Of a stretch of 64,000 nucleotides of DNA, positions 1 to 64,000 are shown piece by piece. Location of the stretch: NCBI RefSeq assembly GCF_014395785.1, contig NZ_CP060713.1, forward strand, positions 3,624,501 to 3,688,500, written 5' to 3'. This stretch comes from Nocardioides mesophilus. Its GTDB lineage: Bacteria > Actinomycetota > Actinomycetes > Propionibacteriales > Nocardioidaceae. The notes below the pieces were generated by a model. The model made no database searches and was not told where the DNA came from. It saw only the letters and a program-made list of their open reading frames with translations. Every line of letters starts with the position of its first letter. Positions within the stretch are counted from its first letter, which is position 1. The position numbers and the translations under genes were made by a program.

Positions 1-112
1 GACCGACCTCCCGGCCGGGGTCCGCGTCGGCGACGTGCTGGCCGCCGTGGTGACCGGCTCCGACGGTGTCGACCTGGTCGCCCGGGTCGAGGCCGGGGGA
101 GACCCGCGATGA
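1..112 (+). CDS. rimO: RimO, C-terminal end only (ribosomal protein S12 methylthiotransferase)
   Basis: Only the last 36 codons are in the window (frame 2, stop TGA at 110-112). The peptide reads VRVGDVLAAVVTGSDGVDLVARVEAG, a TRAM-domain beta-strand pattern that ends RimO proteins. RimO methylthiolates an aspartate of ribosomal protein S12. The stop overlaps the pgsA start (ATGA, 109-112), so the two are translationally coupled, and rimO-pgsA is a standard actinobacterial order. The assignment rests on this short tail plus context. Confidence 0.7.
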   Translation, partial: TDLPAGVRVGDVLAAVVTGSDGVDLVARVEAGGDPR

Positions 113-717
113 GCGACAAGCAGGTGAGCAACTGGAACGTCCCCAACGCGCTGACCACGCTGCGGATCGTGATGGTGCCGTTCTTCGCCTGGGCGCTGCT
201 GCACGACAACGGCGACTCGGTCGGCTGGCGGCTGGTCGCCTGGTTCCTCTTCGGCGCCGCCATGATCACCGACAAGATCGACGGGGACCTGGCCCGCAAG
301 CACGACCTGGTCACCGACTTCGGCAAGATCGCCGACCCGATCGCGGACAAGGCGCTCACCGGGATGGCCTTCGTCGGCCTCTCGATCGTCGGGGACCTGT
401 GGTGGTGGGTGACGATCGTCGTGCTGGTGCGCGAGTGGGGGATCACCGCGCTGCGGTTCTGGGTGATCCGCTACGGCGTGATGGCCGCCGGGCGCGGCGG
501 CAAGCTCAAGACCGTGCTGCAGACCGCGGCGCTGAGCGGGCTGCTGCTGCCGCTGCTGCTGCTCGAGGGCGCCTGGGAGCCGGTGGGCCGGGCCTTGTGG
601 TGGGTGGCCGTCGTAGTGATGGCGGCCGCGGTGCTGCTCACCGTGGTGACCGGTGCCGACTACGTCGTCAAGGCGCTAGCGGTACGCCGGGAAGGCCGGC
701 TCCGCGCGAGCTCGTGA
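109..717 (+). CDS. pgsA: CDP-diacylglycerol--glycerol-3-phosphate 3-phosphatidyltransferase
   Basis: This 202-aa integral membrane enzyme makes phosphatidylglycerophosphate from CDP-diacylglycerol and glycerol-3-phosphate, the committed step to phosphatidylglycerol and cardiolipin. The CDP-alcohol phosphotransferase signature is complete: D55, D58-G59, A62-R63, G72, D76 and D80. Several hydrophobic segments flank it (about 12-32, 40-54, 85-110, 125-150, 160-190). The ATG overlaps the rimO stop by 4 nt. The last 50 nt overlap the convergent GH15 gene. The usual rimO-pgsA-cinA-clgR run is interrupted here by the GH15 and nuclease genes. Confidence 0.93.
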   Translation: MSDKQVSNWNVPNALTTLRIVMVPFFAWALLHDNGDSVGWRLVAWFLFGAAMITDKIDGDLARKHDLVTDFGKIADPIADKALTGMAFVGLSIVGDLWWWVTIVVLVREWGITALRFWVIRYGVMAAGRGGKLKTVLQTAALSGLLLPLLLLEGAWEPVGRALWWVAVVVMAAAVLLTVVTGADYVVKALAVRREGRLRASS

Positions 718-2497
718 CGGCGCCGCCCTCGGCGAGGTCGAGCGCCTGCACCGCCTCCACCAGGGTCAGGTGCGAGAAGGCCTGCGGGTAGTTGCCGACG
801 AACCGCTCGTTCACCGGGTCGTACTCCTCGGGCAGCAGCCCGAGGTCGTTGGGGATCAGCAGCAGCCGGTCCAGCAGCTCGCGCGCCTCCGGTACCAGGC
901 CCGCCTGCGCGTAGGCGGTGACCAGCCAGAACGAGCAGGCCAGGAAAGCCGCCTCGCCGCCTCCCAGCCCGTCGACGCCGGACTCGGTGCGGTAGCGCCG
1001 CACCAGCCCGTCGACCACCAGGTCCTCCTCGACCGCCTTGATGGTGCCGAGCATCCGGGGGTCGTCGCCGTCGATGAAGCCCACGCTCGGCAGCACCAGC
1101 AGGGCGGCGTCGACCTCGGTGGTGTCGTAGTGCTGGGTGAACGTGCCCCGCGCCGGGTCGAAGCCGCGCTCCAGGATCTCGGCGCGTACGGCGTCGCGCA
1201 CCTCGCGCCAGCGGTCGGCCGGTCCGGGCAGGCCGTGCTTCTCGACCGCCTGGACGGCCCGGTCGAAGGCCACCCAGACCATCACCCGCGAGTGCGTGAA
1301 GTGCTGCGCGGGCCCGCGGATCTCCCAGAGCCCGTGGTCGGGCTTCTGCCAGTGCTCGGCGAGCTCCTCGACGAGCACGGTCTGCAGCGCCCAGGAGTCC
1401 TCGGTGTCGTCGAGACCGAGCTCGCGAGCCATGTGCAGCGCCGCCATCACCTCGCCGAGCACGTCGGTCTGGCGCTGGTCGACGGCGGCGTTGCCGACCC
1501 GCACCGGCGTGGAGCCGGCGTAGCCCGCGAGGTGGTCGAGCTCCCGCTCCGGCAGCTCGCGGCCGCCGTCGACGGCGTACATGATCTGCAGGTCGGCGGG
1601 GTCGCCGGCGACGGCGCGGAGCAGCCAGTCACGCCACAGCCGGGCCTCCTGGTGGTAGCCGCAGGCCAGGAACGCCTCCAGGGTGAGCGAGGCGTCGCGC
1701 AGCCAGCAGAACCGGTAGTCCCAGTTCCGGCCGCCGCCGAAGTCCTCGGGCAGGGAGGTGGTCGGCGCGGCGACGATGCCGCCGGTCCCGCCGTGGGTCA
1801 GCAGCCGTAGCGTCATGAGGGAGCGGAGCACCTGGTCGCGGTGCCGGCCTCGGTAGGTGCACCGGTCGACCCACTGCTCGGACAGGCGCAGGGTCTCCTC
1901 GATCCGGCCCTCGACCGCGAGCGGCTCGGGCAGCTCGCGGTGAGAGGGCACCCAGGTGAGGGAGAACGTCAGCTCCTCACCGGCGCGCACGTCGAACTCG
2001 TCCTCGTGGATGCCGTCGGCCGAGCGCGGCAGCCGCGGCCCCCGCAGCACCAGCCGGTCCGGTCCGGCGACGGCGGTGATCACCTCGACGCCGTCGTTGT
2101 CGGCGCGGTGGATCCACGGCCGGATCCGGCCGTAGCCGAAGCGCACCACCCACTCGTGACGCAGCCGGACGGTGCCCTCGAGGCCGGTGACCTGGCGGAC
2201 CACGTCGGCCCGGCCGTCGGCGATCGGCATCGAGTCCACGATGCGCACGCTGCCGGTCCCGGTGGTGTACGTCGACTCCAGCACCGGCGTGTGGCCGACG
2301 TAGCGCCGCTCGCAGCGGGCCTCGCCGACCGGGCCGAGCAGCCAGCGGCCGTTCTCCGGGCCGCCGAGCAGCGCGGCAAAGCATGCGGGGGAGTCGAAGC
2401 GCGGCAGGCACAGCCAGTCCAGGGAGCCGTCGCTGCCGATCAGGGCGGCCGTACCGGTGTCGCCGATGACGGCGTACTCCTCGATCGGCAACGGCAT
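668..2497 (-). CDS. Glycoside hydrolase family 15 protein (trehalase/glucoamylase-like)
   Basis: This 609-aa cytosolic protein has no signal peptide. The N-terminal domain (about 1-190) opens with IEEYAVIGDTGTAALIGSDGS, typical of the actinobacterial GH15 trehalase-like group. The (alpha/alpha)6 barrel follows (about 220-590) with the motif WDYRFCWLRDAS and a later GGGEAAFLACSFWL segment that holds a likely catalytic glutamate. The family hydrolyses alpha-glucosidic bonds of trehalose or oligosaccharides; the substrate cannot be read from sequence. Start is ATG with a TACCCT box 7 nt upstream, so the mRNA may be leaderless. The 3' end overlaps pgsA by 50 nt on the opposite strand. Confidence 0.88.
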   Translation of the reverse strand: MPLPIEEYAVIGDTGTAALIGSDGSLDWLCLPRFDSPACFAALLGGPENGRWLLGPVGEARCERRYVGHTPVLESTYTTGTGSVRIVDSMPIADGRADVVRQVTGLEGTVRLRHEWVVRFGYGRIRPWIHRADNDGVEVITAVAGPDRLVLRGPRLPRSADGIHEDEFDVRAGEELTFSLTWVPSHRELPEPLAVEGRIEETLRLSEQWVDRCTYRGRHRDQVLRSLMTLRLLTHGGTGGIVAAPTTSLPEDFGGGRNWDYRFCWLRDASLTLEAFLACGYHQEARLWRDWLLRAVAGDPADLQIMYAVDGGRELPERELDHLAGYAGSTPVRVGNAAVDQRQTDVLGEVMAALHMARELGLDDTEDSWALQTVLVEELAEHWQKPDHGLWEIRGPAQHFTHSRVMVWVAFDRAVQAVEKHGLPGPADRWREVRDAVRAEILERGFDPARGTFTQHYDTTEVDAALLVLPSVGFIDGDDPRMLGTIKAVEEDLVVDGLVRRYRTESGVDGLGGGEAAFLACSFWLVTAYAQAGLVPEARELLDRLLLIPNDLGLLPEEYDPVNERFVGNYPQAFSHLTLVEAVQALDLAEGGAVTSSRGAGLPGVPLAP

Positions 2498-2504
2498 GCG
2501 GGCC

Positions 2505-2510
2505 AGGGTA
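2505..2510 (-). promoter_or_regulatory. -10 box (TACCCT) for the GH15 gene
   Basis: On the minus strand TACCCT is followed by seven bases and then the ATG at 2497. That spacing puts the transcription start at the start codon. No clear -35 is seen. Confidence 0.45.
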
Positions 2511-2614
2511 CCTGTCCGAAAAGTTCACGCGTCCTCCTTCCGGTGGCCACCGGGACCGCATAGGTTCCTGGGGTCATTGCTCGCTTCTTGTCCTATCTGG
2601 GGAGAAACCCGCCC

Positions 2615-5455
2615 ATGAGATCCCTCTCGGGACCCCGGTCGCCACGCGCTACCGGACTGCTCCTGACCCTGACCACGGCCCTGATCGGGTCCACGGTCGC
2701 CCTCGCCCCCTCGGCCCAGGCCGATCCCGCCGGCACCGGGCTGGTGCTCAACGAGGTGTACGGCGGCGGTGGCAACTCGGTCGCCACCTACCGCAACGAC
2801 TTCGTCGAGATCCTGAACCCGACCTCGGCCGCGATCGACCTCGGCGGCCTCTCGGTGCAGTACCGCAGCGCCACCGGCACCACCAACCCCTCGGGCGTGG
2901 TGGCCCTGGCCGACGTCGAGCTGCCGGGCGGCGCCAGCTACCTGCTGCAGCTGGCCAGCAGCGACACCACCGTCGGTGCGCCGCTGCCGGCCACGCCCGA
3001 CCAGACCGACACCGGGGTCAACCTGTCCGGCAGCACCGGCACGGTCCTGCTGGTGGCCGGCACCTCCGCCTACAACCCGGGCACCGGGGACCAGGCCGGC
3101 GACACCGGGCTGGTCGACCTGGTCGGGTACGGCGCCAGCAACACCTTCGAGAACGCCAGGGCCGACGCCGGCCCCGCGCCGGCGCCGAGCAACACCTCCT
3201 CGATCAGCCGGACCGGCGGCGCCGACTCCGACGACAACAGCACCGACTTCACGCGGCTCTCCGGCACCGCGATGACGCCGACCGCGTGCGGCGCCGCCTG
3301 CACCGCGCCGCCCCCGCAGCCGCCGGTGGAGCTGTCCGTCGCCGAGATCCAGGGCGACGGTGCGACCAGCCCCGTCGCCGGGGACACCGTCACCACCACC
3401 GGCGTGGTCACCGCGACCTACGCCGAGGGCGGCTTCCGGGGCTTCTACCTCCAGACCGGCGGCACCGGCCAGACGCTCGACGGCTCCTCGGACGCGCTCT
3501 TCGTCTGGGGCAGCTCGACCGTGGCCGCGATGGACGCCGGCCTCGCCCGGGGCGACTCCGTGAAGGTCACCGGCACCGTCAGCGAGTTCGGCGGGCTCAC
3601 CGAGCTGACGCCGGGGTCGGCCGCCGACATCGTGGAGCTGGCCGAGCCGCTCGCTCCGGTGACCCCGGCGTTGACCGGCTGGCCGGGCACCGACGCCGCC
3701 CGCGAGGCCCTCGAGGGGATGCTCGTGGCTCCTGCGGGCGACTTCACCGTGAGCGACAACTACGCCCTGAACCAGTACGGCGAGATCGGGATCGCGCAGG
3801 GGGACGAGCCCCTGTACCAGCCCACCGACGTCGCGCCGTTCGGCTCCGCGGAGGCCGACGCGGTGGCCGCGCACAACCAGGCCGCCTTCGTCACCCTCGA
3901 CGACGGTGCGAGCACCAACTTCCTCTACTCCGACGCCGGGGAGGACACCCCGCTGCCGTGGCTCACCGACGACCCGACGATCCGGGTCGGCGAGCCGGTG
4001 ACCTTCACCCGACCGGTCGTCGTGGACTACCGGTTCGGCCAGTGGCGGCTGCAGCCCACCGACCAGCTGACCGCCGGGGACACCAACGGGGTGCGACCGG
4101 CCACCTTCGGTGACACCCGGACCGCGCGCCCGGCCGACGTCGGCGGCGACCTCCAGGTCGCCAGCTTCAACGTCCTCAACTACTTCACCGACCTCGGGGT
4201 CGACCTCGCCGGCTGCACGTTCTACTACGACCGCACCGAGCAGGACCCGGTGACCGTGAACCGTGGCTGTGATGCCCGGGGCGCGGCCGAGGCCGAGGAC
4301 TTCGAGCGGCAGCAGGCCAAGATCGTCACCGCGATCAACTCGCTGGGAGCCGAGGTGGTCTCGCTGGAGGAGATCGAGAACTCCGCCAAGTTCGGCCACG
4401 ACCGGGACGCCTCCCTCGCGGCCCTGGTCCAGGCGCTCAACGCCGACGCCGGAGCCGACGTCTGGGCCTACGTCCCGACGCCGACCGTGCGGCCGGACGC
4501 GAGCACCGAGGACTTCATCCGCACCGCGTTCATCTACAAGCCCGCGGCCGTGCGCGCCGAGGGCGAGTCGGTGATCCGGATCAAGGACGGAGCCGAGGAC
4601 CCGTTCGTCAACGCCCGCGACCCGCTGGCCCAGGTGTTCGCGCCCGTCGGGGCGACCCGGACGGACCGGTTCATGCTGGTCGTGAACCACCTCAAGTCCA
4701 AGGGCTCAGCGCCCAAGGACGCGAGCGACCCCAACGCCGAGCACGGCCAGGGTGCCTGGAACCCGCGTCGTGTCGAGCAGGTGCGGGCGATGACCGCCTG
4801 GGTGCAGCAGCTGCAGGCCGACCGCGACGTGGCGAAGGTCTACCTCGACGGCGACTTCAACTCCTACACCTACGAGGACCCGATGCTCGCCCTCGACGAG
4901 GAGGGCTACACCGACCTCGGGGTCCGGTTCGACGCCGGCCACACCTACCTGTTCGGCGGCCTGATCGGCTCGCTCGACCACGGCCTGGCCAACGACGCCG
5001 CGCTGGCCTCCACCACGGGGGCAGCGGTGTGGAACATCAACTCGGTCGAGTCGGTGGCCCTGGAGTACAGCCGCTTCAACTACAACGCGACCGACTTCTA
5101 CGACGGCAGCACGCCCTACCGGGCCTCCGACCACGACCCGATCCTGTTCGGCATCGACACCACGCCGGCGGCCACGTTCGAGGTCACCGTGCGGCCGGAG
5201 AAGATCAAGGCCGACAAGACCCGGGCGAAGGTCACCGTCGGGATCAGCCAGTCCGGGGTGCCCGCCGAGGAGGGCACGGTGACCGTCTCCGACGGCGACC
5301 GGCTGCTCGCCACCGCAACGGTGTCCGAGGGCACGGCCAGGCTCCGGCTCCCGGAGTTCGCCGACGCCGGCACCAAGGAGCTGACCCTCAGCTACACCGA
5401 CGCAGCGGGGCACGAGAGCACCACCCCGCTCAGCGTGGTGGTGGTGGTCGGCTGA
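2615..5455 (+). CDS. ExeM/NucH-type secreted nuclease with lamin-tail domain
   Basis: This 946-aa exported protein has a signal peptide at about 1-36 (arginine-rich N-region, hydrophobic core, cut after AQA). A lamin-tail-like domain follows (LVLNEVYGGGGNS, to about 175), then an OB-fold region (about 235-480) and an endonuclease/exonuclease/phosphatase domain (about 505-850). Metal-site motifs are SFNVLNYF, SLEEIENS, VNHLKSKG, DGDFNSYTYEDP and ASDHDPILFG. An Ig-like C-terminal segment (about 855-946) ends it. The family degrades extracellular DNA for nutrition or biofilm turnover. I chose ATG 2615 because GGGGAGA lies 9 nt upstream; a TTG at 2588 has no such site and would add nine residues before the signal peptide. 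Confidence 0.88.
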   Translation: MRSLSGPRSPRATGLLLTLTTALIGSTVALAPSAQADPAGTGLVLNEVYGGGGNSVATYRNDFVEILNPTSAAIDLGGLSVQYRSATGTTNPSGVVALADVELPGGASYLLQLASSDTTVGAPLPATPDQTDTGVNLSGSTGTVLLVAGTSAYNPGTGDQAGDTGLVDLVGYGASNTFENARADAGPAPAPSNTSSISRTGGADSDDNSTDFTRLSGTAMTPTACGAACTAPPPQPPVELSVAEIQGDGATSPVAGDTVTTTGVVTATYAEGGFRGFYLQTGGTGQTLDGSSDALFVWGSSTVAAMDAGLARGDSVKVTGTVSEFGGLTELTPGSAADIVELAEPLAPVTPALTGWPGTDAAREALEGMLVAPAGDFTVSDNYALNQYGEIGIAQGDEPLYQPTDVAPFGSAEADAVAAHNQAAFVTLDDGASTNFLYSDAGEDTPLPWLTDDPTIRVGEPVTFTRPVVVDYRFGQWRLQPTDQLTAGDTNGVRPATFGDTRTARPADVGGDLQVASFNVLNYFTDLGVDLAGCTFYYDRTEQDPVTVNRGCDARGAAEAEDFERQQAKIVTAINSLGAEVVSLEEIENSAKFGHDRDASLAALVQALNADAGADVWAYVPTPTVRPDASTEDFIRTAFIYKPAAVRAEGESVIRIKDGAEDPFVNARDPLAQVFAPVGATRTDRFMLVVNHLKSKGSAPKDASDPNAEHGQGAWNPRRVEQVRAMTAWVQQLQADRDVAKVYLDGDFNSYTYEDPMLALDEEGYTDLGVRFDAGHTYLFGGLIGSLDHGLANDAALASTTGAAVWNINSVESVALEYSRFNYNATDFYDGSTPYRASDHDPILFGIDTTPAATFEVTVRPEKIKADKTRAKVTVGISQSGVPAEEGTVTVSDGDRLLATATVSEGTARLRLPEFADAGTKELTLSYTDAAGHESTTPLSVVVVVG

Positions 5456-5523
5456 CCCGCCGCGCCTGCACGACCTGAGGCCGTGGCCCTGGCGACTCAC
5501 CTCGCCCGGGCCGCGGCCTCGCC

Positions 5524-5529
5524 TATGAT
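5524..5529 (+). promoter_or_regulatory. -10 box (TATGAT) of the cinA gene, leaderless spacing
   Basis: TATGAT lies six bases before the ATG at 5536, so transcription should start at or next to the start codon. No -35 hexamer is evident at 17 bp. Confidence 0.5.
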
Positions 5530-5535
5530 CCGAGG

Positions 5536-6051
5536 ATGGCCGAGGACCTGGAGCGGGACCTGCACCACGAGGCGCGGGAACGCGCGGCCGAGCTGCACGC
5601 GGCGCTCCGCGCCCGGGGGCTCACCCTGGCGACGGCGGAGTCGTTGACCGGGGGCGGTCTCGCCGAGCTGGTCTCGGCGGTCCCGGGTGCCAGCGCCAGC
5701 TACCGCGGCGGGATGGTCGCCTACGCCTCCGACGTCAAGGTCAGCGTGCTCGGCGTCTCGGAGCGGACGGTCGCCGAGCACGGCGTGGTCTCGGCGCAGT
5801 GCGCCGCGGAGATGGCCGAGGGGGTCCGCGGACTGCTCGGTGCCGACGTCGCGGTCAGCACCACCGGTGTCGCGGGCCCGGACGCGCAGGAGGACAAGCC
5901 GGTGGGACTGGTGTTCCTGGGCATCGCGGACGGGGAGCAGACCCGGACCTTCGAGCTGCGGCTCGACGGAGACCGGGCCGAGATCCGGAGGCAGTCGGCG
6001 CGCCGGGCGGTCATCGCGGTCCTCGAGGTCGTGGTCGGCCGGCCCGTCTAG
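5536..6051 (+). CDS. cinA: CinA-type nicotinamide-nucleotide amidohydrolase (PncC domain)
   Basis: At 171 aa this is the stand-alone C-terminal CinA domain. It hydrolyses nicotinamide mononucleotide to nicotinate mononucleotide in pyridine-nucleotide salvage. Conserved segments are [14 protein letters not shown] (31-44), the YRGGMVAY strand, and [10 protein letters not shown] with a downstream KPVGLVF. The N-terminal MoCF-like domain of long CinA is absent, as is usual in actinobacteria. Together with pgsA upstream and clgR downstream it keeps the typical neighbourhood. Confidence 0.9.
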
Positions 6052-6194
6052 TCCGAGCCACCTGGTCTGGGCACCCAGGGGTTTTCCCCAGGTCCCCTGT
6101 GGGAAGTTTTCCCGAACCGGTAGCGTTAGCCTCATCCGATACCGGTCCCGCACCAGGTGTCGAATCAGCGAAGGCGACAGGAAGGAGCACGGAC

Positions 6195-6536
6195 ATGGTT
6201 CTCTTCCGACGCCTGCTCGGCGAGGTGCTCCGCTCGCAGCGGATGCGTCAGGGACGCACCCTGCGCGAGGTCTCGGCCGACGCCCGGGTGAGCCTGGGCT
6301 ACATCTCTGAGATCGAGCGGGGCCAGAAAGAGGCCTCCTCCGAGCTGCTCGCCTCCATCTGCTCGGCCCTCGACGTGCCGCTCTCGGAGATCCTCTCCGA
6401 GGTCAGCGACGCCGTGGCGCTCGAGGAGGCCGCTGTCGCGATCCGTCTCGAGGACGCCGGCCTGCGCTCGCGCCGCCTCGAGCCCGGCGCCGCCAAGCGC
6501 TCGCGGTCCGGCGACGTCGTCGCCTCCGCAGCCTGA
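6195..6536 (+). CDS. clgR: ClgR-like XRE-family transcriptional regulator
   Basis: This 113-aa protein has a Cro/C1 helix-turn-helix at about 10-68 ([20 protein letters not shown]). ClgR activates clp protease and other proteostasis or DNA-repair genes in Streptomyces, corynebacteria and mycobacteria. The position directly after cinA is the usual clgR position. ATG 6195 has AGGAAGGAG seven to eight bases upstream. The C-terminus ends in Ser-Ala-Ala; a terminal Ala-Ala is known to expose Streptomyces ClgR to Clp degradation, so the same feedback is possible. I could not find a convincing ClgR box upstream. Confidence 0.82.
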
Positions 6537-6556
6537 CCCGCGCCCACCGGGCTCCC

Positions 6557-7345
6557 GTGGCCTCCCCGCCGTCCTGGCACGCGCTGCTGGACCGGTTCCT
6601 CGCGCAGGCATCCAGCGATCCGCGGGTGCGCGGCGTCTGGCTCACCGGGAGCCGGGGTTCCGGCACCGCCGACGAGCTCAGCGACGTCGACCTGTTCGTG
6701 CTGGTCGCCGAGGCGCACCTCGCGGCGTACGTCGGTGGCTGGCTCACCGACGTCGCACCGCACTACCGGCCGCTGCTGGCCCGTCGGCTCGGGCCCGCGC
6801 CGGTGTTCCACCACATCCTGCCCGGCTGGCTGCGCTGGGACGTCGTGGTCGGCGGACCCGCCCAGCTCCACGATCTCGACGCGGACGGCGTGCAGGAGCT
6901 GCTGAACCGCGACGGGGTCTCTCCGGCGCCGCTGCCGGCCACCGGTCCGGACCGGGCCGCGGTGCGGGGGATGACCGAGGAGTTCCTGCGGGTGCTGGGG
7001 CTGCTGCCGGTGGTCGTGGGGCGCGGTGAGCTGGTGACGGCCGCCGACGGTGCGATGCTGCTGCGTCAGCTGCTGACCACGCTGCTGCGCTACCGCGTCG
7101 AGGGGCCCCGGCTGAGCGGCGCGCTGCACCTGTCGCGGGTGCTGCCCGCCGACGAGCTGGCGGCGCTGGCCGCGCTGCCACCGGTGTGGGCCGAGCGGGG
7201 CGCGGTCGTCCGGGCACACCTGGCCGTCGCGGCGATCTTCCTGCCGGCGGCCCGGGACCTGCTCGGGCCCGACCACCCCGTCGAGCTGGAGGCGGCCTGC
7301 CGCGAGCACCTGCACCGACAGCTCGGCCTGGACCTGCCCGCCTGA
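6557..7345 (+). CDS. Nucleotidyltransferase-domain protein
   Basis: This 262-aa protein has a pol-beta-type nucleotidyltransferase core at about 10-100. The signature is GSRGSGTADELSDVDL (near 31-46), the GS...DxD pattern that binds nucleotide and metal, and a later RWDVVVGG strand supplies the third acidic residue. The rest is helical, without recognised domains. This architecture resembles kanamycin/streptomycin nucleotidyltransferase-like and minimal nucleotidyltransferase families; substrate unknown. The start is GTG, 20 nt after clgR, and no strong ribosome site is visible. Confidence 0.75.
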   Translation: MASPPSWHALLDRFLAQASSDPRVRGVWLTGSRGSGTADELSDVDLFVLVAEAHLAAYVGGWLTDVAPHYRPLLARRLGPAPVFHHILPGWLRWDVVVGGPAQLHDLDADGVQELLNRDGVSPAPLPATGPDRAAVRGMTEEFLRVLGLLPVVVGRGELVTAADGAMLLRQLLTTLLRYRVEGPRLSGALHLSRVLPADELAALAALPPVWAERGAVVRAHLAVAAIFLPAARDLLGPDHPVELEAACREHLHRQLGLDLPA

Positions 7346-7365
7346 CCTCGGGCCCGCGCGGGCTC

Positions 7366-8148
7366 CTAGGCCGGCTGGCAGGCCGGGCACCAGTAGGTCG
7401 CCCGCTCCTGGGTCTGCGGCCCCTGCATGTCGACCTGGATCCGGGCGCCGCAGCGGCGGCAGGGCTGGCGGTCGCGACGGTAGACCCAGGTCTGCTTGCC
7501 GCGCCGGGTGTCGCCGGTGAGTGTCTGCTCGACGCGCTCCTTGTTGGCCTCCAGCGCCGCCTTCGCACGGCGCACCAGGCGCGGCAGGTCCGCGACCTCG
7601 GCCACCGGACGGGCCGGGTTCACGCCGGCCAGGAAGCACAGCTCGGACTTGTAGAGGTTGCCGATGCCGGCGAGGTTGCGCTGGTCGAGCAGGGCCTCTC
7701 CGATCGGCCGGGCCGGGTCGGCGGTCAACCGGCGCAGCGCCTCCTGCTCGTCCCAGTCGGGGCCGAGCAGGTCGGGCCCGAGGTGACCGACGACGTCGTC
7801 CTCCTCGGACCGCCGGACCATCTCCACGATCCCGAGCGCGAAGCCGACGGCCGACCAGTCGTCGGTGCCGAGCACCACCCGCGCCTCGTGGGTCGGACGT
7901 CGCCAGCGGCTGCCGGGCCGGTAGAGGTGCCAGCTGCCCTCCATCTTCAGGTGCGTGTGCAGGGTGTGGTCGGCACCGATCCGGGTCAGCAGGTGCTTGC
8001 CGCGGGAGACGGTCCCGGTCACCACCTGCCCGGAGAGGTCCAGGGTCGCGAGCGCCGGCACCCGGAAGTCGGTGCTGCGCAGTGTCCGGCCGGTCAGCGC
8101 CTGGTCGAGTCGCTGCGCGGTGCGCCAGACGGTGTCGCCCTCAGGCAC
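7366..8148 (-). CDS. nei2: Fpg/Nei-family DNA glycosylase, endonuclease VIII (Nei2)
   Basis: This 260-aa base-excision repair glycosylase/AP lyase has the catalytic N-terminus MPEGDTVWR (Pro after Met, then Glu3). The helix-two-turn-helix region holds DQRNLAGIGNLYKSE. A C-terminal zinc finger has CRRC and CPAC pairs (about 230-257). Its start overlaps the lhr 3' end by 8 nt, so it is the second gene of an lhr-nei2 operon, a pairing also known in mycobacteria. It should remove oxidised pyrimidines. Confidence 0.9.
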   Translation of the reverse strand: MPEGDTVWRTAQRLDQALTGRTLRSTDFRVPALATLDLSGQVVTGTVSRGKHLLTRIGADHTLHTHLKMEGSWHLYRPGSRWRRPTHEARVVLGTDDWSAVGFALGIVEMVRRSEEDDVVGHLGPDLLGPDWDEQEALRRLTADPARPIGEALLDQRNLAGIGNLYKSELCFLAGVNPARPVAEVADLPRLVRRAKAALEANKERVEQTLTGDTRRGKQTWVYRRDRQPCRRCGARIQVDMQGPQTQERATYWCPACQPA

Positions 8149-11100
8149 GGAGCCGAAGCCCTCTCGGCGTCGCCACGAACCCGGCGCCCTCCAGCGACTG
8201 GCGCAGCACCTCGGGGCGCTCCCCGGAGGCGAGGATGCTCGCGCCGTCGGCCCGCTCGACCGTGAGCCTGCCCAGGGCGCCGCCGCGGACGGCCCCGGCG
8301 AGGGCCGCCAGCGCCGGGGTCAGCTGCTCGGCGTCGTCGCTGAAGGTCAGCAGCGTCCGGCCGCCGCGCTCGACGTAGACGACCAGCTCCCCGTCGACCA
8401 GCACCACCAGCGCACCCGCCTTGCGGCCCGGGCGGTGGCCGCCGGACGAGTCCTCGGCCACGACCCGCTCGGGCCACGCCAGTGCGGCACCGTAGGGGTT
8501 GGCCGGGTCGGTGGCCGCGAGGGCGACCGCGACCGGCTTGGCGTCGTCGTCGCCGGGCGCGCCGACCTCGCGGCTGAAGGTGCGGAGCCGGTCCACCGCG
8601 CCCGGAACCCCGAACTGGGCGGCGCCGAGCCCGGCGACGAAGTAGCCGCGCCGGCACCGGCCGGAGTCCTCGAACGCGGAGAGCACCTTGTAGACCCCGG
8701 CGAAGCCACCGGGCACCCGCTCGCTGGTCACCGCACCGCGGGTCACCACGCCGTGCCGCTCCAGCAGGCCCTCGGCCGAGGCGTGCGCCCGTCGGGTCGC
8801 GTCCGGCTCCAGCGCGGGCAGCAGCGACCAGCGGCCGGCCATCGTGGCCGGACCGGTCCGCGAAGGCAGCGGGGCCCGGCCGATCGCCGGACGGCGGCTC
8901 GAGACCCGGGCCCGGGGCGGTGGCCGCCGGCTGCGGTGCGCCGTACGCCCGGTGGCGGTGAGTGCCCGGACCGGGGCGAGGGTGTCGTTGGAGAGCAGCC
9001 CGGCCCAGACCAGGTCCCACAGCGCGGGCTCGAGGACCTTGTCGTCGGTGGTGCCGACCGCGCCGCCGACGAGGTCGGAGAGCCGGCGGAAGAAGTAGGC
9101 GCCGCCCCCGTCGAGGGCGTCGAGCACCGCCTGGTGGACGGGGGTGAGCTCGACCTCGGCGTGGTCGGGCAGCGTCAGGTGCGCGGCGTCCGCCATGTGC
9201 AGCGAGACCCAGCCGTCGTTGCCGGGCAGCGTGCCGTGCCCGGCCCAGAGCACCTCGCCGCTCGCGGTGAGCTCGTCGAGCATCGCCGGGGCGTAGTCGA
9301 CGACCCGGCTGCCGAGCACCAGCGGCTCCAGCGCCGAGCCGGGCACCGCGCAGCCGGCGAGCTGCTCGACGACCGCGAGCACGCCGTCGACCCCGCGCAG
9401 CGCCCGGCTGCCCGAGGAGACGAGGTTCTGCCAGGCCGGCAGGAACCGTCCCAACGTGGCCGGCTCGACCGGCTCGACCTCCTTGCGCAACGCCGCCAGC
9501 GACCGGCGGCGCAGCCGGCGCAGCACGTCGGCGTCGCACCACTCCGATCCCGCGCCCGCCGGCCGGAACTCGCCCTCGAGCACCCGGCCCTGGGCGGCGA
9601 GCCGGGTGAGGGTCTGGTGCGCCACCGCGACGCCGAGGCCCAGCCGGGTGGCCACGTCGGCGACGAGGAACGGCCCGTGGGTGCGGGCGTAGCGGCCGAC
9701 CAGGTCGGCGAGCGGGTCCTCCACGGGCTCGGTGAAGACCTCGGGGGTGCCGGCCGGCACCGGCACGCCGAGCCCGTCGCGCAGCCGCGCGACGTCCTCC
9801 ACGGCGGTCCAGCAGGCGGCCCCGCCGATGCGCACCTCGACGATCCGGCGAGCCTCGCGCAGCATCTCCAGCCAGCCCGCGGGGTCGGTAGCGCTGCGGG
9901 CGGTGACTTCGGCGGTCGACAGCGGGCCCAGCAGCCGCAGCAGGTCGGCCACCCCCTCGGCGTCGCGGGCCCGGCGGTCCTCGGTCAGCCGTTGCAGCTC
10001 GCGCTCGAGCTCGGCGAGGGCGTCGGGGTCGAGCAGCTCGCGCAGCTCGGCCCGGCCGAGCAGCTCGGCGAGCAGGCCCTGGTCGAGGGAGAGCGCGGCC
10101 GCGCGCCGCTCCGCGACCGGGTTGTCGCCCTCGTACATGAACGCCGCGACGTAGCCGAACAGCAGGCTCCGGGCGAACGGGGACGGCGCAGTGGTGCTCA
10201 CCTCGACCGTGCGGATGCTCCGCGCGGCGAGCTGACGCATCAGGCCGACGAGCGCCGGCACGTCGTAGACGTCCTGCAGGCACTCGCGCACCGCCTCCAG
10301 CACGATCGGGAAGGAGGGGTACTTCGAGGCCACCTGGAGCAGCTGTGCGCTGCGCTGCCGCTGCTGCCACAGCGGCGAGCGGCGCCCGGGGTCGCGGCGG
10401 GGGAGCAGCAGCGCGCGGGCCGCGCACTCGCGGAACCGGGACGCGAACAGCGCCGAGCCGCCGACCTCGGCGGTCACGATGTCCTCGATCTCGTCGGGCT
10501 CGAAGACCACCACCTCGGCGCCGGGCGGCTCCTGGTCGGTCTCGGGGATCCGCAGCACGATGCCGTCGTCGCCGGGGAGCGCCTGGGCGTCGATGCCGTA
10601 GCGCTCGCGCAGCCGGACCCCGATCGCCAGCGCCCACGGCGCGTGCACCTGGGCGCCGTAGGGCGAGTGCACCACCATCCGCCAGTCGCCGAGCTCGTCG
10701 CGGAACCGCTCGACCAGCACGGTGCGGTCGGTCGGCAGCGTGGTGGTGGCCTCGCGCTGCTCCTCGAGGAACATCACCAGGTTGTCCGCGGCCCACTGGT
10801 CGAGGCCGGCGTCGCGGCAGCGGGACAGCACCTGGTCCCGGTCGAGCGCGCCCAGCTCGCGGGTGAAGGCGCCGATGGCCGCGCCCAGCTCGGCCGGACG
10901 CCCGAGCTGGTCGCCCTTCCAGAACGGCAGCCGGCCCGGTTGCCCGGGAGCGGGGGAGACCAGCACCCGGTCGTGGGTGATGTCCTCGATGCGCCACGAG
11001 GTCGCCCCGAGCGCGAAGACGTCACCGACCCGTGACTCGTAGACCATCTCCTCGTCGAGCTCGCCGACCCGGCTGGCCTTCTCGCCGACCAGGAACACCC

Positions 11101-12787
11101 CGAACAGCCCTCGGTCGGGGATGGTGCCGCCGCTGGTCACCGCCAGCCGCTGTGCTCCCGGCCGACCGCTCAGCTCGCCGTTGACGCGGTCCCAGACGAT
11201 CCGGGGCCGCAGCTCGGCGAACTCGTCGGAGGGGTAGCGCCCGCTCAGCAGGTCCAGCGTCGCGTCGTAGGCCGAGCGCGGCAGCGTCGCGAACGGCGCC
11301 GAGCGGCGCACCAGCTCGAAGAGCCGGTCGACGTCCCAGGCGTCGACCGCGGTCGCCGCGACCACCTGCTGGGCGAGCACGTCGAGCGGGTTGGTGGGCA
11401 CCCGCAGCGACTCGATCGCCCCGATCCGCATCCGCTCGACGGCCACCGCGGTGTGCACGAGGTCGCTGCGGTGCTTGGGCAGCAGCACCCCCCGGGAGAC
11501 CTCACCGACCTGGTGCCCGGCGCGGCCGACCCGCTGCAGCGCGCTGGCCACCGAGGGCGGCGACTCGATCTGGATCACCAGGTCGACCGCACCCATGTCG
11601 ATGCCGAGCTCCAGGCTGGAGGTGGCGACCACGCACGGCAACGTGCCGCGCTTCAGGTCGTCCTCGATGAGCGCCCGCTGCTCCTTGGAGACCGAGCCGT
11701 GGTGCGCGCGGGCGATGACCACCGGCGCCCCCTCGGACCGGCCGGCCTGCCCCATCAGCTCCGCCGGCGGGCCGCCGACCGGTGCGCCGCTCGCCTGCTC
11801 GTCCGCGCCGGCCGCGGCGCGGTCGGTGGCGATCTCGTTGAGCCGCGCGGTCAGCCGCTCGGCGAGCCGGCGGGAGTTGGCGAACACGATCGTGGAGCGG
11901 TGCTGCTCGACGAGGTCGACGACGCGTTCCTCCACGTGCGGCCAGATCGAGGCGCGCTGGGGGCCGCCGGCGGCCGAGCCCTCGGCGGGCTCCTCGGCCG
12001 CGACGCCGAGCTCGGTCATGTCCTCGACGGGGACGACCACCTGGAGGTCCCACTCCTTGGTCGAGGTGGGGGCGACCCCCTCGACGGGACGCGAGCCGCC
12101 CAGGAAGCGGGCCACCTCCTCCACCGGGCGGACCGTCGCCGACAGGCCGATCCGCTGCGCGGGCTGCTTGTCCTGCTGGAGCAGCAGCTCGTCGAGCCGC
12201 TCCAGCGACAGCGCGAGGTGGGCCCCCCGCTTGGTGCCGGCGACCGCGTGCACCTCGTCGACGATCACGGTCTCGACGCCCCGGAGCGCCTCGCGGGCCT
12301 GCGAGGTCAGCATGAGGAAGAGCGACTCGGGCGTGGTGATCAAGATGTCGGGCGGGCTGGTGGCGATGCGCCGCCGGTCCTGCGCGGTGGTGTCGCCCGA
12401 GCGGACCCCGACGGTGATGTCCGGGACCTGCTCGCCGAGCCGCTCGGCGGTGTGCCGGATCCCGGTCAGCGGCGCCCGCAGGTTGCGCTCGACGTCGACG
12501 GCGAGCGCCTTGAGCGGGCTGACGTAGAGCACCCGGCAGCGGTGCTGCTTGTCGGCCGGCCGCTCCCCGGTAGCGATCCGGTCCAGCGACCACAGGAACG
12601 CCGACAGGGTCTTGCCGGAGCCGGTCGGGGCGACCACCAGCGCGTTGCGGCCCGCGGCGATCGCCGTCCAGGCACCGAGCTGCGCCGGGGTCGGCTCGGC
12701 GAAGGCGGCCTCGAACCAGGTGCGCGTGGGCGCGCTGAAGACGTCGAGCACCTCCGCCGTCCGGTCTCTCCTCGCCACGGCGTCCAT
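8141..12787 (-). CDS. lhr: Lhr long-form superfamily 2 DNA helicase
   Basis: This is a 1548-aa ATP-dependent 3'-5' helicase from ATG 12787. RecA-like domain 1 has Walker A (APTGSGKTLSA) and a DEVH box (IVDEVHA), then SATVRP. Domain 2 has TSSLELGIDMG and QRVGRAGHQ. The winged-helix and Lhr-core domain follow, then the long C-terminal half of about 700 residues, characteristic of full-length Lhr. Lhr unwinds RNA:DNA hybrids and is DNA-damage inducible in mycobacteria. An upstream TTG (12862) would add 25 residues without similarity to the family. A PafBC-like motif overlaps the start; if it is used, GTG 12778 would be a leaderless start. Confidence 0.92.
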   Translation of the reverse strand: MDAVARRDRTAEVLDVFSAPTRTWFEAAFAEPTPAQLGAWTAIAAGRNALVVAPTGSGKTLSAFLWSLDRIATGERPADKQHRCRVLYVSPLKALAVDVERNLRAPLTGIRHTAERLGEQVPDITVGVRSGDTTAQDRRRIATSPPDILITTPESLFLMLTSQAREALRGVETVIVDEVHAVAGTKRGAHLALSLERLDELLLQQDKQPAQRIGLSATVRPVEEVARFLGGSRPVEGVAPTSTKEWDLQVVVPVEDMTELGVAAEEPAEGSAAGGPQRASIWPHVEERVVDLVEQHRSTIVFANSRRLAERLTARLNEIATDRAAAGADEQASGAPVGGPPAELMGQAGRSEGAPVVIARAHHGSVSKEQRALIEDDLKRGTLPCVVATSSLELGIDMGAVDLVIQIESPPSVASALQRVGRAGHQVGEVSRGVLLPKHRSDLVHTAVAVERMRIGAIESLRVPTNPLDVLAQQVVAATAVDAWDVDRLFELVRRSAPFATLPRSAYDATLDLLSGRYPSDEFAELRPRIVWDRVNGELSGRPGAQRLAVTSGGTIPDRGLFGVFLVGEKASRVGELDEEMVYESRVGDVFALGATSWRIEDITHDRVLVSPAPGQPGRLPFWKGDQLGRPAELGAAIGAFTRELGALDRDQVLSRCRDAGLDQWAADNLVMFLEEQREATTTLPTDRTVLVERFRDELGDWRMVVHSPYGAQVHAPWALAIGVRLRERYGIDAQALPGDDGIVLRIPETDQEPPGAEVVVFEPDEIEDIVTAEVGGSALFASRFRECAARALLLPRRDPGRRSPLWQQRQRSAQLLQVASKYPSFPIVLEAVRECLQDVYDVPALVGLMRQLAARSIRTVEVSTTAPSPFARSLLFGYVAAFMYEGDNPVAERRAAALSLDQGLLAELLGRAELRELLDPDALAELERELQRLTEDRRARDAEGVADLLRLLGPLSTAEVTARSATDPAGWLEMLREARRIVEVRIGGAACWTAVEDVARLRDGLGVPVPAGTPEVFTEPVEDPLADLVGRYARTHGPFLVADVATRLGLGVAVAHQTLTRLAAQGRVLEGEFRPAGAGSEWCDADVLRRLRRRSLAALRKEVEPVEPATLGRFLPAWQNLVSSGSRALRGVDGVLAVVEQLAGCAVPGSALEPLVLGSRVVDYAPAMLDELTASGEVLWAGHGTLPGNDGWVSLHMADAAHLTLPDHAEVELTPVHQAVLDALDGGGAYFFRRLSDLVGGAVGTTDDKVLEPALWDLVWAGLLSNDTLAPVRALTATGRTAHRSRRPPPRARVSSRRPAIGRAPLPSRTGPATMAGRWSLLPALEPDATRRAHASAEGLLERHGVVTRGAVTSERVPGGFAGVYKVLSAFEDSGRCRRGYFVAGLGAAQFGVPGAVDRLRTFSREVGAPGDDDAKPVAVALAATDPANPYGAALAWPERVVAEDSSGGHRPGRKAGALVVLVDGELVVYVERGGRTLLTFSDDAEQLTPALAALAGAVRGGALGRLTVERADGASILASGERPEVLRQSLEGAGFVATPRGLRLRA

Positions 12788-12807
12788 CCTGCCCGACGGC
12801 ACCGACA
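12786..12807 (-). promoter_or_regulatory. PafBC/RecA-NDp-like promoter at the lhr start
   Basis: The minus strand reads TGTCGGTG, eight bases, then CAGGAT. The upstream octamer matches TGTCRGTG exactly and the spacer is right; the -10 has C instead of T at position 1. The motif overlaps ATG 12787, so it would fit a leaderless GTG start at 12778, seven bases after the -10. Confidence 0.5.
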
Positions 12808-12875
12808 ACCACGCCTGGCCGGATCCCGGGGGCGAGGGTGGGGCGGTCCGTCCGCTTCGCAAAGTCGGGTGATCC

Positions 12876-12897
12876 TGTCGGTGGGCCGGTCTAGGGT
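12876..12897 (+). promoter_or_regulatory. PafBC/RecA-NDp promoter of the ABC-2 exporter operon
   Basis: TGTCGGTG (12876-12883), an 8-bp spacer and TAGGGT (12892-12897) match the published TGTCRGTG-N8-TANNNT pattern at every fixed position. The GTG start at 12904 lies six bases after the -10, which implies a leaderless mRNA. The motif predicts LexA-independent induction by DNA damage. Confidence 0.72.
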
Positions 12898-12903
12898 CGA
12901 GGG

Positions 12904-13893
12904 GTGTCCGGCCCCGAACCTGCCCTCCTGCCCGGCGCCACGGCCGCCGCGGCCGCCGCGGCCGGGCGTCCCGCGTCGCTGATCCGGGCGGTGGGGCTGC
13001 GCAAAACCTACGGCGAGGTCGAGGCGGTGCGCGGCATCGACCTCGACGTCCGCTCCGGCGAGGCGTTCGGCTTCCTGGGGCCCAACGGCGCCGGCAAGTC
13101 CTCCACGATGCGGATGATCGCGGCGGTGTCGCCGCCCAGCGGCGGGACCCTGGAGATCCTCGGTCTCGACCCCGCCGTGGACGGCCCCCGGATCCGCGCC
13201 CGGCTGGGGGTCTGCCCGCAGGAGGACACCCTCGACACCGAGCTGACGGTCCGCGACAACCTGGTCGTCTACGGCCGCTACTTCGGGCTGCCCCGGGCCG
13301 AGACGCGTGCCCGCGCCGACGAGCTCCTCGGCTTCTTCCAGCTCGGGGAGAAGGCCGGCGCCAAGGTCGACGACCTCTCCGGCGGCATGAAGCGCCGGCT
13401 GACGATGGCCCGCTCGCTGATCAACCGGCCCGACCTGCTGCTGCTCGACGAGCCGACCACCGGCCTCGACCCGCAGGCCCGCCACACGCTCTGGGACCGG
13501 CTGTTCCGGCTGAAGCAGGAGGGCGTGACGCTGGTCCTCACCACCCACTACATGGACGAGGCCGAGCAGCTGTGCGACCGGCTCGTGGTCATCGACGGCG
13601 GCCGGATCGTGGCCGAGGGCTCCCCGCTGGAGCTGATCCGCCGGCACTCGACCCGGGAGGTCACCGAGCTGCGCTTCGGGGTCGGGCAGCACGAGGAGCT
13701 CGGCGAGCGCGTGAGCCACCTCGCCGAGCGCGTCGAGGTGCTCCCGGACCGGCTGCTGCTCTACACCGCCGACGGCGAGGAGACCCTGGCGCGGGTCACC
13801 CAGCTGGGGCTCGTCCCGGCCGCGGCCCTGGTGCGCCGGTCCACCCTCGAGGACGTCTTCCTGCACCTCACCGGCCGCACCCTGGTGGAGTGA
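12904..13893 (+). CDS. ABC-2 exporter, ATP-binding protein (DrrA-like)
   Basis: This 329-aa nucleotide-binding subunit is of the drug/daunorubicin exporter type. Visible motifs are Walker A GPNGAGKSS (about 60-68), a Q-loop in GVCPQED, the ABC signature LSGGMKRRL, Walker B LLLLDEPTTGLDP and the switch His in TTHYMDEAE. An alanine-rich N-terminal tail of about 28 residues precedes the fold. The GTG start agrees with the leaderless promoter. Stop and next ATG overlap (TGATG). With the two permeases it forms a complete export system; cargo unknown, and the promoter suggests a damage-related compound. Confidence 0.9.
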   Translation: MSGPEPALLPGATAAAAAAAGRPASLIRAVGLRKTYGEVEAVRGIDLDVRSGEAFGFLGPNGAGKSSTMRMIAAVSPPSGGTLEILGLDPAVDGPRIRARLGVCPQEDTLDTELTVRDNLVVYGRYFGLPRAETRARADELLGFFQLGEKAGAKVDDLSGGMKRRLTMARSLINRPDLLLLDEPTTGLDPQARHTLWDRLFRLKQEGVTLVLTTHYMDEAEQLCDRLVVIDGGRIVAEGSPLELIRRHSTREVTELRFGVGQHEELGERVSHLAERVEVLPDRLLLYTADGEETLARVTQLGLVPAAALVRRSTLEDVFLHLTGRTLVE

Positions 13894-14708
13894 TGGGCAC
13901 CTCGGGGGTCCCGACGGCACCGGGCACGAGCCGGGCGGCGATGGTGGCGCGGCAGGCCGACTACTGGGTCACCGCCTACCGCCGCACCTGGCGCGGCTCG
14001 GTGTTCACCTCGTTCGTGACGCCGCTGTTCTACGTCGTGGCGATGGGGGTCCTGCTGGGCCGCTACATCGACCCCGCCCGCGCCGACCTGCAGGGCGCCC
14101 CCAGCTACCTCGCGTACATCGCCCCCGGTCTGGTCGCCGCGCACGTGATGCAGATCGCGACCGGTGAGGTGACCTGGCCGGTGCTCGGCAAGATCAAGTG
14201 GGACCGCACCTACCTCGGCATGGTGGCGACGCCGCTGCGGATCAGCGACATCGTGGCCGCGCACCTGCTGTTCGTGCTCTTCCGGGTCGCCACGACCAGC
14301 GCGGCGTTCCTGGTGGTGCTCGCCTTCTTCGACGTGTTCGCCTCGCCGGCCGGTGCGCTCGGGGCGTTCGCGGCGACGCTGCTGGTCGGGATGGCGTTCG
14401 CCACGCCGCTCTACGGCGTCAGCGCCGGGCTGAAGGACCAGTCCGCCTTCGCGGTCATCTACCGGGTGATGATCGTCCCGCTGTTCCTGTTCTCCGGGGC
14501 GTTCTTCCCGATCTCGAACCTGCCCGCGCCGCTGGAGGCGGTGGCCGTGGTCACCCCGCTGTGGCACGGCGTGGACCTGACCCGGATGCTCACGCTCGGC
14601 ACCCTGGAGCCGGGGCCGGCGCTGGTGCACCTTGCCTACCTCGGCACGTTGACCGCCCTCGGCTGGTGGTGGTCGGTGCGGCGGCTCTCCCGGCGGCTGG
14701 TGCACTGA
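13893..14708 (+). CDS. ABC-2 exporter, permease subunit 1
   Basis: This 271-aa permease has about six membrane spans and the ABC-2 membrane fold. It starts at the ATG that overlaps the ATPase stop codon. Hydrophobic stretches lie near residues 35-55, 72-90, 115-140, 150-170, 185-205 and 245-262. The conserved segment FLFSGAFFPISNLP before the last extracellular loop is typical of DrrB-like permeases. It is paired with a second, divergent permease and so probably acts as a heterodimer. Confidence 0.88.
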   Translation: MGTSGVPTAPGTSRAAMVARQADYWVTAYRRTWRGSVFTSFVTPLFYVVAMGVLLGRYIDPARADLQGAPSYLAYIAPGLVAAHVMQIATGEVTWPVLGKIKWDRTYLGMVATPLRISDIVAAHLLFVLFRVATTSAAFLVVLAFFDVFASPAGALGAFAATLLVGMAFATPLYGVSAGLKDQSAFAVIYRVMIVPLFLFSGAFFPISNLPAPLEAVAVVTPLWHGVDLTRMLTLGTLEPGPALVHLAYLGTLTALGWWWSVRRLSRRLVH

Positions 14709-15505
14709 TGGCCGTCCTCACCGCTCTGGTCCGGCCGCGCGCCGGCTGGTCCCCGTCGTGGCGGCTCGTGTCGCGCAACTACCTCGCGCACCGGCGCAGC
14801 AAGGTCTTCTTCCTCACCGGCTTCCTCGAGCCGGTGTTCTACCTGTTCTCGATCGGGATCGGCGTCGGCCAGCTCGTCGACGGGTTCGAGGTGAACGGCC
14901 GCACGATCGAGTACGCCGCGTTCGTGGCGCCGGCGATGCTCGCGGCCTCGGCGATGAACGGCGCGGTGCTCGACTCCACTTTCAGCGTCTTCTTCAAGCT
15001 CAAGTTCGAGAAGCTGTACGACGCCGTGCTGGCCACCCCACTGCGCCCGGCCGACGTGGCCCGCGGCGAGATCACCTGGGCGCTGCTGCGCGGCGGGGTC
15101 TACTCCGCGGGGTTCCTGCTGGTGATGCTGGCGATGGGGCTGGTCAGCTCCTGGTGGGCGGTGCTGGTCGTGCCGGCGACCCTGCTGGTCGGGTTCGGCT
15201 TCTCCGCGGTCTGCATGGCCCTGACGACGTACATGCGCAGCTGGCAGGACTTCGAGTTCGTCCAGCTCTCGATCATGCCGATGTTCCTGTTCTCGGCGAC
15301 GTTCTTCCCGGTCACGACCTACGACGGCTGGCTGCGGTGGGTGGTCGAGGCGACGCCGCTCTACCGCGGTGTGGTGCTGTGCCGTGAGCTGACCACCGGC
15401 GCCGTCTCGGTGGCGTCGCTGGTCTCGGTGCTCTACCTGGTCGTGATGGGCCTGGTCGGCCTGCGGGTGGTCTCGCGGCGGCTCGGCACGCTGCTGCTCG
15501 GCTGA
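14708..15505 (+). CDS. ABC-2 exporter, permease subunit 2
   Basis: This 265-aa ABC-2 permease starts by ATG overlapping the previous stop. It shares the pattern of subunit 1 (an FLFSATFFPVTTYDGW segment near 195-210; six hydrophobic segments) but is clearly a different paralogue, with conserved FEKLYDAVLATPLRP in the cytoplasmic loop. It completes the ATPase-permease-permease operon. The convergent GNAT gene begins 19 nt downstream. Confidence 0.87.
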   Translation: MAVLTALVRPRAGWSPSWRLVSRNYLAHRRSKVFFLTGFLEPVFYLFSIGIGVGQLVDGFEVNGRTIEYAAFVAPAMLAASAMNGAVLDSTFSVFFKLKFEKLYDAVLATPLRPADVARGEITWALLRGGVYSAGFLLVMLAMGLVSSWWAVLVVPATLLVGFGFSAVCMALTTYMRSWQDFEFVQLSIMPMFLFSATFFPVTTYDGWLRWVVEATPLYRGVVLCRELTTGAVSVASLVSVLYLVVMGLVGLRVVSRRLGTLLLG

Positions 15506-15524
15506 GAGGTGCGGGCCGTCGCGC

Positions 15525-16034
15525 TCAGGCCGGTCCGAGCATCTTCTGGTACCACTCCACGTCGATCCACTGGTCGAACTTGAAGCCGACCTCGCGCATC
15601 GAGCCCACGTGCTGGAAGCCGACCGCCTTGTGCAGCCGCACGCTGCCGGGGTTGGGTTGCGCGATCAGGGCGACCGCGGTGTGCACCCCGGAGGCGGCCA
15701 TCTCCTCGAGCAGCGCCGGGTAGAGCAGCCGGCCCACGCCCTTGCCGCGGACCGACGGGTCGAGGTAGATCGAGGTCTCCCGGCTGAGCTCGTACGCCGG
15801 CCGGGGCCGGAACGACCAGGAGTAGGCGTAGCCGACCACGTCGTCGTCGGAGTCGACCGCGACCAGCAGGTGGTCGCCGGCGTGCCTGCCGGCGAGCTTC
15901 TCCTGCCAGTAGGCCAGGGTGGGCGGCTCGAGGTCGAAGGTGGCGATGCTGTTCGCCACCTCGTGCGCGTAGATGGTCGCGATGTCGTGCAGGTCGTCCT
16001 CGTCGGCGGGGCGGATCGTCACGTCATGGCCCAT
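15525..16034 (-). CDS. GNAT N-acetyltransferase, phosphinothricin acetyltransferase-like
   Basis: This 169-aa protein has the complete GNAT fold. The acetyl-CoA pyrophosphate loop is VRGKGVGRLLYPALL (near 90-104). The opening IRPADEDDLHDIATIYAHEV and the tail FKFDQWIDVEWYQKML are typical of the Pat/Bar/YncA group, which acetylates glutamine-like amines such as phosphinothricin or methionine sulfone. I chose ATG 16034 because GGAAAG lies nine bases upstream; ATG 16043 has no spacing for a ribosome site. Confidence 0.85.
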   Translation of the reverse strand: MGHDVTIRPADEDDLHDIATIYAHEVANSIATFDLEPPTLAYWQEKLAGRHAGDHLLVAVDSDDDVVGYAYSWSFRPRPAYELSRETSIYLDPSVRGKGVGRLLYPALLEEMAASGVHTAVALIAQPNPGSVRLHKAVGFQHVGSMREVGFKFDQWIDVEWYQKMLGPA

Positions 16035-16086
16035 GCGGGCCATCTTTCCAGGTCCCGGTGTCGGCGTGCGTCGGGGCGGGACACCG

Positions 16087-16092
16087 TAGGCT
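16087..16092 (+). promoter_or_regulatory. -10 box (TAGGCT) of the DUF3046-MFS unit
   Basis: TAGGCT lies seven bases before GTG 16100, which is leaderless spacing. No good -35 or PafBC octamer is present. Confidence 0.45.
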
Positions 16093-16099
16093 CGGGCCC

Positions 16100-16297
16100 G
16101 TGCGACACACGGAGTTCTGGGAGCGGATGACCGAGGCGTTGGGGTCCTCGGCGTACGCCCGCAACTGGGCGGAGCAGCAGGTGATCGCAGCCCTCGGCGG
16201 CCGCACGGTCGACGAGGCGCTCGCCGCGGGGGAGTCCCCGAAGGCGGTCTGGCGAGCGGTCGCCGAGGTCCTCGAGCTGCCGGCGAGCCTGCGGTGA
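16100..16297 (+). CDS. DUF3046 family protein
   Basis: This 65-aa protein (MRHTEFWERM..., with RNWAEQQVI and a helical C-terminus) matches the small actinobacterial DUF3046 family, which is nearly always found just before recA. Function unknown. The GTG start is supported by the -10 box at 16087. Its stop overlaps the next GTG by 4 nt (GTGA), so it is coupled to the MFS gene that here sits between it and recA. Confidence 0.85.
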   Translation: MRHTEFWERMTEALGSSAYARNWAEQQVIAALGGRTVDEALAAGESPKAVWRAVAEVLELPASLR

Positions 16298-17661
16298 GCG
16301 AGCAGGTCGGCCGCAGGCTGGCCGGCTGGGTCTCCGGCGGGGCGAGCGGCGTGGCCCGCGGCTTCGGTGGCGGGATGCGCTGGCCGGACCACCGCGTCGC
16401 CCAGGTGCAGCGCCGCACGCTCGGCACCCTGGTGGTCACCCAGAGCCTCGGCGGGCTGGGCCTCACCATCGGCATCGCGGTCGCCGCCGTGCTGGCCGAG
16501 GAGATCACCGGCTCGGCCGAGCTCGCCGGGCTGGCCCAGACCACCCAGGTGCTCGGCGCGGCGGTGGCGTCCTTCCTGCTGGCGCACCTGATGGGCCGGC
16601 GCGGGCGCCGGCCCGGCCTGGTGCTGGGCTACCTGCTCGGCGCGGCCGGCTCGGCGCTGTGCGTGGTCGCGGGAGTCGTCGACTCGTTCGCGGTGCTGCT
16701 CGCCGGCACCGTGCTGCTCGGCTCGACGACGGCGGCCAACGCCCAGTCCCGCTACGCGGCCACCGACCTGGCGCGTCCCGAGCACCGGGCCAGGTCCCTC
16801 TCGCTGGTGGTCTGGGCGACCACGGTCGGCGCGGTCGCCGGCCCGAACCTGACCGGGCCGGCGGGGAGCGCCGCGGCTGGCCTGGGGCTGCCCGCGCTCA
16901 CCGGCCCGTTCCTCTTCGGCACGATCGGCATCCTCGCCGCGGCCGTGGTGATCGCGCTCTTCATGCGTCCGGACCCGCTGACCGTCGCCAAGCAGGCGGC
17001 CCTGGACCGGGACCCGGTCGTGGCCACCGCCGCCGGGACCTCCTGGTCGCGGGTGGTCGCCACCGTCCGCACCCGGCCGGGCGTGGGGGCCGGGATCGCC
17101 GCGCTGGCCCTCGCGCACGCGGTGATGATCGCGGTGATGGTGATGACCCCGCTGCACATGCACCACGGCGGCGCGAGCCTGGAGGTCATCGGCCTGGTGA
17201 TCAGCGTGCACGTGCTGGGCATGTTCGCGCTCTCCCCGGTGGTGGGCTGGGCGGCGGACCGGTTCGGCCGCCCCGTGGTGATGGGCCTGGGCGCGGCCGT
17301 CCTGTTCGCGTCGCTGTTCCTCGCCGGCGGCTCGCCGGACGGCGCCTCCGTGCGGATCGGGGCCGGCCTGTTCCTGCTGGGCCTCGGCTGGTCGCTGTGC
17401 ACGGTGGCCGCCTCGACGCTGCTGTCGGAGTCCGCGCCGATCGAGGTCCGCACCGACGTCCAGGGGGCGGCCGACCTGGTGATGGGCCTGACCGCGGCGG
17501 CGGCCGGCGTCGTCGCGGGCGTCGTCATGGGCCGGCTGGGCTTCGTGGCCCTCAACATCTTCGCGGCCCTGCTGGTGACCGGGGTGGTCACCGCGGCCGA
17601 GTTCGCGCGGCGTGCGGCGGCCCGTCCGGACGCGGCTGTGGACGACGTCCCGGCCCTGTGA
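16294..17661 (+). CDS. MFS transporter
   Basis: This 455-aa integral membrane protein has about 12 hydrophobic segments after an N-terminal cytoplasmic stretch of about 45 residues. The loop 2-3 motif appears as LMGRRGRRPGLVLGY and its second-half counterpart as WAADRFGRPVVMGLG, as in drug-efflux-type MFS proteins. A HMHHGG loop lies in the middle of the second half. Substrate not predictable. It is translationally coupled to DUF3046 and ends 51 nt before the recA LexA box. Confidence 0.87.
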   Translation: MSEQVGRRLAGWVSGGASGVARGFGGGMRWPDHRVAQVQRRTLGTLVVTQSLGGLGLTIGIAVAAVLAEEITGSAELAGLAQTTQVLGAAVASFLLAHLMGRRGRRPGLVLGYLLGAAGSALCVVAGVVDSFAVLLAGTVLLGSTTAANAQSRYAATDLARPEHRARSLSLVVWATTVGAVAGPNLTGPAGSAAAGLGLPALTGPFLFGTIGILAAAVVIALFMRPDPLTVAKQAALDRDPVVATAAGTSWSRVVATVRTRPGVGAGIAALALAHAVMIAVMVMTPLHMHHGGASLEVIGLVISVHVLGMFALSPVVGWAADRFGRPVVMGLGAAVLFASLFLAGGSPDGASVRIGAGLFLLGLGWSLCTVAASTLLSESAPIEVRTDVQGAADLVMGLTAAAAGVVAGVVMGRLGFVALNIFAALLVTGVVTAAEFARRAAARPDAAVDDVPAL

Positions 17662-17712
17662 GCGCGGCCCGGTCTGCACGGCGTCGGGAGCCTCGGGCGT
17701 GTCGGTCGCGGT

Positions 17713-17726
17713 CGAACAGGTGTTCG
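17713..17726 (+). promoter_or_regulatory. LexA (SOS) box of recA
   Basis: CGAACAGGTGTTCG is a perfect CGAAC-N4-GTTCG palindrome, the actinobacterial LexA operator. TAGGCT at 17730-17735 is a plausible -10 just downstream, so LexA would block the upstream recA promoter. Confidence 0.93.
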
Positions 17727-17804
17727 GGCTAGGCTCGGAGCGTCGGAAACGGTCGACGACTGCACGGGATTCTTTCCCCAGGTCGCGCCATCGAGCTCGC
17801 GAAC

Positions 17805-17826
17805 TGTCGGAGGACCTCTCTAGTGT
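17805..17826 (+). promoter_or_regulatory. Second recA promoter, PafBC/RecA-NDp type
   Basis: TGTCGGAG (17805-17812), eight bases and TAGTGT (17821-17826) match the LexA-independent damage promoter TGTCRGTG-N8-TANNNT at all but one fixed position. It lies 63 bp before the recA ATG, the same arrangement as the two-promoter recA region of mycobacteria. Confidence 0.68.
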
Positions 17827-17888
17827 CATTGACGATGAAGAAGACAGCAGGTTCCCCCTCGAGGCGGACAGACGAACGGACTACTTCC

Positions 17889-18950
17889 ATGGCTGGTGGA
17901 GACCGCGACAAGGCGCTCGACGCCGCGCTCGCGAACATCGAGCGACAGTTCGGCAAGGGATCGGTGATGCGGCTCGGCGACGACGTCCGGGCGCCGCTGC
18001 AGGTCATCCCGACCGGATCGATCGCCCTCGACGTGGCGCTGGGCCTCGGCGGCCTGCCCCGCGGACGGGTGGTGGAGATCTACGGGCCCGAGTCCTCGGG
18101 CAAGACGACGGTCGCGCTGCACGCGGTCGCCAACGCCCAGCGGGCCGGCGGCATCGTGGCGTTCATCGACGCCGAGCACGCGCTCGACCCCGACTACGCC
18201 AAGGCGCTCGGTGTGGACACCGACGCGCTGCTGGTCTCGCAGCCCGACTCCGGTGAGCAGGCCCTCGAGATCGCGGACATGCTGATCCGCTCGGGTGCGC
18301 TGGACCTGATCGTGGTCGACTCGGTCGCGGCGCTGGTGCCGCGCGCCGAGATCGAGGGCGAGATGGGCGACAGCCACGTCGGTCTGCAGGCCCGGCTGAT
18401 GAGCCAGGCGCTCCGGAAGATGACCGGTGCCCTCAACGGCGCCGGCACCACGATGATCTTCATCAACCAGCTGCGCGAGAAGATCGGGGTGATGTTCGGC
18501 TCCCCGGAGACCACCACCGGTGGGCGGGCGCTGAAGTTCTACTCCTCGGTCCGGCTCGACGTGCGCCGCATCGAGACGCTCAAGGACGGCCAGGAGATGG
18601 TCGGCAACCGCACCCGCGTCAAGGTGGTCAAGAACAAGGTCGCGCCGCCGTTCAAGCAGGCCGAGTTCGACATCATGTACGGCCAGGGCATCAGCCGCGA
18701 GGGTGGGCTCATCGACGTCGGCGTCGAGGCGGGCCTCGTCCGCAAGGCCGGCGCTTGGTACACCTACGAGGGTGACCAGCTCGGTCAGGGCAAGGAGAAC
18801 GCCCGCGCCTTCCTGCGGGACAACCCCGACCTCGCCAACGAGCTCGAGAAGCGGATCCTCGAGAAGCTCGGGGTGCTGCCGACGCTGGACGCGGAGGCGC
18901 CTGCCGCCCCGGCCCCGGCTCCGGCGGAGCCCACCGGCATCGACTTCTGA
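17889..18950 (+). CDS. recA: RecA recombinase
   Basis: This 353-aa protein is the central strand-exchange enzyme and LexA coprotease. Walker A GPESSGKT is at 66-73. The L1/L2 region has [21 protein letters not shown], and the C-terminus is an Ala/Pro-rich acidic tail ending GIDF. ATG 17889 gives the standard N-terminus ([20 protein letters not shown]). A GTG at 17823 with GGAGG nine bases upstream is in frame, but it lies inside the second promoter and would add 22 residues not usual for RecA. No intein is present. recX follows. Confidence 0.97.
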
Positions 18951-18972
18951 GCCGGGTCAGCTCCGACACGGC

Positions 18973-19650
18973 GTGAACATCCCTCCCGACGACCGCCCGT
19001 CTGGTCCCACCCTCCCAGGGGACCAGACGGGCGGTCCTGTCTCCGGGGACGTCCGGCTCGGTGTCGAGACCTGGCTGGCCGCCCAGGGGGGCGACCCGGC
19101 CCCGCCGCCGGAGGACCAGGCTGCCCTCGGCCCCGAGGCCGACCACGAGGCGGTCGCCCGCAAGATCCTGCTCGACCAGCTCACCGGGGCCGCCCGGACC
19201 CGCTCCGAGCTCTCCGGCAAGCTGGCCAAGAAGGGCGTGCCCGACCAGGTCGCCGAGCGGCTGCTGGACCGCTTCGAGGAGGTCGGCCTGGTCGACGACC
19301 AGGCGTTCGCCCGGTCCTGGGTCCAGTCCCGCCAGCCCGGCAAGGGCCTGGCCCGCCGGGCGCTGGCTCAGGAGCTGCGCCGCAAGGGCGTCGACGACGA
19401 GGTGGCGCGGGAGGCGCTCGACGAGATCGACCCCGACGACGAGATCGAGTCGGCCCGGCTGCTCGTCCGGCGCAAGCTCCGCACCGCCGCCCGGCTGGAC
19501 CGCACCACCGCCGTGCGCCGGCTCGGCGGCATGCTCGCCCGCAAGGGCTACCCACCCGGGGTCGCCTTCCGCGTCGTCCGCGAGGAGCTGGACGCGGTGG
19601 GTCACGGCGCCGAAGAGCCCGAGGGGGCCGAGGAGCTGGACCTTCCTTGA
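18973..19650 (+). CDS. recX: RecX, regulator of RecA
   Basis: This 225-aa helical-repeat protein modulates RecA filament activity. The conserved core starts near residue 55 (VARKILLDQLTGAARTRSEL) with three tandem three-helix modules (LAKKGVPDQVAERLLDRFE; RRALAQELRRKGVDDEVA; GGMLARKGYPPGVAFRVV). The start is uncertain: GTG 18973 is the only in-frame start codon before the core apart from upstream ones, and it has a poor ribosome site. Codons 7-22 are occupied by an 18-bp perfect inverted repeat, which should limit expression relative to recA. Confidence 0.9.
   Translation: MNIPPDDRPSGPTLPGDQTGGPVSGDVRLGVETWLAAQGGDPAPPPEDQAALGPEADHEAVARKILLDQLTGAARTRSELSGKLAKKGVPDQVAERLLDRFEEVGLVDDQAFARSWVQSRQPGKGLARRALAQELRRKGVDDEVAREALDEIDPDDEIESARLLVRRKLRTAARLDRTTAVRRLGGMLARKGYPPGVAFRVVREELDAVGHGAEEPEGAEELDLP
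18991..19036 (+). terminator. 18-bp perfect hairpin between recA and the recX core (attenuator)
   Basis: Arms 18991-19008 and 19019-19036 are exact reverse complements (18 of 18), with a 10-nt loop. No T-run follows, as is common for high-GC actinobacterial terminators. It starts 40 nt after the recA stop but lies inside the beginning of the recX reading frame. A leaky terminator between recA and recX is known in E. coli; the same role is inferred here. Confidence 0.75.
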
Positions 19651-19675
19651 CCGGCCCCTGCCCGCGACCTAGATT
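19647..19675 (+). promoter_or_regulatory. Housekeeping-type promoter for rny
   Basis: TTGACC (19647-19652), a 17-bp spacer and TAGATT (19670-19675) form a near-consensus vegetative promoter. The -35 overlaps the recX stop codon. It would give rny its own transcript with a leader of about 180 nt. Confidence 0.72.
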
Positions 19676-19680
19676 CAAAG

Positions 19681-19779
19681 GTGCAGCATCGACACCCCGG
19701 TTCTCCGGGGTCTGACCCGACACACACCCCGGCTCCGGCCGGGACGCGAACGACAGGCAGTCCGGCACAGCGGCCCTGA
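19681..19779 (+). CDS. Possible 32-codon leader ORF upstream of rny
   Basis: A GTG at 19681 lies five bases after the rny -10 box, so it would be a leaderless start. The frame runs 32 codons (VQHRHPGSPGSDPTHTP...) to TGA at 19777-19779. The peptide is Pro/Thr/Gly-rich with no known motif. It overlaps the hairpin at 19694-19711. Whether it is translated is unknown; coding potential alone does not establish it. Confidence 0.25.
   Translation: MQHRHPGSPGSDPTHTPAPAGTRTTGSPAQRP
19694..19711 (+). other. Stem-loop in the rny leader
   Basis: ACCCCGG, TTCT loop, CCGGGGT: a perfect 7-bp stem near the 5' end of the predicted rny mRNA. It could be a transcript-stabilising or RNase-sensitive element, or the recX terminator; no T-run follows. 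Confidence 0.45.
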
Positions 19780-19863
19780 CACCGGCCGTGGGGAGGGCGT
19801 TCCCGCATCCTGGGGACGCCTTCGTCGGCGAGCCGTCCTCGCGCCATAGAGAAGGAGCGGCTC

Positions 19864-21312
19864 GTGGACGTGACCGGCGTGACCGAGATCCTCGTGGCCG
19901 TGCTGGGGGTCATCGCCGCGCTCGCGGTCGCCACGATCGCCGTGCTGCTGTTCTACCGCCACCGCGCGGCCCGGCATGAGCACGAGCTGCACCAGGACCT
20001 CCAGGAGCAGCGCCAGGACATCGAGCGGCGCGAGCACCGCCTCGCCGAGCGCGAGGAGCGGCTCGACGCCGAGCAGCGCCACCTCGACGAGCGGGCCCAC
20101 CAGCTCGCGGAGACCGAGGCCGCCCAGGAGGCCCGCCGCCTCGAGCTGCTCGACATCGAGGAGGAGCGCCGGCTGCTCCTCGAGCGCCTCGCCGGCCTCA
20201 CCGCCGAGGACGCCAAGGCGCAGCTGGTCGAGACCATCGAGGCCGAGGCCAAGCGCAGCGCCGCGATCCTGGCCCGCGACATCGAGCGGGCCGCGCAGGA
20301 CGAGGCCGAGATGCGGGCCAAGAAGGTGCTGGGCACCGTCATCCAGCGGCTCGCCGCCGAGCAGACCGCGGAGTCGGTGGTCTCGCTGGTGCCGCTGCCC
20401 TCGGACGACATGAAGGGCCGGGTGATCGGCCGGGAGGGACGCAACATCCGTGCCTACGAGCAGATCACCGGCGTCAACCTGATCATCGACGACACCCCCG
20501 GTGCGGTGCTGCTGAGCTGCTTCGACCCGGTCCGCCGCGAGGTCGGCCGGCTGACGCTCGAGGAGCTGGTGGCCGACGGGCGGATCCACCCGACCCGGAT
20601 CGAGGAGGTCCACGAGCGGTGCGAGCGCGAGGTGGACGCTCTCTGCGCCCGGGCCGGCGACGACGCCGCGGTCGAGGCGGGGGTCGCCGACCTGCACCCC
20701 GAGCTGCTGGCCACGATGGGCCGCCTGAAGTACCGCACCTCCTACGGGCAGAACGTGCTGCGACACCTGGTGGAGTCCGCCCACATCGCCGGGATGCTGG
20801 CCGACGAGCTCGGCCTCTCGCGCGAGTCGATCGTGCGGGGGGCCTTCCTCCACGACATCGGCAAGGCGCTGACCCACGAGGCCGAGGGGTCGCACGCCAT
20901 CGTGGGCGCTGAGCTCGCCCGCCGCTATGGCGAGAGCGAGGACGTCGTCCACGCGATCGAGGCCCACCACAACGAGGTCGAGCCGCGCACCGTCGAGGCG
21001 GTGCTCACCCAGGCCGCCGACGCGATCAGCGGCGGCCGACCGGGAGCGCGCCGCGAGTCGCTGGAGGCCTACGTGCAGCGGTTGCACCGGCTCGAGGAGA
21101 TCGCGCTGGCCAAGGAGGGGGTCGAGAAGGTGTTCGCCATGCAGGCCGGTCGCGACGTGCGGGTGATGGTCTCGCCGTCGGTCGTCGACGACATCGAAGC
21201 CCAGGTCCTGGCCCGCGACATCGCCAAGCAGATCGAGGAGGAGCTCACCTACCCCGGTCAGATCAAGGTCACCGTCGTCCGGGAGTCCCGGGCCACCGAG
21301 ATCGCCCGCTGA
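19864..21312 (+). CDS. rny: Ribonuclease Y
   Basis: This 482-aa membrane-anchored endoribonuclease starts mRNA decay. It has one N-terminal transmembrane segment (about 9-31), a long charged coiled coil rich in Glu/Arg (about 35-170), a KH domain with GRVIGREGRNIRAYE (about 188-202) and an HD domain with HDIGKA (metal-binding His-Asp) and IEAHHNEVEP. The GTG start has GAAGGAG seven bases upstream. Rny replaces or accompanies RNase E/J in actinobacteria. A GNAT gene follows after 4 nt. Confidence 0.94.
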   Translation: MDVTGVTEILVAVLGVIAALAVATIAVLLFYRHRAARHEHELHQDLQEQRQDIERREHRLAEREERLDAEQRHLDERAHQLAETEAAQEARRLELLDIEEERRLLLERLAGLTAEDAKAQLVETIEAEAKRSAAILARDIERAAQDEAEMRAKKVLGTVIQRLAAEQTAESVVSLVPLPSDDMKGRVIGREGRNIRAYEQITGVNLIIDDTPGAVLLSCFDPVRREVGRLTLEELVADGRIHPTRIEEVHERCEREVDALCARAGDDAAVEAGVADLHPELLATMGRLKYRTSYGQNVLRHLVESAHIAGMLADELGLSRESIVRGAFLHDIGKALTHEAEGSHAIVGAELARRYGESEDVVHAIEAHHNEVEPRTVEAVLTQAADAISGGRPGARRESLEAYVQRLHRLEEIALAKEGVEKVFAMQAGRDVRVMVSPSVVDDIEAQVLARDIAKQIEEELTYPGQIKVTVVRESRATEIAR

Positions 21313-21316
21313 GCCC

Positions 21317-22168
21317 ATGGGCACCCCGCGCGGCTCCAGCGTCGTGCTGCGGCCCGCCTCCGGGGCCGGCGAGGGCGGCTTCCGGGTCGTGCAGACGCTG
21401 CGGCACGCGGGGGAGTCGGTGTACGGCGGCTGCCTGCGGGCGCTGCGGGCCGCGGGGCTCGACGGGCTGGAGCCGTGGGCGGTCGACCTGGCGGAGCGTC
21501 AGGCCCTGCTGGCCTGCGACGTCCCGGACACGGTCGGCCTGCACCACCTCAGGCTCGACCCGCGCGAGGACGCGGTGGCCCGGGTGGCCGCCGTGCCCCG
21601 GGCCGTGATCGGGTTCCGCCCGCTCACCCGGGCCGACCTGCCCGACGTGGTGCGCTGGGTGCACGAGCCGCACGTCGCGCGGTGGTGGAACGACGAGGCG
21701 GCCGACCTGGACCGGGCCGAGGCGCACTACGGGCCGGCCATCGACGGCACCGAGCCGACCCGGCGCTGGGTCGTGGAGATCAACGGCCGCTCGGTCGGGT
21801 TCGTGCAGGACTACCTCATCGGGGACCATCCCGACTGGGCGCTGCTCACCGCGGCGCCGGACGCGGTCGGCTTCGACTACGCGATCGGGGAGCGGTCCTG
21901 GGTCGGGCACGGGCTCGGCACCCGGATGCTGTGGCAGTTCCTGCGTGACGTGGTGCGGCCGCACTACCCGCAGGCGCCGTCCTTCTTCGCGGCCCCCGAC
22001 CACCGCAACGTCGCGTCGCTGCGGGTCCTCGACAAGCTCGGCTTCGTCCGCGGGCTGTGGTTCGACGAGCCGCGCACCGACGGGGGAGCCGACACCGTGG
22101 TCGGGTGTCGCCTCGACGTCCGCCGGGTCTTCGGCGCCGCCTCGGCCGGTCTGGTTACTGCCGAGTAA
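21317..22168 (+). CDS. GNAT acetyltransferase, AAC(6')-like
   Basis: In this 283-aa protein residues about 96-280 are a GNAT domain of the aminoglycoside 6'-acetyltransferase/siderophore-acyltransferase type: IGFRPLTRADLPDVVRWVHEPHVARWW, then WVGHGLGTRMLWQFL (acetyl-CoA site) and ASLRVLDKLGFVRG. The N-terminal 95 residues are unrecognised and may be a separate small domain. It starts 4 nt after the rny stop, so it may be co-transcribed. The natural substrate is unknown; antibiotic resistance cannot be claimed from sequence. Confidence 0.78.
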   Translation: MGTPRGSSVVLRPASGAGEGGFRVVQTLRHAGESVYGGCLRALRAAGLDGLEPWAVDLAERQALLACDVPDTVGLHHLRLDPREDAVARVAAVPRAVIGFRPLTRADLPDVVRWVHEPHVARWWNDEAADLDRAEAHYGPAIDGTEPTRRWVVEINGRSVGFVQDYLIGDHPDWALLTAAPDAVGFDYAIGERSWVGHGLGTRMLWQFLRDVVRPHYPQAPSFFAAPDHRNVASLRVLDKLGFVRGLWFDEPRTDGGADTVVGCRLDVRRVFGAASAGLVTAE

Positions 22169-22170
22169 TC

Positions 22171-22176
22171 TAGGCT
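22171..22176 (+). promoter_or_regulatory. -10 box (TAGGCT) of the DUF4442 gene
   Basis: TAGGCT followed by six bases and ATG 22183, leaderless spacing; it lies between the two genes. No -35 seen. Confidence 0.45.
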
Positions 22177-22182
22177 CTGGTC

Positions 22183-22650
22183 ATGCCGACCGTGCTGCGC
22201 CTCTACGACCGTCTCTCCGGGCTGCCCCAGGGGCGCCGCGCCTTCTCCTTCCTCTTCGGCCGGAAGGCGCCGTACTTCGCCACGATCCGGCCCCGGTTCA
22301 CCGAGCTGCGCCCGAACCACGCGGAGCTGGTGATCCGCAAGCGCCGGCGGGTGCACAACCATCTCAAGACGGTGCACGTGATCGCGATCTGCAACGGGCT
22401 CGAGGCCGCGATGGGGGCCTTGGCGGAGGCGAGCGTGCCGGCGCAGAGACGGTGGATCCCCAAGGGCATGGAGGTGGCCTACACCGCCAAGGCGACCAGC
22501 GACATCACCTGCATCGCCGAGACCGACCCCGAGCGGTGGCTCGGCGACGACCCCGACGTTCCGGTGCGGGTTCGCGCGCTGCGCGAGGACGGCACCGTGG
22601 TCGTCGAGGGCGTCATCCGGCTCTGGGTGACCGACAAGCCGGCCCGGTGA
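22183..22650 (+). CDS. DUF4442 hotdog-fold protein (possible acyl-CoA thioesterase)
   Basis: This 155-aa protein has the single hotdog domain pattern of DUF4442: LRPNHAELVIRKRRRVHNHLKTVHVIAICNGLEAAMG, where the HN..HVIA helix corresponds to the hotdog central helix, then PKGMEVAYTAKATSDITCIAE strands. Such proteins are presumed thioesterases, but the catalytic residue is not assigned and the substrate is unknown. It is convergent with the amino-acid transporter operon, whose last stop is at 22652. Confidence 0.82.
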   Translation: MPTVLRLYDRLSGLPQGRRAFSFLFGRKAPYFATIRPRFTELRPNHAELVIRKRRRVHNHLKTVHVIAICNGLEAAMGALAEASVPAQRRWIPKGMEVAYTAKATSDITCIAETDPERWLGDDPDVPVRVRALREDGTVVVEGVIRLWVTDKPAR

Positions 22651-22651
22651 G

Positions 22652-23494
22652 TCAGACCCCGGCGTTCTGAGCGGCGTTGATCGTGCCCAGGTCGACCTTC
22701 TGACCCGACGACTGACCGCGACGGGCCATCCGGGCCTCGAGGTAGATCGCCAACCGGGACAGCGAGTAGTTGATCGTGATGAAGATGGCGGCGGCGACCG
22801 CCAGCGGCACGAACGTGTGGTGGATGAACCCGGCGATGCCCTGGGACTCCACGACCAGCTCCCGGTAGGACACGATCTGGCCCAGCGCGGTGTCCTTCAG
22901 GACGATCACGCACTGGCTGACGATGGCCGGCAGCATGATCGTGATGCTCTGCGGCATCAGCACCAGCCGCATCACCTGGTTCTTGCGCATGCCGATCGCG
23001 TACGCCGCCTCGGACTGGCCCTGTGGCACCGCCAGCATGCCGGCACGGAACACCTCGGCGAGCACCGAGCCGTTGTAGAGCGTCAGAGCGAGGACCAGGC
23101 TCCAGTAGAGCCCCAGGCCGAGCCCGAAGTAGACGAACATGATCTGCAGCAGCAGCGGCACCGCGCGGAAGAACTCCACGACGACCCGCGCCGGGAACCG
23201 GACCCAGGCCCGATCCGAGAGCCGGGCGATGGCCAGGACGGCGCCGAAAACCACCGAGAGGACGATCGCGGACGCGGCGGCCTTCAAGGTCGCGAGGAGA
23301 CCCTTCCAGTAGGCCTCCCAGATGTTCGGCTGGCTCATGTCCTCCCAGACGGAGGCCTGGAACTCGCCTTCCTCGTAGAGCTTCCACAGCACCCAGGCGA
23401 GCAGCAGCACGGCGAGCACCGCGGCGATCACGGTCATGATGCGGTGACGCGCCTGGGCCTTGGGGCCCGGGGTGTCGAACAGGACGGTGCTCAT
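22652..23494 (-). CDS. gluD: Glutamate-type amino-acid ABC transporter permease (GluD-like)
   Basis: This 280-aa inner-membrane permease of the polar amino-acid HisM/GlnP family has a first span at about 20-40, a periplasmic-side segment, then five spans from about 60. The EAA loop for ATPase docking is AAYAIGMRKNQVMRLVLMPQ. ATG 23494 overlaps the gluC stop by 4 nt. It is the last gene of a four-gene operon whose order (ATPase, binding protein, two permeases) matches the corynebacterial gluABCD glutamate system. Confidence 0.9.
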   Translation of the reverse strand: MSTVLFDTPGPKAQARHRIMTVIAAVLAVLLLAWVLWKLYEEGEFQASVWEDMSQPNIWEAYWKGLLATLKAAASAIVLSVVFGAVLAIARLSDRAWVRFPARVVVEFFRAVPLLLQIMFVYFGLGLGLYWSLVLALTLYNGSVLAEVFRAGMLAVPQGQSEAAYAIGMRKNQVMRLVLMPQSITIMLPAIVSQCVIVLKDTALGQIVSYRELVVESQGIAGFIHHTFVPLAVAAAIFITINYSLSRLAIYLEARMARRGQSSGQKVDLGTINAAQNAGV

Positions 23495-24171
23495 CGGGCC
23501 ACCGCCAGTCGCCGCTCGAGGAACGTTGCCGCGGTGGAGATCACCGCGACGATGAGGATGTAGCCCAGCGCGATCCCGAGGAAGATCGCCCACAGGTCGG
23601 AGGAGTACTGGTTGCTGAGCTTGCGCATCACGTAGGCCGCCTCCGGCACCCCGAAGATGGCCACCACGCTGGTGTTCTTCGCGAGCGCGATATAGGTGCT
23701 CGCCAGCGGCGGGATCACGGTGCGGAACGCCTGGGGGAGCACCACGAGGCGCAACGACTGGGTGAAGCTCATGCCGACCGAGCGGGCGGCCTCGGCCTGG
23801 CCCGCAGGCACCGAGTTCACGCCCGAGCGCACCGCCTCGCAGACGAAGGCCGCGGTGTAGCTCGACAGGCCCAGGGTGGCCACGATGAAGAAGGTGTCGA
23901 ACTGGCGGAACCCGATGCTGAAGCCGAGGCTGTTGAAGCCGAGCACCGGGATCACGTAGATCGCCAGGGCCAGGATCAGCACCAAGGGCGTGTTGCGGAA
24001 CGTGTTGACGTACCACGTTCCGATCGCCTGCAGCGAGGCGACCGGCGAGACCCGGAAGCTGGCCAGCAGCGTGCCGAGGATCGTCGAGAAGATTCCCGAG
24101 AACAGCAACAGCCACAGCGTGTTGGAGAAGCCTCGGAGGATCTGATCGAGGTTGTCGATCAATGTGTCCAT
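23491..24171 (-). CDS. gluC: Glutamate-type amino-acid ABC transporter permease (GluC-like)
   Basis: This 226-aa permease has five to six membrane spans. The EAA motif EAARSVGMSFTQSLRLVVLPQ is near residues 132-152. A longer paralogue (gluD) overlaps its 3' end; the two should form the heterodimeric membrane channel for the GluB-delivered substrate. The start is the only ATG near the upstream end of the hydrophobic region and lies 73 nt after the binding-protein stop. Confidence 0.9.
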   Translation of the reverse strand: MDTLIDNLDQILRGFSNTLWLLLFSGIFSTILGTLLASFRVSPVASLQAIGTWYVNTFRNTPLVLILALAIYVIPVLGFNSLGFSIGFRQFDTFFIVATLGLSSYTAAFVCEAVRSGVNSVPAGQAEAARSVGMSFTQSLRLVVLPQAFRTVIPPLASTYIALAKNTSVVAIFGVPEAAYVMRKLSNQYSSDLWAIFLGIALGYILIVAVISTAATFLERRLAVAR

Positions 24172-24244
24172 GGAGTCAGCGCCTCATCTAGGTTCCTGGC
24201 GCGAGCGGGACCCGGGGGTCCCGCCCGCGGCTGCGGACGTGGCG

Positions 24245-25123
24245 TCAGCAGGTGGAGTCGACGGTCGGCGGCTCGGGGGTCTCGACGCCCGACTCGCCCA
24301 GGGTGGACTCGAAGGCCTTGGCCCAGGTGCCGTCGTCGAACGACTTCTTGATGGCGTCCTGGAGGAAGGTGCACATCGCCTCGTCGCCCTTCTTGAAGCC
24401 GATACCGTACTTCTCCTCGGAGAACGGCTCACCGACGACCTCGAGCTTGTCGGGGTCCTCCGCGGCGTAGCCGAGCAGGATCGCACCGTCGGTGGTCACC
24501 GCGTCGACGGTGCCGTTCTCGAGCTGGTCGACGCACTCGGAGTACGTCGCGAACGGCACCGGGTCGGCGCCGTACTCGTCGACCATCCGCTGCAGCGAGG
24601 TGGAGCCGGTGACCGAGCAGACCTTCTTGCCCTTGGCGTCCTCGGGGGTGGTGATGGAGTCCTTGTCCTCCTCGCGCACCAGCAGCTGCTGGCCGGTCAC
24701 GTAGTACGGGCCGGCCTGGCCGACGACCTGACGGCGCTCGTCGGTGATCGAGTAGGAGGCGAGCACCAGGTCGACGGTGCCGTCCTTGATGTAGGGCTCC
24801 CGGTTGTCGGAGACCGTCTCCTTCCACTCGATGTTGCTGTCGTCGATGCCGAGCTGGGCGGCGATGATCCGGCCCATCTCCACGTCGAAGCCCTCCGGGG
24901 CGTCCGCCCCCGGTGCCAGGAAGCCGATGCCCGGCTGGTCGAACTTCACGCCGATGGTGATCTTGCCGGCGTCGCTGAGCTTGGCCATCGTGGTCCCCGA
25001 GTCGAACTCCGGGTTGTCGGCCACCTTCACGTCGGTGCTGCCGCCGCCGTCACCGCCGCAGGCGGCGAGGGTGAGGGCGAGTCCTGCAGCCGCGAAGGCT
25101 GCCTTGGTGCGCTTGAAACGCAT
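24245..25123 (-). CDS. gluB: Glutamate-type ABC transporter substrate-binding lipoprotein (GluB-like)
   Basis: This 292-aa family 3 solute-binding protein has a lipoprotein signal peptide with lipobox ending Leu-Ala-Ala-Cys22, then a Gly/Asp linker. Binding-fold segments include DAGKITIGVKFDQPGIGF, PEGFDVEMGRIIAAQLG and EEKYGIGFKKGDEAM. It delivers an amino acid, probably glutamate or a relative by operon homology, to the GluCD channel. A hairpin lies between it and the ATPase gene. Confidence 0.91.
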   Translation of the reverse strand: MRFKRTKAAFAAAGLALTLAACGGDGGGSTDVKVADNPEFDSGTTMAKLSDAGKITIGVKFDQPGIGFLAPGADAPEGFDVEMGRIIAAQLGIDDSNIEWKETVSDNREPYIKDGTVDLVLASYSITDERRQVVGQAGPYYVTGQQLLVREEDKDSITTPEDAKGKKVCSVTGSTSLQRMVDEYGADPVPFATYSECVDQLENGTVDAVTTDGAILLGYAAEDPDKLEVVGEPFSEEKYGIGFKKGDEAMCTFLQDAIKKSFDDGTWAKAFESTLGESGVETPEPPTVDSTC

Positions 25124-25148
25124 GTTGTCTCCTTCTGTCCGTGCTGTC

Positions 25149-25182
25149 CCTGGCCCATCCAGAGGAGTCCCCCCGGGCCAGG
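25149..25182 (-). other. Intercistronic stem-loop between gluA and gluB
   Basis: CCTGGCCC (25149-25156) pairs with GGGCCAGG (25175-25182), an 8-bp perfect stem with an 18-nt loop, in the 69-nt gap. It could protect the downstream binding-protein mRNA or partly terminate after the ATPase gene, giving unequal expression; inferred only. Confidence 0.5.
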
Positions 25183-25192
25183 TCGGGTGTGG

Positions 25193-25945
25193 TCAGTGCT
25201 TGAGGATCTTGCCGAGGAAGTCCTGCGCGCGGCTCGACTGCGGGTCGGTGAAGAACGCCTCCGGGGTGTTCTCCTCGACGATCTGGCCCTCGGCCATGAA
25301 GACGACCCGGTTGGCCGCCGTACGGGCGAAGCCCATCTCGTGGGTCACCACGACCATCGTCATGCCGCCCTCGGCGAGGTCGACCATGACGTCGAGGACC
25401 TCCTTGATCATCTCCGGGTCGAGCGCGGAGGTCGGCTCGTCGAAGAGCATCACCTTGGGCTCCATGGCCAGCGCGCGGGCGATCGCGACCCGCTGCTGCT
25501 GGCCGCCGGAGAGCTGGGCGGGGTACTTGTCGGCCTGGTTCGCGACCCCGACCCGCTCGAGCAGCGCACGGGCCTTGGTGTCCGCTTCGCCCTTGTCCAT
25601 CCCTCGGACCTTGGTCGGGCCGAGGGTGACGTTCTCCAGGATCGTCTTGTGCGCGAAGAGGTTGAAGGACTGGAACACCATGCCGACCTCGGCGCGGTGC
25701 GAGGCCAGTGCCTTGCCCTCTGCGGGGAGCGGCTCGCCGTCGAGGGTGATGGTGCCCTTGTCGATGGTCTCGAGCCGGTTGATCGTGCGGCACAGGGTGG
25801 ACTTGCCGGACCCGGACGGGCCGATCACCACCACCACCTCGCCGCGGGCGATGCTGAGGTTGATGTCCTGGAGGACGTGCAGGTCGCCGAACCACTTGTC
25901 GACGTGGTCGAGGACGACGAGAGGCGTGCCCGGAGAACCAGTCAT
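25193..25945 (-). CDS. gluA: Glutamate-type amino-acid ABC transporter ATP-binding protein (GluA-like)
   Basis: This 250-aa ATPase is the first gene of the operon. Walker [10 protein letters not shown] is near 37-45, with Q-loop [13 protein letters not shown] signature [15 protein letters not shown], Walker [14 protein letters not shown] and switch VVTHEMGFA. It belongs to the GlnQ/HisP/GluA class. It powers the GluBCD importer. The 154-nt region upstream, shared with the divergent histone-like gene, should contain its promoter; I could not fix one with confidence. Confidence 0.92.
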
Positions 25946-26099
25946 GCCGGGGAAACTAGCGGTTGATGACCCTTCCTGACTATTCCGAGGGGCGCTCGTG
26001 GTCTATCTGTTACATGACTCCGGGACCGCCGGGGTGGGTATGGGGCCCTGTGCTTCAATCCGAAGTACGGCTTCACCAGGCCACCGAGGAAGGCGCCGC

Positions 26100-26948
26100 A
26101 TGCCCCGCAAGAACCCCCTGACCGCTCCGATCGGCAAGCTGAAGGACACCGCGGTCAGTGCCCTCACCCATCCCCTGGACACCGCCGCCAAGGTGGTGGA
26201 CCAGGCCAAGGGCACCGCGTCGCTGGGTCTGTCCGTGGCCGAGGGCGTCGTCTCCCAGGTGACCGGGCGGGGCCGCCGTACGCCGGCCGAGTCGAGCCCG
26301 GCTGCACCGGCCGCCCGCCGGCTGGACGAGCCGGCCCGGCCCCAGGGCGACCCGCTGGCACCGGTCTCGCGGGAGCCGTTCCCCGCGAAGAAGGCGGCCC
26401 CCGCCGCCGAGAAGGCGCCGGCCAAGAAGGTCGCGCCGGCCAAGAAGGCTGCCACAGGTGCGGGCCCCAGCCCCGACGTCGCCGAGCCGGACGCGACCGT
26501 CGAGCCGCTGACGATCGTCGAGCCGGACCGGGAGGACCTCGAGGCCGCGCACCTGGCGTCTCCGGCGGACCTGGACCACGCCCCCGTGAAGAAGGCACCC
26601 GCGAAGAAGGCCCCGGCCAAGAAGGCACCTGCGAAGAAGGCCCCGGCCACGAAGGCCGCAGCTGCACCCCCGGCGAAGAAGGCTCCGGTCAAGAAGACCG
26701 CCCAGGCGGCCCCTGCGGCCGCCGAGCCGGCCGCGGAGACGTTCATCGAGCCCACGGCCGAGGACCTGGAGGCGGCCCACCAAGCCTCTCCTGCCGACGT
26801 CGCGCAGGCTGCGACCAAGAAGGCGCCCGCCAAGACCCCCGCGAAGAAGGCGCCCGCCAAGAAGACCTCGCCCGCCACCACGGCGGCCCGGAAGCCGGTC
26901 AGCACGTCGGTGAAGGACCTGCCGGGCGACAAGCTGCCGCCGCGCTGA
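26100..26948 (+). CDS. Lysine/alanine-rich histone H1-like protein
   Basis: In this 282-aa protein the N-terminal part (1-60) is amphipathic, with KLKDTAVSALTHPLDTAAKVVDQAKG. From about 95 it alternates Lys-Lys-Ala-Pro-Ala repeats, like histone H1/HctB-type tails that bind DNA, with two acidic inserts that share the sequence EDLEAAHxASPAD (near 143-155 and 220-232). The start ATG has GAGGAAGG seven bases upstream; an upstream in-frame GTG at 25998 lacks a site. Function as a nucleoid or membrane-linked structural protein is inferred from composition only. Confidence 0.7.
   Translation: MPRKNPLTAPIGKLKDTAVSALTHPLDTAAKVVDQAKGTASLGLSVAEGVVSQVTGRGRRTPAESSPAAPAARRLDEPARPQGDPLAPVSREPFPAKKAAPAAEKAPAKKVAPAKKAATGAGPSPDVAEPDATVEPLTIVEPDREDLEAAHLASPADLDHAPVKKAPAKKAPAKKAPAKKAPATKAAAAPPAKKAPVKKTAQAAPAAAEPAAETFIEPTAEDLEAAHQASPADVAQAATKKAPAKTPAKKAPAKKTSPATTAARKPVSTSVKDLPGDKLPPR
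26587..26650 (+). repeat. Tandem repeat coding for Lys-Lys-Ala-Pro-Ala units
   Basis: About two copies of a 30-bp unit (AAGAAGGCACCCGCG then AAGAAGGCCCCGGCC, with one C/T change in the second copy) sit in tandem inside the histone-like gene. Such repeats can vary in copy number. Confidence 0.7.
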
Positions 26949-27023
26949 CCCGCGCGACGCGAGCGAGGCCTGTGAACAGCACGACAGCACTCCCGGCCCC
27001 TGGCTGGCGATGAGGAGACCCAC

Positions 27024-27671
27024 ATGAACGCACTGGACGCACTGAACCCCCTGCACCCGTTCCGCCTCGTGAAGAACATCGCCGGGCTCCCGGTCGCGGC
27101 GGTCGAGACCGCCGGATCGGCGGCCGTGGGGCTGGCTGGCACCGCGGTCGGCCTGACCGGCGCGGCCCTGCGTGCCACCACTCGGGCGGTGTCCTCCCGC
27201 GTCGGCCATGCCGAGGGCGACCTGATCGTCGGCTGGGTGGACGAGACCCTCGTGGTCGTCGAGGACACGGTCGCCGAGGAGGAGGAGACCAGCGCTCCCC
27301 GCGGCCATGTCGACGACGGTCACCGTCATCCCGCCGGTCCGGACACCGTGTTCGCGGAGCCGGCGCCGCCGGCGGAGCCGCCCATCGACGTCGTCGGGCA
27401 GACCCTCGCGGCGGAAGAGGCGGACCTCGGCGGCGGCGGGGCCGGCATGGCCCACGAGCCGCGCGGCGCCTCCCGCGACGAGGAGCACGGCGACGCCGGG
27501 CTGCAGCGGGCCGAGGTCGAGGAGATCGCGGCCGAGGAGGCCGCCGCGCTCGAGGGCGACGAGGAGGCTCCTGAGCACCTCACCGAGCCGTTGCTCGACC
27601 CGGCGGAGGCCAAGGCGCTGGCGGCCGAGATGAAGACGCTCAACCAGGCGGCCGACCCCGACAAGGGCTGA
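27024..27671 (+). CDS. Conserved hypothetical protein next to the histone-like gene
   Basis: This 215-aa protein has a hydrophobic Ala/Gly/Val-rich stretch at about 20-55 (VAAVETAGSAAVGLAGTAVGLTGAAL), which may associate with membranes. A long acidic tail follows (about 75-215), rich in Glu, Ala and Pro. Its first 20 residues (NALDALNPLHPFRLVKNIAG) resemble in style the amphipathic start of its upstream neighbour. GAGGAGA lies about seven bases before the ATG. No known domain; the shared direction and 75-nt gap suggest co-expression with the histone-like gene. Confidence 0.65.
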   Translation: MNALDALNPLHPFRLVKNIAGLPVAAVETAGSAAVGLAGTAVGLTGAALRATTRAVSSRVGHAEGDLIVGWVDETLVVVEDTVAEEEETSAPRGHVDDGHRHPAGPDTVFAEPAPPAEPPIDVVGQTLAAEEADLGGGGAGMAHEPRGASRDEEHGDAGLQRAEVEEIAAEEAAALEGDEEAPEHLTEPLLDPAEAKALAAEMKTLNQAADPDKG

Positions 27672-27685
27672 CCCCGGTCGGGCGG

Positions 27686-28807
27686 CTATCCCAGCTGCTC
27701 CTCGGCGAGGGTCTCGCCGACGCGCTCGAGCAGCGACGCGGCCTCGCGCATGCAGGTCTGCGGGTCGGGCTCGAGGTCGGTCAGGGCGTAGGCCGCGGCG
27801 ATCCCCACCCCGCGCAACGCGTCGTCGTCAAGGGTGTTGCGTCCACAGACCGCGACCACCCGGGCGCCGGCGTGCCGGGCCGCCGCGGCCACGCCCACCG
27901 GCGCCTTGCCGCGCAGGCTCTGCGCGTCGAGCGAGCCCTCGCCGGTGACCACCAGGTCGGCTCCCCGGACCCGCTCCGGGAACTCGAGGAGGTCGAGCAG
28001 CAGGTCGATCCCGGGCCGCAAACCCGCCCCGAGCACCGCCACCATGCCGAAACCGACGCCGCCGGCGGCCCCGGCTCCGGCGACGTCGCGCCGGTCCTGC
28101 CCGGTCGCGGCGGCCACCACGTCGGCCCAGTGCCCGAGCGCCGCGTCGAGCAGCGGTACGTCGTCGTCGGAAGCGCCCTTCTGCGGGCCGTAGACCGCGG
28201 CCGCACCGTGCTCGCCGGTCAGCGGGTTGTCGACGTCGCAGGCGACCACGATCTCGCTGTCGCGCAGCCCGGGGTGCAGCCCGTCGAGGTCGAGCGTGAC
28301 CAGCCCCGCCAGCGGCTCGCCGCCGTCCGGCAGCGGGCCGCCGTGCTCGTCGAGCAGCCGGGCGCCGAGTGCCGCCAGCATCCCCGCCCCGCCGTCGGTG
28401 CTGGCGCTGCCGCCGATGCCGACCACCACGCTGCGGCATCCGGCGTCCAGCGCGGCGGCGATCACCTCGCCGAGCCCACGGCTGGTCGCCGTCCGCGGGG
28501 CGAACCGGCCGCCGGGCAGCCGGGACAGGCCGCAAGCGTCGGCCATCTCGACGACCGCGGTGTCCCCGTGCCGGGCGAACCTGGTGCGCACCGGCTCGTC
28601 GGTGGGGCCGCTGACCGTCACCTCCACCGGCTCGAAGCCGGCCGCCACCGCGGCGTCCAGGGTGCCGTCGCCGCCGTCGGCCACCGGCAGGGTCTCCAAC
28701 TCCAGGTCGGGGCGGCGCCGCCGCAGCCCCCGGGCGAGCGCCTCGGCCACCTGCAGGCCCGTGAGCGAGCCCTTGAACTTGTCCGGAGCCACCAGCACGC
28801 GTGTCAT
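27686..28807 (-). CDS. Glycerate kinase (GlxK/GarK family)
   Basis: This 373-aa protein shows the family pattern throughout: VLVAPDKFKGSLTGLQVAEAL at the N-terminus, PVADGGDGTLDA (about 42-53), VVGIGGSASTDGGAGM, VACDVDNPLTGEHGAA and VTGEGSLDAQSLRGKAP. It phosphorylates D-glycerate, giving 2-phosphoglycerate or 3-phosphoglycerate depending on class; short single-domain members like this usually give the 2-isomer. ATG 28807 is preferred; 28816 would add three residues. It is convergent with the acidic-tail gene and divergent from miaB. Confidence 0.9.
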   Translation of the reverse strand: MTRVLVAPDKFKGSLTGLQVAEALARGLRRRRPDLELETLPVADGGDGTLDAAVAAGFEPVEVTVSGPTDEPVRTRFARHGDTAVVEMADACGLSRLPGGRFAPRTATSRGLGEVIAAALDAGCRSVVVGIGGSASTDGGAGMLAALGARLLDEHGGPLPDGGEPLAGLVTLDLDGLHPGLRDSEIVVACDVDNPLTGEHGAAAVYGPQKGASDDDVPLLDAALGHWADVVAAATGQDRRDVAGAGAAGGVGFGMVAVLGAGLRPGIDLLLDLLEFPERVRGADLVVTGEGSLDAQSLRGKAPVGVAAAARHAGARVVAVCGRNTLDDDALRGVGIAAAYALTDLEPDPQTCMREAASLLERVGETLAEEQLG

Positions 28808-28888
28808 GCCGGCCATCCAAGCACCGTTCCCGGTCGTGCACCGGTCGTGTACCGGGCGGCCCGCGCGCCGCCGTACCCTTGACCGGTC

Positions 28889-30415
28889 ATGACTGCCACG
28901 CCTGAGACCATGCCCCGCACCTACCAGGTCCGCACCTACGGGTGCCAGATGAACGTGCACGACTCCGAGCGGCTCACCGGCCTGCTCGAGGACGCCGGCT
29001 ACGTGCCGGCCGCAGGTGCCGACAGCACCGGCGGTGCCGAGGTGGCCGACGTCGTGGTGTTCAACACCTGCGCGGTGCGCGAGAACGCCGACAACAAGCT
29101 CTACGGCAACCTCGGCCACCTGGCGTCGGTCAAGGCCAAGCACCCGGGCATGCAGATCGCGGTGGGCGGCTGCCTGGCGCAGAAGGACCGCGGCGAGATC
29201 ACCCGGAAGGCGCCCTGGGTCGACGTGGTCTTCGGCACCCACAACATCGGCTCGCTGCCGGTGCTGCTGGAGCGCGCGCGGGTGGCCGAGGAGGCGCAGG
29301 TCGAGATCCTCGAGTCCCTGGAGGTCTTCCCGTCCACGCTGCCGACCAAGCGCGAGTCGGCGTACGCCGCATGGGTGTCGATCTCGGTGGGCTGCAACAA
29401 CACCTGCACGTTCTGCATCGTGCCCGCGCTGCGCGGCAAGGAGAAGGACCGGCGCCCCGGCGACGTGCTCGCCGAGGTCCGGGCGCTGGTCGACGAGGGC
29501 GTCAGTGAGGTGACGCTGCTGGGGCAGAACGTCAACTCCTACGGCGTGGAGTTCGGCGACCGGCTGGCTTTCGGCAAGCTGCTGCGCGCCTGCGGGGACA
29601 TCGACGGGCTGGAGCGGGTCCGGTTCACCAGCCCGCACCCCAAGGACTTCACCGACGACGTGATCGCGGCGATGGCCGAGACCCCCAACGTGATGCACAG
29701 CCTGCACATGCCGCTGCAGTCCGGCTCGGACAAGGTGCTCAAGGACATGCGCCGCTCCTACCGGCAGGAGAAGTTCCTCGGGATCATCGACCGGGTCCGG
29801 GCCGCGATCCCGGACGCCGCGATCACCACCGACATCATCGTCGGCTTCCCGGGGGAGACCGAGGCGGACTTCCTCGAGACGATGAAGGTGGTCGAGCAGG
29901 CGCGCTTCTCCGGCGCGTTCACGTTCCAGTACTCCAAGCGTCCCGGCACCCCGGCCGCGGTGCTCGAGGAGCAGGTGCCCAAGGCGGTGGTCCAGGAGCG
30001 CTACGAGCGGCTGGTCGCGCTGGTCAACGACATCGCCTGGCAGGAGAACCGCCGCCTCGAGGGCCGGGTCGTCGAGCTGATGGTCGCCGAGGGGGAGGGC
30101 CGCAAGGACGAGCAGACCCACCGGCTCAGCGGCCGCGCCCGCGACAACCGGCTGGTGCACTTCACCGCGGTCGACGCGGCGGGCGGGGTGGTCGACGTAC
30201 GCCCCGGGGACGTGGTCGAGGTCGAGGTGACGTACGGCGCGCCGCACCACCTGGTCTCGGACGCCCCGGTGCGCTCGGTCCGGCGGACCCGCTCCGGCGA
30301 TGCCTGGGAGGCCCGGACCGCGGCCCCGACCACCGGCGCGGCCGTCTCCCTCGGGCTGCCGGGTCTCGGCGTGCCCGCGCCCCTGCCGGAGGCGTCGGGC
30401 TGCGCGGTCGGCTAG
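28889..30415 (+). CDS. miaB: tRNA-2-methylthio-N6-dimethylallyladenosine synthase MiaB
   Basis: This 508-aa radical-SAM methylthiotransferase modifies A37 of tRNAs reading U-starting codons. The auxiliary cluster cysteines are C19, C61 and C95; the radical-SAM site is C169-xxx-C173-xx-C176 (GCNNTCTFC). A TRAM domain lies near 385-460 ([13 protein letters not shown]...). The last 40 residues are a variable tail. TACCCT nine bases before the ATG is a possible -10. Its 3' end overlaps the NUDIX gene by 4 nt. miaA lies about 1.5 kb downstream, so both enzymes of this modification are linked. Confidence 0.95.
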
Positions 30416-30882
30416 AAGCCGAAGCTGATCACCGGCGGCACCTGACCGGAGGCCAGGGCGGCGAGCACGGCGTGCTCGTGGGGGACCACCGGGTCGGGCA
30501 GGGCCGCCAGCGCGAACCACCGCAGGTCCGCGCACTTCTCGGGCTCGACGATCCGCGGCTCGCCGCTCCACGAGGTGGCGGTGAAGAAGTAGTCCACCCG
30601 CTCGTCGACGGCGAGGCCGGTGCCGTTGCTGCGCTGCATCGCGCACAGCGGGGCGAGCTCGACGTCGCTGACGCCGACCTCCTCGCCGGCCTCCCGGCCG
30701 GCGGCGGCGAAGACCGACTCGCCGGGCTCGACGTGGCCGGCCGCCGCACAGGCCCAGTGCTCGTCCATGTAGCCGGTGCCGCGGCGCAGCTGCAGCAGCA
30801 CCTCCCGGTCGCCGCCCGAGCCGCGAAGGAACACGACGTAGGCGGCGGGGACGACAGCGAAGCGGGGCTGCGACGGGCTCAT
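30412..30882 (-). CDS. NUDIX hydrolase
   Basis: This 156-aa protein has the Nudix box within [23 protein letters not shown] (near 50-72), matching Gx5Ex7REUxEExGU in the main positions. It probably hydrolyses a nucleotide diphosphate derivative; the substrate is not predictable. ATG 30882 has a TAGCCT box seven bases upstream, fitting a leaderless transcript. Confidence 0.86.
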
Positions 30883-30889
30883 GCCCGCG

Positions 30890-30895
30890 AGGCTA
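30890..30895 (-). promoter_or_regulatory. -10 box (TAGCCT) of the NUDIX gene
   Basis: On the minus strand TAGCCT plus seven bases leads straight to ATG 30882. It overlaps the 3' end of the upstream acidic-protein gene (stop at 30893). Confidence 0.42.
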
Positions 30896-31333
30896 GCCGT
30901 GCGAGTGGCCCGGGTTCCGCTCCGGGTCGAGCCGCTGGCCGGGCACGTCCGCGGCGTTCTCCTCGGCGGTGCCCCAGACCCGCGACTGCTCGGCGGCGCG
31001 GTCGTCGTCCGGTCCCTCGGCCGGGTCCTGGGGATGCACGCGGGGAGCGTCGCCGTTCTGGCCGGGCTCGTCGTCGGGACCCTCGGCGGGGTCCTGCGGG
31101 TGGGTCTCGCCCGGCTGCGACGAGCTGGTGACCTCCGGGTGGGTCTCCAGGGTGCCGTCGGTGTGCCCGATGGCGGTCCCGGCGGTGCCGGTCCCGTCGA
31201 TGCCCTCGAACGGGCCCTGTCGCTCGCTGCTGATCCCGAGGTCGCCGGCAAGGTGCTCGGGGCTCTCGGCGCTGGGGTTGCCGGCCCGGCCGAGCTCGTC
31301 GGCCTCGCCGCCAGCGGAGGTGCGGTTCGTCAT
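30893..31333 (-). CDS. Acidic disordered hypothetical protein with a duplicated HPQDPAEGPDD motif
   Basis: This 146-aa protein is rich in Gly, Glu, Asp and Pro, with no Cys and no hydrophobic segment; it is predicted to be disordered. The segment HPQDPAEGPDD occurs twice, 22 residues apart (near 78 and 100). GAGGAGAG lies five bases before the ATG, which supports real translation. It follows another small disordered gene after 10 nt and probably forms an operon with it. Composition resembles stress or desiccation-type hydrophilins, but no family is recognised. Confidence 0.6.
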   Translation of the reverse strand: MTNRTSAGGEADELGRAGNPSAESPEHLAGDLGISSERQGPFEGIDGTGTAGTAIGHTDGTLETHPEVTSSSQPGETHPQDPAEGPDDEPGQNGDAPRVHPQDPAEGPDDDRAAEQSRVWGTAEENAADVPGQRLDPERNPGHSHG

Positions 31334-31343
31334 CGGTCTCTCC

Positions 31344-31631
31344 TCACTCGCTGCCGGAGCCGTCGGACGGCTGGTCCATCGACGTCCCGGCGTTCTCGGA
31401 CTGGACCGACTCGGGCTGCGGGTCGGGGATCGTCGAGGGCCCGTCCGGGGTGCCGCTCGGGTGGATGTCCGGGTCCGGGCCCGGCGGGGCCGGGTCGACC
31501 GACCCGGTAGCGAACACATTGGCGTCCGGCCGGTCCTGCCGCAGCGGGCCGCCGGGCGGCGTGGGCGCATCGAGGTCGGTGTGGGCGGCGTGGTTGGCCG
31601 GCCCACCTTTCACCTGCTGGTCGGATGCCAT
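31344..31631 (-). CDS. Small hydrophilic hypothetical protein
   Basis: This 95-aa protein is rich in Pro, Asp, Ser and Gly, with no recognised domain and no membrane segment. The start ATG (MASDQQVKGGPANHAAHTDL) is the first in a region where upstream codons become non-conserved in style. It lies 59 nt after a MT0933-type gene and 10 nt before the next acidic gene. Probably expressed with its neighbours; function unknown. Confidence 0.5.
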   Translation of the reverse strand: MASDQQVKGGPANHAAHTDLDAPTPPGGPLRQDRPDANVFATGSVDPAPPGPDPDIHPSGTPDGPSTIPDPQPESVQSENAGTSMDQPSDGSGSE

Positions 31632-31690
31632 GCCAACGCCGTACCCGGCCCCGGCACCGGGAAACGTGCCCGGACCGCCCCTCGGACGGC

Positions 31691-31894
31691 TCAGCGCAGG
31701 TCGTCGTTCTTCCCGTCGAGCTTCTCCAGGGCGTCCTTCGCGCCCTGACGACCCTTGGCGATCTTGTCGGTGTGCTTCCCGCCGGTCTGCTTGTCGACCG
31801 CTGAGGCCGCCTTGTCGATGCCCTCGGCGATCTTGTCGCCGTGCTGGTCGACTGCCTTGGTCAGCTGTGCCTTGGCCTTGTCCAGGAAACCCAT
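31691..31894 (-). CDS. MT0933/Rv0909-type antitoxin-like small protein
   Basis: This 67-aa amphipathic protein (MGFLDKAKAQLTKAVDQHGDKIAEGIDKAASAVDKQTGGKHTDKI...) matches the MT0933_antitox pattern of a short helix, GDKI..G.DKAA..VD..TGGK and a basic tail. These proteins are called antitoxins by homology to Rv0909, yet here no toxin gene adjoins: the neighbours are two disordered-protein genes and the divergent miaA. A stand-alone stress role is as likely. GAGAGGA lies five bases before the ATG. Confidence 0.75.
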   Translation of the reverse strand: MGFLDKAKAQLTKAVDQHGDKIAEGIDKAASAVDKQTGGKHTDKIAKGRQGAKDALEKLDGKNDDLR

Positions 31895-31931
31895 GTCGTC
31901 GGTCCTCTCGCGGTTTGAAAGACTCGCCTCC

Positions 31932-32867
31932 ATGATCGGTGACGACGCAAGGCCTCCGGCCCCGGACGCGCCGCCGGTCGTGGCGGTCGTCGGTCCGACC
32001 GCGGCGGGCAAGACCGACCTGTCGCTCGCGCTCGCCGAGGCGCTCGGCGGCGAGATCGTCAACACCGACTCCATGCAGGTCTACCGCGGCATGGACATCG
32101 GCACCGCCAAGCTGCCGGTGGCGGAGCGCCGCGGGATCCGGCACCACCTGCTCGACGTGCTCGACGTGACCGAGCCGGCGACGGTCGCGCAGTTCCAGGG
32201 CTGGGCGCGGGAGGTGATCGACGACTGCCGCAGCCGGGGCGTGACCCCCGTGCTGGTCGGCGGCTCCGCGCTCTACACCCGGGCGGTCCTGGACCGCTTC
32301 GAGTTCCCCGGCACCGACCCCGACGTACGGCGGCGCCTGGAGGAGGAGCTGGCCGCGGTCGGCCCCGAGGTCCTGCACCGGAGGCTGGCCGGTCTCGACC
32401 CCGTCGCCGGCGAGCAGGTGATCGCCACCAACGGCCGCCGGGTGGTCCGGGCGCTGGAGGTCATCGAGATCACCGGCCGGCCGTTCAGCGCGACGCTGCC
32501 GTCGCTGAGCTACCACTACGACCGGGTCGTGCAGGTCGGCGTCGCGATCCCGCGGCCGGCCCTCGACGAGCGGATCGAGCGGCGGGTCCGGCAGATGTGG
32601 CAGGCGGGCCTCGTGGAGGAGGTACGCCGGCTCGTGGCGCTCGGTCTGCGGGAGGGCCGGACGGCCTCGCGGGCGCTCGGCTACCAGCAGGTGCTCAGCC
32701 ACCTCGACGGCGCGATCTCCGAGGAGGAGGCTCTCGAGGCGACGATCACCGGCACCCGGCGCTTCGCCCGCCGGCAGGAGTCGTGGAACCGGCGCGACCC
32801 CCGGATCGCCTGGGTGGACTGGGACGACCCGGGCCGGGTGCCGGCGGCGCTCTTGCGCGTTCCCTGA
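31932..32867 (+). CDS. miaA: tRNA dimethylallyltransferase MiaA
   Basis: This 311-aa enzyme transfers the dimethylallyl group to A37 of tRNA, the step before MiaB. The P-loop is GPTAAGKT (21-28), followed by NTDSMQVYRGMDIGTAK, GGSALYTRAVLD and the terminal RRFARRQESWNRRD. ATG 31932 is 37 nt from the divergent antitoxin-like gene. The usual order miaA-dapF-hflX is kept, except that gamma-glutamyltransferase and a zinc-ribbon gene are inserted before dapF. Confidence 0.94.
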   Translation: MIGDDARPPAPDAPPVVAVVGPTAAGKTDLSLALAEALGGEIVNTDSMQVYRGMDIGTAKLPVAERRGIRHHLLDVLDVTEPATVAQFQGWAREVIDDCRSRGVTPVLVGGSALYTRAVLDRFEFPGTDPDVRRRLEEELAAVGPEVLHRRLAGLDPVAGEQVIATNGRRVVRALEVIEITGRPFSATLPSLSYHYDRVVQVGVAIPRPALDERIERRVRQMWQAGLVEEVRRLVALGLREGRTASRALGYQQVLSHLDGAISEEEALEATITGTRRFARRQESWNRRDPRIAWVDWDDPGRVPAALLRVP

Positions 32868-32913
32868 CCAAAGGGACAAGGTGGGGCGCCAGCATCTTTC
32901 TCGGGAGGAACCC

Positions 32914-34779
32914 ATGAGGCACCACCATCGTCGTCCCCACCGCCGACCGGCCGCGGCCCTCGCCGCGCTGACCGCGCTGTCGGTCGCCGGAGCGGGACTC
33001 GCCGCCGGGGCGGTCGACTCCGCCGTGGCCGGCGAGAAGTACTACCCCACCAAGACCCCCACCAGCGTCGGCTACGGCGGCGCGGTCACCTCGGTCGACC
33101 CGGAGGCCTCGAAGATCGGCATCGAGGTGCTCAAGGCCGGCGGCAACGCCGTGGACGCGGCGGTCGCCACCGCCGCGGCGCTCGGCGTCACCGAGCCCTA
33201 CAGCGCCGGCCTCGGCGGCGGCGGCTTCTTCGTCTACTACGACGCGAAGACCGGCGAGGTGCACACCCTCGACGGTCGCGAGGAGGCGCCGCGAGACATG
33301 CCGCACGACGCCTTCATCGACCCCGCGACCGGCCAGCCCTACCGGTTCACCCCGGAGCTGGTCACCAGCGGCGTCTCCGTCGGGGTCCCCGGGTCGCCGG
33401 CGACCTGGGAGGACGCGCTGGAGGCGTGGGGCAGCTACGACCTCGCCGAGGCGCTCGCCCCCGCGACGCGGCTGGCGGACCGCGGCTTCATCGTCGACCA
33501 GACCTTCCACGACCAGACCGCCGACAACGCGAAGCGCTTCGAGGCCTACACCACGACCCCGGAGCTGTTCCTGCCGGGCGGCGAGGCGCCGGCGGTCGGC
33601 TCGGTGTTCCGCAACCCGGACCTGGCCGACACCTACCGGCTGCTCTCCCGCAAGGGCATGAAGGCGTTCTACCGCGGCCGGCTCGCCACCGAGATCGTGC
33701 ACGCGGTGCAGCACCCGCCGAAGAGCCCGGACACCACGCTGCCGGTGATGCCGGGCTACATGAAGGTCCGGGACCTGAAGAAGTACGACGCGATCTTCCA
33801 GGACCCGACGCACTCGGACTACCGCGGCTACGACGTCTACGGGATGGCGCCGGTCTCCTCCGGCGGCTCCACGGTCGGCGAGGCGCTGAACATCCTCGAG
33901 CAGTTCGACACCTCCACCATGGACGTCGGCGCGCAGCTGCACCACTACCTGTGGTCGACCGCGCTGGCCTTCGCGGACCGGGGCGCCTACGTCGGTGACC
34001 CGGCGTACGTCGACGTACCGCTCGAGGACCTGCTCTCCGACACCTTCGCCGCGGAGCGGGCCTGCGAGATCGACCCCGACCACGCGACCACGGGCACGCT
34101 GCCGGCCCAGGACGTCGGCAGCTACGACGGGGTCTGCGCGGGCGCCACCGCCCGGTCCGCCGCCGCGCAGAAGGACACCGAGAACGTCGAGACCACCAAC
34201 CTCACCGTCACCGACAAGTGGGGCAACGTGGTGGAGTACACCCTCACCATCGAGCAGACCGGCGGCTCCGGGATGCTGGTGGAGGACCGCGGGTTCCTGC
34301 TGAACAACGAGCTCACCGACTTCTCCGCGGTGTGGAACGCCGAGGACCCGAACCGGATCGAGGGCGGCAAGCGGCCGCGCTCGTCGATGTCGCCGACCAT
34401 CGTGCTCGAGGACGGCAAGCCGTTCCTGGCGCTCGGCTCCCCGGGCGGCTCGACGATCATCACCACGGTCACCCAGATGCTCTTCAACCGGATCGACCGG
34501 GGGATGAACATCGAGGCCGCGCTCGCCGAGCCGCGGGCCAGCCAGCGCAACACCACGTCGGTCACCGCGGAGCCGGAGTTCATCGCCGAGTACGCCGGCG
34601 CGCTCGCGCCGTACGGCTGGGTGCTGAAGAAGTCCGGCGACTCGTTCACCAGCGCCGCCGAGATCGGGGCGGCCACGGCGGTGGAGTTCGGCCCCGACGG
34701 CCTGCTCACCGCGGTCAGCGAGCCCACCCGTCGCGGCGGCGGCTCCGCGCTGGTGGTCTCCGAGGCGCCGGTCGGCTAA
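32914..34779 (+). CDS. ggt: Secreted gamma-glutamyltransferase
   Basis: This 621-aa N-terminal nucleophile hydrolase cleaves gamma-glutamyl bonds such as those of glutathione-like thiols, outside the cytoplasm. It has a signal peptide (His/Arg-rich start, core about 14-34), a large-subunit region with GGNAVDAAVATAAALGVTEPYSAGLGGG, and an autocleavage site before the Thr of ENVETTNLTVTD (about 428-432). Substrate motifs are RPRSSMSPTIV and LGSPGGSTIIT. GGGAGGA lies four bases before ATG 32914. The residue after the Thr-Thr pair is Asn rather than the enterobacterial His. Confidence 0.92.
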   Translation: MRHHHRRPHRRPAAALAALTALSVAGAGLAAGAVDSAVAGEKYYPTKTPTSVGYGGAVTSVDPEASKIGIEVLKAGGNAVDAAVATAAALGVTEPYSAGLGGGGFFVYYDAKTGEVHTLDGREEAPRDMPHDAFIDPATGQPYRFTPELVTSGVSVGVPGSPATWEDALEAWGSYDLAEALAPATRLADRGFIVDQTFHDQTADNAKRFEAYTTTPELFLPGGEAPAVGSVFRNPDLADTYRLLSRKGMKAFYRGRLATEIVHAVQHPPKSPDTTLPVMPGYMKVRDLKKYDAIFQDPTHSDYRGYDVYGMAPVSSGGSTVGEALNILEQFDTSTMDVGAQLHHYLWSTALAFADRGAYVGDPAYVDVPLEDLLSDTFAAERACEIDPDHATTGTLPAQDVGSYDGVCAGATARSAAAQKDTENVETTNLTVTDKWGNVVEYTLTIEQTGGSGMLVEDRGFLLNNELTDFSAVWNAEDPNRIEGGKRPRSSMSPTIVLEDGKPFLALGSPGGSTIITTVTQMLFNRIDRGMNIEAALAEPRASQRNTTSVTAEPEFIAEYAGALAPYGWVLKKSGDSFTSAAEIGAATAVEFGPDGLLTAVSEPTRRGGGSALVVSEAPVG

Positions 34780-34969
34780 CCCGCCAGCCGACTGAGCAGG
34801 GCACGTCCTGCGATGCCGTCGAGCAGCACGACGGCGGCGTCGCAGGACGTGCAGCAGAACTCGAAGCCGCTGCCCCGGCGTCGTCGGCGGGCACCAGGAT
34901 GCGCACCTCCGCGCAGTCGGGGCAGAGCCCTTCGGTGCCTCGCTGCATGAGGATCTCTGAGCTGTTCAT
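34776..34969 (-). pseudogene. Frameshifted small zinc-ribbon protein gene
   Basis: The N-terminal half reads from ATG 34969 (MNSSEILMQRGTEGLCPDC..., ending near VPADDA). The C-terminal half is in another frame: GSGFEFCCTSCDAAVVLLDG... and ends LLSRLAG at TAG 34776-34778. Adding one base in the C4/G4 run at 34873-34876 restores a 64-residue protein with CPDC and CCTSC pairs, a plausible zinc ribbon. The total length of 194 nt is exactly one short of 65 codons. It is either a real inactivation or a sequencing error. The 3' half overlaps the ggt terminator-like hairpin. Confidence 0.7.
34801..34852 (+). terminator. Large stem-loop after ggt
   Basis: A 13-bp perfect outer stem (34801-34813 with 34840-34852), a small internal loop, and a 7-bp inner stem (34815-34821 with 34829-34835) close a 7-nt loop. 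It begins 21 nt after the ggt stop and fits a factor-independent terminator, although no T-run follows. It also lies inside the opposite-strand zinc-ribbon gene. Confidence 0.68.
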
Positions 34970-35024
34970 GGCTCCACGCTCACACAGGGCTCCGACAGTT
35001 CCCGGCAGCCACGCCTGCCGCGCC

Positions 35025-35030
35025 TAGACT
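35025..35030 (+). promoter_or_regulatory. -10 box (TAGACT) of dapF
   Basis: TAGACT, six bases, then ATG 35037: leaderless spacing. No -35 seen. Confidence 0.45.
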
Positions 35031-35036
35031 GGGCCG

Positions 35037-35882
35037 ATGACCCACGGCTTCCGGTTCCTCAAGGGGCACGGCACCGAGAACGACTTCGTCGTGCTCCCGG
35101 ACCCGGACGGCTCCGTGCACGGCGACCTCGCCCCCGGCCTCGTGGCCCGGCTGTGCGACCGGCACGCCGGCCTCGGGGCCGACGGCGTGCTCCGGGTGGT
35201 GCGGACGGCGTCGTACGACGACCCGGCCAGCGTCGCGGCGCGCGGGCGGGCCGAGTGGTTCATGGACTACCGCAACGCCGACGGCTCCACCTCGGAGATG
35301 TGCGGCAACGGCCTCCGCGTGTTCGCGCGCTACCTCGTCGCGCACGAGGGCGCCGACCCGGGGCAGCCGCTGCCGATCGGCACCCGCACCGGGGTGCTGG
35401 TCGTGACGTTCCAGGACGGCGACCCCGACGGGGCGGTGAGCGTCGACATGGGCCGGCCGCAGGTGCTCGGCGAGACCAAGGTGGCCGTGGGGGAGCGGTC
35501 CTGGCCGGCGCTGCACGTGTCGATGGGCAACCCGCACGCGGTGGCGTTCGTCGACTCCCTCGACGACGCCGGCGCGCTGCTCGAGCCGCCCGGCCACGAC
35601 CCGGCCGACTACCCCGAGGGGGTCAACGTCGAGTTCGTGGTGCGCCGGGGGGCGGGGCACGTCGCGATGCGGGTCCACGAGCGCGGCTCCGGCGAGACCC
35701 GGTCCTGCGGCACCGGCGCCTGCGCGGCGATGGTGGCGAGCGCCCTGGCCGACGGGGCCGACCGGAATACGCCGTACGCCGTGGACGTTCTGGGAGGAAC
35801 ACTGGAAGTGACCTGGACCGACGAGGACCGGGTAGTGCTCACCGGCCCCGCGGTGATCGTCGCCGAGGGAACCTGGATCTAA
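35037..35882 (+). CDS. dapF: Diaminopimelate epimerase
   Basis: This 281-aa enzyme converts LL- to meso-diaminopimelate for lysine and peptidoglycan. The catalytic cysteine pair is present: C89 (MCGNGLR) and C224 (SCGTGACA). The N-terminus FLKGHGTENDFVVLPD is diagnostic. hflX follows after 46 nt, the standard actinobacterial neighbour. The start agrees with the -10 box six bases upstream. Confidence 0.95.
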   Translation: MTHGFRFLKGHGTENDFVVLPDPDGSVHGDLAPGLVARLCDRHAGLGADGVLRVVRTASYDDPASVAARGRAEWFMDYRNADGSTSEMCGNGLRVFARYLVAHEGADPGQPLPIGTRTGVLVVTFQDGDPDGAVSVDMGRPQVLGETKVAVGERSWPALHVSMGNPHAVAFVDSLDDAGALLEPPGHDPADYPEGVNVEFVVRRGAGHVAMRVHERGSGETRSCGTGACAAMVASALADGADRNTPYAVDVLGGTLEVTWTDEDRVVLTGPAVIVAEGTWI

Positions 35883-35928
35883 ATTCCTTCGCGACAATGA
35901 TCGGTCGCGTGCCATCCTGAACGGACAT

Positions 35929-37446
35929 ATGACGAACGCACACACGAACGACCCCACCACCCCGTTCGACCTCGACGCCGAGCTCTCCGACACCGAGGGC
36001 TGGGACGACGAGGACACCGACGACGGCTTCGAGTCCGGCTACGCCGACCTCGACGGCGACGACCCCGAGGAGAGCGCGGGCGACGTCGACCTCGCCGCGC
36101 GGCACGCGCTGCGCCGGGTCGCCGGGCTGTCCACCGAGCTCGAGGACATCAGCGAGGTCGAGTACCGCCAGCTCCGCCTGGAGCGGGTCGTGCTGGTCGG
36201 CGTCTGGACCGAGGGCTCGGTCGAGGACGCCGAGAACTCCATGGCCGAGCTCGCGCTGCTCGCCGAGACCGCCGGCTCCCAGGTGCTCGACGCGCTCTAC
36301 CAGCGCCGGCAGAAGCCGGACCCGGCCACCTTCATCGGTCGCGGCAAGGTCGAGGGGCTGCACGAGATCGTGCAGGCCACCGGCGCCGACACCGTCATCT
36401 GCGACGGCGAGCTCGCGCCCTCCCAGCTGAGGAACCTCGAGGACCGGGTCAAGGTCAAGGTCGTCGACCGGACCGCGCTGATCCTCGACATCTTCGCCCA
36501 GCACGCGAAGTCCCGCGAGGGCCAGGCCCAGGTGGAGCTGGCGCAGCTGAGCTACATGAAGCAGCGCCTGCGCGGCTGGGGTGGCAACCTGTCCCGGCAG
36601 GCCGGTGGCCGGGTCGGCTCGCAGGGCGGCGGCATCGGTGGCCGCGGTCCCGGTGAGACGAAGATCGAGACCGACCGGCGCCGGATCAACACCAAGATCG
36701 CCAAGCTGCGCAACGAGCTCAAGCACATGCGCACCACCCGCGACACCAAGCGCTCCGAGCGCAAGCGGCACCAGATCCCCTCGGTGGCGATCGCCGGCTA
36801 CACCAACGCCGGCAAGTCCTCGCTGCTGAACCGGCTCACCGACGCGGGCGTGCTGGTCGAGGACTCGCTGTTCGCGACGCTGGACCCGACCACCCGGCGG
36901 ACCACCACCTCCGACGGGCGGATCTACACCATGTCCGACACCGTCGGGTTCGTCCGGCACCTGCCGCACCAGCTGGTCGAGGCGTTCCGCTCGACGCTGG
37001 AGGAGGTCGCCGACTCGGACCTGATCCTGCACGTCGTGGACGGCTCCCACCCCGACCCGGAGGGCCAGCTGGCCGCCGTGCGCGAGGTGTTCGCCGAGAT
37101 CGGCGCCGACCGGGTCCCCGAGCTCGTGGTGATCAACAAGGCCGACGCCGCCGACCCGATGGTGCTGGCCCGGCTGCGCCAGCGTGAGCCGCACTCGGTG
37201 GTCGTCTCCGCGCGGACCGGTGAGGGCATCGCCGCCGCGCTGGCCACCATCGAGTCCGAGCTGCCGCGTCCCGGGATGCCGTTCGAGGCGCTGGTGCCCT
37301 ACGAGCGGGGTGACCTGCTCAACCGGATCCACACCGCCGGTGAGATCGAGCACCTCGAGCACACCGGCGAGGGCACGGTCGTCCGCGGCCGCGTCCACGA
37401 GGACCTCGCCGGCGAGCTCGCGCCCTACCTCACCGCGCCGGCCTGA
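35929..37446 (+). CDS. hflX: GTPase HflX
   Basis: This 505-aa ribosome-associated GTPase splits or rescues stalled ribosomes. A highly acidic N-terminal extension (about 1-60) precedes the HflX N-domain (AELALLAETAGSQVLDALYQRR..PDPATFIGRGKVEGL), a glycine-rich linker (GGRVGSQGGGIGGRGPGE) and the G domain: G1 GYTNAGKSS (near 290-298), G3 DTVGFVRHLP, G4 NKAD and G5 SARTG. The acidic extension is longer than in E. coli HflX but common in actinobacteria. Confidence 0.95.
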   Translation: MTNAHTNDPTTPFDLDAELSDTEGWDDEDTDDGFESGYADLDGDDPEESAGDVDLAARHALRRVAGLSTELEDISEVEYRQLRLERVVLVGVWTEGSVEDAENSMAELALLAETAGSQVLDALYQRRQKPDPATFIGRGKVEGLHEIVQATGADTVICDGELAPSQLRNLEDRVKVKVVDRTALILDIFAQHAKSREGQAQVELAQLSYMKQRLRGWGGNLSRQAGGRVGSQGGGIGGRGPGETKIETDRRRINTKIAKLRNELKHMRTTRDTKRSERKRHQIPSVAIAGYTNAGKSSLLNRLTDAGVLVEDSLFATLDPTTRRTTTSDGRIYTMSDTVGFVRHLPHQLVEAFRSTLEEVADSDLILHVVDGSHPDPEGQLAAVREVFAEIGADRVPELVVINKADAADPMVLARLRQREPHSVVVSARTGEGIAAALATIESELPRPGMPFEALVPYERGDLLNRIHTAGEIEHLEHTGEGTVVRGRVHEDLAGELAPYLTAPA

Positions 37447-37466
37447 CCGTCCGTCGGGGGAGGGGC

Positions 37467-37919
37467 ATGGCGTACGTCGACGAGCACGTCCAGAACCTGA
37501 GCGTGCCGGTCGAGGCCGCGTGGTCGGTCGTCCTCGCGACCGGCGGCGACCCGAGCCGCTACGTCCCCCGGGGCCTGTGGCGGCTGAGGGGTGTGGCCGA
37601 CCGGGCCGTCGGCGGCCCGGGCTTCCGGCTGACCGGGCCCGGCCGGCGACCCGCGCCCGGCGACGCGATCGACTTCTGGGAGGTCGAGTCCGCGGAGTTC
37701 CCGGTGCTGCGGCTGCGGGCGCTGATGCGGCTGCCCGGCACCGCCCACCTGGAGCTGTGCGTGGAGCCGCGGGCCGCGGGCCTGAGCCGGCTGGTGGCGC
37801 GCACCGTCTTCGAGCCGGCCGGGGCGCTCGGCCATGCGTTCTGGTGGGCCGAGCTGCCGGCGCACAAGGTGGTCTTCGCGCTGATGACCGCCCGGCTCGC
37901 CGCCCAGATCAACCCCTGA
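37467..37919 (+). CDS. DUF2867 family protein
   Basis: This 150-aa protein has the DUF2867 pattern of a START/SRPBCC-like fold: VPVEAAWSVVLATGG near 12-26, GDAIDFWEVE, ELCVEPRAAGLSRLVARTVFEP and the final AFWWAELPAHKVVFALM helix. It may bind a hydrophobic ligand; function unknown. It lies 20 nt after hflX on the same strand and may be co-transcribed. Confidence 0.75.
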   Translation: MAYVDEHVQNLSVPVEAAWSVVLATGGDPSRYVPRGLWRLRGVADRAVGGPGFRLTGPGRRPAPGDAIDFWEVESAEFPVLRLRALMRLPGTAHLELCVEPRAAGLSRLVARTVFEPAGALGHAFWWAELPAHKVVFALMTARLAAQINP

Positions 37920-37959
37920 CCGGCGTGATCGCACGGTGCGCCTCGGCAGCCGTCCGGGG

Positions 37960-37981
37960 TGTCCGCCCGGGCGGATAGGGT
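37960..37981 (+). promoter_or_regulatory. dinG promoter: -10 TAGGGT with weak PafBC-like upstream element
   Basis: TAGGGT (37976-37981) lies six bases before GTG 37988, which is leaderless spacing. The octamer at the PafBC position is TGTCCGCC, sharing the TGTC and one further base with TGTCRGTG, spacer 8. The -10 is convincing; the damage-regulation claim is weak. Confidence 0.4.
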
Positions 37982-37987
37982 GCTTCG

Positions 37988-40042
37988 GTGCCTGAAGACG
38001 CCGACTCCACGAGCCCCTCGCCCCCGCCGCCGAGCGCGGTCCGCGAGGTGCTGGCCGGTGCGGTCGAGGCGCTCGGCGGCCAGGAGCGCCCCGGCCAGAT
38101 CCAGATGGCCGAGGCGGTCGCCCGGGCCATGGTCACCGGCGAGCACCTGCTGGTCCAGGCCGGCACCGGCACCGGCAAGTCGCTGGGCTACCTCGTCCCG
38201 TCGCTGCTGCACGACCGCCGGGTCGTGGTCGCCACCGCCACCCTCGCGCTGCAGCACCAGCTCGTCGAGCGCGACATCCCGGCGCTGATGAAGGCGGCGA
38301 CCCCGCTGCTCGACGGCCGCGCCCCGTCGTACGCCGTCCTCAAGGGCCGCTCCAACTACGCCTGCCTGCACCGGGTCCGCGAGGGCGTGCCGGACGACCA
38401 GGGCACGCTCGTCGACGTCCCGGAGGGGACGATGGGCGCCGACGTGCTCAAGCTGCGGGCCTGGGCCGAGGAGCAGGTCGACCAGGGCGGCCCCGGCGAC
38501 CGCGACTCCGCGCCCAAGCACACCGACCGGCTGTGGCGCCAGGTCTCGGTCAACCACCGCGAGTGCCTGGGGGCGACCCGGTGCCCGTTCGGCGAGGAGT
38601 GCTTCGCCGAGGTCGCCAAGGAGCGCGCCGCCCGCTCGCGGGTCATCGTCACCAACCACTCGCTGCTCGCCATCGACGCGATCGAGGGCGTCCCGATGAT
38701 CCCCGAGTACGACGTCGTGGTGATCGACGAGGCCCACGAGCTGACCGCCCGGGTCACCCAGGCGGCCACCGACGAGCTGAGCGTCCCGGAGATCGAGCGG
38801 GCCGCGCGGCGCAGCCAGAAGCACGTCTCGGGCTCGAGCGGCGGCGGCAGCGAGGCCGACGATCTGGCCGACGCGGCCCAGGCGCTGCGCACCGCGTTCG
38901 AGGACTGCGGGCCGGGGCGGTTCGACACGCTGCCCACCGAGCTCGCGGACGCGCTCGCGCTGGTCCGCGACGCCGCCCGGGCGCTGATCTCGGCGTTCCC
39001 CAAGGAGGCCGGCGCCGACGGCGAGTCCGACGCGGGCCGCACCCAGGCCCGCGGCTGGGTCCAGGAGATCTTCGCGACCGCCGAGCGGATGGCGGCCCAC
39101 CACGACAGCGACGTGCTGTGGCTCTCCGAGCGCGACCGCGGCCGCGGCGGCGACTACCTCTGCGTGGCTCCGCTGCAGGTGTGGGGCCAGCTCCGGGACA
39201 AGCTGCTCACCGACAAGACGGTGATCTTCACCAGCGCCACGCTGATGCTCGGCGGCGACTTCAACACCGTCGCGACCAGCATCGGGCTCAAGCCCAGCGA
39301 GCGCGTCGACCACTCGATCGACGAGCCGGCCCTGACCGAGGCCGCGGTGGGCGAGCGGGAGGACGACGGGCGGCTGCCGTGGCGCGGGATCGACGTCGGG
39401 TCGCCGTTCGACTACGCCAAGCAGGGCATCCTCTACGTCGCCCGGCACCTGCCGCCGCCGGGGCGCGACGGCCTCGGGACGGCGCAGATCGACGAGATCG
39501 CCGCGCTGGTCGACGCCGCCGACGGCCGCACGCTGGGGCTGTTCTCCTCGCGGCGGGGCGCCGACGCCGCCGCCGAGGCGCTGCGCGAGCGGCTGCCGCA
39601 CCTGACCATCCTCGCCCAGGGGGAGGCGCAGCTGCCCGAGCTGGCCCGGCTCTTCGTCGAGGACCCGCACGCCTGCCTGTTCGGGACGCTGTCGCTGTGG
39701 CAGGGCCTCGACGTGCCCGGGGACACCTGCCAGCTGGTGCTGATCGACCGGATCCCGTTCCCGCGTCCCGACGACCCGCTGATGTCGGCGCGGCAGAAGG
39801 CCGCGGACCGGGCCGGCGGCAACGGCTTCATGCAGGTCGCGGCGACCCACGCGGCGTTGCTGCTCGCGCAGGGCGCCGGCCGGCTGATCCGCACCACCAC
39901 CGACCGTGGCGTGGTGGCGGTGCTGGACCCCCGCCTGGTGACGGCGCGCTACGGCAGCTTCCTGCGGGCCTCGCTGCCGCCGATGTGGCCGACCACCGAG
40001 CGCGCCGTGGTGGTGGACGCGCTCAAGCGGCTGTCCGCCTGA
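37988..40042 (+). CDS. dinG: DinG/XPD-family ATP-dependent DNA helicase
   Basis: This 684-aa superfamily 2 helicase has Walker A QAGTGTGKSLGYL (near 55-67) and a DEAH box VVVIDEAHEL (near 241-250). Between them are four Cys that can hold an Fe-S cluster (C of NYACLHR, ECLGATRC and FGEEC). The C-terminal motor half has LFGTLSLWQGLDVPG and QGAGRLIRT. DinG resolves D-loops, R-loops and G-quadruplexes. Its 3' end overlaps by about 90 nt a small opposite-strand gene. Confidence 0.92.
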   Translation: MPEDADSTSPSPPPPSAVREVLAGAVEALGGQERPGQIQMAEAVARAMVTGEHLLVQAGTGTGKSLGYLVPSLLHDRRVVVATATLALQHQLVERDIPALMKAATPLLDGRAPSYAVLKGRSNYACLHRVREGVPDDQGTLVDVPEGTMGADVLKLRAWAEEQVDQGGPGDRDSAPKHTDRLWRQVSVNHRECLGATRCPFGEECFAEVAKERAARSRVIVTNHSLLAIDAIEGVPMIPEYDVVVIDEAHELTARVTQAATDELSVPEIERAARRSQKHVSGSSGGGSEADDLADAAQALRTAFEDCGPGRFDTLPTELADALALVRDAARALISAFPKEAGADGESDAGRTQARGWVQEIFATAERMAAHHDSDVLWLSERDRGRGGDYLCVAPLQVWGQLRDKLLTDKTVIFTSATLMLGGDFNTVATSIGLKPSERVDHSIDEPALTEAAVGEREDDGRLPWRGIDVGSPFDYAKQGILYVARHLPPPGRDGLGTAQIDEIAALVDAADGRTLGLFSSRRGADAAAEALRERLPHLTILAQGEAQLPELARLFVEDPHACLFGTLSLWQGLDVPGDTCQLVLIDRIPFPRPDDPLMSARQKAADRAGGNGFMQVAATHAALLLAQGAGRLIRTTTDRGVVAVLDPRLVTARYGSFLRASLPPMWPTTERAVVVDALKRLSA

Positions 40043-40299
40043 CGGCGCTCGCGCGAGCCGTTGATCGCGGTGGCGCCGGCGCCGGCGAGGAGGATGGCGC
40101 CGAGCACAGCCGCCGAGACCTCGGTCCACGGGTCGCTCGGCCCGGGAGCCGCCGGCGGATCGGCGGGCGCGGTCGGTGGCCCGCCCAGCGTCCCCGGGTC
40201 GGGCAGGTTCATGGCCGCGGCCGGGCCGGCCAGGGCGAGCGCCGCCACCGCCGAAGCGAGGCCGACACCGAGCGAGCGGACGAGCGGTCTGCTGGTCAT
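39949..40299 (-). CDS. Small secreted/membrane-anchored Pro-rich protein
   Basis: This 116-aa protein has a clean signal peptide (about 1-29, ending GPAAA), a Pro/Ala/Asp-rich linker (about 30-56), one transmembrane segment (about 60-80, VSAAVLGAILLAGAGATAI) and a basic tail. GAGGAGGA lies four bases before the ATG, so translation is likely. The last ~95 nt run antisense to the dinG 3' end. No family recognised; the topology suggests a cell-envelope protein. Confidence 0.6.
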   Translation of the reverse strand: MTSRPLVRSLGVGLASAVAALALAGPAAAMNLPDPGTLGGPPTAPADPPAAPGPSDPWTEVSAAVLGAILLAGAGATAINGSRERRQADSRLSASTTTARSVVGHIGGSEARRKLP

Positions 40300-40469
40300 C
40301 GGGTCCTCCTCGCGGCGACTGCTTCACCTCCTGCCACTCTCGCCCGCGGCCGGACCGACCGCATCGGGGACAGCCCCTCAGAACCGGCCGCGGGCTCCCT
40401 CAGGTGCGGGTGGGGGCCTAGACCCGATTGGCTACTGACGGGTGCCGGGGTGCGGAGCACAGTGGGAAG

Positions 40470-43394
40470 GTGGCTGAGGCCGTCGGGGGCCGGGGTGGCC
40501 CGATCTGCGGGCGCAAGGCCGAGCAGGAGCTGCTGCGGCGGGCGATCCGTTCCTCCGTGAAGGGCGCTCCCGCCGCCGTCCTGGTGCGCGGCGAGGCCGG
40601 CATCGGCAAGACCCGGTTGGTCAGCTCCGTCGTCGATCGCGCCGGGGTTGGCGGCTTCGCGGTGCTGTGGGCTCGGTGCCTGCGGCTCGGCTCCGGCACG
40701 GCGCCGTACCTTCCCCTCGTCACGGCCTTCCAGGGCTGGCTGGACCGCTGCGGGCCGGTGGAGGCGCGGGGGCTGCTGGACGCGGTGCCGGACCTCGACG
40801 CGCTGCTGCCGGCCGCGCGGCGGTCGCAGCAGCTGCCGCCGGGGCGGGTGCTGCAGGTGGTCGACCGGGCGCTGGGCCACCTCACGACCGTGCGACCGGT
40901 CGTGCTGGTGGTCGATGACCTGCAGTGGGCCGACGCCGGCTCGCTCGACGTGCTCGCCTACGTGGTCTCCGACCTGGACCGTCGAGCGCTCACCGTGCTG
41001 GCGACGTGCCGCGACGTGGGGCTCTCGGACGGGCATCCGCTGCACGGCTGGCTGGCCGACCTGGTCCGGATGCCGGGCGTGGTCGACCTGCCGCTGGCGC
41101 GCCTGGACGAGGACGAGACCGCCGAGCAGGTCGCGGCGCTGCTCGGGGACGTGCCCCGGCGCTCCCTGGTGGCGCAGGTCTGGGCGAGCACCGGAGGCAA
41201 TCCTTCGCTGACCGAGCTGCTGGTGCGGGACCTGCCGCCGTCGGCGGTCCGGCTGCCGCCGGAGCTGCCGGCAGCGCTGCGCACCACGCTGATGGCCGGC
41301 TGGCACACGCTGAGCCCGGAGGCGCGGCGGCTGACCCAGGTGCTGGCGGTGGCCGGCCGGCCGGTCGCACCGGAGGTGCTGGGCGGGGTCGCGGGGAGGC
41401 CGGTGCCGCCTGCGGTCCCGGAGCCGTTCGTCGAGGCACTGCACGAGGCGACGGCCGCCGGGGTGGTCGAGGTGGAACGCTCGGGAGGGATCTGGTTCCG
41501 GCACCCGCTGCTGGCCGAGGTTCTCGACTCGACCTTGCTGCCGGAGGAGGTGGCCGGGTTGCACCGGGTGTTCGTGGATGTGCTGCGGGGCGGGGGCGGC
41601 AGCGACGCCGGCACCTACGGAGACCTCGCGCGGCACTACGCCGGCGCCGGCCTGCACGACGACGCGTTCAGGCACTACCTGCTGGCCGGGGACCGGGCGG
41701 TGGAGGTCCGGGCGTACCCGGAGGCGTGGGCGCTGCGCCGGCGGGCCTGGGGGCTGTGGCCGCGGACCTCACCGGGGTGCCGGGTCCGGGCCGGTCCACC
41801 GGCCGCCCTGCTGGCGGAGTCGGCGCGGATCGCGTGGCTCGGCGGCGACCCGGCCTCCGCCGTCGAGGCGCTGGAGGCGGCGTGGCCGCTGGTGGTCCCC
41901 GAGCGTGACCCGGTGACCGCGTCCCGGGTGCTGCGGCTGCGCTGGCAGATCGCCGGCACCGGCGGGGGCCCGCGCGCGGGTCTGCTCGCGCAGCTGCGCG
42001 AGGCGATGCGAATCAGTGCCGCCGTACCCGACTCCGAGGAGCACGTCCTGGCGCTGGCAGACCTCAGCGACGCGGAGCTGTGGAGCGGTGACCGGGCCGC
42101 CGCCACCGAGCGCGCGGGCGAGGCCCTGGCCGCGGCGCGACGCTGCGGACACCGCTCGGCCCGCTCGTACGCCCTGGCCGCGGTCGTCCACACCCGGGCC
42201 GACCACCTCGAGGCCGAGCAGTGGGCGAGCGAGGCGGTCCGGCTCGCCGGGGGGGCCCGCGGACCGGAGTACGTCGGCCGCGCCCGGCTCGCGCTCGCGC
42301 AGGTGCTGGACCGGCAGGGCCGGTACGTCGAGGCGGCGGACGTGCTGGTCCGGGGGCTCGCCGGGGGTGCGGGCTCCGACAGCGTCACCGCGCTCCTCGC
42401 CACGGTGGCGGCGACCGAGCTGCTGGTGGTGGGGCGGCTGGAGGAGGCGGCGGCGATCCTGCGCGAGCTGCTCGCGTCGCGGCCCGACGGCGTCGTCGGC
42501 CCCGCGGCGCGGGAGACCGCCGCGGTGGTCTCGCTGCGCACCTGTCGCCCGGGCAGCGCCGGGCCGGACGTGGACCGGCGACCCGAGCCGGGGCGCGACC
42601 TCGACGAGCACCCCGGGCTGCACGGGCCCGCGCTGCACGCAGAGCTGCTGCTGGCCGCCGGCTCGGTCGAGGAGGCGCTCGACGCCCTGGAGCGCACCGT
42701 GCCGCGGCTCGCCGCCGCGGATGCCGCCCACGGCGACGAGCTGATGGTGTGGGCGGCCCGCGCGGCGGCGGCGCTGCCCCCGGAGGAGCGCCGCCGTGGC
42801 ATCGAGCGGGTGCTGGCGACCCGGGAGAGGGCCTCGGGCCGCGGGTCCGGCGAGCCGACGCCGTGTCGGACGGCCGCTGCGGCGCTCTTCGAGGCGGAGC
42901 TGGGCCGCTGCCTCGGTTCCCCGGACGCCGTCGAGCGCTGGGCGCGTGCCGTGCCCCTGCTGGACCGGGCCGGGCTGCGCTACGACGCCGCCGACGCCCG
43001 GCGCAGCCTCGCCGAGGCCCTGCTGGCGCAGCGACGCCGGCGCGAGGCCGTCGTACCGCTGCGCGACGCGCATGCCGCGGCCCGGGAGATGGGGGCCGGC
43101 CGGCTCGAGGGCGAGGTGGAGGCGGTCGCCCATGCCGCCCGGCTGCCGCTCGACGCCGCCGAGGAGCCGGAGGCGGTCCGACCGGCGCGCGGCAGCGACC
43201 TCACCCCGCGCGAGCACGAGGTGCTCGGCCACCTGATGTCCGGCCGGACCTACTCGGAGATCGCCGAGGCGCTGTTCATCAGCGAGAAGACGGTGAGCGT
43301 CCACGTGTCGAACCTGCTGCGCAAAACCGGGACCACGAGCCGGGTGGAGGCCGCGGCGTGGGGTCGCAGCAACGGCCGGGAACCGGGCGGCTGA
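40470..43394 (+). CDS. Large LuxR-family ATPase regulator (LAL/MalT-like)
   Basis: This 974-aa protein has an N-terminal AAA ATPase with Walker A GEAGIGKTRL (about 41-50) and Walker B VLVVDDLQWAD, then a long helical, TPR-like middle region (about 390-860). The C-terminal LuxR helix-turn-helix (DLTPREHEVLGHLMSGRTYSEIAEAL...EKTVSVHVSNLL, about 908-960) completes it. LAL regulators sense a ligand and activate nearby genes; the target is unknown. The start is uncertain: GTG 40470 or TTG 40428, neither with a good ribosome site. Confidence 0.88.
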   Translation: MAEAVGGRGGPICGRKAEQELLRRAIRSSVKGAPAAVLVRGEAGIGKTRLVSSVVDRAGVGGFAVLWARCLRLGSGTAPYLPLVTAFQGWLDRCGPVEARGLLDAVPDLDALLPAARRSQQLPPGRVLQVVDRALGHLTTVRPVVLVVDDLQWADAGSLDVLAYVVSDLDRRALTVLATCRDVGLSDGHPLHGWLADLVRMPGVVDLPLARLDEDETAEQVAALLGDVPRRSLVAQVWASTGGNPSLTELLVRDLPPSAVRLPPELPAALRTTLMAGWHTLSPEARRLTQVLAVAGRPVAPEVLGGVAGRPVPPAVPEPFVEALHEATAAGVVEVERSGGIWFRHPLLAEVLDSTLLPEEVAGLHRVFVDVLRGGGGSDAGTYGDLARHYAGAGLHDDAFRHYLLAGDRAVEVRAYPEAWALRRRAWGLWPRTSPGCRVRAGPPAALLAESARIAWLGGDPASAVEALEAAWPLVVPERDPVTASRVLRLRWQIAGTGGGPRAGLLAQLREAMRISAAVPDSEEHVLALADLSDAELWSGDRAAATERAGEALAAARRCGHRSARSYALAAVVHTRADHLEAEQWASEAVRLAGGARGPEYVGRARLALAQVLDRQGRYVEAADVLVRGLAGGAGSDSVTALLATVAATELLVVGRLEEAAAILRELLASRPDGVVGPAARETAAVVSLRTCRPGSAGPDVDRRPEPGRDLDEHPGLHGPALHAELLLAAGSVEEALDALERTVPRLAAADAAHGDELMVWAARAAAALPPEERRRGIERVLATRERASGRGSGEPTPCRTAAAALFEAELGRCLGSPDAVERWARAVPLLDRAGLRYDAADARRSLAEALLAQRRRREAVVPLRDAHAAAREMGAGRLEGEVEAVAHAARLPLDAAEEPEAVRPARGSDLTPREHEVLGHLMSGRTYSEIAEALFISEKTVSVHVSNLLRKTGTTSRVEAAAWGRSNGREPGG

Positions 43395-43398
43395 GTGT

Positions 43399-43404
43399 TA
43401 GCGT
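43399..43404 (+). promoter_or_regulatory. -10 box (TAGCGT) of the lipoprotein phosphoesterase gene
   Basis: TAGCGT, six bases, then ATG 43411; it overlaps the end of the regulator gene. Leaderless spacing. Confidence 0.42.
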
Positions 43405-43410
43405 CCAGGC

Positions 43411-44499
43411 ATGCTGCGTCTAGCCTCCTCCCTGGCCTCGGGGATCGCGTTCGCTCTGATGCTGACGCTGGGTGGCTGCGCGACGGGCGCGCCGGAGGCC
43501 GGCGGTCCCTCACCGGACCGCTCCGCGACGGTGGCGGGCACGGAGTCCTCCGCCGCGTCGGCGGCCGCCGGGTCCGCCGCGGACGGCTCCTTCACCTTCG
43601 GCGCCGGCGGCGACCTCGGGGCCAACGACCTGACCTCGGCCGGCCTGGCGAAGCTCGACGCCTCCGACGCCCGGTTCTTCCTGGCGCTCGGCGACCTCGA
43701 CTACGACCAGACCGCCAGCGATTCCGCCTGGTGCGACTACGTCACCGCTCACCTGCCCACCAAGGGCGCGGGCTTCCCGTTCGAGCTGGTCTCGGGCAAT
43801 CACGAGGCCGACGGCGGCCCCGACGGCCGGGTCGCGAACATGGCCGCCTGCCTGGGGGACAAGCTGGGCTCGGCCGGGACCTACGCCGCGCAGTACACCT
43901 TCCGCTACCCGGCCACCGACCCGCTCGCCGCGGTGATCATGATCTCGCCCCGGCTCAAGGTCGGCGGCCACACCTACGACTACCGCAGCGGCACCGCCGA
44001 CCGCGCCTGGCTGGTCCGCAAGATCGACCGGGCCCGCGCGGCCGGCATCCCGTGGGTGATCGTCGGGATGCACTACCCGTGCTTCTCCACCGGCCGTGCG
44101 CACGGCTGCGACGCCGGTGCCCCGGTGATGAACCTGCTGGTCCGCAAGCGGGTCGACCTGCTGCTCGTCGGGCACAACCACCTCTACGAGCGCAGCAAGC
44201 AGATCCGGCTGCGCACCGGCTGCACCAGCCTGCGCGCCGGGCACTTCGACCGCGACTGCGTCGTCGACAACGGGGCCGACAACGCCTACCGGGCCGGGCG
44301 CGGTCTGGTGCAGGTGACCTCCGGCCGGGTCGGCGGCCGCTACCAGGGGATCGACCCGAACGACCCGGACCGTCGCTGGTTCGTCAAGGCAGGGGACCGG
44401 ACGACCGGCTGGACGAAGGTGGCGGTCACGCCGCGCCGGCTCACCGCGACCTACGTCAACACCAGCGGCGGGATGCAGGACACCTTCACCATCGACTAG
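43411..44499 (+). CDS. Metallophosphoesterase lipoprotein
   Basis: This 362-aa protein has a lipoprotein signal with Gly-Gly-Cys23, then a Ser/Ala-rich linker and a calcineurin-like phosphoesterase domain (about 60-300). Metal-ligand motifs are GAGGDLGAND, LALGDLDYDQ, SGNHEADGG, GMHYPCFSTG and VGHNHLYER. It has two Cys pairs (TGCTSL, DRDCVV). It should act on the outer face of the membrane on phosphoesters of unknown identity. A second, cytosolic phosphoesterase gene follows after 31 nt. Confidence 0.86.
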   Translation: MLRLASSLASGIAFALMLTLGGCATGAPEAGGPSPDRSATVAGTESSAASAAAGSAADGSFTFGAGGDLGANDLTSAGLAKLDASDARFFLALGDLDYDQTASDSAWCDYVTAHLPTKGAGFPFELVSGNHEADGGPDGRVANMAACLGDKLGSAGTYAAQYTFRYPATDPLAAVIMISPRLKVGGHTYDYRSGTADRAWLVRKIDRARAAGIPWVIVGMHYPCFSTGRAHGCDAGAPVMNLLVRKRVDLLLVGHNHLYERSKQIRLRTGCTSLRAGHFDRDCVVDNGADNAYRAGRGLVQVTSGRVGGRYQGIDPNDPDRRWFVKAGDRTTGWTKVAVTPRRLTATYVNTSGGMQDTFTID

Positions 44500-44530
44500 G
44501 TCCCGCCGCGGACACTGAGAAGATGTGCCC

Positions 44531-45280
44531 ATGAGCTCCCTGTACGTCGTCAGCGACATCCACGGCTACGCCCAGGACCTCCGCGACAGCCTCGGCGAGG
44601 CCGGCCTGGTCGACGGGGAGGACCGCTGGACCGGCGGCGACCGGCTGCTGTACGTCCTCGGCGACCTCATGGACCGCGGGCCGGACGGCATCGGCGCGCT
44701 CCGGCTGGTCCGGTCGCTGCAGCGGCAGGCGCCCGAGCAGGTGCACGTGCTGATGGGCAACCACGAGGCGCTCGCGCTCGGCTACAAGCTCTTCCCCCAG
44801 AGCCGGTTCGGCCAGGTCTGGCAGCCCAACGGCGGCCACGCCTCCGACCAGGACGCGCTCACCGACGACGACGTCGAGTGGCTGCGCCAGCTGCCGGTGA
44901 TGGCCCGGGTCGATGAGTTCCTGCTGATGCACTCCGATGCCAACGACTACCTCGAGTGGGGCGGCTCGGTGGAGGAGATCAACGCCACCGTCACCTCGTT
45001 GCTCACCGGCGGCGACGACGGCGAGGCGCTGTGGGAGGTGTTCGCGTCGCTGACCGCGCGCTACGACTTCACGGGCCCGGACGGCCAACGGGCCGCCCAC
45101 GACATGCTCAACGCCCTCGGCGGGGAGTGCATCGTGCACGGACACAGCATCATCGGCTCGCTGCTGAACAAGCCCTCGGACCAGGTGGAGGGGGCGATCG
45201 CCTACGCCGACGGCCTGGTGGTCGCGATCGACGGCGGCCGCTACGACGGCGGGCCGCTGCTGCTGGTCCAGCTGAGCTGA
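44531..45280 (+). CDS. Cytosolic metallophosphoesterase
   Basis: This 249-aa calcineurin-like protein has motifs VSDIHGYAQDL, VLGDLMDRGPDG, MGNHEALALG, LLMHSDAND and VHGHSII in the order of PrpA/ApaH-type protein or diadenosine phosphatases. No signal peptide. ATG 44531 is preferred over an in-frame GTG at 44525. Substrate not predictable; it could remove phosphate from proteins or dinucleotides. Confidence 0.87.
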   Translation: MSSLYVVSDIHGYAQDLRDSLGEAGLVDGEDRWTGGDRLLYVLGDLMDRGPDGIGALRLVRSLQRQAPEQVHVLMGNHEALALGYKLFPQSRFGQVWQPNGGHASDQDALTDDDVEWLRQLPVMARVDEFLLMHSDANDYLEWGGSVEEINATVTSLLTGGDDGEALWEVFASLTARYDFTGPDGQRAAHDMLNALGGECIVHGHSIIGSLLNKPSDQVEGAIAYADGLVVAIDGGRYDGGPLLLVQLS

Positions 45281-45287
45281 CCGGGTC

Positions 45288-46843
45288 TCAGCCGCGCACC
45301 GCGGTCGCGTTGAACAGCACCGGGGCGTCGTCGTCGCGGGCGAGCCCGTGGCACGACAGCACGGTGCCGTGGCCGCAGTCGAGGCGGGTGCTGGCGTTGA
45401 CCATCAGCAGGACGACCGAGGCGACCCGGGAGCGGGTGAAGTCGACGCGGGCCGAGCCGGCACCGGTGTTCGACAGCCGGACGGGGCGCCGCGCGGTGCT
45501 GCCGTCCCGGCGGTGGACCAGCAGCGTGGCGGTGAAGCCATGGCTCGTGGTCGGCATGTCGAGCCGGACTCGCAGCGTGCGGGTGCCGCGCAGGGTGCGG
45601 TCCGGGCGCAGCGTGACCGGGGCGGTGCTCAGGTGATCGGTCCACACCTTGCGCGTCCCGGTGCCGGGGCGGCTGCCGGTCAGCGTGATCCTGCTGCCGA
45701 CCTGCGGCCACGGGTAGCCGGTGCCGTCGGCGTAGCTGGTCCACGGCGACAGGTTCGCCTCGCCGAAGGCGGTGTAGGCGCTGGTGAAGTCCACGCCGCG
45801 GCTGCCCAGCGCGTTGCGGACGGCCTGCAGGGAGTACTGGTTGCGCGCGCCGGTTGAGGCGTCGGCCCGCTGCCAGGCGGCGCGGACGATCCCGGGGCCG
45901 CCGTACTGCTCGCTGAGGAACTCGAAGAACAGCCAGGAGGCGTAGGTGTGATCGCCGAAGGCGGCGTCGAGCGGCACCCGGGGGAGACCAGCTGGCTGCC
46001 GGAGAGGAACTGGATGTTGTCGTCGACCTCGCCGTAGACCTCGCCCTCCATCCAGGCGGCACTGCCCTCCATCAGCCAGGTGTCCTCGCGCCAGTCGTAG
46101 GCGAACTGCACGGCGTGGAAGAACTCGTGCGCCAGGGTGACCTGGAGCAGCTGCAGCGGGACGCCGCCGTAGCCGACGAAGTCGTTGTCCAGCACGCAGT
46201 AGCCGGGATCGGTGCGTGCCGAGCCTTTGTGGTCGCTCTCCGGGGTGCAGTAGCCGTAGGCGCCGCCGGAGTCCGAGAGGTCGCTGAGGTAGATGTCGAG
46301 CTTCCCGTCGACACCGTGCTCGCCCTGCACCGTCTCATCGGACAGGGGGGCGCGGTAGCCGAGCTGGTCGACGATGCGGCCGTAGACGCTCTCGGCGACG
46401 GAGGCGGTGGTGTCCACCCAGTCCGGGACCTGGTTGCCGTCGCTGTCGTCGAGGGCGACGGCGTCAACGGTGTTCGTCGCGTAGGTGACGCACACGTGCG
46501 CGGCGCACGTGTGCTCGACCTGGGCGTTCGCGGCGTAGTAATGCTCCTCGGACCAGTCCGTGCTCTTCGCGGCGGTGGGACGGGCCAGGAGCCGCTCCGC
46601 GCTGCGGCGCTGCGAGCCGTCGAGCTCGTGCACCTTCGCAGCGAGGTCGAGCAGCACCGTCGTGGCGTCGCCCTGCTCCTGCGGCATGGTCCCGGGCTTC
46701 CCGTCGAACAGCGCCTTGGCCTCGGCCAAGGCCTCCTGCCCGGGCGTCGGCGGGGGATCCGCGGCGACGGCGGGGGAGACCACCGGCGAGAAGGGGAGCA
46801 GCACAGCGGACAGGAGGAGCGGAAGCACGACGCGGGTGCGCAC
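45288..46843 (-). pseudogene. Frameshifted secreted metalloprotease (MXAN_6640-like)
   Basis: The first part from ATG 46843 has a signal peptide (about 1-27), a propeptide-like region, a Cys-rich zone and a zinc-protease motif LAHEFFHAVQFAYDW with WLMEGSAAWMEGEVYGE, matching the MXAN_6640 family of putative metalloproteases. After SQLVSP the frame breaks. The matching continuation, VPLDAAFGDHTYASWLFFEFL, is in another frame and runs to 45288. One extra base in the C3/G5 run at 45977-45984 restores a 518-residue protein (1557 nt). It is either a real inactivation or a sequencing error. The C-terminal part has Ig-like strands. Confidence 0.82.
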
Positions 46844-46907
46844 AGGGTGCCTTTCCGGAGCGGGACGAAGCCTCCCGAACTGTACGGCGTGAGCGCCCGC
46901 CGCGGGC

Positions 46908-47612
46908 TCAGACCCGGCGGAGCACCGCCGTGACCTTGCCGAGGATGGTCGCGTGGGTGCCGTCGATCGGGTCGTAGGCCTCGTTGTGCGGCAGCAGCCA
47001 CACGTGGCCGTCGCGCCGCTGGAACGTCTTCACGGTGGCCTCGCCGTCGAGCAGCGCCGCGACGATCTCGCCGTTCTCGGCGGTCGGCTGCTGCCGGATC
47101 ACGACGTAGTCGCCGTTGCAGATCGCGGCGTCGATCATCGAGTCACCGGCGACCTCGAGCAGGAAGAGCGTGCCGTCGCCGACCAGGGTCTTGGGCAGCG
47201 GGAAGATCTCCTCGACCCGCTCCTCGGCCAGGATCGGACCACCGGCCGCGATCCGGCCGACCAGGGGGACGTAGTTGGCCGCCGGCATCGCGTCGCCGAC
47301 CCCCGTCTCGTCGACCGCGCTCGCCTCGTCGGGGTCGAACACCGACAGGGCCCGCGGACGGTTGGGGTCGCGCTTGAGGTAGCCCTTCTCCTCGAGCACC
47401 CGCAGCTGGTGCGCCACCGAGGAGGAGCTGGTCAGGCCGACCCGCTCGCCGATCTCCCGCATGCTGGGCGGGTAGCCCCGGCGCTCGATCGAGTCCTTGA
47501 TGACGGTGAGGACGCGCTGCTGCCGGGTCGTGAGCCCACTCGCGTCCGGGGGACCGTCGGGCAGCTCGGTCACCTTCGCCGGATCCGACCCTGCACCCTT
47601 GCCTGCTGCCAT
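46908..47612 (-). CDS. lexA: LexA repressor
   Basis: This 234-aa SOS repressor/protease has an N-terminal winged helix (about 27-92; [22 protein letters not shown] is the recognition region), a cleavage site Ala123-Gly124 (RIAAGGP), catalytic Ser158 (GDSM) and Lys195 (ATVKTF). ATG 47612 is used; an in-frame ATG at 47624 has a purine-rich stretch right against it. A LexA box lies 63 bp upstream, giving autoregulation, and the divergent SDR gene shares this region. Confidence 0.96.
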
Positions 47613-47674
47613 GGCCTGCCTCATCTCCCTCGCGTCCTGGTGAGCCCACGGTAGTGCTCGGAACCGACTCTGTT

Positions 47675-47688
47675 CAAACATCTGTTCG
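47675..47688. promoter_or_regulatory. LexA box between lexA and the SDR gene
   Basis: CAAACATCTGTTCG: one half-site (GTTCG) is exact and the other has A for G (CAAAC); the flanks extend the dyad to TTCAAACATCTGTTCGAA at 47673-47690. Position fits autoregulation of lexA and control of the divergent SDR. Confidence 0.78.
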
Positions 47689-47715
47689 AACGGCGTGTCG
47701 TGGTTTCCTGGACAC

Positions 47716-48534
47716 ATGTCGAACGCGTCCGTGGACGTCGGGGCGAAGGTCGCAGTGGTCACCGGGGCCGCCCGGGGGATCGGCCGCGCGGTCGGTGCGC
47801 TGCTCGTTGAGCGCGGGTACGCCGTCGTGCTGACCGACCTCTCGGCCGAGGAGGTGCGCCGTACCGCCCGGGAGATCGGCGCGGTCGCGGGCGTGGCCCA
47901 GGACGTGCGGCTCGAGGAGTCCCATGCCGCGGTCGTGGCGGAGGCGACGACGTACGGCCGGCTCGCGGTGTGGGTGAACAACGCCGGCGTCGGTGACGAC
48001 GGGGCGCTGACCGAGCTCTCGTCGGAGGCGGTGCGCCGGCTCGTCGAGGTGAACCTGCTCGGGGTGATCTGGGGGACCCGCGCGGCGCTCGGCGCGTTCG
48101 GGCCCGGCGGTGGGGACGTCGTGAACATCGCGTCCGTCTCGGCGCTGGGGCCGGTGCCCGGGCTCTCGGTGTACGCCGCGACGAAGGCGGCCGTGCTGTC
48201 GCTGTCCATGTCTCTCGCGGGGGAGACCCCGGCCGGTGTGCGGGTGCATGCCGTCTGCCCGGACGGGGTGGACACCGACCTGGTGGCCGCGATGCGTCCC
48301 GACGGGCGCGCCAAGGCGATGGTGCACTCCAGCGGGCGGTTGCGGACGACGGCCGAGGTGGCCGCGGTCGCGGTCGACCTCGTCGGCCGGCGCCGGGTGG
48401 TGCGGACCCTCCCCGCCTGGCGCTCGCCGCTGGTCCGGGCCGGAGCGCTGATCCCGTCCCGGTCCCGCACCGGGTTCGCCCTCTTCGAGGCGATGGGTCG
48501 CCGCGTGATGGAGCGCAGCCGGCGAGACGCGTGA
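47716..48534 (+). CDS. SDR-family oxidoreductase divergent from lexA
   Basis: This 272-aa classical short-chain dehydrogenase has cofactor motif [12 protein letters not shown] (about 17-28), NNAG (near 87-90), a catalytic Ser in NIASVSALG, the YAATK pair and a substrate loop after CPDGVDTDL. Aliphatic or ring alcohol substrate unknown. It lies between lexA and the LysM division gene, which are adjacent in many actinobacteria, so it looks like an insertion into that pair. The LexA box upstream suggests SOS control. Confidence 0.86.
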
Positions 48535-48558
48535 CCGCGCTCCGGGCGACACGCCGAT

Positions 48559-48572
48559 CGAACACATGTTCG
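48559..48572. promoter_or_regulatory. LexA box 1 upstream of the LysM gene
   Basis: CGAACACATGTTCG, a perfect CGAAC-N4-GTTCG operator, 24 nt after the SDR stop. Confidence 0.9.
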
Positions 48573-48580
48573 GTCGATGC

Positions 48581-48609
48581 TTGATTCGTTCGAACAGGTG
48601 CTCTAACGT
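48581..48609 (+). promoter_or_regulatory. Promoter with an embedded LexA half-box
   Basis: TTGATT (48581-48586), a 17-bp spacer and TAACGT (48604-48609). The spacer carries CGAACAGGTGCTCT (48591-48604), with one exact half-site and a degenerate second one. Boxes 1 and 3 flank this promoter, so LexA bound at any of them would block it. Confidence 0.68.
48591..48604. promoter_or_regulatory. LexA box 2 (degenerate), inside the promoter spacer
   Basis: CGAAC-AGGT-GCTCT: left half exact, right half two mismatches. It lies between the -35 and -10 elements. Confidence 0.5.
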
Positions 48610-48623
48610 CGCACACATGTTCG
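48610..48623. promoter_or_regulatory. LexA box 3 upstream of the LysM gene
   Basis: CGCACACATGTTCG: right half exact, left half with one mismatch; it covers the predicted transcription start. Confidence 0.7.
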
Positions 48624-48657
48624 ATCGAACGCTTCTTCGAGTCCTCCCCACCGAAAC

Positions 48658-48679
48658 TGTCGGTGGCCCTCGATACACC
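48658..48679 (+). promoter_or_regulatory. Second, PafBC-like promoter of the LysM gene
   Basis: TGTCGGTG exactly matches the damage octamer; the 8-bp spacer is followed by TACACC (last T of the -10 missing). Seven bases later is ATG 48687, in frame with the LysM ORF, so a leaderless longer isoform is possible. Confidence 0.55.
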
Positions 48680-48734
48680 TGTCTCCATGAAGCGATCGGA
48701 CACAGCGACCGACTCCACCTTCGGGAGGCCTGAG

Positions 48735-49118
48735 ATGAGCACCATCGTCGTCACCCCAGTTTTCGGCAGCCGCACCACCCGGCCGGTTGCACGACCGATG
48801 GCGCGGCGCGTTGCAGCCCCCGCGGCCGTGCGGTTGACGCGGCGCGGTCGGCTGGTGCTGACCGTGCTGTTCCTCGGCCTCGCGCTGGTGGCGCTCACGG
48901 TCCTCGGCCCCACCTCGGCCGCCACCGGTGAGGCCGGCACTCCGGAGCCGACCCGCACCGTGATGGTGCAGCAGGGCGACACGCTGTGGGGCATCGCCTC
49001 GAGCGTGGCGGCCCCCGGCGAGGTTCGCGAGATGGTGCACCACATCGAGCAGCTCAACGCGCTGTCCGGCGCCGGCGTCTATGTCGGCCAGGAGATCGCG
49101 GTGCCCGTCGGCCGCTGA
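48735..49118 (+). CDS. LysM-domain SOS cell-division suppressor (ChiZ/Rv2719c/DivS-like)
   Basis: This 127-aa protein has an Arg-rich cytoplasmic N-terminus, one transmembrane segment (about 38-60) and a C-terminal LysM domain (about 76-126, TVMVQQGDTLWGIASSVA ... VYVGQEIAVPVG). The same layout and lexA neighbourhood are found in mycobacterial ChiZ (Rv2719c) and corynebacterial DivS, which arrest division after DNA damage. ATG 48735 has GGGAGG six bases upstream. Three LexA boxes plus a PafBC-like promoter precede it; Rv2719c is likewise reported to be damage-induced independently of RecA. Confidence 0.86.
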   Translation: MSTIVVTPVFGSRTTRPVARPMARRVAAPAAVRLTRRGRLVLTVLFLGLALVALTVLGPTSAATGEAGTPEPTRTVMVQQGDTLWGIASSVAAPGEVREMVHHIEQLNALSGAGVYVGQEIAVPVGR

Positions 49119-49176
49119 CCGACCCACAGTTCCTGCTTTCGACCTCCTCGACCCAGGTCGGAGGCATGAGGGTAAG

Positions 49177-49208
49177 AAGGGCGGGCCGCCCAGTGGTGGC
49201 CCGCCCTT
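49177..49208. terminator. Bidirectional terminator hairpin
   Basis: AAGGGCGGGCC (49177-49187) pairs with GGCCCGCCCTT (49198-49208): an 11-bp perfect stem and 10-nt loop between the convergent LysM and YhhN genes. A/T at the stem ends gives short A and T runs on both sides. Confidence 0.82.
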
Positions 49209-49906
49209 CACTCGTTCTCGGGCACGGTCGCGACGCCGAGTGCGATGAGCCCCTGCCCGAGCGTGTAGGTCGCCATCACCGCGCGTTCCAGCCGGGCGCT
49301 GGGTTGCGGCAGCAGGAACTTCTGGATGCCGAGCAAGGTGTCGGAGAGCAGGAAGAGCCCGGTGCCGGCCTGGATGCTGGCGCGTGACGAGGCCGGCAAC
49401 TGCGGACCGAGCATGGTCGAGCTGGCGAACATGGCGGAGATGATGGTGGCGTAGCCGGCGACCGGGCCCGCCAGTCGCGGTTCTCGTCGTCGGGCGGCCA
49501 GCGTTATCAGCGGGGCCGTGGTGGCCCAGAGCGCTCCAGCTTCCCGCAGCCCGGTCGGCCGGCGCGGCCCCCGGACCGAGGTGAACGCAGTGCCGTAGGC
49601 GACGTGAGCCGCAGCGAAGGAGCCGACCCCGGTGAGGAAGGCGGGCTCGCTCCTTCCCAGCAGGGCCGTATCCCCGGCCCAGGAGCAGAACTGTGCGGCG
49701 GCCGTGCCGCGGGCCAGTGCCGACCGCCGACCGCGGGTGGCTGTCACGAATGCCGTGCTCAGCGCCGGCATCAGGGCCGGCTTGACCAGGAACCGCGCCC
49801 GTCGGGCAGCCGCTCCTGGACGGCCTGCCAGGTAGGTGTCCGTCGCGGCGAGCGCGACATAGACGGATGAGGAGGCGGCGGTGGCGAGGGCAGGCTTGCG
49901 AGGCAC
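49208..49906 (-). CDS. YhhN/TMEM86-family protein (lysoplasmalogenase-like)
   Basis: This 232-aa protein has about seven to eight hydrophobic segments. The family pattern is FLVKPALMPAL near the first span, FCSWAGDTALL (conserved Asp) and GTGLFLLSDTLLG (conserved Ser-Asp), the proposed active-site residues. Animal homologues hydrolyse lysoplasmalogen; the bacterial substrate is not settled. The start is GTG 49906. The gene faces the LysM gene across a terminator. Confidence 0.82.
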   Translation of the reverse strand: MPRKPALATAASSSVYVALAATDTYLAGRPGAAARRARFLVKPALMPALSTAFVTATRGRRSALARGTAAAQFCSWAGDTALLGRSEPAFLTGVGSFAAAHVAYGTAFTSVRGPRRPTGLREAGALWATTAPLITLAARRREPRLAGPVAGYATIISAMFASSTMLGPQLPASSRASIQAGTGLFLLSDTLLGIQKFLLPQPSARLERAVMATYTLGQGLIALGVATVPENE

Positions 49907-49978
49907 CGGACCATCCTGGTCGGTGCGGGGTCGGGGTGCCAGGGGCGCGCGACCCTTGGTCCGGCGGGGGCTGGAGCG

Positions 49979-51400
49979 TCAGGCCGGCAGCTCCGGCGGC
50001 CGGCGGGTGAGTGTGCTTCCTCGTTTGGTGGTGATGACGTAGCTGCCGTCGTCCAGCCGTTTCACCGAGACACCCTCGGAGTGCTTCGCCATGTGGTGGC
50101 GGTGGCACAGGCAGTCGAGGTTGCACTCGCAGGTGCGGCCGGCCGGGAACGGTGTCCGGTGGTCGCACTCGCACTGGACCGCCGGGCGTTGACAGTTCGG
50201 CCAGACACAGGTGCCGTCGCGCGCCACGACCGTGCGCCAGAGGGGGTCGCTGGGCTGGTAGCCGGTGCTGGAGAGCTCGACGAACCTGCCGGAATCGTCG
50301 GTGAGCAGGCGGTACCAGGTCGATTGCGGGTCCTGAGCGATCTGCTGGATGGCGTCTGCGCTGATCACGCCCCCGCCTGCGAGCATCCCCGGGTCGTCCG
50401 TGAGCCCGATGAGGGATGAGAGCGGGACCGTGACGTTGATGACCGGCCGGGCGAACGCGCCGACGTCGGCGACGAACTCGAATGTGTCGGCCGGGTCGCC
50501 GGCGGCGTTGCCGTCGCCGTCGCCAGGACCGCTCGCGTCAGCCGCCGTTGCTGCGCCTTCTGCTGGGGACTCGTGCAGGCGGTCCTGCTCCAGCTCTGAG
50601 TTGGTGGCGCCGACCCGCAGCCGGCCGAGCAGCAGGTCCCGCATGGTGTCGGACCGCATCTGCTCCAGGGTCCGGGTCTCGCCGGGGGCCTCGCAGCGCT
50701 TCTTCGCGATCAGCGTGAGTCGGTAGTCGCACGCCAGCACGTCGTACGCCGAGCCGGTCATCGCCAGCATCGCTGTGCCGACCTCGTCGACCTTCTTCCA
50801 GGCCCGGCGCTTGTTGAACGCCTCGTGGTAGTTCTGCTTGGCCGACTTCTGGGTGAAGCGGAGCTTGCGGTAGCGAGCGGCGTTGCAGAGCCGGTGGCGC
50901 TCGATGGGGACGAGCGGGCTGTCCGGGTCGTCGTGCTTGGCGAAGTACTCCTCCATCATCTCGGCGAAGCCCTCGATGTCGGCCTCGTCGGCCAGGTCCT
51001 CCGCGGCATCGATCAGCGCCTGGGCACGCCAGAGGTCAAGTCGACCGGAGAGGCAGCGCTCCCAGACGGGCGGGAACCAGGCGGCGAGCCGATCGCGTGT
51101 CGCGAGGTCGGTCTCGATCCGCCTCTCGGGCACGTGCAGGGCCCCGCTGAACTCGAGGGCGGTCTCCCGCAGGGGAGTGGGGGCGAAATAGCCTTGGTCG
51201 GCTTCCTTGTCACCCGCCTGCTCCGCGCAGCGGTCCCGGAGGGTGGCATATGCCTCGAGGCGGTGGGCGTGGTCGGCGTTCTGCCGGACCTGCGCCTGGA
51301 CCGCGAAGGCGATCAGGTCCTGGTCGTCGAGCGTGGAGATGTGCGGGGCGGGTGGCGCCGGATTCTTGAACGGTGGTGGCTGATCGGGCGCGTCGAGCAC
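49979..51400 (-). CDS. 13E12-repeat family DUF222/HNH endonuclease-like protein
   Basis: In this 473-aa protein the DUF222 region (about 30-340) has the family cues ALIDAAEDLADEAD and RLTLIAKKRC. The C-terminal HNH nuclease motif reads CVWPNCQRPAVQCECDHRTPF...CLCHRHHMAKH (about 410-455). I move the start to GTG 51400 because GGAGG lies five bases upstream; the longest ORF (GTG 51460) would run through a LexA box. 13E12 genes in M. tuberculosis are known LexA targets, so SOS induction is expected. A Gly/Asp/Ala-rich insert lies near 305-330. Confidence 0.88.
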   Translation of the reverse strand: MLDAPDQPPPFKNPAPPAPHISTLDDQDLIAFAVQAQVRQNADHAHRLEAYATLRDRCAEQAGDKEADQGYFAPTPLRETALEFSGALHVPERRIETDLATRDRLAAWFPPVWERCLSGRLDLWRAQALIDAAEDLADEADIEGFAEMMEEYFAKHDDPDSPLVPIERHRLCNAARYRKLRFTQKSAKQNYHEAFNKRRAWKKVDEVGTAMLAMTGSAYDVLACDYRLTLIAKKRCEAPGETRTLEQMRSDTMRDLLLGRLRVGATNSELEQDRLHESPAEGAATAADASGPGDGDGNAAGDPADTFEFVADVGAFARPVINVTVPLSSLIGLTDDPGMLAGGGVISADAIQQIAQDPQSTWYRLLTDDSGRFVELSSTGYQPSDPLWRTVVARDGTCVWPNCQRPAVQCECDHRTPFPAGRTCECNLDCLCHRHHMAKHSEGVSVKRLDDGSYVITTKRGSTLTRRPPELPA

Positions 51401-51418
51401 GATGACCTCCGAGTGAAT

Positions 51419-51432
51419 CGAATGTGTGTTCG
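51419..51432. promoter_or_regulatory. LexA box of the 13E12 gene
   Basis: CGAATGTGTGTTCG with flanks giving TCGAATGTGTGTTCGA: one half-site exact, the other one mismatch (CGAAT). It lies 19 nt before the revised GTG start. Confidence 0.78.
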
Positions 51433-51482
51433 AAATCACTACATCAGGTACCTCCGACACTTTTCGTGCCGATCCACAGGGG

Positions 51483-52346
51483 CTACTCGTATTGGCCCGA
51501 AAGGACCGCGGTGGCCTCGCTGACCCTCAGCGGTGTCGGCGGCCCTGCGATGGTGACCGTCTCCGCGATGTCCTGCCACGCTCCGCCGTTCACCCGGAAT
51601 CGCGCCGAGTAGGTGACGTCCACCCGCGCCTGCACCGTCTGGTAGGCGTCCGAGTACACGTGGGTGACCTCCTTGGCCGGGTAGGGAGCGCCCGGCGTCG
51701 TGGTCGACGTGCTCGTGCCGTCGCCGTGCAACCAGGTGTACTGCGTGGGTTCCGCTTCGATGTCGACGCGCTGGCCGAGCAGCGTGATGGTGCGGCTGAA
51801 GCTTCGTGGCTCGGCGTAGAAGATGGTCTCGAAGTTGACCAGCGTCTTGTCGGCCGGCTGGGTCTTCGCCTCGATCGCCGGTAGCCCGAGGCGTCGCAGC
51901 GCGTTGAGTACCAGCGCCGGCGTGACTGTCGGCTTCGGGGTGTCGGCCAGCGTGGGCGGGCGCCCGAAGCATTGTGAGCCAATTGCCTCCCATCGACCGT
52001 CTGGTCGTCGAGCCCACAGGTCCCACAGTCGCTCGACCGGATCCGAACAGATTCGCGCAGCCGCGCAATCCAAGGTCGCGTCCCCGGGCCCGTTGGGATC
52101 GAAGCGGCGGCAGACGGACGACCATTGGTACTCCACGAATTCCGTGACCGACTTCTTCCCTGATACCGGAGCGAAAGTCACAGGATCATTGCCTTCTGAA
52201 GACTGTCCACAAGTCATGCCGAGGACAAGGACGTGGGCATCGGACCCGCCCGCACCCGCGCAACTGGGATCGCCATACGACGGAGCAATGTGGCCGACAG
52301 ACAGCAACGTGAAGACGGCCGCGACGAAGCAGGCGCGGACCCGCAT
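51483..52346 (-). CDS. Secreted protein with PKD-like domain
   Basis: This 287-aa protein has a signal peptide (about 1-25, MRVRACFVAAVFTLLSVGHI...). Four to six cysteines lie in the first 120 residues, which suggests disulfides. The C-terminal half (about 185-275) resembles a PKD/Ig-like domain: YTWLHGDGTSTSTTTPG...VTHVYSDAYQTVQARVDV. Similar secreted PKD proteins in actinobacteria are of unknown function. Its ATG overlaps the stop of the upstream lipoprotein gene (ATGA), so they are coupled. Confidence 0.72.
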   Translation of the reverse strand: MRVRACFVAAVFTLLSVGHIAPSYGDPSCAGAGGSDAHVLVLGMTCGQSSEGNDPVTFAPVSGKKSVTEFVEYQWSSVCRRFDPNGPGDATLDCAAARICSDPVERLWDLWARRPDGRWEAIGSQCFGRPPTLADTPKPTVTPALVLNALRRLGLPAIEAKTQPADKTLVNFETIFYAEPRSFSRTITLLGQRVDIEAEPTQYTWLHGDGTSTSTTTPGAPYPAKEVTHVYSDAYQTVQARVDVTYSARFRVNGGAWQDIAETVTIAGPPTPLRVSEATAVLSGQYE

Positions 52347-52912
52347 CAGGACGACACCAGATCCAGGCGAGACACCTCGTATCCGCTTGGCTGGCGAACG
52401 AGGAACATGGTCATGGGCTGCCTTTGTCCTGGGTGCCGGGTCGTCTTTCCCCGGCGATCGACGGCTACTTCGGCCTCTAAGTAGACGCCCAGAGACAAGA
52501 CCGAAGCCGCTGCAGTTGTCTTCAGGCTGCGGATAGAAGTGACCGTCCAGCCGTCCGACTCGATGTGGCCGCCCGCCTGGTACACCTTCTCGATGTTGCT
52601 GGCGATGGCCTCGCACGAGACGCAGTCCTCGGCGCCGAGGGCTCTCAGCTCATCCGTGTCGCCCGTGGCAGCGGCGTAGTTGATGGAGTCGAAGTAGTGC
52701 CGGGCAAATGCCTTGGCGGCGGCGGGGGACGTGCCGGACGCCGCAGGCGGGAGGGAGGGCGGCGTGGCGCTCGGTGACGGCGCCGGTGCGGAGGAGCTGG
52801 CCGACGGCGACGGCGACGGCAGCGGCGCCGGCTCGGCCGACGACGTACACGCCGACAGGGCCGCAAGGCCCAGCAGGACCGGCCCGACCACGACGCGTGC
52901 CACTCGCATCAT
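52346..52912 (-). CDS. DUF6318-type lipoprotein (copy 1)
   Basis: This 188-aa protein has a lipobox Leu-Ser-Ala-Cys22, then a long Ser/Pro/Ala linker (about 25-62) and a domain of about 120 residues with FARHYFDSINYAAATGDTDEL, a CVSC pair and GGHIESDGWTV. The same domain occurs in the neighbouring gene. GGGGG lies four bases before ATG 52912; the upstream extension to 52981 has no lipoprotein sense. It is coupled to the PKD gene. Role unknown; the fold looks like an NTF2-like envelope lipoprotein. Confidence 0.78.
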   Translation of the reverse strand: MMRVARVVVGPVLLGLAALSACTSSAEPAPLPSPSPSASSSAPAPSPSATPPSLPPAASGTSPAAAKAFARHYFDSINYAAATGDTDELRALGAEDCVSCEAIASNIEKVYQAGGHIESDGWTVTSIRSLKTTAAASVLSLGVYLEAEVAVDRRGKTTRHPGQRQPMTMFLVRQPSGYEVSRLDLVSS

Positions 52913-53040
52913 CCGACCCCCATGACGTCGACCCGAGCCGCCCGTGCGAAGGGCGGTTGACCCGGGCGAATCTACCCACACCGGACCGCGGGACGGAACC
53001 CCGATTGCTCAGGGTTGTGGAAGACGGGACAGGCGGGGAG

Positions 53041-53547
53041 TCAGCGGGGGGAGAGGTCCTGGACGTGCCACTCGCCGTCGTTGCGGACCAGGTGCAGCCG
53101 GAAGCCCTGCCGGCCACCGGGGTACGTCTGCGGCTTGGCGCCCTTCTCGGCGAACACCTGCTGCTCGGCGATCTGCACCGTCACCATCAGCCCGGCCTCG
53201 TCGTCCGTGGCGCCGGCCTCGGGCACGATCTTCTCGATCTGCCAGCCATCGGTCTCGACGTGCCCGCCGCTGCCGTAGATGGTGTCGAGCCGCTTGGCGA
53301 AGTCCAGGCAGGCCTTGCAGTCCGGCGCGGCCAGCGACTTGAACGTCTTCGTGTCACCGCTCGTGGTCGCCTCGTTGAGCGTGTCCACCCAGTACCCGGC
53401 GAACTGCTCCGCTCCGGCCTCACCCGCGTTGTCGGCGTAGGCCGGGCGCTCCGAGGCACCCGACGCCGCCTCGTCCGACGTCGATGCGCCGCACGCGGAC
53501 AGGCCGAGCACGAGAGCGAGCAGGAGAGCGGCTAGGCGGGCAATCAC
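53041..53547 (-). CDS. DUF6318-type lipoprotein (copy 2)
   Basis: This 168-aa paralogue of the adjacent lipoprotein lacks the Ser/Pro linker. Lipobox Leu-Ser-Ala-Cys19; domain with FAGYWVDTLNEATTSGDTKTF, CKAC, GGHVETDGWQI and a C-terminal strand pair GFRLHLVRNDGEWHVQDL. GTG start. Both copies keep the Cys-x-x-Cys pair and the GGHxExDGW signature, so they arose by duplication and are 128 nt apart. Confidence 0.8.
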   Translation of the reverse strand: MIARLAALLLALVLGLSACGASTSDEAASGASERPAYADNAGEAGAEQFAGYWVDTLNEATTSGDTKTFKSLAAPDCKACLDFAKRLDTIYGSGGHVETDGWQIEKIVPEAGATDDEAGLMVTVQIAEQQVFAEKGAKPQTYPGGRQGFRLHLVRNDGEWHVQDLSPR

Positions 53548-53601
53548 GCGTCGATCCTGACACGCAGGGGCAGCGAACCACGAACCGGGGACAATCACGG
53601 A

Positions 53602-54006
53602 ATGGACACGAATCCTGCCGGCTACTCGGGCAAGCCGCTGGTGGAGAAGCTCGGCGTGAAGCCGGGGCTCGTCGTGTACGTCGACCACGGTCCCGACCAC
53701 GTGGACGAGCTGCTCGACGGCGCGCCGTACCTCACCCGACTCCCGCGCCAGGCCGACCTCACGCTCACCTTCCACACCCGCCGCAGCGGGCTCGCGCGCC
53801 GGCTGCCGACCCTGGTCGAGCACACGAGCACCGCCGGGATGATCTGGGTCTGCTGGCCGAAGAAGGCCAGCAAGGTGGACACCGACGTCACCGAGGACGT
53901 GGTCCGCGAGGTCGCCCTGCCGCTCGGTCTCGTCGACGTGAAGGTGTGCGCGGTCGACCAGACCTGGAGCGGCCTGAAGCTGGTACGGCGGCGCGCCGCC
54001 CGCTAA
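53602..54006 (+). CDS. DUF3052 family protein
   Basis: This 134-aa protein shows the family pattern GYSGKPLVEKLGVKPGLVVYVDHGP, then AGMIWVCWPKKASKVDTDVTEDVVREVALPLGLVDVKVCAVDQTWSGLKLV. The fold is small alpha/beta. Function unknown; common in actinobacteria. The start ATG follows GACAATCACGGA, which may be a -10 with leaderless spacing. The 3' end overlaps a convergent membrane-protein gene by 4 nt. Confidence 0.85.
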   Translation: MDTNPAGYSGKPLVEKLGVKPGLVVYVDHGPDHVDELLDGAPYLTRLPRQADLTLTFHTRRSGLARRLPTLVEHTSTAGMIWVCWPKKASKVDTDVTEDVVREVALPLGLVDVKVCAVDQTWSGLKLVRRRAAR

Positions 54007-54347
54007 CGAGCCGCGCGCCGGCCCGTGGAGCGCCGGGGACGGTACTCGCTGATCAGGCCGAGGGCGACGAGGATCCGGGCGAGCAGCACGAACACCAGCA
54101 GCAGGCAGAGGGTCGCGCCGATCGTGGCCGCCCCGGTGAACGCCCAGGCGAGGGCGTTGCCGCCACGGGCGAGCTGGCCGAAGTCGATGGCCGCGCTGAC
54201 CAGGAAGTACCACGCGACACCGGCTGCCACCGCGCCGAGACTGAGACCGCCGAGCTGCGGGAGCCGGCTCGGCCGCTTGGCCTTCTCGGCCCTGCGCCTG
54301 CCGCCCGCCTCTGCCACCACGCCTCGTCCGGTCCGCGTCGCCACCAT
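54003..54347 (-). CDS. Hypothetical two-span membrane protein
   Basis: This 114-aa protein has a basic N-terminus, transmembrane segments at about 38-57 and 68-98 (LCLLLVFVLLARILVALGL) and an Arg-rich tail (YRPRRSTGRRAAR). Start ATG 54347; GTG 54353 would add two residues. No known family. It is divergent from the repeat-protein/M50 unit, with about 50 nt between starts. Confidence 0.62.
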   Translation of the reverse strand: MVATRTGRGVVAEAGGRRRAEKAKRPSRLPQLGGLSLGAVAAGVAWYFLVSAAIDFGQLARGGNALAWAFTGAATIGATLCLLLVFVLLARILVALGLISEYRPRRSTGRRAAR

Positions 54348-54502
54348 TGCCACGGGCGCATTCTGTCCTATCTGGGCGGTTTGCGGGGAGGAACCGGATG
54401 ATGCGGACCAGGGTGTCGCAACGGGTCCGTTTGTGTGCGGGACGACATGGGTACGAACCGGCGCATTCGACCACCAATCGACGCCACGGGGAGACCACCA
54501 TC

Positions 54503-55156
54503 ATGACGGACGACACGGGCCTGAGCCCTGAGGAGCTCTCGGCCGAGACCGCCACCGCACTGCCGGACAAGGAGGTCGTGTCGATCCTCGACCTCAACGC
54601 CGACCTCGACCTGGCCATCGACGCCGCCGCGCCGATCGATCTCGCGGTCGCCGCGAACGCCAACGTGGCGGCCCCGATCAACGCGGCCGCCAGCGCCAAC
54701 CTCCTCTCGGAGGGCTCCGAGGCCCAGGCGATGGGCGACCAGGGCGTGATGATCGACCAGAACATCGCCGCCGACGCCAACGCCACCGCGGACCAGCAGA
54801 GCGACCTCGACCAGGGCAACGACGTCGTCGACGACGGCACCGGCACCGACCCGGCCGCAACCGACCCGACCGCCGCCACCACCACGACCGACACCACCGC
54901 GGACGCGCTCGGCAGCGGCTCCCTGCTCGACGTGGACGTCAACCTCGACGCGGACGCCGACATCGCCGCCCCGATCAACGGTGCGGTCGCCGCGAACGCC
55001 AACGTGGCCGCCCCGATCAACGCCGGTGTCGCCGCCAACGTCGGCTCGATCGACAGCGACGCGATCGCGGTCTCGCAGCAGGACGCGATCATCAACCAGA
55101 ACATCGAGGGCGAGGCCAACGCCGACTCCGGCCAGGACTCGGACATCCGCCAGTAG
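54503..55156 (+). CDS. Duplicated 78-residue repeat protein upstream of an M50 protease (precursor-like)
   Basis: This 217-aa, strongly acidic protein lacks Cys, Trp, Tyr and Phe. N-terminal segment 1-26 (SPEELSAETATALPDKEVVSIL) looks like a leader. Residues 27-104 and 140-217 are two ungapped 78-residue repeats, about half identical by eye, sharing AAPI, AANANVAAPIN, QNI and a final Gln. A Thr/Asp/Ala linker (105-139) joins them. ATG 54503 has GGGGAGA eight bases upstream; an in-frame ATG at 54398 with GGGGAGGA five bases upstream would add 35 residues. It lies 36 nt before the protease. No known family. Confidence 0.72.
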   Translation: MTDDTGLSPEELSAETATALPDKEVVSILDLNADLDLAIDAAAPIDLAVAANANVAAPINAAASANLLSEGSEAQAMGDQGVMIDQNIAADANATADQQSDLDQGNDVVDDGTGTDPAATDPTAATTTTDTTADALGSGSLLDVDVNLDADADIAAPINGAVAANANVAAPINAGVAANVGSIDSDAIAVSQQDAIINQNIEGEANADSGQDSDIRQ

Positions 55157-55192
55157 CGCACCCGACACGACAAGCGTCCTGGGACGACGACC

Positions 55193-57514
55193 GTGAGCAC
55201 CCCCGCCACCGAGCGGGAGGCCCTGCGCCGCGCCGACGGCCTCCAGCTGATCGGGGAGATGGCGGGATCCGGATACCGGGTCCCGCCCTCCCTGGTCCGC
55301 CGCGGCGACGGCCAGACCCTCCAGCTGACCACCCTGCTCTACCTCACCCTCGAGGCCGTGGACGGCCGCCGCAGCGTCGAGGAGGTGGCCGACGCCGTCT
55401 CCGCCCGGTTCGGCAAGCGGGTCAGTGCCGACAACGTCCGCAGCCTGGTGGCCGACCAGCTTCAGCCCCTCGGGCTGCTCGCGCGGGCCGACGGCAGCCA
55501 GCCGGAGGTGAAGCGGTCCAACCCGCTGCTCGGCCTCAGGTTCCGCTACTCGGTCACCGACCCCGAGCGCACCCGGCGGCTGACGGACCCGTTCACCGTG
55601 CTGTTCCGGCCGTTCGTGCTGGTGCCGCTGCTGGCCGCCTTCGCGTTGGTCTGCTGGTGGGTCTTCTTCGAGAAGGGGCTGGCCTCGGCGACGTACCAGG
55701 CCTTCGACCACCCGGGCCTGCTGCTGCTCGTCTTCGTCGTCACGGTGCTCTCGGCGGGGTTCCACGAGTTCGGCCACGCGGCGGCGGCGCGGTACGGCGG
55801 CTCCATCCCGGGGGTCATGGGGGCCGGCGTCTATCTGGTGTGGCCGGCGTTCTACACCGACGTCACGGACTCCTACCGCCTCGGCCGGGCAGGGCGGGTG
55901 CGCACCGACCTCGGCGGCCTCTACTTCAACGCGATCGTGGCGGTCGCGATCGCCGGCGTCTGGTGGGCCAGCGGGTACGACGCGCTGCTGCTCGTCGTCG
56001 CGACGCAGATCCTCCAGATGGTGCGCCAGCTGACGCCGCTCGTGCGCTTCGACGGCTACCACGTGCTGGCCGACGTGACCGGCGTCCCGGACCTATACCA
56101 CCGGATCAAGCCGACGCTGCTCGGCGCGCTGCCGTGGCGGTGGGGCGACCCGGAGGCCCGGCTGCTGAAGCCGTGGGCGCGCACGGTCGTGACTGTCTGG
56201 GTGCTGGTCGTGGTGCCGCTGCTGCTGTTCACGCTGGCGATGCTGGTGCTCGCGATGCCGCGGGTATTGGCGACCGCATGGGCGCAGCTCGAGCAGCGGC
56301 AGGGTGCGCTGGGTGCGGCCTGGGGCGACGGTGACCTGGTGCAGAGCGGTGCACAGCTGCTGACCATGGCGGCGATCGCGCTGCCGATCCTCGGCACGTT
56401 CCTGGTGCTCGGCCGGGTGCTGCGCCGCGCCGGCCGGTCGGTCTGGCGCGGCACGGCCGGCCACCCGGTGCGCCGTACCCTCGCCGGCATCACCGCACTG
56501 GCCGTCGTCGCGGCGCTGGTCTGGGTGTGGTGGCCGGACGGGCGGACCTACCGGCCGATCCAGCCGGACGAGCGGGGCACGCTGGCCGACGCGGTGGCCG
56601 CCGTCCCGGTCAGCGCAGGCCTCGCCCGGCCCGCGCCCGAGGTCGCGTTGCGCGCCGGCGAGCGGGGCCGCGCTACGGCCGTGTGGGACACCGACGAGCC
56701 TCTGCCGACCCGCACGCAGCCGCGACTCGCGCTGGTGATGGTCCCGCGGCCCGGCGCCGACGCGGCCACGGCGCGGACCTGGGTCTTCCCGTTCGACAAG
56801 CCGCTCGCCCCCGGTCCCGGCGACAACCAGGCGCTGGCGGTGAACACCGAGGACGGCACGGTCGTCTACGACACCGCCTTCGCGCTGGTCTGGGTGGAGG
56901 ACGGGGCGGAGGCGCTGAACACCAACGAGGCCTACGCTTTCGCGAGCTGCACCTCCTGCGGCGCCGTCTCGATCGCCTTCCAGGTCGTGCTCGTCGTCGG
57001 CGACAACCACACCGCCGTACCGCAGAACCTCTCGGGCGCGGTCAACTCCGACTGCGTGAACTGCCTGACCTACGCGCTGGCGCAGCAGCTCTTCATCACC
57101 CTCGACGGGCCGCTGTCGGAGGACGCGATGGCGCAGCTCGATGCGCTGTGGGCGCAGATCGCCGCCTACGCCGCGGACATCGAGAACGTCCCGCTCGGCG
57201 AGATCGACGATCGCCTCGACGAGTTCGAGACCCAGATCCTCGCGATCATCGAGGCCGACCAGCCGGGGACGCTGCCGTCCGCGCCGGCCTCAGCGACGCC
57301 GTCGGGATCCGCGACGGCATCCGCGGCGGCGTCCGGCAGCGCGCTGCCGTCGGCCGGTACGTCGTCGGGCGCCTCGTCCACGCCGTCCCCGTCTCCGACG
57401 GGTGCTACGTCGCCCAGCGGCTCACCGACGCCCACACCTTCAGCTGCCGCGCCCACTCCCTCGCCCTCAGCGCCGTCACCGTCAGCCTCCCCGGCTGCCG
57501 CGGCCTCTCAGTAG
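55193..57514 (+). CDS. M50-type membrane metallopeptidase with PqqD-like N-domain
   Basis: This 773-aa multi-domain protein has a PqqD/RRE-like helix-sheet domain at about 35-105 (LYLTLEAVDGRRSVEEVADAV). The M50 membrane protease core follows, with zinc motif HEFGH at 191-195 and a second Asp in RFDGYHVLAD near 287. Eight or so spans run from about 140 to 445. An extracellular domain (about 450-690) has CTSC and CVNC pairs and a coiled helix, and the tail (about 690-773) is Ser/Pro/Ala-rich. It resembles YydH-type peptide zinc metalloproteases. The upstream repeat protein is its likely substrate or partner. Confidence 0.84.
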   Translation: MSTPATEREALRRADGLQLIGEMAGSGYRVPPSLVRRGDGQTLQLTTLLYLTLEAVDGRRSVEEVADAVSARFGKRVSADNVRSLVADQLQPLGLLARADGSQPEVKRSNPLLGLRFRYSVTDPERTRRLTDPFTVLFRPFVLVPLLAAFALVCWWVFFEKGLASATYQAFDHPGLLLLVFVVTVLSAGFHEFGHAAAARYGGSIPGVMGAGVYLVWPAFYTDVTDSYRLGRAGRVRTDLGGLYFNAIVAVAIAGVWWASGYDALLLVVATQILQMVRQLTPLVRFDGYHVLADVTGVPDLYHRIKPTLLGALPWRWGDPEARLLKPWARTVVTVWVLVVVPLLLFTLAMLVLAMPRVLATAWAQLEQRQGALGAAWGDGDLVQSGAQLLTMAAIALPILGTFLVLGRVLRRAGRSVWRGTAGHPVRRTLAGITALAVVAALVWVWWPDGRTYRPIQPDERGTLADAVAAVPVSAGLARPAPEVALRAGERGRATAVWDTDEPLPTRTQPRLALVMVPRPGADAATARTWVFPFDKPLAPGPGDNQALAVNTEDGTVVYDTAFALVWVEDGAEALNTNEAYAFASCTSCGAVSIAFQVVLVVGDNHTAVPQNLSGAVNSDCVNCLTYALAQQLFITLDGPLSEDAMAQLDALWAQIAAYAADIENVPLGEIDDRLDEFETQILAIIEADQPGTLPSAPASATPSGSATASAAASGSALPSAGTSSGASSTPSPSPTGATSPSGSPTPTPSAAAPTPSPSAPSPSASPAAAASQ

Positions 57515-58281
57515 GAGCCGACCAGGCCCCCGTCGCAGCGCAGCTGCACCCCGGTCACGTAGGACGCGGCCTCGCTGGCCAGGAAGACCACGGCCGAGGC
57601 GAACTCCTCGGGCCGGCCGTAGCGGCGGGCCGGGATCGCCGCCTCCGACGCCGCCCGGGTCTGCTCCGGGGTGGAGCCGCTGCGCTCGGCGGCGCCGCGG
57701 TCCAGGGCGGCGACCCGGTCGGTGTCGATCCGGCCGGGCAGCACCATGTTGACCGTCACCCCGTCCGCCGCGACCTCGGCCGCGAGGGTCTTCAGGTAGC
57801 CCGCCAGGGCGGCGCGACCGCTGTTCGACAGCGCGAGCCGGGCCAGCGGCTGCTGCACGCCGCTCGAGCCGATCGCCACGATGCGGCCCCAGCCGCGCTC
57901 GCGCATCGACGGCAGCACCGCGCGCACCAGCCGTTGCTGCTGGAGCAGCAACGTGTGCAGCGCCTCGCTCATCTGCTCGGGGGTGACGTCGGCCGCGAGC
58001 CCCGGCGCCGGGCCGCCGCTGTTGAGCACCAGCACGTCGACCGGCCCGAACGCCGCGACGGCGGCGTCGTGCAGCCGCTCCGGCGCCCCCGCCTCGGCCA
58101 GGTCGACCTCGACGCCGACGGCCGAGGGCAACGCGGCGGCCTCGGCCTTGGCGACCTCCCCGCGCCGGCCGGCGAGCACGACGTTCGCGCCCTCGGCGGC
58201 GAGCTGCCGCGCGCAGGCGAGGCCGAGCCCCGACGTCGATCCGGGGACGAGCACGGTGCGGCCGGTGAGTCCGGTGTCCAT
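57508..58281 (-). CDS. SDR-family oxidoreductase, last gene of the TRAP-linked operon
   Basis: This 257-aa classical SDR has GSTSGLGLACARQ (cofactor site, about 15-27), NSGGP in place of NNAG, a catalytic Ser in AIGSSGVQQ and SNSGRAALAG at the YxxxK position, where Tyr is replaced by Ser/Asn. The C-terminal ASYVTGVQLRCDGGLVGSY is typical. The missing Tyr suggests an altered or non-redox activity. It overlaps the M50 gene tail by 7 nt on the opposite strand and follows the aldolase-like gene after 1 nt. Confidence 0.85.
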   Translation of the reverse strand: MDTGLTGRTVLVPGSTSGLGLACARQLAAEGANVVLAGRRGEVAKAEAAALPSAVGVEVDLAEAGAPERLHDAAVAAFGPVDVLVLNSGGPAPGLAADVTPEQMSEALHTLLLQQQRLVRAVLPSMRERGWGRIVAIGSSGVQQPLARLALSNSGRAALAGYLKTLAAEVAADGVTVNMVLPGRIDTDRVAALDRGAAERSGSTPEQTRAASEAAIPARRYGRPEEFASAVVFLASEAASYVTGVQLRCDGGLVGSY

Positions 58282-58282
58282 C

Positions 58283-59188
58283 TCAGACCTCCTGCAGGTG
58301 GTGGGGGAGCAGCCGCAGGATCTCCGGCGGTGCCGCGGCCGCGGGCGGGCGGACCGAGCCGTCCTCGAACAGCCCGCGCCGGTGCAGTATCTCCTTGCGG
58401 ACCGCGAGCCCGATCCCGGGCTGGGCCTCGAAGTTGACCAGCGGCAGCCACGGTGCGAAGGCCTTGCGGGCGGCGACGAAGCCGCCCTCGGCGAACGCGT
58501 CCAGCGCCTGCCGCAGCCCCTCGGGGTGCGAGAACCCGGTCATCGCGCCCGCCGCCCCCGCGGCCAGCTCGTCGAGCAGGCCCACGCCGCCGAGCCCGCC
58601 GAAGACCGGCACGTCGGTGCCGGCGGTGAGCCGGCCGATCGCGACGCTGGTCGGCGGTGCCTCGGACTTCACCGCGACGACGAACGGGCACCGCTCCAGC
58701 ACCTCGAGCAGGGTGCCGGCGGCGATCTTCACCCCGGAGGTCTCCGGGTAGTCCTGCAGCACGATCCCGGCGCCGGTGGCGGTGTGCACGGCCTCCAGGT
58801 GCCGGGAGAGTACGGCGGCGTCCGGGCTGTTGACCTGCACCATCGCACTGACCGACCGCGGCCCCGAGCCGGAGGCCGCCTCGACCGCCAGCTGCGCCTG
58901 CTCGACCGCCACCGCGGTGGACCGGGCCGAGACCCCGACCACCAGCGGGGTGCCGGGCGCGGCCGCGGCCACCGTGGCGACGACGGTGCGGCGCTCGTCG
59001 GCGTTCAGCGAGGCGCCCTCGCCGAAGACGCCGAGGACGACGAGCCCGTCGGCGGGCACGCCCACGTAGTGCTCCACCTCGCGGCGCAGCGAGGCGGTGT
59101 CGACCTCCAGCGCGGGGCCGTGGAAGGGGGTGGCCAGCACGCCCCAGAGGCCGGGCCGCAAGGGAGCAGGGGGAGAAGCGTCGGTCAC
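58283..59188 (-). CDS. Dihydrodipicolinate synthase-family aldolase/lyase
   Basis: This 301-aa TIM-barrel DapA-family protein has GVFGEGASLNADERR in place of the GTTGE loop, IVLQDYPETSG with the catalytic Tyr, and the Schiff-base Lys in VVAVKSEAPP. True DapA is unlikely because the GTTGE threonines are changed; the catabolic context suggests cleavage of a 2-oxo acid (for example a 4-hydroxy-2-oxoglutarate-type aldolase). GTG start overlapping the lhgO stop by 4 nt. Confidence 0.85.
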   Translation of the reverse strand: MTDASPPAPLRPGLWGVLATPFHGPALEVDTASLRREVEHYVGVPADGLVVLGVFGEGASLNADERRTVVATVAAAAPGTPLVVGVSARSTAVAVEQAQLAVEAASGSGPRSVSAMVQVNSPDAAVLSRHLEAVHTATGAGIVLQDYPETSGVKIAAGTLLEVLERCPFVVAVKSEAPPTSVAIGRLTAGTDVPVFGGLGGVGLLDELAAGAAGAMTGFSHPEGLRQALDAFAEGGFVAARKAFAPWLPLVNFEAQPGIGLAVRKEILHRRGLFEDGSVRPPAAAAPPEILRLLPHHLQEV

Positions 59189-60450
59189 AGGTGGGGCCTT
59201 TCGTCGGTGGTGGGGCGCAGTCCGCTGCGCTGCAGGGCCTCGGAGACGACGTGCTCGGCGATCGCGAGCGCCGAGGTGGCGCCGGGCGAGGGGGCGTTGC
59301 GCACGTGCACCATCCGTTCCGAGCCGGTGATCACGAAGTCGTCGACCAGGCGGCCGCGGTCGTCCATGGCCTGGGCGCGGATCCCGCGGGGACCGGGGCG
59401 CATCCGGGCGGCGTCGAGCGCCGGCACGTAGGCGCGGGCCCCCGCGACGAAGCGACGCCGGCTCACCGCCGTACCCGCCTCGCGGACCGCGGCCGGCACG
59501 TTGCCCGCGGCGAAGCGCCAGAAGCCGCCGAAGCCGACGGCGTCGCGCAGGTCCCGCCCGACCGGCCGGCCGCCCTGGTAGGACTCGCGGCCCAGGGAGA
59601 GGAAGGCGTTGGGGCCGACCATCACCTCCCCGTCGACGCGGCGGGTGAGGTGCACGCCGAGGAACGGGTAGCGCGGGTCCGGCACCGGGTAGATCAGCCC
59701 GCGGACCAGGTCGCGCTGGTCCGCGGCCACCAGCGCGTAGTCGCCGAAGAACGGCACGATCCGCGGCCCGGGGGCGTCGCCGGCGAGCCGGGCCACCCGG
59801 TCCGACTGCAGGCCGGCGCAGGCGATCACCAGGTCGAACGGCTCGTCCAGGCCGGCGTCGGTGCGCAGCCGCACCCCGCCAGAGCGGCCGGAGAGGGTCG
59901 AGAGCCCGGTCACCTGCTGACCGAGCAGCAGCGTGCCGCCGGCCGCGGCGAGCTCCGCGCCGAGCACCGCCGTCACCGCCGGGTAGTCGACGATCGCGGT
60001 GTGCGGGGAGTGCAGCGCCCGCCGGCCGACCGCCCACGGCTCGATCTCCCGCAGCTGCGCGGGACCGATGATCCGCACGCCGGGCACGCCGTTGGCGACC
60101 GCCCGCTCGTGCAGCGCGTCCAGCCGGGCGGACTCCTGGTCGGTGCGGGCGACGACGACCTTGCCGCACTCCTCGTAGGCGATCCCGTGCTGCTGGGCGA
60201 AGTCCTGCAGCAGCCCGACCCCGCGGCGGCACAGCCGGGCCTTCAGGCTGCCCGGCTCGTAGTAGAGGCCGGCGTGCACGACGCCGCTGTTGTGGCCGGT
60301 CTGGTGCGCCGCGAGCCGGTCCTCCTTCTCGACCAGCGTCACCGCCGCGCCGGGCACCCGCCGGGTCAGCTCGCGGGCGACCGCGGTGCCGATCACGCCG
60401 CCGCCGATGACCGCCACCCGGGTAGCCGAGCCCACACCCGCGGCGCTCAT
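59185..60450 (-). CDS. lhgO: L-2-hydroxyglutarate oxidase-like FAD enzyme
   Basis: This 421-aa DAO-fold oxidoreductase has the FAD-binding IGGGVIGTAVARELTRR (about 15-31), VEKEDRLAAHQTGHNSGVVHAGLYY, diagnostic of LhgO, and a C-terminal HVRNAPSPGATSALAIAEHV. LhgO oxidises L-2-hydroxyglutarate to 2-oxoglutarate and feeds the quinone pool. The start overlaps the CoA-transferase stop by 4 nt. In this operon a related hydroxy acid may be the actual substrate. Confidence 0.88.
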   Translation of the reverse strand: MSAAGVGSATRVAVIGGGVIGTAVARELTRRVPGAAVTLVEKEDRLAAHQTGHNSGVVHAGLYYEPGSLKARLCRRGVGLLQDFAQQHGIAYEECGKVVVARTDQESARLDALHERAVANGVPGVRIIGPAQLREIEPWAVGRRALHSPHTAIVDYPAVTAVLGAELAAAGGTLLLGQQVTGLSTLSGRSGGVRLRTDAGLDEPFDLVIACAGLQSDRVARLAGDAPGPRIVPFFGDYALVAADQRDLVRGLIYPVPDPRYPFLGVHLTRRVDGEVMVGPNAFLSLGRESYQGGRPVGRDLRDAVGFGGFWRFAAGNVPAAVREAGTAVSRRRFVAGARAYVPALDAARMRPGPRGIRAQAMDDRGRLVDDFVITGSERMVHVRNAPSPGATSALAIAEHVVSEALQRSGLRPTTDERPHL

Positions 60451-61634
60451 GCCGGACCGCCGAGGCGGGGCGGGGCGCAGTGGTACGTCGCCGGGGTGGC
60501 CGACAGCGTCACCGGGTGCGCCACGGTCCGCACCGGGGAGGCGCCGGGCGACCCGGACGGGGTCTCCACCACCGGCGCCAGGCCGAGCCGCTCCGCGAGC
60601 GCGAACGCCTGGCTGATGTCGTTGATCGGACCGCAGGGCACGCCGGCCGCGCTGAGCTCGGTGAACCAGTGGTCCGCGGTCTGGGTCAGCAGCACGCTCT
60701 CCAGCTCGGCCACCAGCTCGTCGCGGTGGGCGACCCGGTCGGTGTTGCCCGCGAAGCGCGGATCGTTCGCGAGCTCGTCACGCCCGAGACGCGTGACGAG
60801 CCGTTCGAAGAGCCGGTCGTTGGCAGCCGCCACGGCGATCGGCCGGTCCGCCGCCCGCAGCACCTCGTAGGGCGCGATGCTCGGATGTCGGTTGCCCATG
60901 GCCTGCGGCACCTCACCGGTGGCGAGGTAGGCCGAGGCCTGGTTGGTCAGCGCGGACAGCAGCGACGAGAGCAGGTTGACCTCCACGTGCTGACCCTGAC
61001 CGGTGCGGTCCCGGTGCCGCAAGGCCGCGAGGATGCCGAGCGCGGCGTGCAGCCCGGTGACCACGTCGACCAGGGCGACGCCGACCTTGGTCGGCTCCGC
61101 CCCCGGCGCGCCGGTCACCGACATCAGCCCGCCGACGGCCTGCAGCACCAGGTCGTAGCCGGGCAGGTCGGCGCCGGCGTGCGGCCCGAAGCCGGTCACC
61201 GAGCAGTAGATGAGGTCCGGACGGGCCGCGGCGAGCTGCTCGTAGCCGAGGCCGAAGCGCTCCATGGTGCCGGTCCGGAAGTTCTGCACCACCACGTCGC
61301 AGCCGGCCACCAGCTCCTGCGCGGCGGACCGCCCCTCGGTGGTGCCGAGGTCGAGCACCCGGGAGGTCTTGTTGCGGTTGACGGCCAGGAAGTACGTCGC
61401 CTCCCCGTCCGACCACGGCGGGCCCCAGGAGCGGGTCTCGTCGCCGCCGTCGGGCCGCTCCAGTTTCACCACCTCCGCGCCGAGGTCGGCCAGCAGCATC
61501 GTGGCGTACGGCGCGGCGAGGACCCGGCCGAAGTCGGCGATCCGCACCCCCGCCAACGCCCCTTGGGTGCAGCCGCCGTCGAGGGACGGCGAGGGTGAGG
61601 GCGGTGGCGGGGGTGTGCGGGGTGACGCGGGCAA
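60447..61634 (-). CDS. CaiB/BaiF (family III) CoA-transferase
   Basis: This 395-aa protein activates a carboxylic acid by CoA transfer. Features: LAGVRIADFGRVLAAPYATMLLADLGAEVVKLERPDGGDETR, the catalytic Asp in LPGYDLVLQAVGGLMS, and TKVGVALVDVVTGLHAALGILAAL. The start is not ATG or GTG: TTG 61634 with AGGAG five bases upstream is the best choice; the frame remains open to 61733. The first 25 residues are Pro/Ser-rich. Acid substrate unknown; succinyl-CoA:glutarate- and malate-type enzymes are relatives. Confidence 0.86.
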   Translation of the reverse strand: MPASPRTPPPPPSPSPSLDGGCTQGALAGVRIADFGRVLAAPYATMLLADLGAEVVKLERPDGGDETRSWGPPWSDGEATYFLAVNRNKTSRVLDLGTTEGRSAAQELVAGCDVVVQNFRTGTMERFGLGYEQLAAARPDLIYCSVTGFGPHAGADLPGYDLVLQAVGGLMSVTGAPGAEPTKVGVALVDVVTGLHAALGILAALRHRDRTGQGQHVEVNLLSSLLSALTNQASAYLATGEVPQAMGNRHPSIAPYEVLRAADRPIAVAAANDRLFERLVTRLGRDELANDPRFAGNTDRVAHRDELVAELESVLLTQTADHWFTELSAAGVPCGPINDISQAFALAERLGLAPVVETPSGSPGASPVRTVAHPVTLSATPATYHCAPPRLGGPA

Positions 61635-61668
61635 CGGTGCTCCTGGGTGAGGCGGGGTGTCGGGCAGG

Positions 61669-62667
61669 TCAGCTCTGCAGGTTCTCCAGCGCCCGCTTCG
61701 AGCCGGGGTGCACCGGGACCGGGCCGGTCTCACCGGCGGTCTCCAGGGAGAGCTCGCCCGCGGCGGGGTGCACCCGGACCAGTGTGTCCTTGTTCTCCAG
61801 CATCAGGGTGGTGAGCGCGCAGGCGACGTTGTCGGCCATGTCGTTGCGCACCATCAGCAGGTTCGGCACCGCGATGGTCGGGACGTCCTGGTCGAGGTTG
61901 TAGGTGTCGGCGGGGATCACGGCCTTCTCGTAGACCGGGTTGACCTCCTGCATCTTCGGCAGCAGCGGGGTGACGTCGATGAACTTCACGTCGTCGCCCT
62001 TGGAGGTGAACAGGTCGGTGACGCCCGGGGTGGGCAGCCCGCCGGACCAGACGAAGCCGTCGAGCGAGCCGTCCTTCATCCCGTCGATGGTCTTGGTGAG
62101 GTCGAGGCGCTGGGCCTTGACGTCGCCCTTCTGCAGGCCGGCGGCCTCGATCAGCCGCCGCGCGATCACCTCGGTGCCGGACTGCGGCGAGCCGGTCGAG
62201 ATCCGCTTGCCCTTGAAGTCCGCGACCGAGTCGATGCCGGCGTCGGCCTGCACGACCACCTGGGTGTAGTTGGAGTAGATCCGGCCGATCGTGGAGACGT
62301 CCTCCGGCTTCTCGAAGTCGCCCTTGCCCTCGACGGCGTCGGAGGCGGTGTCGGCCAGCGAGAAGCCGATGTCGTAGTCGCCGGCGACCAGCTGCTGGAT
62401 GTTCTGCACCGACGCGCCGGTCTCGGCAGCGGTCGCCTGCAGCTCGGTCTTGTCGTTGATCAGCTGGGCCAGGCCGCCGCCGACGACGTAGTAGACGCCG
62501 GTGGAGTTGCCGGTGGCGATGTTGACCCGGCCGGTGCCGGCGTCGCAGCTGCTCTCGTCGGCGCCGGCGCCGGCGGCGGCGCGGTCCTGCTGGCCGCCGC
62601 AGGCGCTCATCGCCAGGGCGGTGGTGAGGCTCAGGGCGATGCCGGCGAGCTTGGTGGTTCGTCTCAT
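61669..62667 (-). CDS. TAXI-family TRAP transporter substrate-binding lipoprotein
   Basis: This 332-aa protein has lipobox Met-Ser-Ala-Cys23, then NIATGNSTGVYYVVGGGLAQLIN, the TAXI-family signature, GKRISTGSPQSGTEVIARR and a C-terminal region facing the binding cleft. It brings a carboxylate-type solute to the fused TRAP permease encoded upstream. The family often imports dicarboxylates or amino-acid-like acids, and the enzymes of this operon suggest a hydroxy- or oxo-acid. Confidence 0.9.
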   Translation of the reverse strand: MRRTTKLAGIALSLTTALAMSACGGQQDRAAAGAGADESSCDAGTGRVNIATGNSTGVYYVVGGGLAQLINDKTELQATAAETGASVQNIQQLVAGDYDIGFSLADTASDAVEGKGDFEKPEDVSTIGRIYSNYTQVVVQADAGIDSVADFKGKRISTGSPQSGTEVIARRLIEAAGLQKGDVKAQRLDLTKTIDGMKDGSLDGFVWSGGLPTPGVTDLFTSKGDDVKFIDVTPLLPKMQEVNPVYEKAVIPADTYNLDQDVPTIAVPNLLMVRNDMADNVACALTTLMLENKDTLVRVHPAAGELSLETAGETGPVPVHPGSKRALENLQS

Positions 62668-62735
62668 GAGGCTGTTCCTTCTGTGGGGGACGGGTCGTGC
62701 AGCGGGACGGGGAGGGACAAGGGAGGGACGGGCCG

Positions 62736-64000
62736 TCAGGCGGGGGCCGCGACCGGGCGGCCGCCGGTGCGCTTGCGGTGCGCGAGGTGGATCCCGACGG
62801 CGAGCGCGAGCAGCACCGCGCCGGCGATCATCGCGACCGGCTCCAGGTAGAGCAGCAGCAGCGCCGCGGGCACGCAGAGCACCCGCTCGAGGAGGCCGGT
62901 GGGCCCGAACATCCAGCCGGTGGTGACCACGGCGAGTGCCGCGACGGCGAGGCCGCAGACCAGGGCGGCGCCGATCACCTCGAGCAGCGGGCCGCGGGAG
63001 AGCAGCAGCGGCCCGTTGTCGGACACCACGAACGCCATCGGCGCCAGGAACGCCGGCAGCGTGTACTTGCAGGCCTGCATCATCGTCGGGATCACCTTGC
63101 CGCCGGTGATCGCCGCGGAGGCGACCGCGGCCAGGGCGGTCGGCGGCGACACCTCGGAGAGCACCGCGTAGTAGAAGATGAACATCGCGACCTCGGGGGC
63201 CGCGGCGCCGAGCTGGATCAGCGCCGGGCCGATGATCACCCAGCTGAGGATGAACGAGGCGGTGACCGGGACCGCCAGGCCGAGGATCAGGATCGCGATC
63301 GCCGAGAACAGCGCGGACAGGATGATCAGCGCGGTGGGGTTGGGCGCCAGCGCGGCGGCGGCCGAGACCAGCAGGTCGGAGAGGATCTGCCCGAGCCCGG
63401 TCTTGGCGATGGTGGAGGTGATCACGCCGGCGGCGGCGCAGACCGCGATCACCGGCAGGCCGGAGCGGATGCCGCTGGAGAGCGCCTCGTAGAGCCGGAC
63501 GCCGAAGGCGCGCACCGAGTCGCCGAGCTCCATCCGCTCGAGCTCGTAGTCGGGGTCGTCGAAGCCGCTGACCACCGGACGCCGCGAGAGCACCGCCTCG
63601 AGCAGCCCGAACAGCGCGGCCACGCCCGTGGCGTAGACGACCGCCCGGAACGGCGGCACGTCGATGGCGAGGAAGAACACGATCACGCCGAGGCTGATGA
63701 AGTGGTAGCCGGAGCGGGCCAGCAGCCGCAGCGGGCTGCCGATCGCCAGGTCCACGCGGCGGGCGCCGAACCGGCGGGCGTCGATCTCGACGGCCAGGAA
63801 GATGCCGAGGTAGTAGAGCAGCGTCGGGACGACCGCCCACAGCAGCACGGAGATGTAGGAGACCCCGAGGTACTCCGCGATGATGAACGCCGCGGCGCCC
63901 AGGGTCGGCGGCGAGAGGATCGCCCCGATGCCGGAGGCGGCGAGCATCCCGCCGGCGGCCTCCTTGGGGTAGCCGGCCCGCTTCAGGATCGGCCAGGCGA
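62736..64000 (-). CDS. TRAP transporter fused permease (DctQM type), partial
   Basis: The gene is open at the window edge: 421 codons of the C-terminal part are present and the N-terminus lies beyond 64000. The sequence has multiple membrane spans; GGMLAASGIGAILSPPTLGAAAFI is the DctM large-subunit signature, and later SWVIIGPALIQLGAAAPEVAMFIFYYAVLSEVSPPTALAA is typical of TAXI-linked fused permeases. Sodium- or proton-driven import is expected. It stops 68 nt before the binding-protein start. Confidence 0.88.
   Translation of the reverse strand, partial: AWPILKRAGYPKEAAGGMLAASGIGAILSPPTLGAAAFIIAEYLGVSYISVLLWAVVPTLLYYLGIFLAVEIDARRFGARRVDLAIGSPLRLLARSGYHFISLGVIVFFLAIDVPPFRAVVYATGVAALFGLLEAVLSRRPVVSGFDDPDYELERMELGDSVRAFGVRLYEALSSGIRSGLPVIAVCAAAGVITSTIAKTGLGQILSDLLVSAAAALAPNPTALIILSALFSAIAILILGLAVPVTASFILSWVIIGPALIQLGAAAPEVAMFIFYYAVLSEVSPPTALAAVASAAITGGKVIPTMMQACKYTLPAFLAPMAFVVSDNGPLLLSRGPLLEVIGAALVCGLAVAALAVVTTGWMFGPTGLLERVLCVPAALLLLYLEPVAMIAGAVLLALAVGIHLAHRKRTGGRPVAAPA

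Follow-up and report, generated by a model that had tools for sequence, protein, structure and literature searches.

A leader-bearing repeat protein and an RRE-fused M50 membrane protease form a two-gene unit widespread in actinobacteria

The window, a stretch of 64,000 nucleotides from Nocardioides mesophilus (contig NZ_CP060713.1, positions 3,624,501 to 3,688,500), contains two co-directional genes on the + strand that are separated by a 36 nt spacer (55157-55192), the interval already given in a preliminary description of this DNA. The upstream gene encodes a leader-bearing repeat protein, hereafter the precursor, and the downstream gene a membrane protease. Their features are as follows.

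54488..54493, + strand: ribosome-binding-like stretch GGGGAG, 9 nt 5' of the ATG at 54503; read from the sequence, with no experiment.
54503..55156, + strand: precursor gene, 217 aa, comprising a leader and two repeats; the ORF is kept in related loci.
54503..54580, + strand: leader, residues 1-26 (MTDDTGLSPEELSAETATALPDKEVV), with its motif in all loci and not duplicated; a cut close to S27 is predicted.
54581..54814, + strand: core repeat 1, residues 27-104, the first half strictly alternating and beta-like (self-alignment, alternation test).
54815..54919, + strand: linker rich in Thr, Asp and Ala, residues 105-139 (self-alignment).
54920..55153, + strand: core repeat 2, residues 140-217 (self-alignment).
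55193..57514, + strand: M50 site-2 protease with RRE fusion, 773 aa, GTG start (NCBIfam daptide_HExxH, E 2.9e-28, under the curated cut-off; LiaK, E 4.7e-8; alignment of 19 homologues).
55217..55525, + strand: RRE or PqqD-like domain, residues 9-111 (Foldseek of the homologous domain of locus L010; hhalign with MpaP).
55763..55777, + strand: HEFGH zinc motif, residues 191-195; HExGH is invariant in 19/19 homologues.
56048..56062, + strand: second-site motif FDGYH with D287; D287-G288-Y289 is invariant in 19/19.
56474..56536, + strand: last predicted transmembrane segment, residues 428-448, with a basic loop before it (hydropathy).
56558..57262, + strand: external domain containing two CxxC pairs; other loci encode it as a separate protein with a signal peptide.
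57263..57511, + strand: Pro/Ser/Thr-rich tail, read from the sequence.

The stop codon of the precursor gene lies at 55154-55156. Its start had been placed at 54398, which is too early; the ATG at 54503 is the best choice, because the GGGGAG stretch stands before it and homologues begin at the same place, as in the alignment of the N-terminus from L007 (MDDTNGLSDQEL) with that of the window protein (MTDDTGLSPEEL). Apart from this coordinate, the gene anatomy proposed earlier holds, including two ungapped 78-residue repeats joined by a Thr/Asp linker, without Cys or aromatic residues. Residues 27-104 and 140-217 align without gaps and are identical at 42 of 78 positions, and the residue count gives 40 acidic and 2 basic residues and no Cys, Trp, Phe or Tyr. 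When the precursor is matched against itself at an offset of 113, there are 47 identities, compared with 38 in the best of 1000 composition-preserving shuffles. Residues 1-26 show identity at only 5 of 26 positions and are thus not duplicated. Because of this, and because the second repeat of proteins with the same architecture (group A, below) has no leader, the border between leader and core is set at residue 26/27; a cut near S27 is suggested, since the end of the leader motif coincides with the start of the first core, and repeat 2 is leaderless. The maximum 19-residue hydropathy is 1.25, which indicates no membrane segment, and the C-terminus is SDIRQ. Searches of Pfam and NCBIfam placed the repeat protein in no family and revealed no DNA-binding or sigma-like domain within it, comparison of both window proteins with PHROGs and PADLOC gave no phage or defence link, and no relatives were found in the viral contigs searched.

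The downstream protein has several hydrophobic segments and satisfies what is expected of an M50 site-2 protease, namely an HExxH motif and a D-G second site within membrane segments; the second site reads RFDGYH in full. It had been called an M50 membrane protease on the strength of HEFGH and a second-site Asp, and both the invariance of these motifs across 19 homologues and the hydropathy profile bear this out, even though the protein has no family match in Pfam. The two CxxC pairs ascribed to an external domain are likewise present, as CTSC and CVNC, beyond the last transmembrane segment, and from the positive-inside rule the C-terminus is inferred to lie outside the cell.

The N-terminal domain had been described as PqqD-like. 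By sequence profile that call is weak: on the single window protein the domain falls under Pfam detection, the best Pfam PqqD match (E 0.028) occurs in only 2/19 homologues, and a profile of the domain searched against PDB sequences recovered only PqqD 3g2b, at E 0.73. Structure prediction settles the matter. AlphaFold models the domain with a pLDDT of ~90 (window protein) or 94 (L010 protein), and in both its elements follow the order strand-strand-strand-helix-helix-helix, meeting the winged-helix criterion. The three best PDB matches of the L010 model in Foldseek were PqqD 5sxy, lasso B1 6jx3 and TbiB1 5v1u (probabilities 1.00, 1.00 and 0.99; TM ~0.62-0.67 over the target; E 0.023-0.035), the latter two being structures solved with leader bound. 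Together with an alignment to MpaP that is collinear from the RRE through the protease, these matches confirm the domain as an RRE; it has the same fold as the lasso B1 RREs and PqqD, and differs from them in being fused to a membrane protease and in the leader sequence that accompanies it. The modelled chains consisted of precursor and protease read through the intergenic stop (TAG as Q in the window, TGA as W in L010). In both of these single-chain models the leader, which an RRE would bind as an added strand, is undocked from the RRE, with low confidence, and confidence in the precursor part is mostly <50, the best value being 63. A helix drawn for the core is of low confidence and at odds with the alternation test below, and is not relied on. 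Foldseek of the full model returned nothing significant.

Relatives were gathered in three ways. Two Streptomyces loci came from a search of plasmids. At least 18 more actinobacterial loci, 38-60% identical, emerged when an alignment of three proteases was run against one genome for each species, and a genus-level search added two further loci and one already known. The sample examined here comprises 23 loci, including the window, drawn from at least 23, and spans Nocardioidaceae, Micrococcaceae, Mycobacteriaceae, Intrasporangiaceae, Frankiales, Streptosporangiaceae, Thermomonosporaceae, Streptomycetaceae, Acidimicrobiia and Thermoleophilia. All 23 have a co-directional leader ORF 5' of the protease, carrying the motif E-L-x-x-E-x-[GA]-x-x-LPx[KR][EA][AV]x[SG] or a sequence that departs slightly from its first half; the LP half is intact throughout. 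A few loci examined first supplied the motif, which was afterwards applied to the others. In its strict form, LPx[KR][EA][AV][LMV][SG], it was counted 28 times in the 2.2 kb preceding the protease, across 19/21 loci, the other two (L004 and L005) having LPDKEVAS; elsewhere in 730,106 six-frame residues there were two more occurrences, of which one belongs to an additional precursor carried by the same plasmid. The motif is also present in two more loci from the genus of the window, in one of which the variable position is Ile; L004, L005 and L035 deviate from the strict form at one variable position. Conservation of the N-terminal 26 residues, on which the original proposal had been made to depend, is thus found: they are the most conserved part of the precursor and are common to four unlike types of core.

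The proposal would also have failed had the repeat protein occurred mostly without the protease. In a search of 31 genomes with the precursor profile alone, a small sample, all four positives were from the genus of the window and each had the protease directly downstream. None of 24 genomes from elsewhere in the family and order had the precursor, so the unit is patchy in distribution. Plasmid searches with precursors of groups C and D (below) recovered no plasmid beyond the two from Streptomyces in which the protease had already been found, and none for P0002. In L002, a second Gly-rich precursor with an LPERAVLS leader (3918-4145) lies ~2 kb before the first, so that several precursors can share one protease. 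In L021 (6190-9447), from Streptomyces DHE7-1, the RRE and protease parts are in different frames, through a frameshift or a sequencing error. L022-L027 are distant M50 relatives from Clostridium, Planctomycetota and Proteobacteria, most of which match from the RRE side on; the proteobacterial matches on plasmids carry the annotation HlyD adaptor, and it may be common for M50 proteins to be joined to other export components.

Four core types stand behind the common leader. Type A, the double repeat within one protein, is found in the window and ten other loci; type B has a single repeat per gene and four tandem genes (L010, L014); type C consists of basic peptides of ~70 aa in one or two copies, in Streptomycetaceae; and type D of Gly-rich peptides with two Cys, in Actinomadura and some Streptomyces. 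The A and B cores are related by alignment. Core type follows the clade of the protease, requiring 3 changes on the protease tree, the minimum for 4 groups. At the start of group A cores, ~40 residues alternate strictly between hydrophobic and small or polar, and in 7/7 leading cores tested this gave z values of 4.5-5.6 at 170 degrees and no signal at 100 degrees; group B reached z ~2, group C showed no alternation, and 53 control windows from proteases did not exceed 1.1. Such alternation is the pattern of extended beta structure, as far as sequence can tell, so that an extended beta core remains an inference for group A, and a single beta fold common to all cores is not shown, group C being without alternation. 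Functional amyloids such as curli and FapC have a similar two-residue alternation. No sequence match to amyloid families or structures was obtained for the precursor, and by structure Foldseek paired the full model weakly with FapC (E 0.07, prob 0.23); since the precursor part of this model is of low confidence, the match is no evidence on its own. That the core forms a fibre or surface structure is accordingly the weaker inference, possible but somewhat doubtful, and fibre formation is untested.

The combination of a fixed leader with variable cores also bears on what the protease does to the protein beside it. Regulated proteolysis is a frequent role of M50 site-2 proteases, and the repeat protein could be a cell-envelope regulator that is degraded or controlled by the protease, with no release of a core; SpoIVFB:pro-sigmaK did appear when the full model was compared by fold, as a weak match. 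Yet the absence of any DNA-binding or sigma-like domain from the precursor speaks against a regulator, for which precursors in tandem multiple copies would be unusual, and a fixed leader on variable cores suits a tag on varied cargo. Regulation is therefore regarded as quite improbable.

In group A the external CxxC domain forms part of the protease chain; most B and C loci encode it as a protein of its own, with a signal peptide in those that were read. Its four Cys are invariant in 8/8 aligned sequences, and no recognized relative of the domain was found, including in a search against the PDB. It was not found in the group D loci or in L016, and the sequence of L012 ends before it. L004 encodes, besides the fused copy, a second, separate CxxC protein upstream of the precursor (5191-6051). 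Because the domain is fused in one clade and separate in others, a putative extracellular partner in the same process is suggested. One might instead suppose that leader and RRE serve for docking only and that the real product is a CxxC surface complex, to which the repeat protein is accessory. The retention of the domain, fused or separate, in most A-C loci, and its second copy in L004, would fit such a complex; its absence from group D, where leader and RRE-protease persist, makes the idea very hard to sustain.

Among characterized proteins, the window protease is closest to MpaP/DapP, the leader protease of daptides (NCBIfam NF041824), which the preliminary description did not name and in which an RRE is likewise fused N-terminally to an intramembrane site-2 protease, with a leader-bearing substrate encoded nearby; removal of the daptide leader by MpaP, in dependence on the RRE, has been proposed (PMC10036551). 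MpaP from a plasmid of S. virginiae aligns with the window family at 31% identity in BLASTP (E 8e-17) and in hhalign with a probability of 99 (E 3e-18), and the daptide_HExxH model is matched by 19/19 family members. Against NF041824, however, the window protease scores 99.1 bits, and the cut-off of 300 is not met. Daptide precursors have an ELExMEAP leader and an invariant C-terminal Thr (PMC10036551), and the window precursor has neither, its own leader being LSPEELSAETATALPDKEVV and the motif LPx[KR]EA taking the place of ELExMEAP; relative to MpaP, moreover, the external CxxC domain is an addition. None of the daptide partners (the oxidative decarboxylase pair, the aminotransferase and the methyltransferase) is among the ten ORFs flanking the window genes, other loci having been judged from their 25 commonest families only. 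The window unit thus works like a daptide leader protease and fails daptide membership on leader, C-terminal Thr, partners and score. The two-gene idea has a precedent, being a variation on a known arrangement. A literature search found nothing describing this precursor-protease pair. The epipeptide protease YydH/LiaK/EpeP (NF058609) is also an M50 membrane protease acting on a ribosomal peptide, and EpeP is thought to both cut and export its peptide (PMC10885120). The LiaK model is matched weakly by 19/19 members; in the window protease the match scores 33 bits, under the cut-off of 225, and spans residues 177-299 only, not the RRE.

These likenesses invite the interpretation that the locus is a RiPP-type antimicrobial or signalling pathway, its core being modified by enzymes encoded elsewhere, then cut and exported as in daptides and epipeptides. 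The RRE-M50 arrangement shared with MpaP and the weak LiaK match are in keeping with it, as are the short cores of groups B, C and D, of which B and C often occur as tandem copies; tandem copies are seen in many RiPP precursors. The genes around the window pair speak against it: the ten flanking ORFs include DUF6318 proteins, an SDR, a DHDPS-like protein, an FAD oxidoreductase and others, and no RiPP-modifying enzyme or radical-SAM epimerase, in agreement with the earlier statement that this would not be a standard RiPP locus. For the 101 neighbour ORFs of 21 loci, the 25 commonest Pfam families include no RiPP-modifying one; most families present once fall outside this list, so that single cases are not excluded. 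By the criteria for a RiPP, then, the leader-core precursor is present and a modifying enzyme in the cluster is not, either in the ten flanking ORFs or recurrently in the 21 loci. No ABC transporter or immunity-like gene is conserved, and group A cores are repeats of ~190 aa without Cys. Overall, a RiPP pathway of this kind is judged unlikely. The neighbour scan disclosed no recurrent partner gene of any sort; FAD_binding_3 was present in 4/101 ORFs and looks incidental. Elsewhere in the window, two adjoining DUF6318 proteins with lipoprotein-like starts (52346-52981 and 53041-53538, - strand) are apparently a duplication, and the protein at 49979-51460 (- strand) resembles by eye a 13E12-type HNH endonuclease protein, with no Pfam match at E 0.01.

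Preferred to these alternatives, and considered probable, is a leader-guided unit for the maturation and release of a secreted repeat protein. The precursor would be made in the cytoplasm with its 26-residue leader and no ordinary signal peptide, and the cytoplasmic RRE would grip the leader (L-S-x-E-E-L-x-x-E-x-x-x-x-LPDKEVV). The site-2 protease would then cut beside the conserved Ser or Gly that follows LPx[KR][EA][AV]x, here S27, and the acidic, beta-patterned core would be released or passed outward, perhaps via the protease itself, to be handled or anchored outside by the CxxC domain; no amino-acid modification would be needed. Of these steps, the cytoplasmic precursor without a signal peptide and the putative grip of the RRE on its leader rest on homology and conservation and the cut on family chemistry, while the remainder, including the direction of export and the overall function, is inference. 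Site-2 proteases normally cleave membrane segments. The scheme is weak in two respects: the leader remained undocked in silico, and the core, not being a membrane segment, leaves unexplained both its access to the active site and its crossing of the membrane. The overall reading of the preliminary description is therefore supported by linkage, leader conservation and the RRE fold, whereas leader binding, cleavage and release or display have not been shown.

The unit itself is real and widespread in actinobacteria, and is close to what had been proposed. It looks like the cut-and-release of structural proteins by the logic of peptide-antibiotic maturation, with the usual modifying enzymes absent. 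A bolder version, offered only tentatively, is that it represents an unrecognized release route of Actinomycetota, in which the RRE-protease fusion would be the sole, modification-free maturase and exporter of self-assembling beta-repeat cargo, with one leader code serving four cores and the CxxC domain assisting assembly. RRE domains are known from peptide-modifying pathways; in this unit the RRE belongs to a membrane protease that has no modifying enzyme next to it, and its substrates are proteins of 217 aa or more, so that leader recognition appears to be used for a plain cut and release. The common leader on unlike cores offers a handle for mining genomes for further cargo, and the two-gene system makes testable the question of whether M50 leader proteases only cut or both cut and export.
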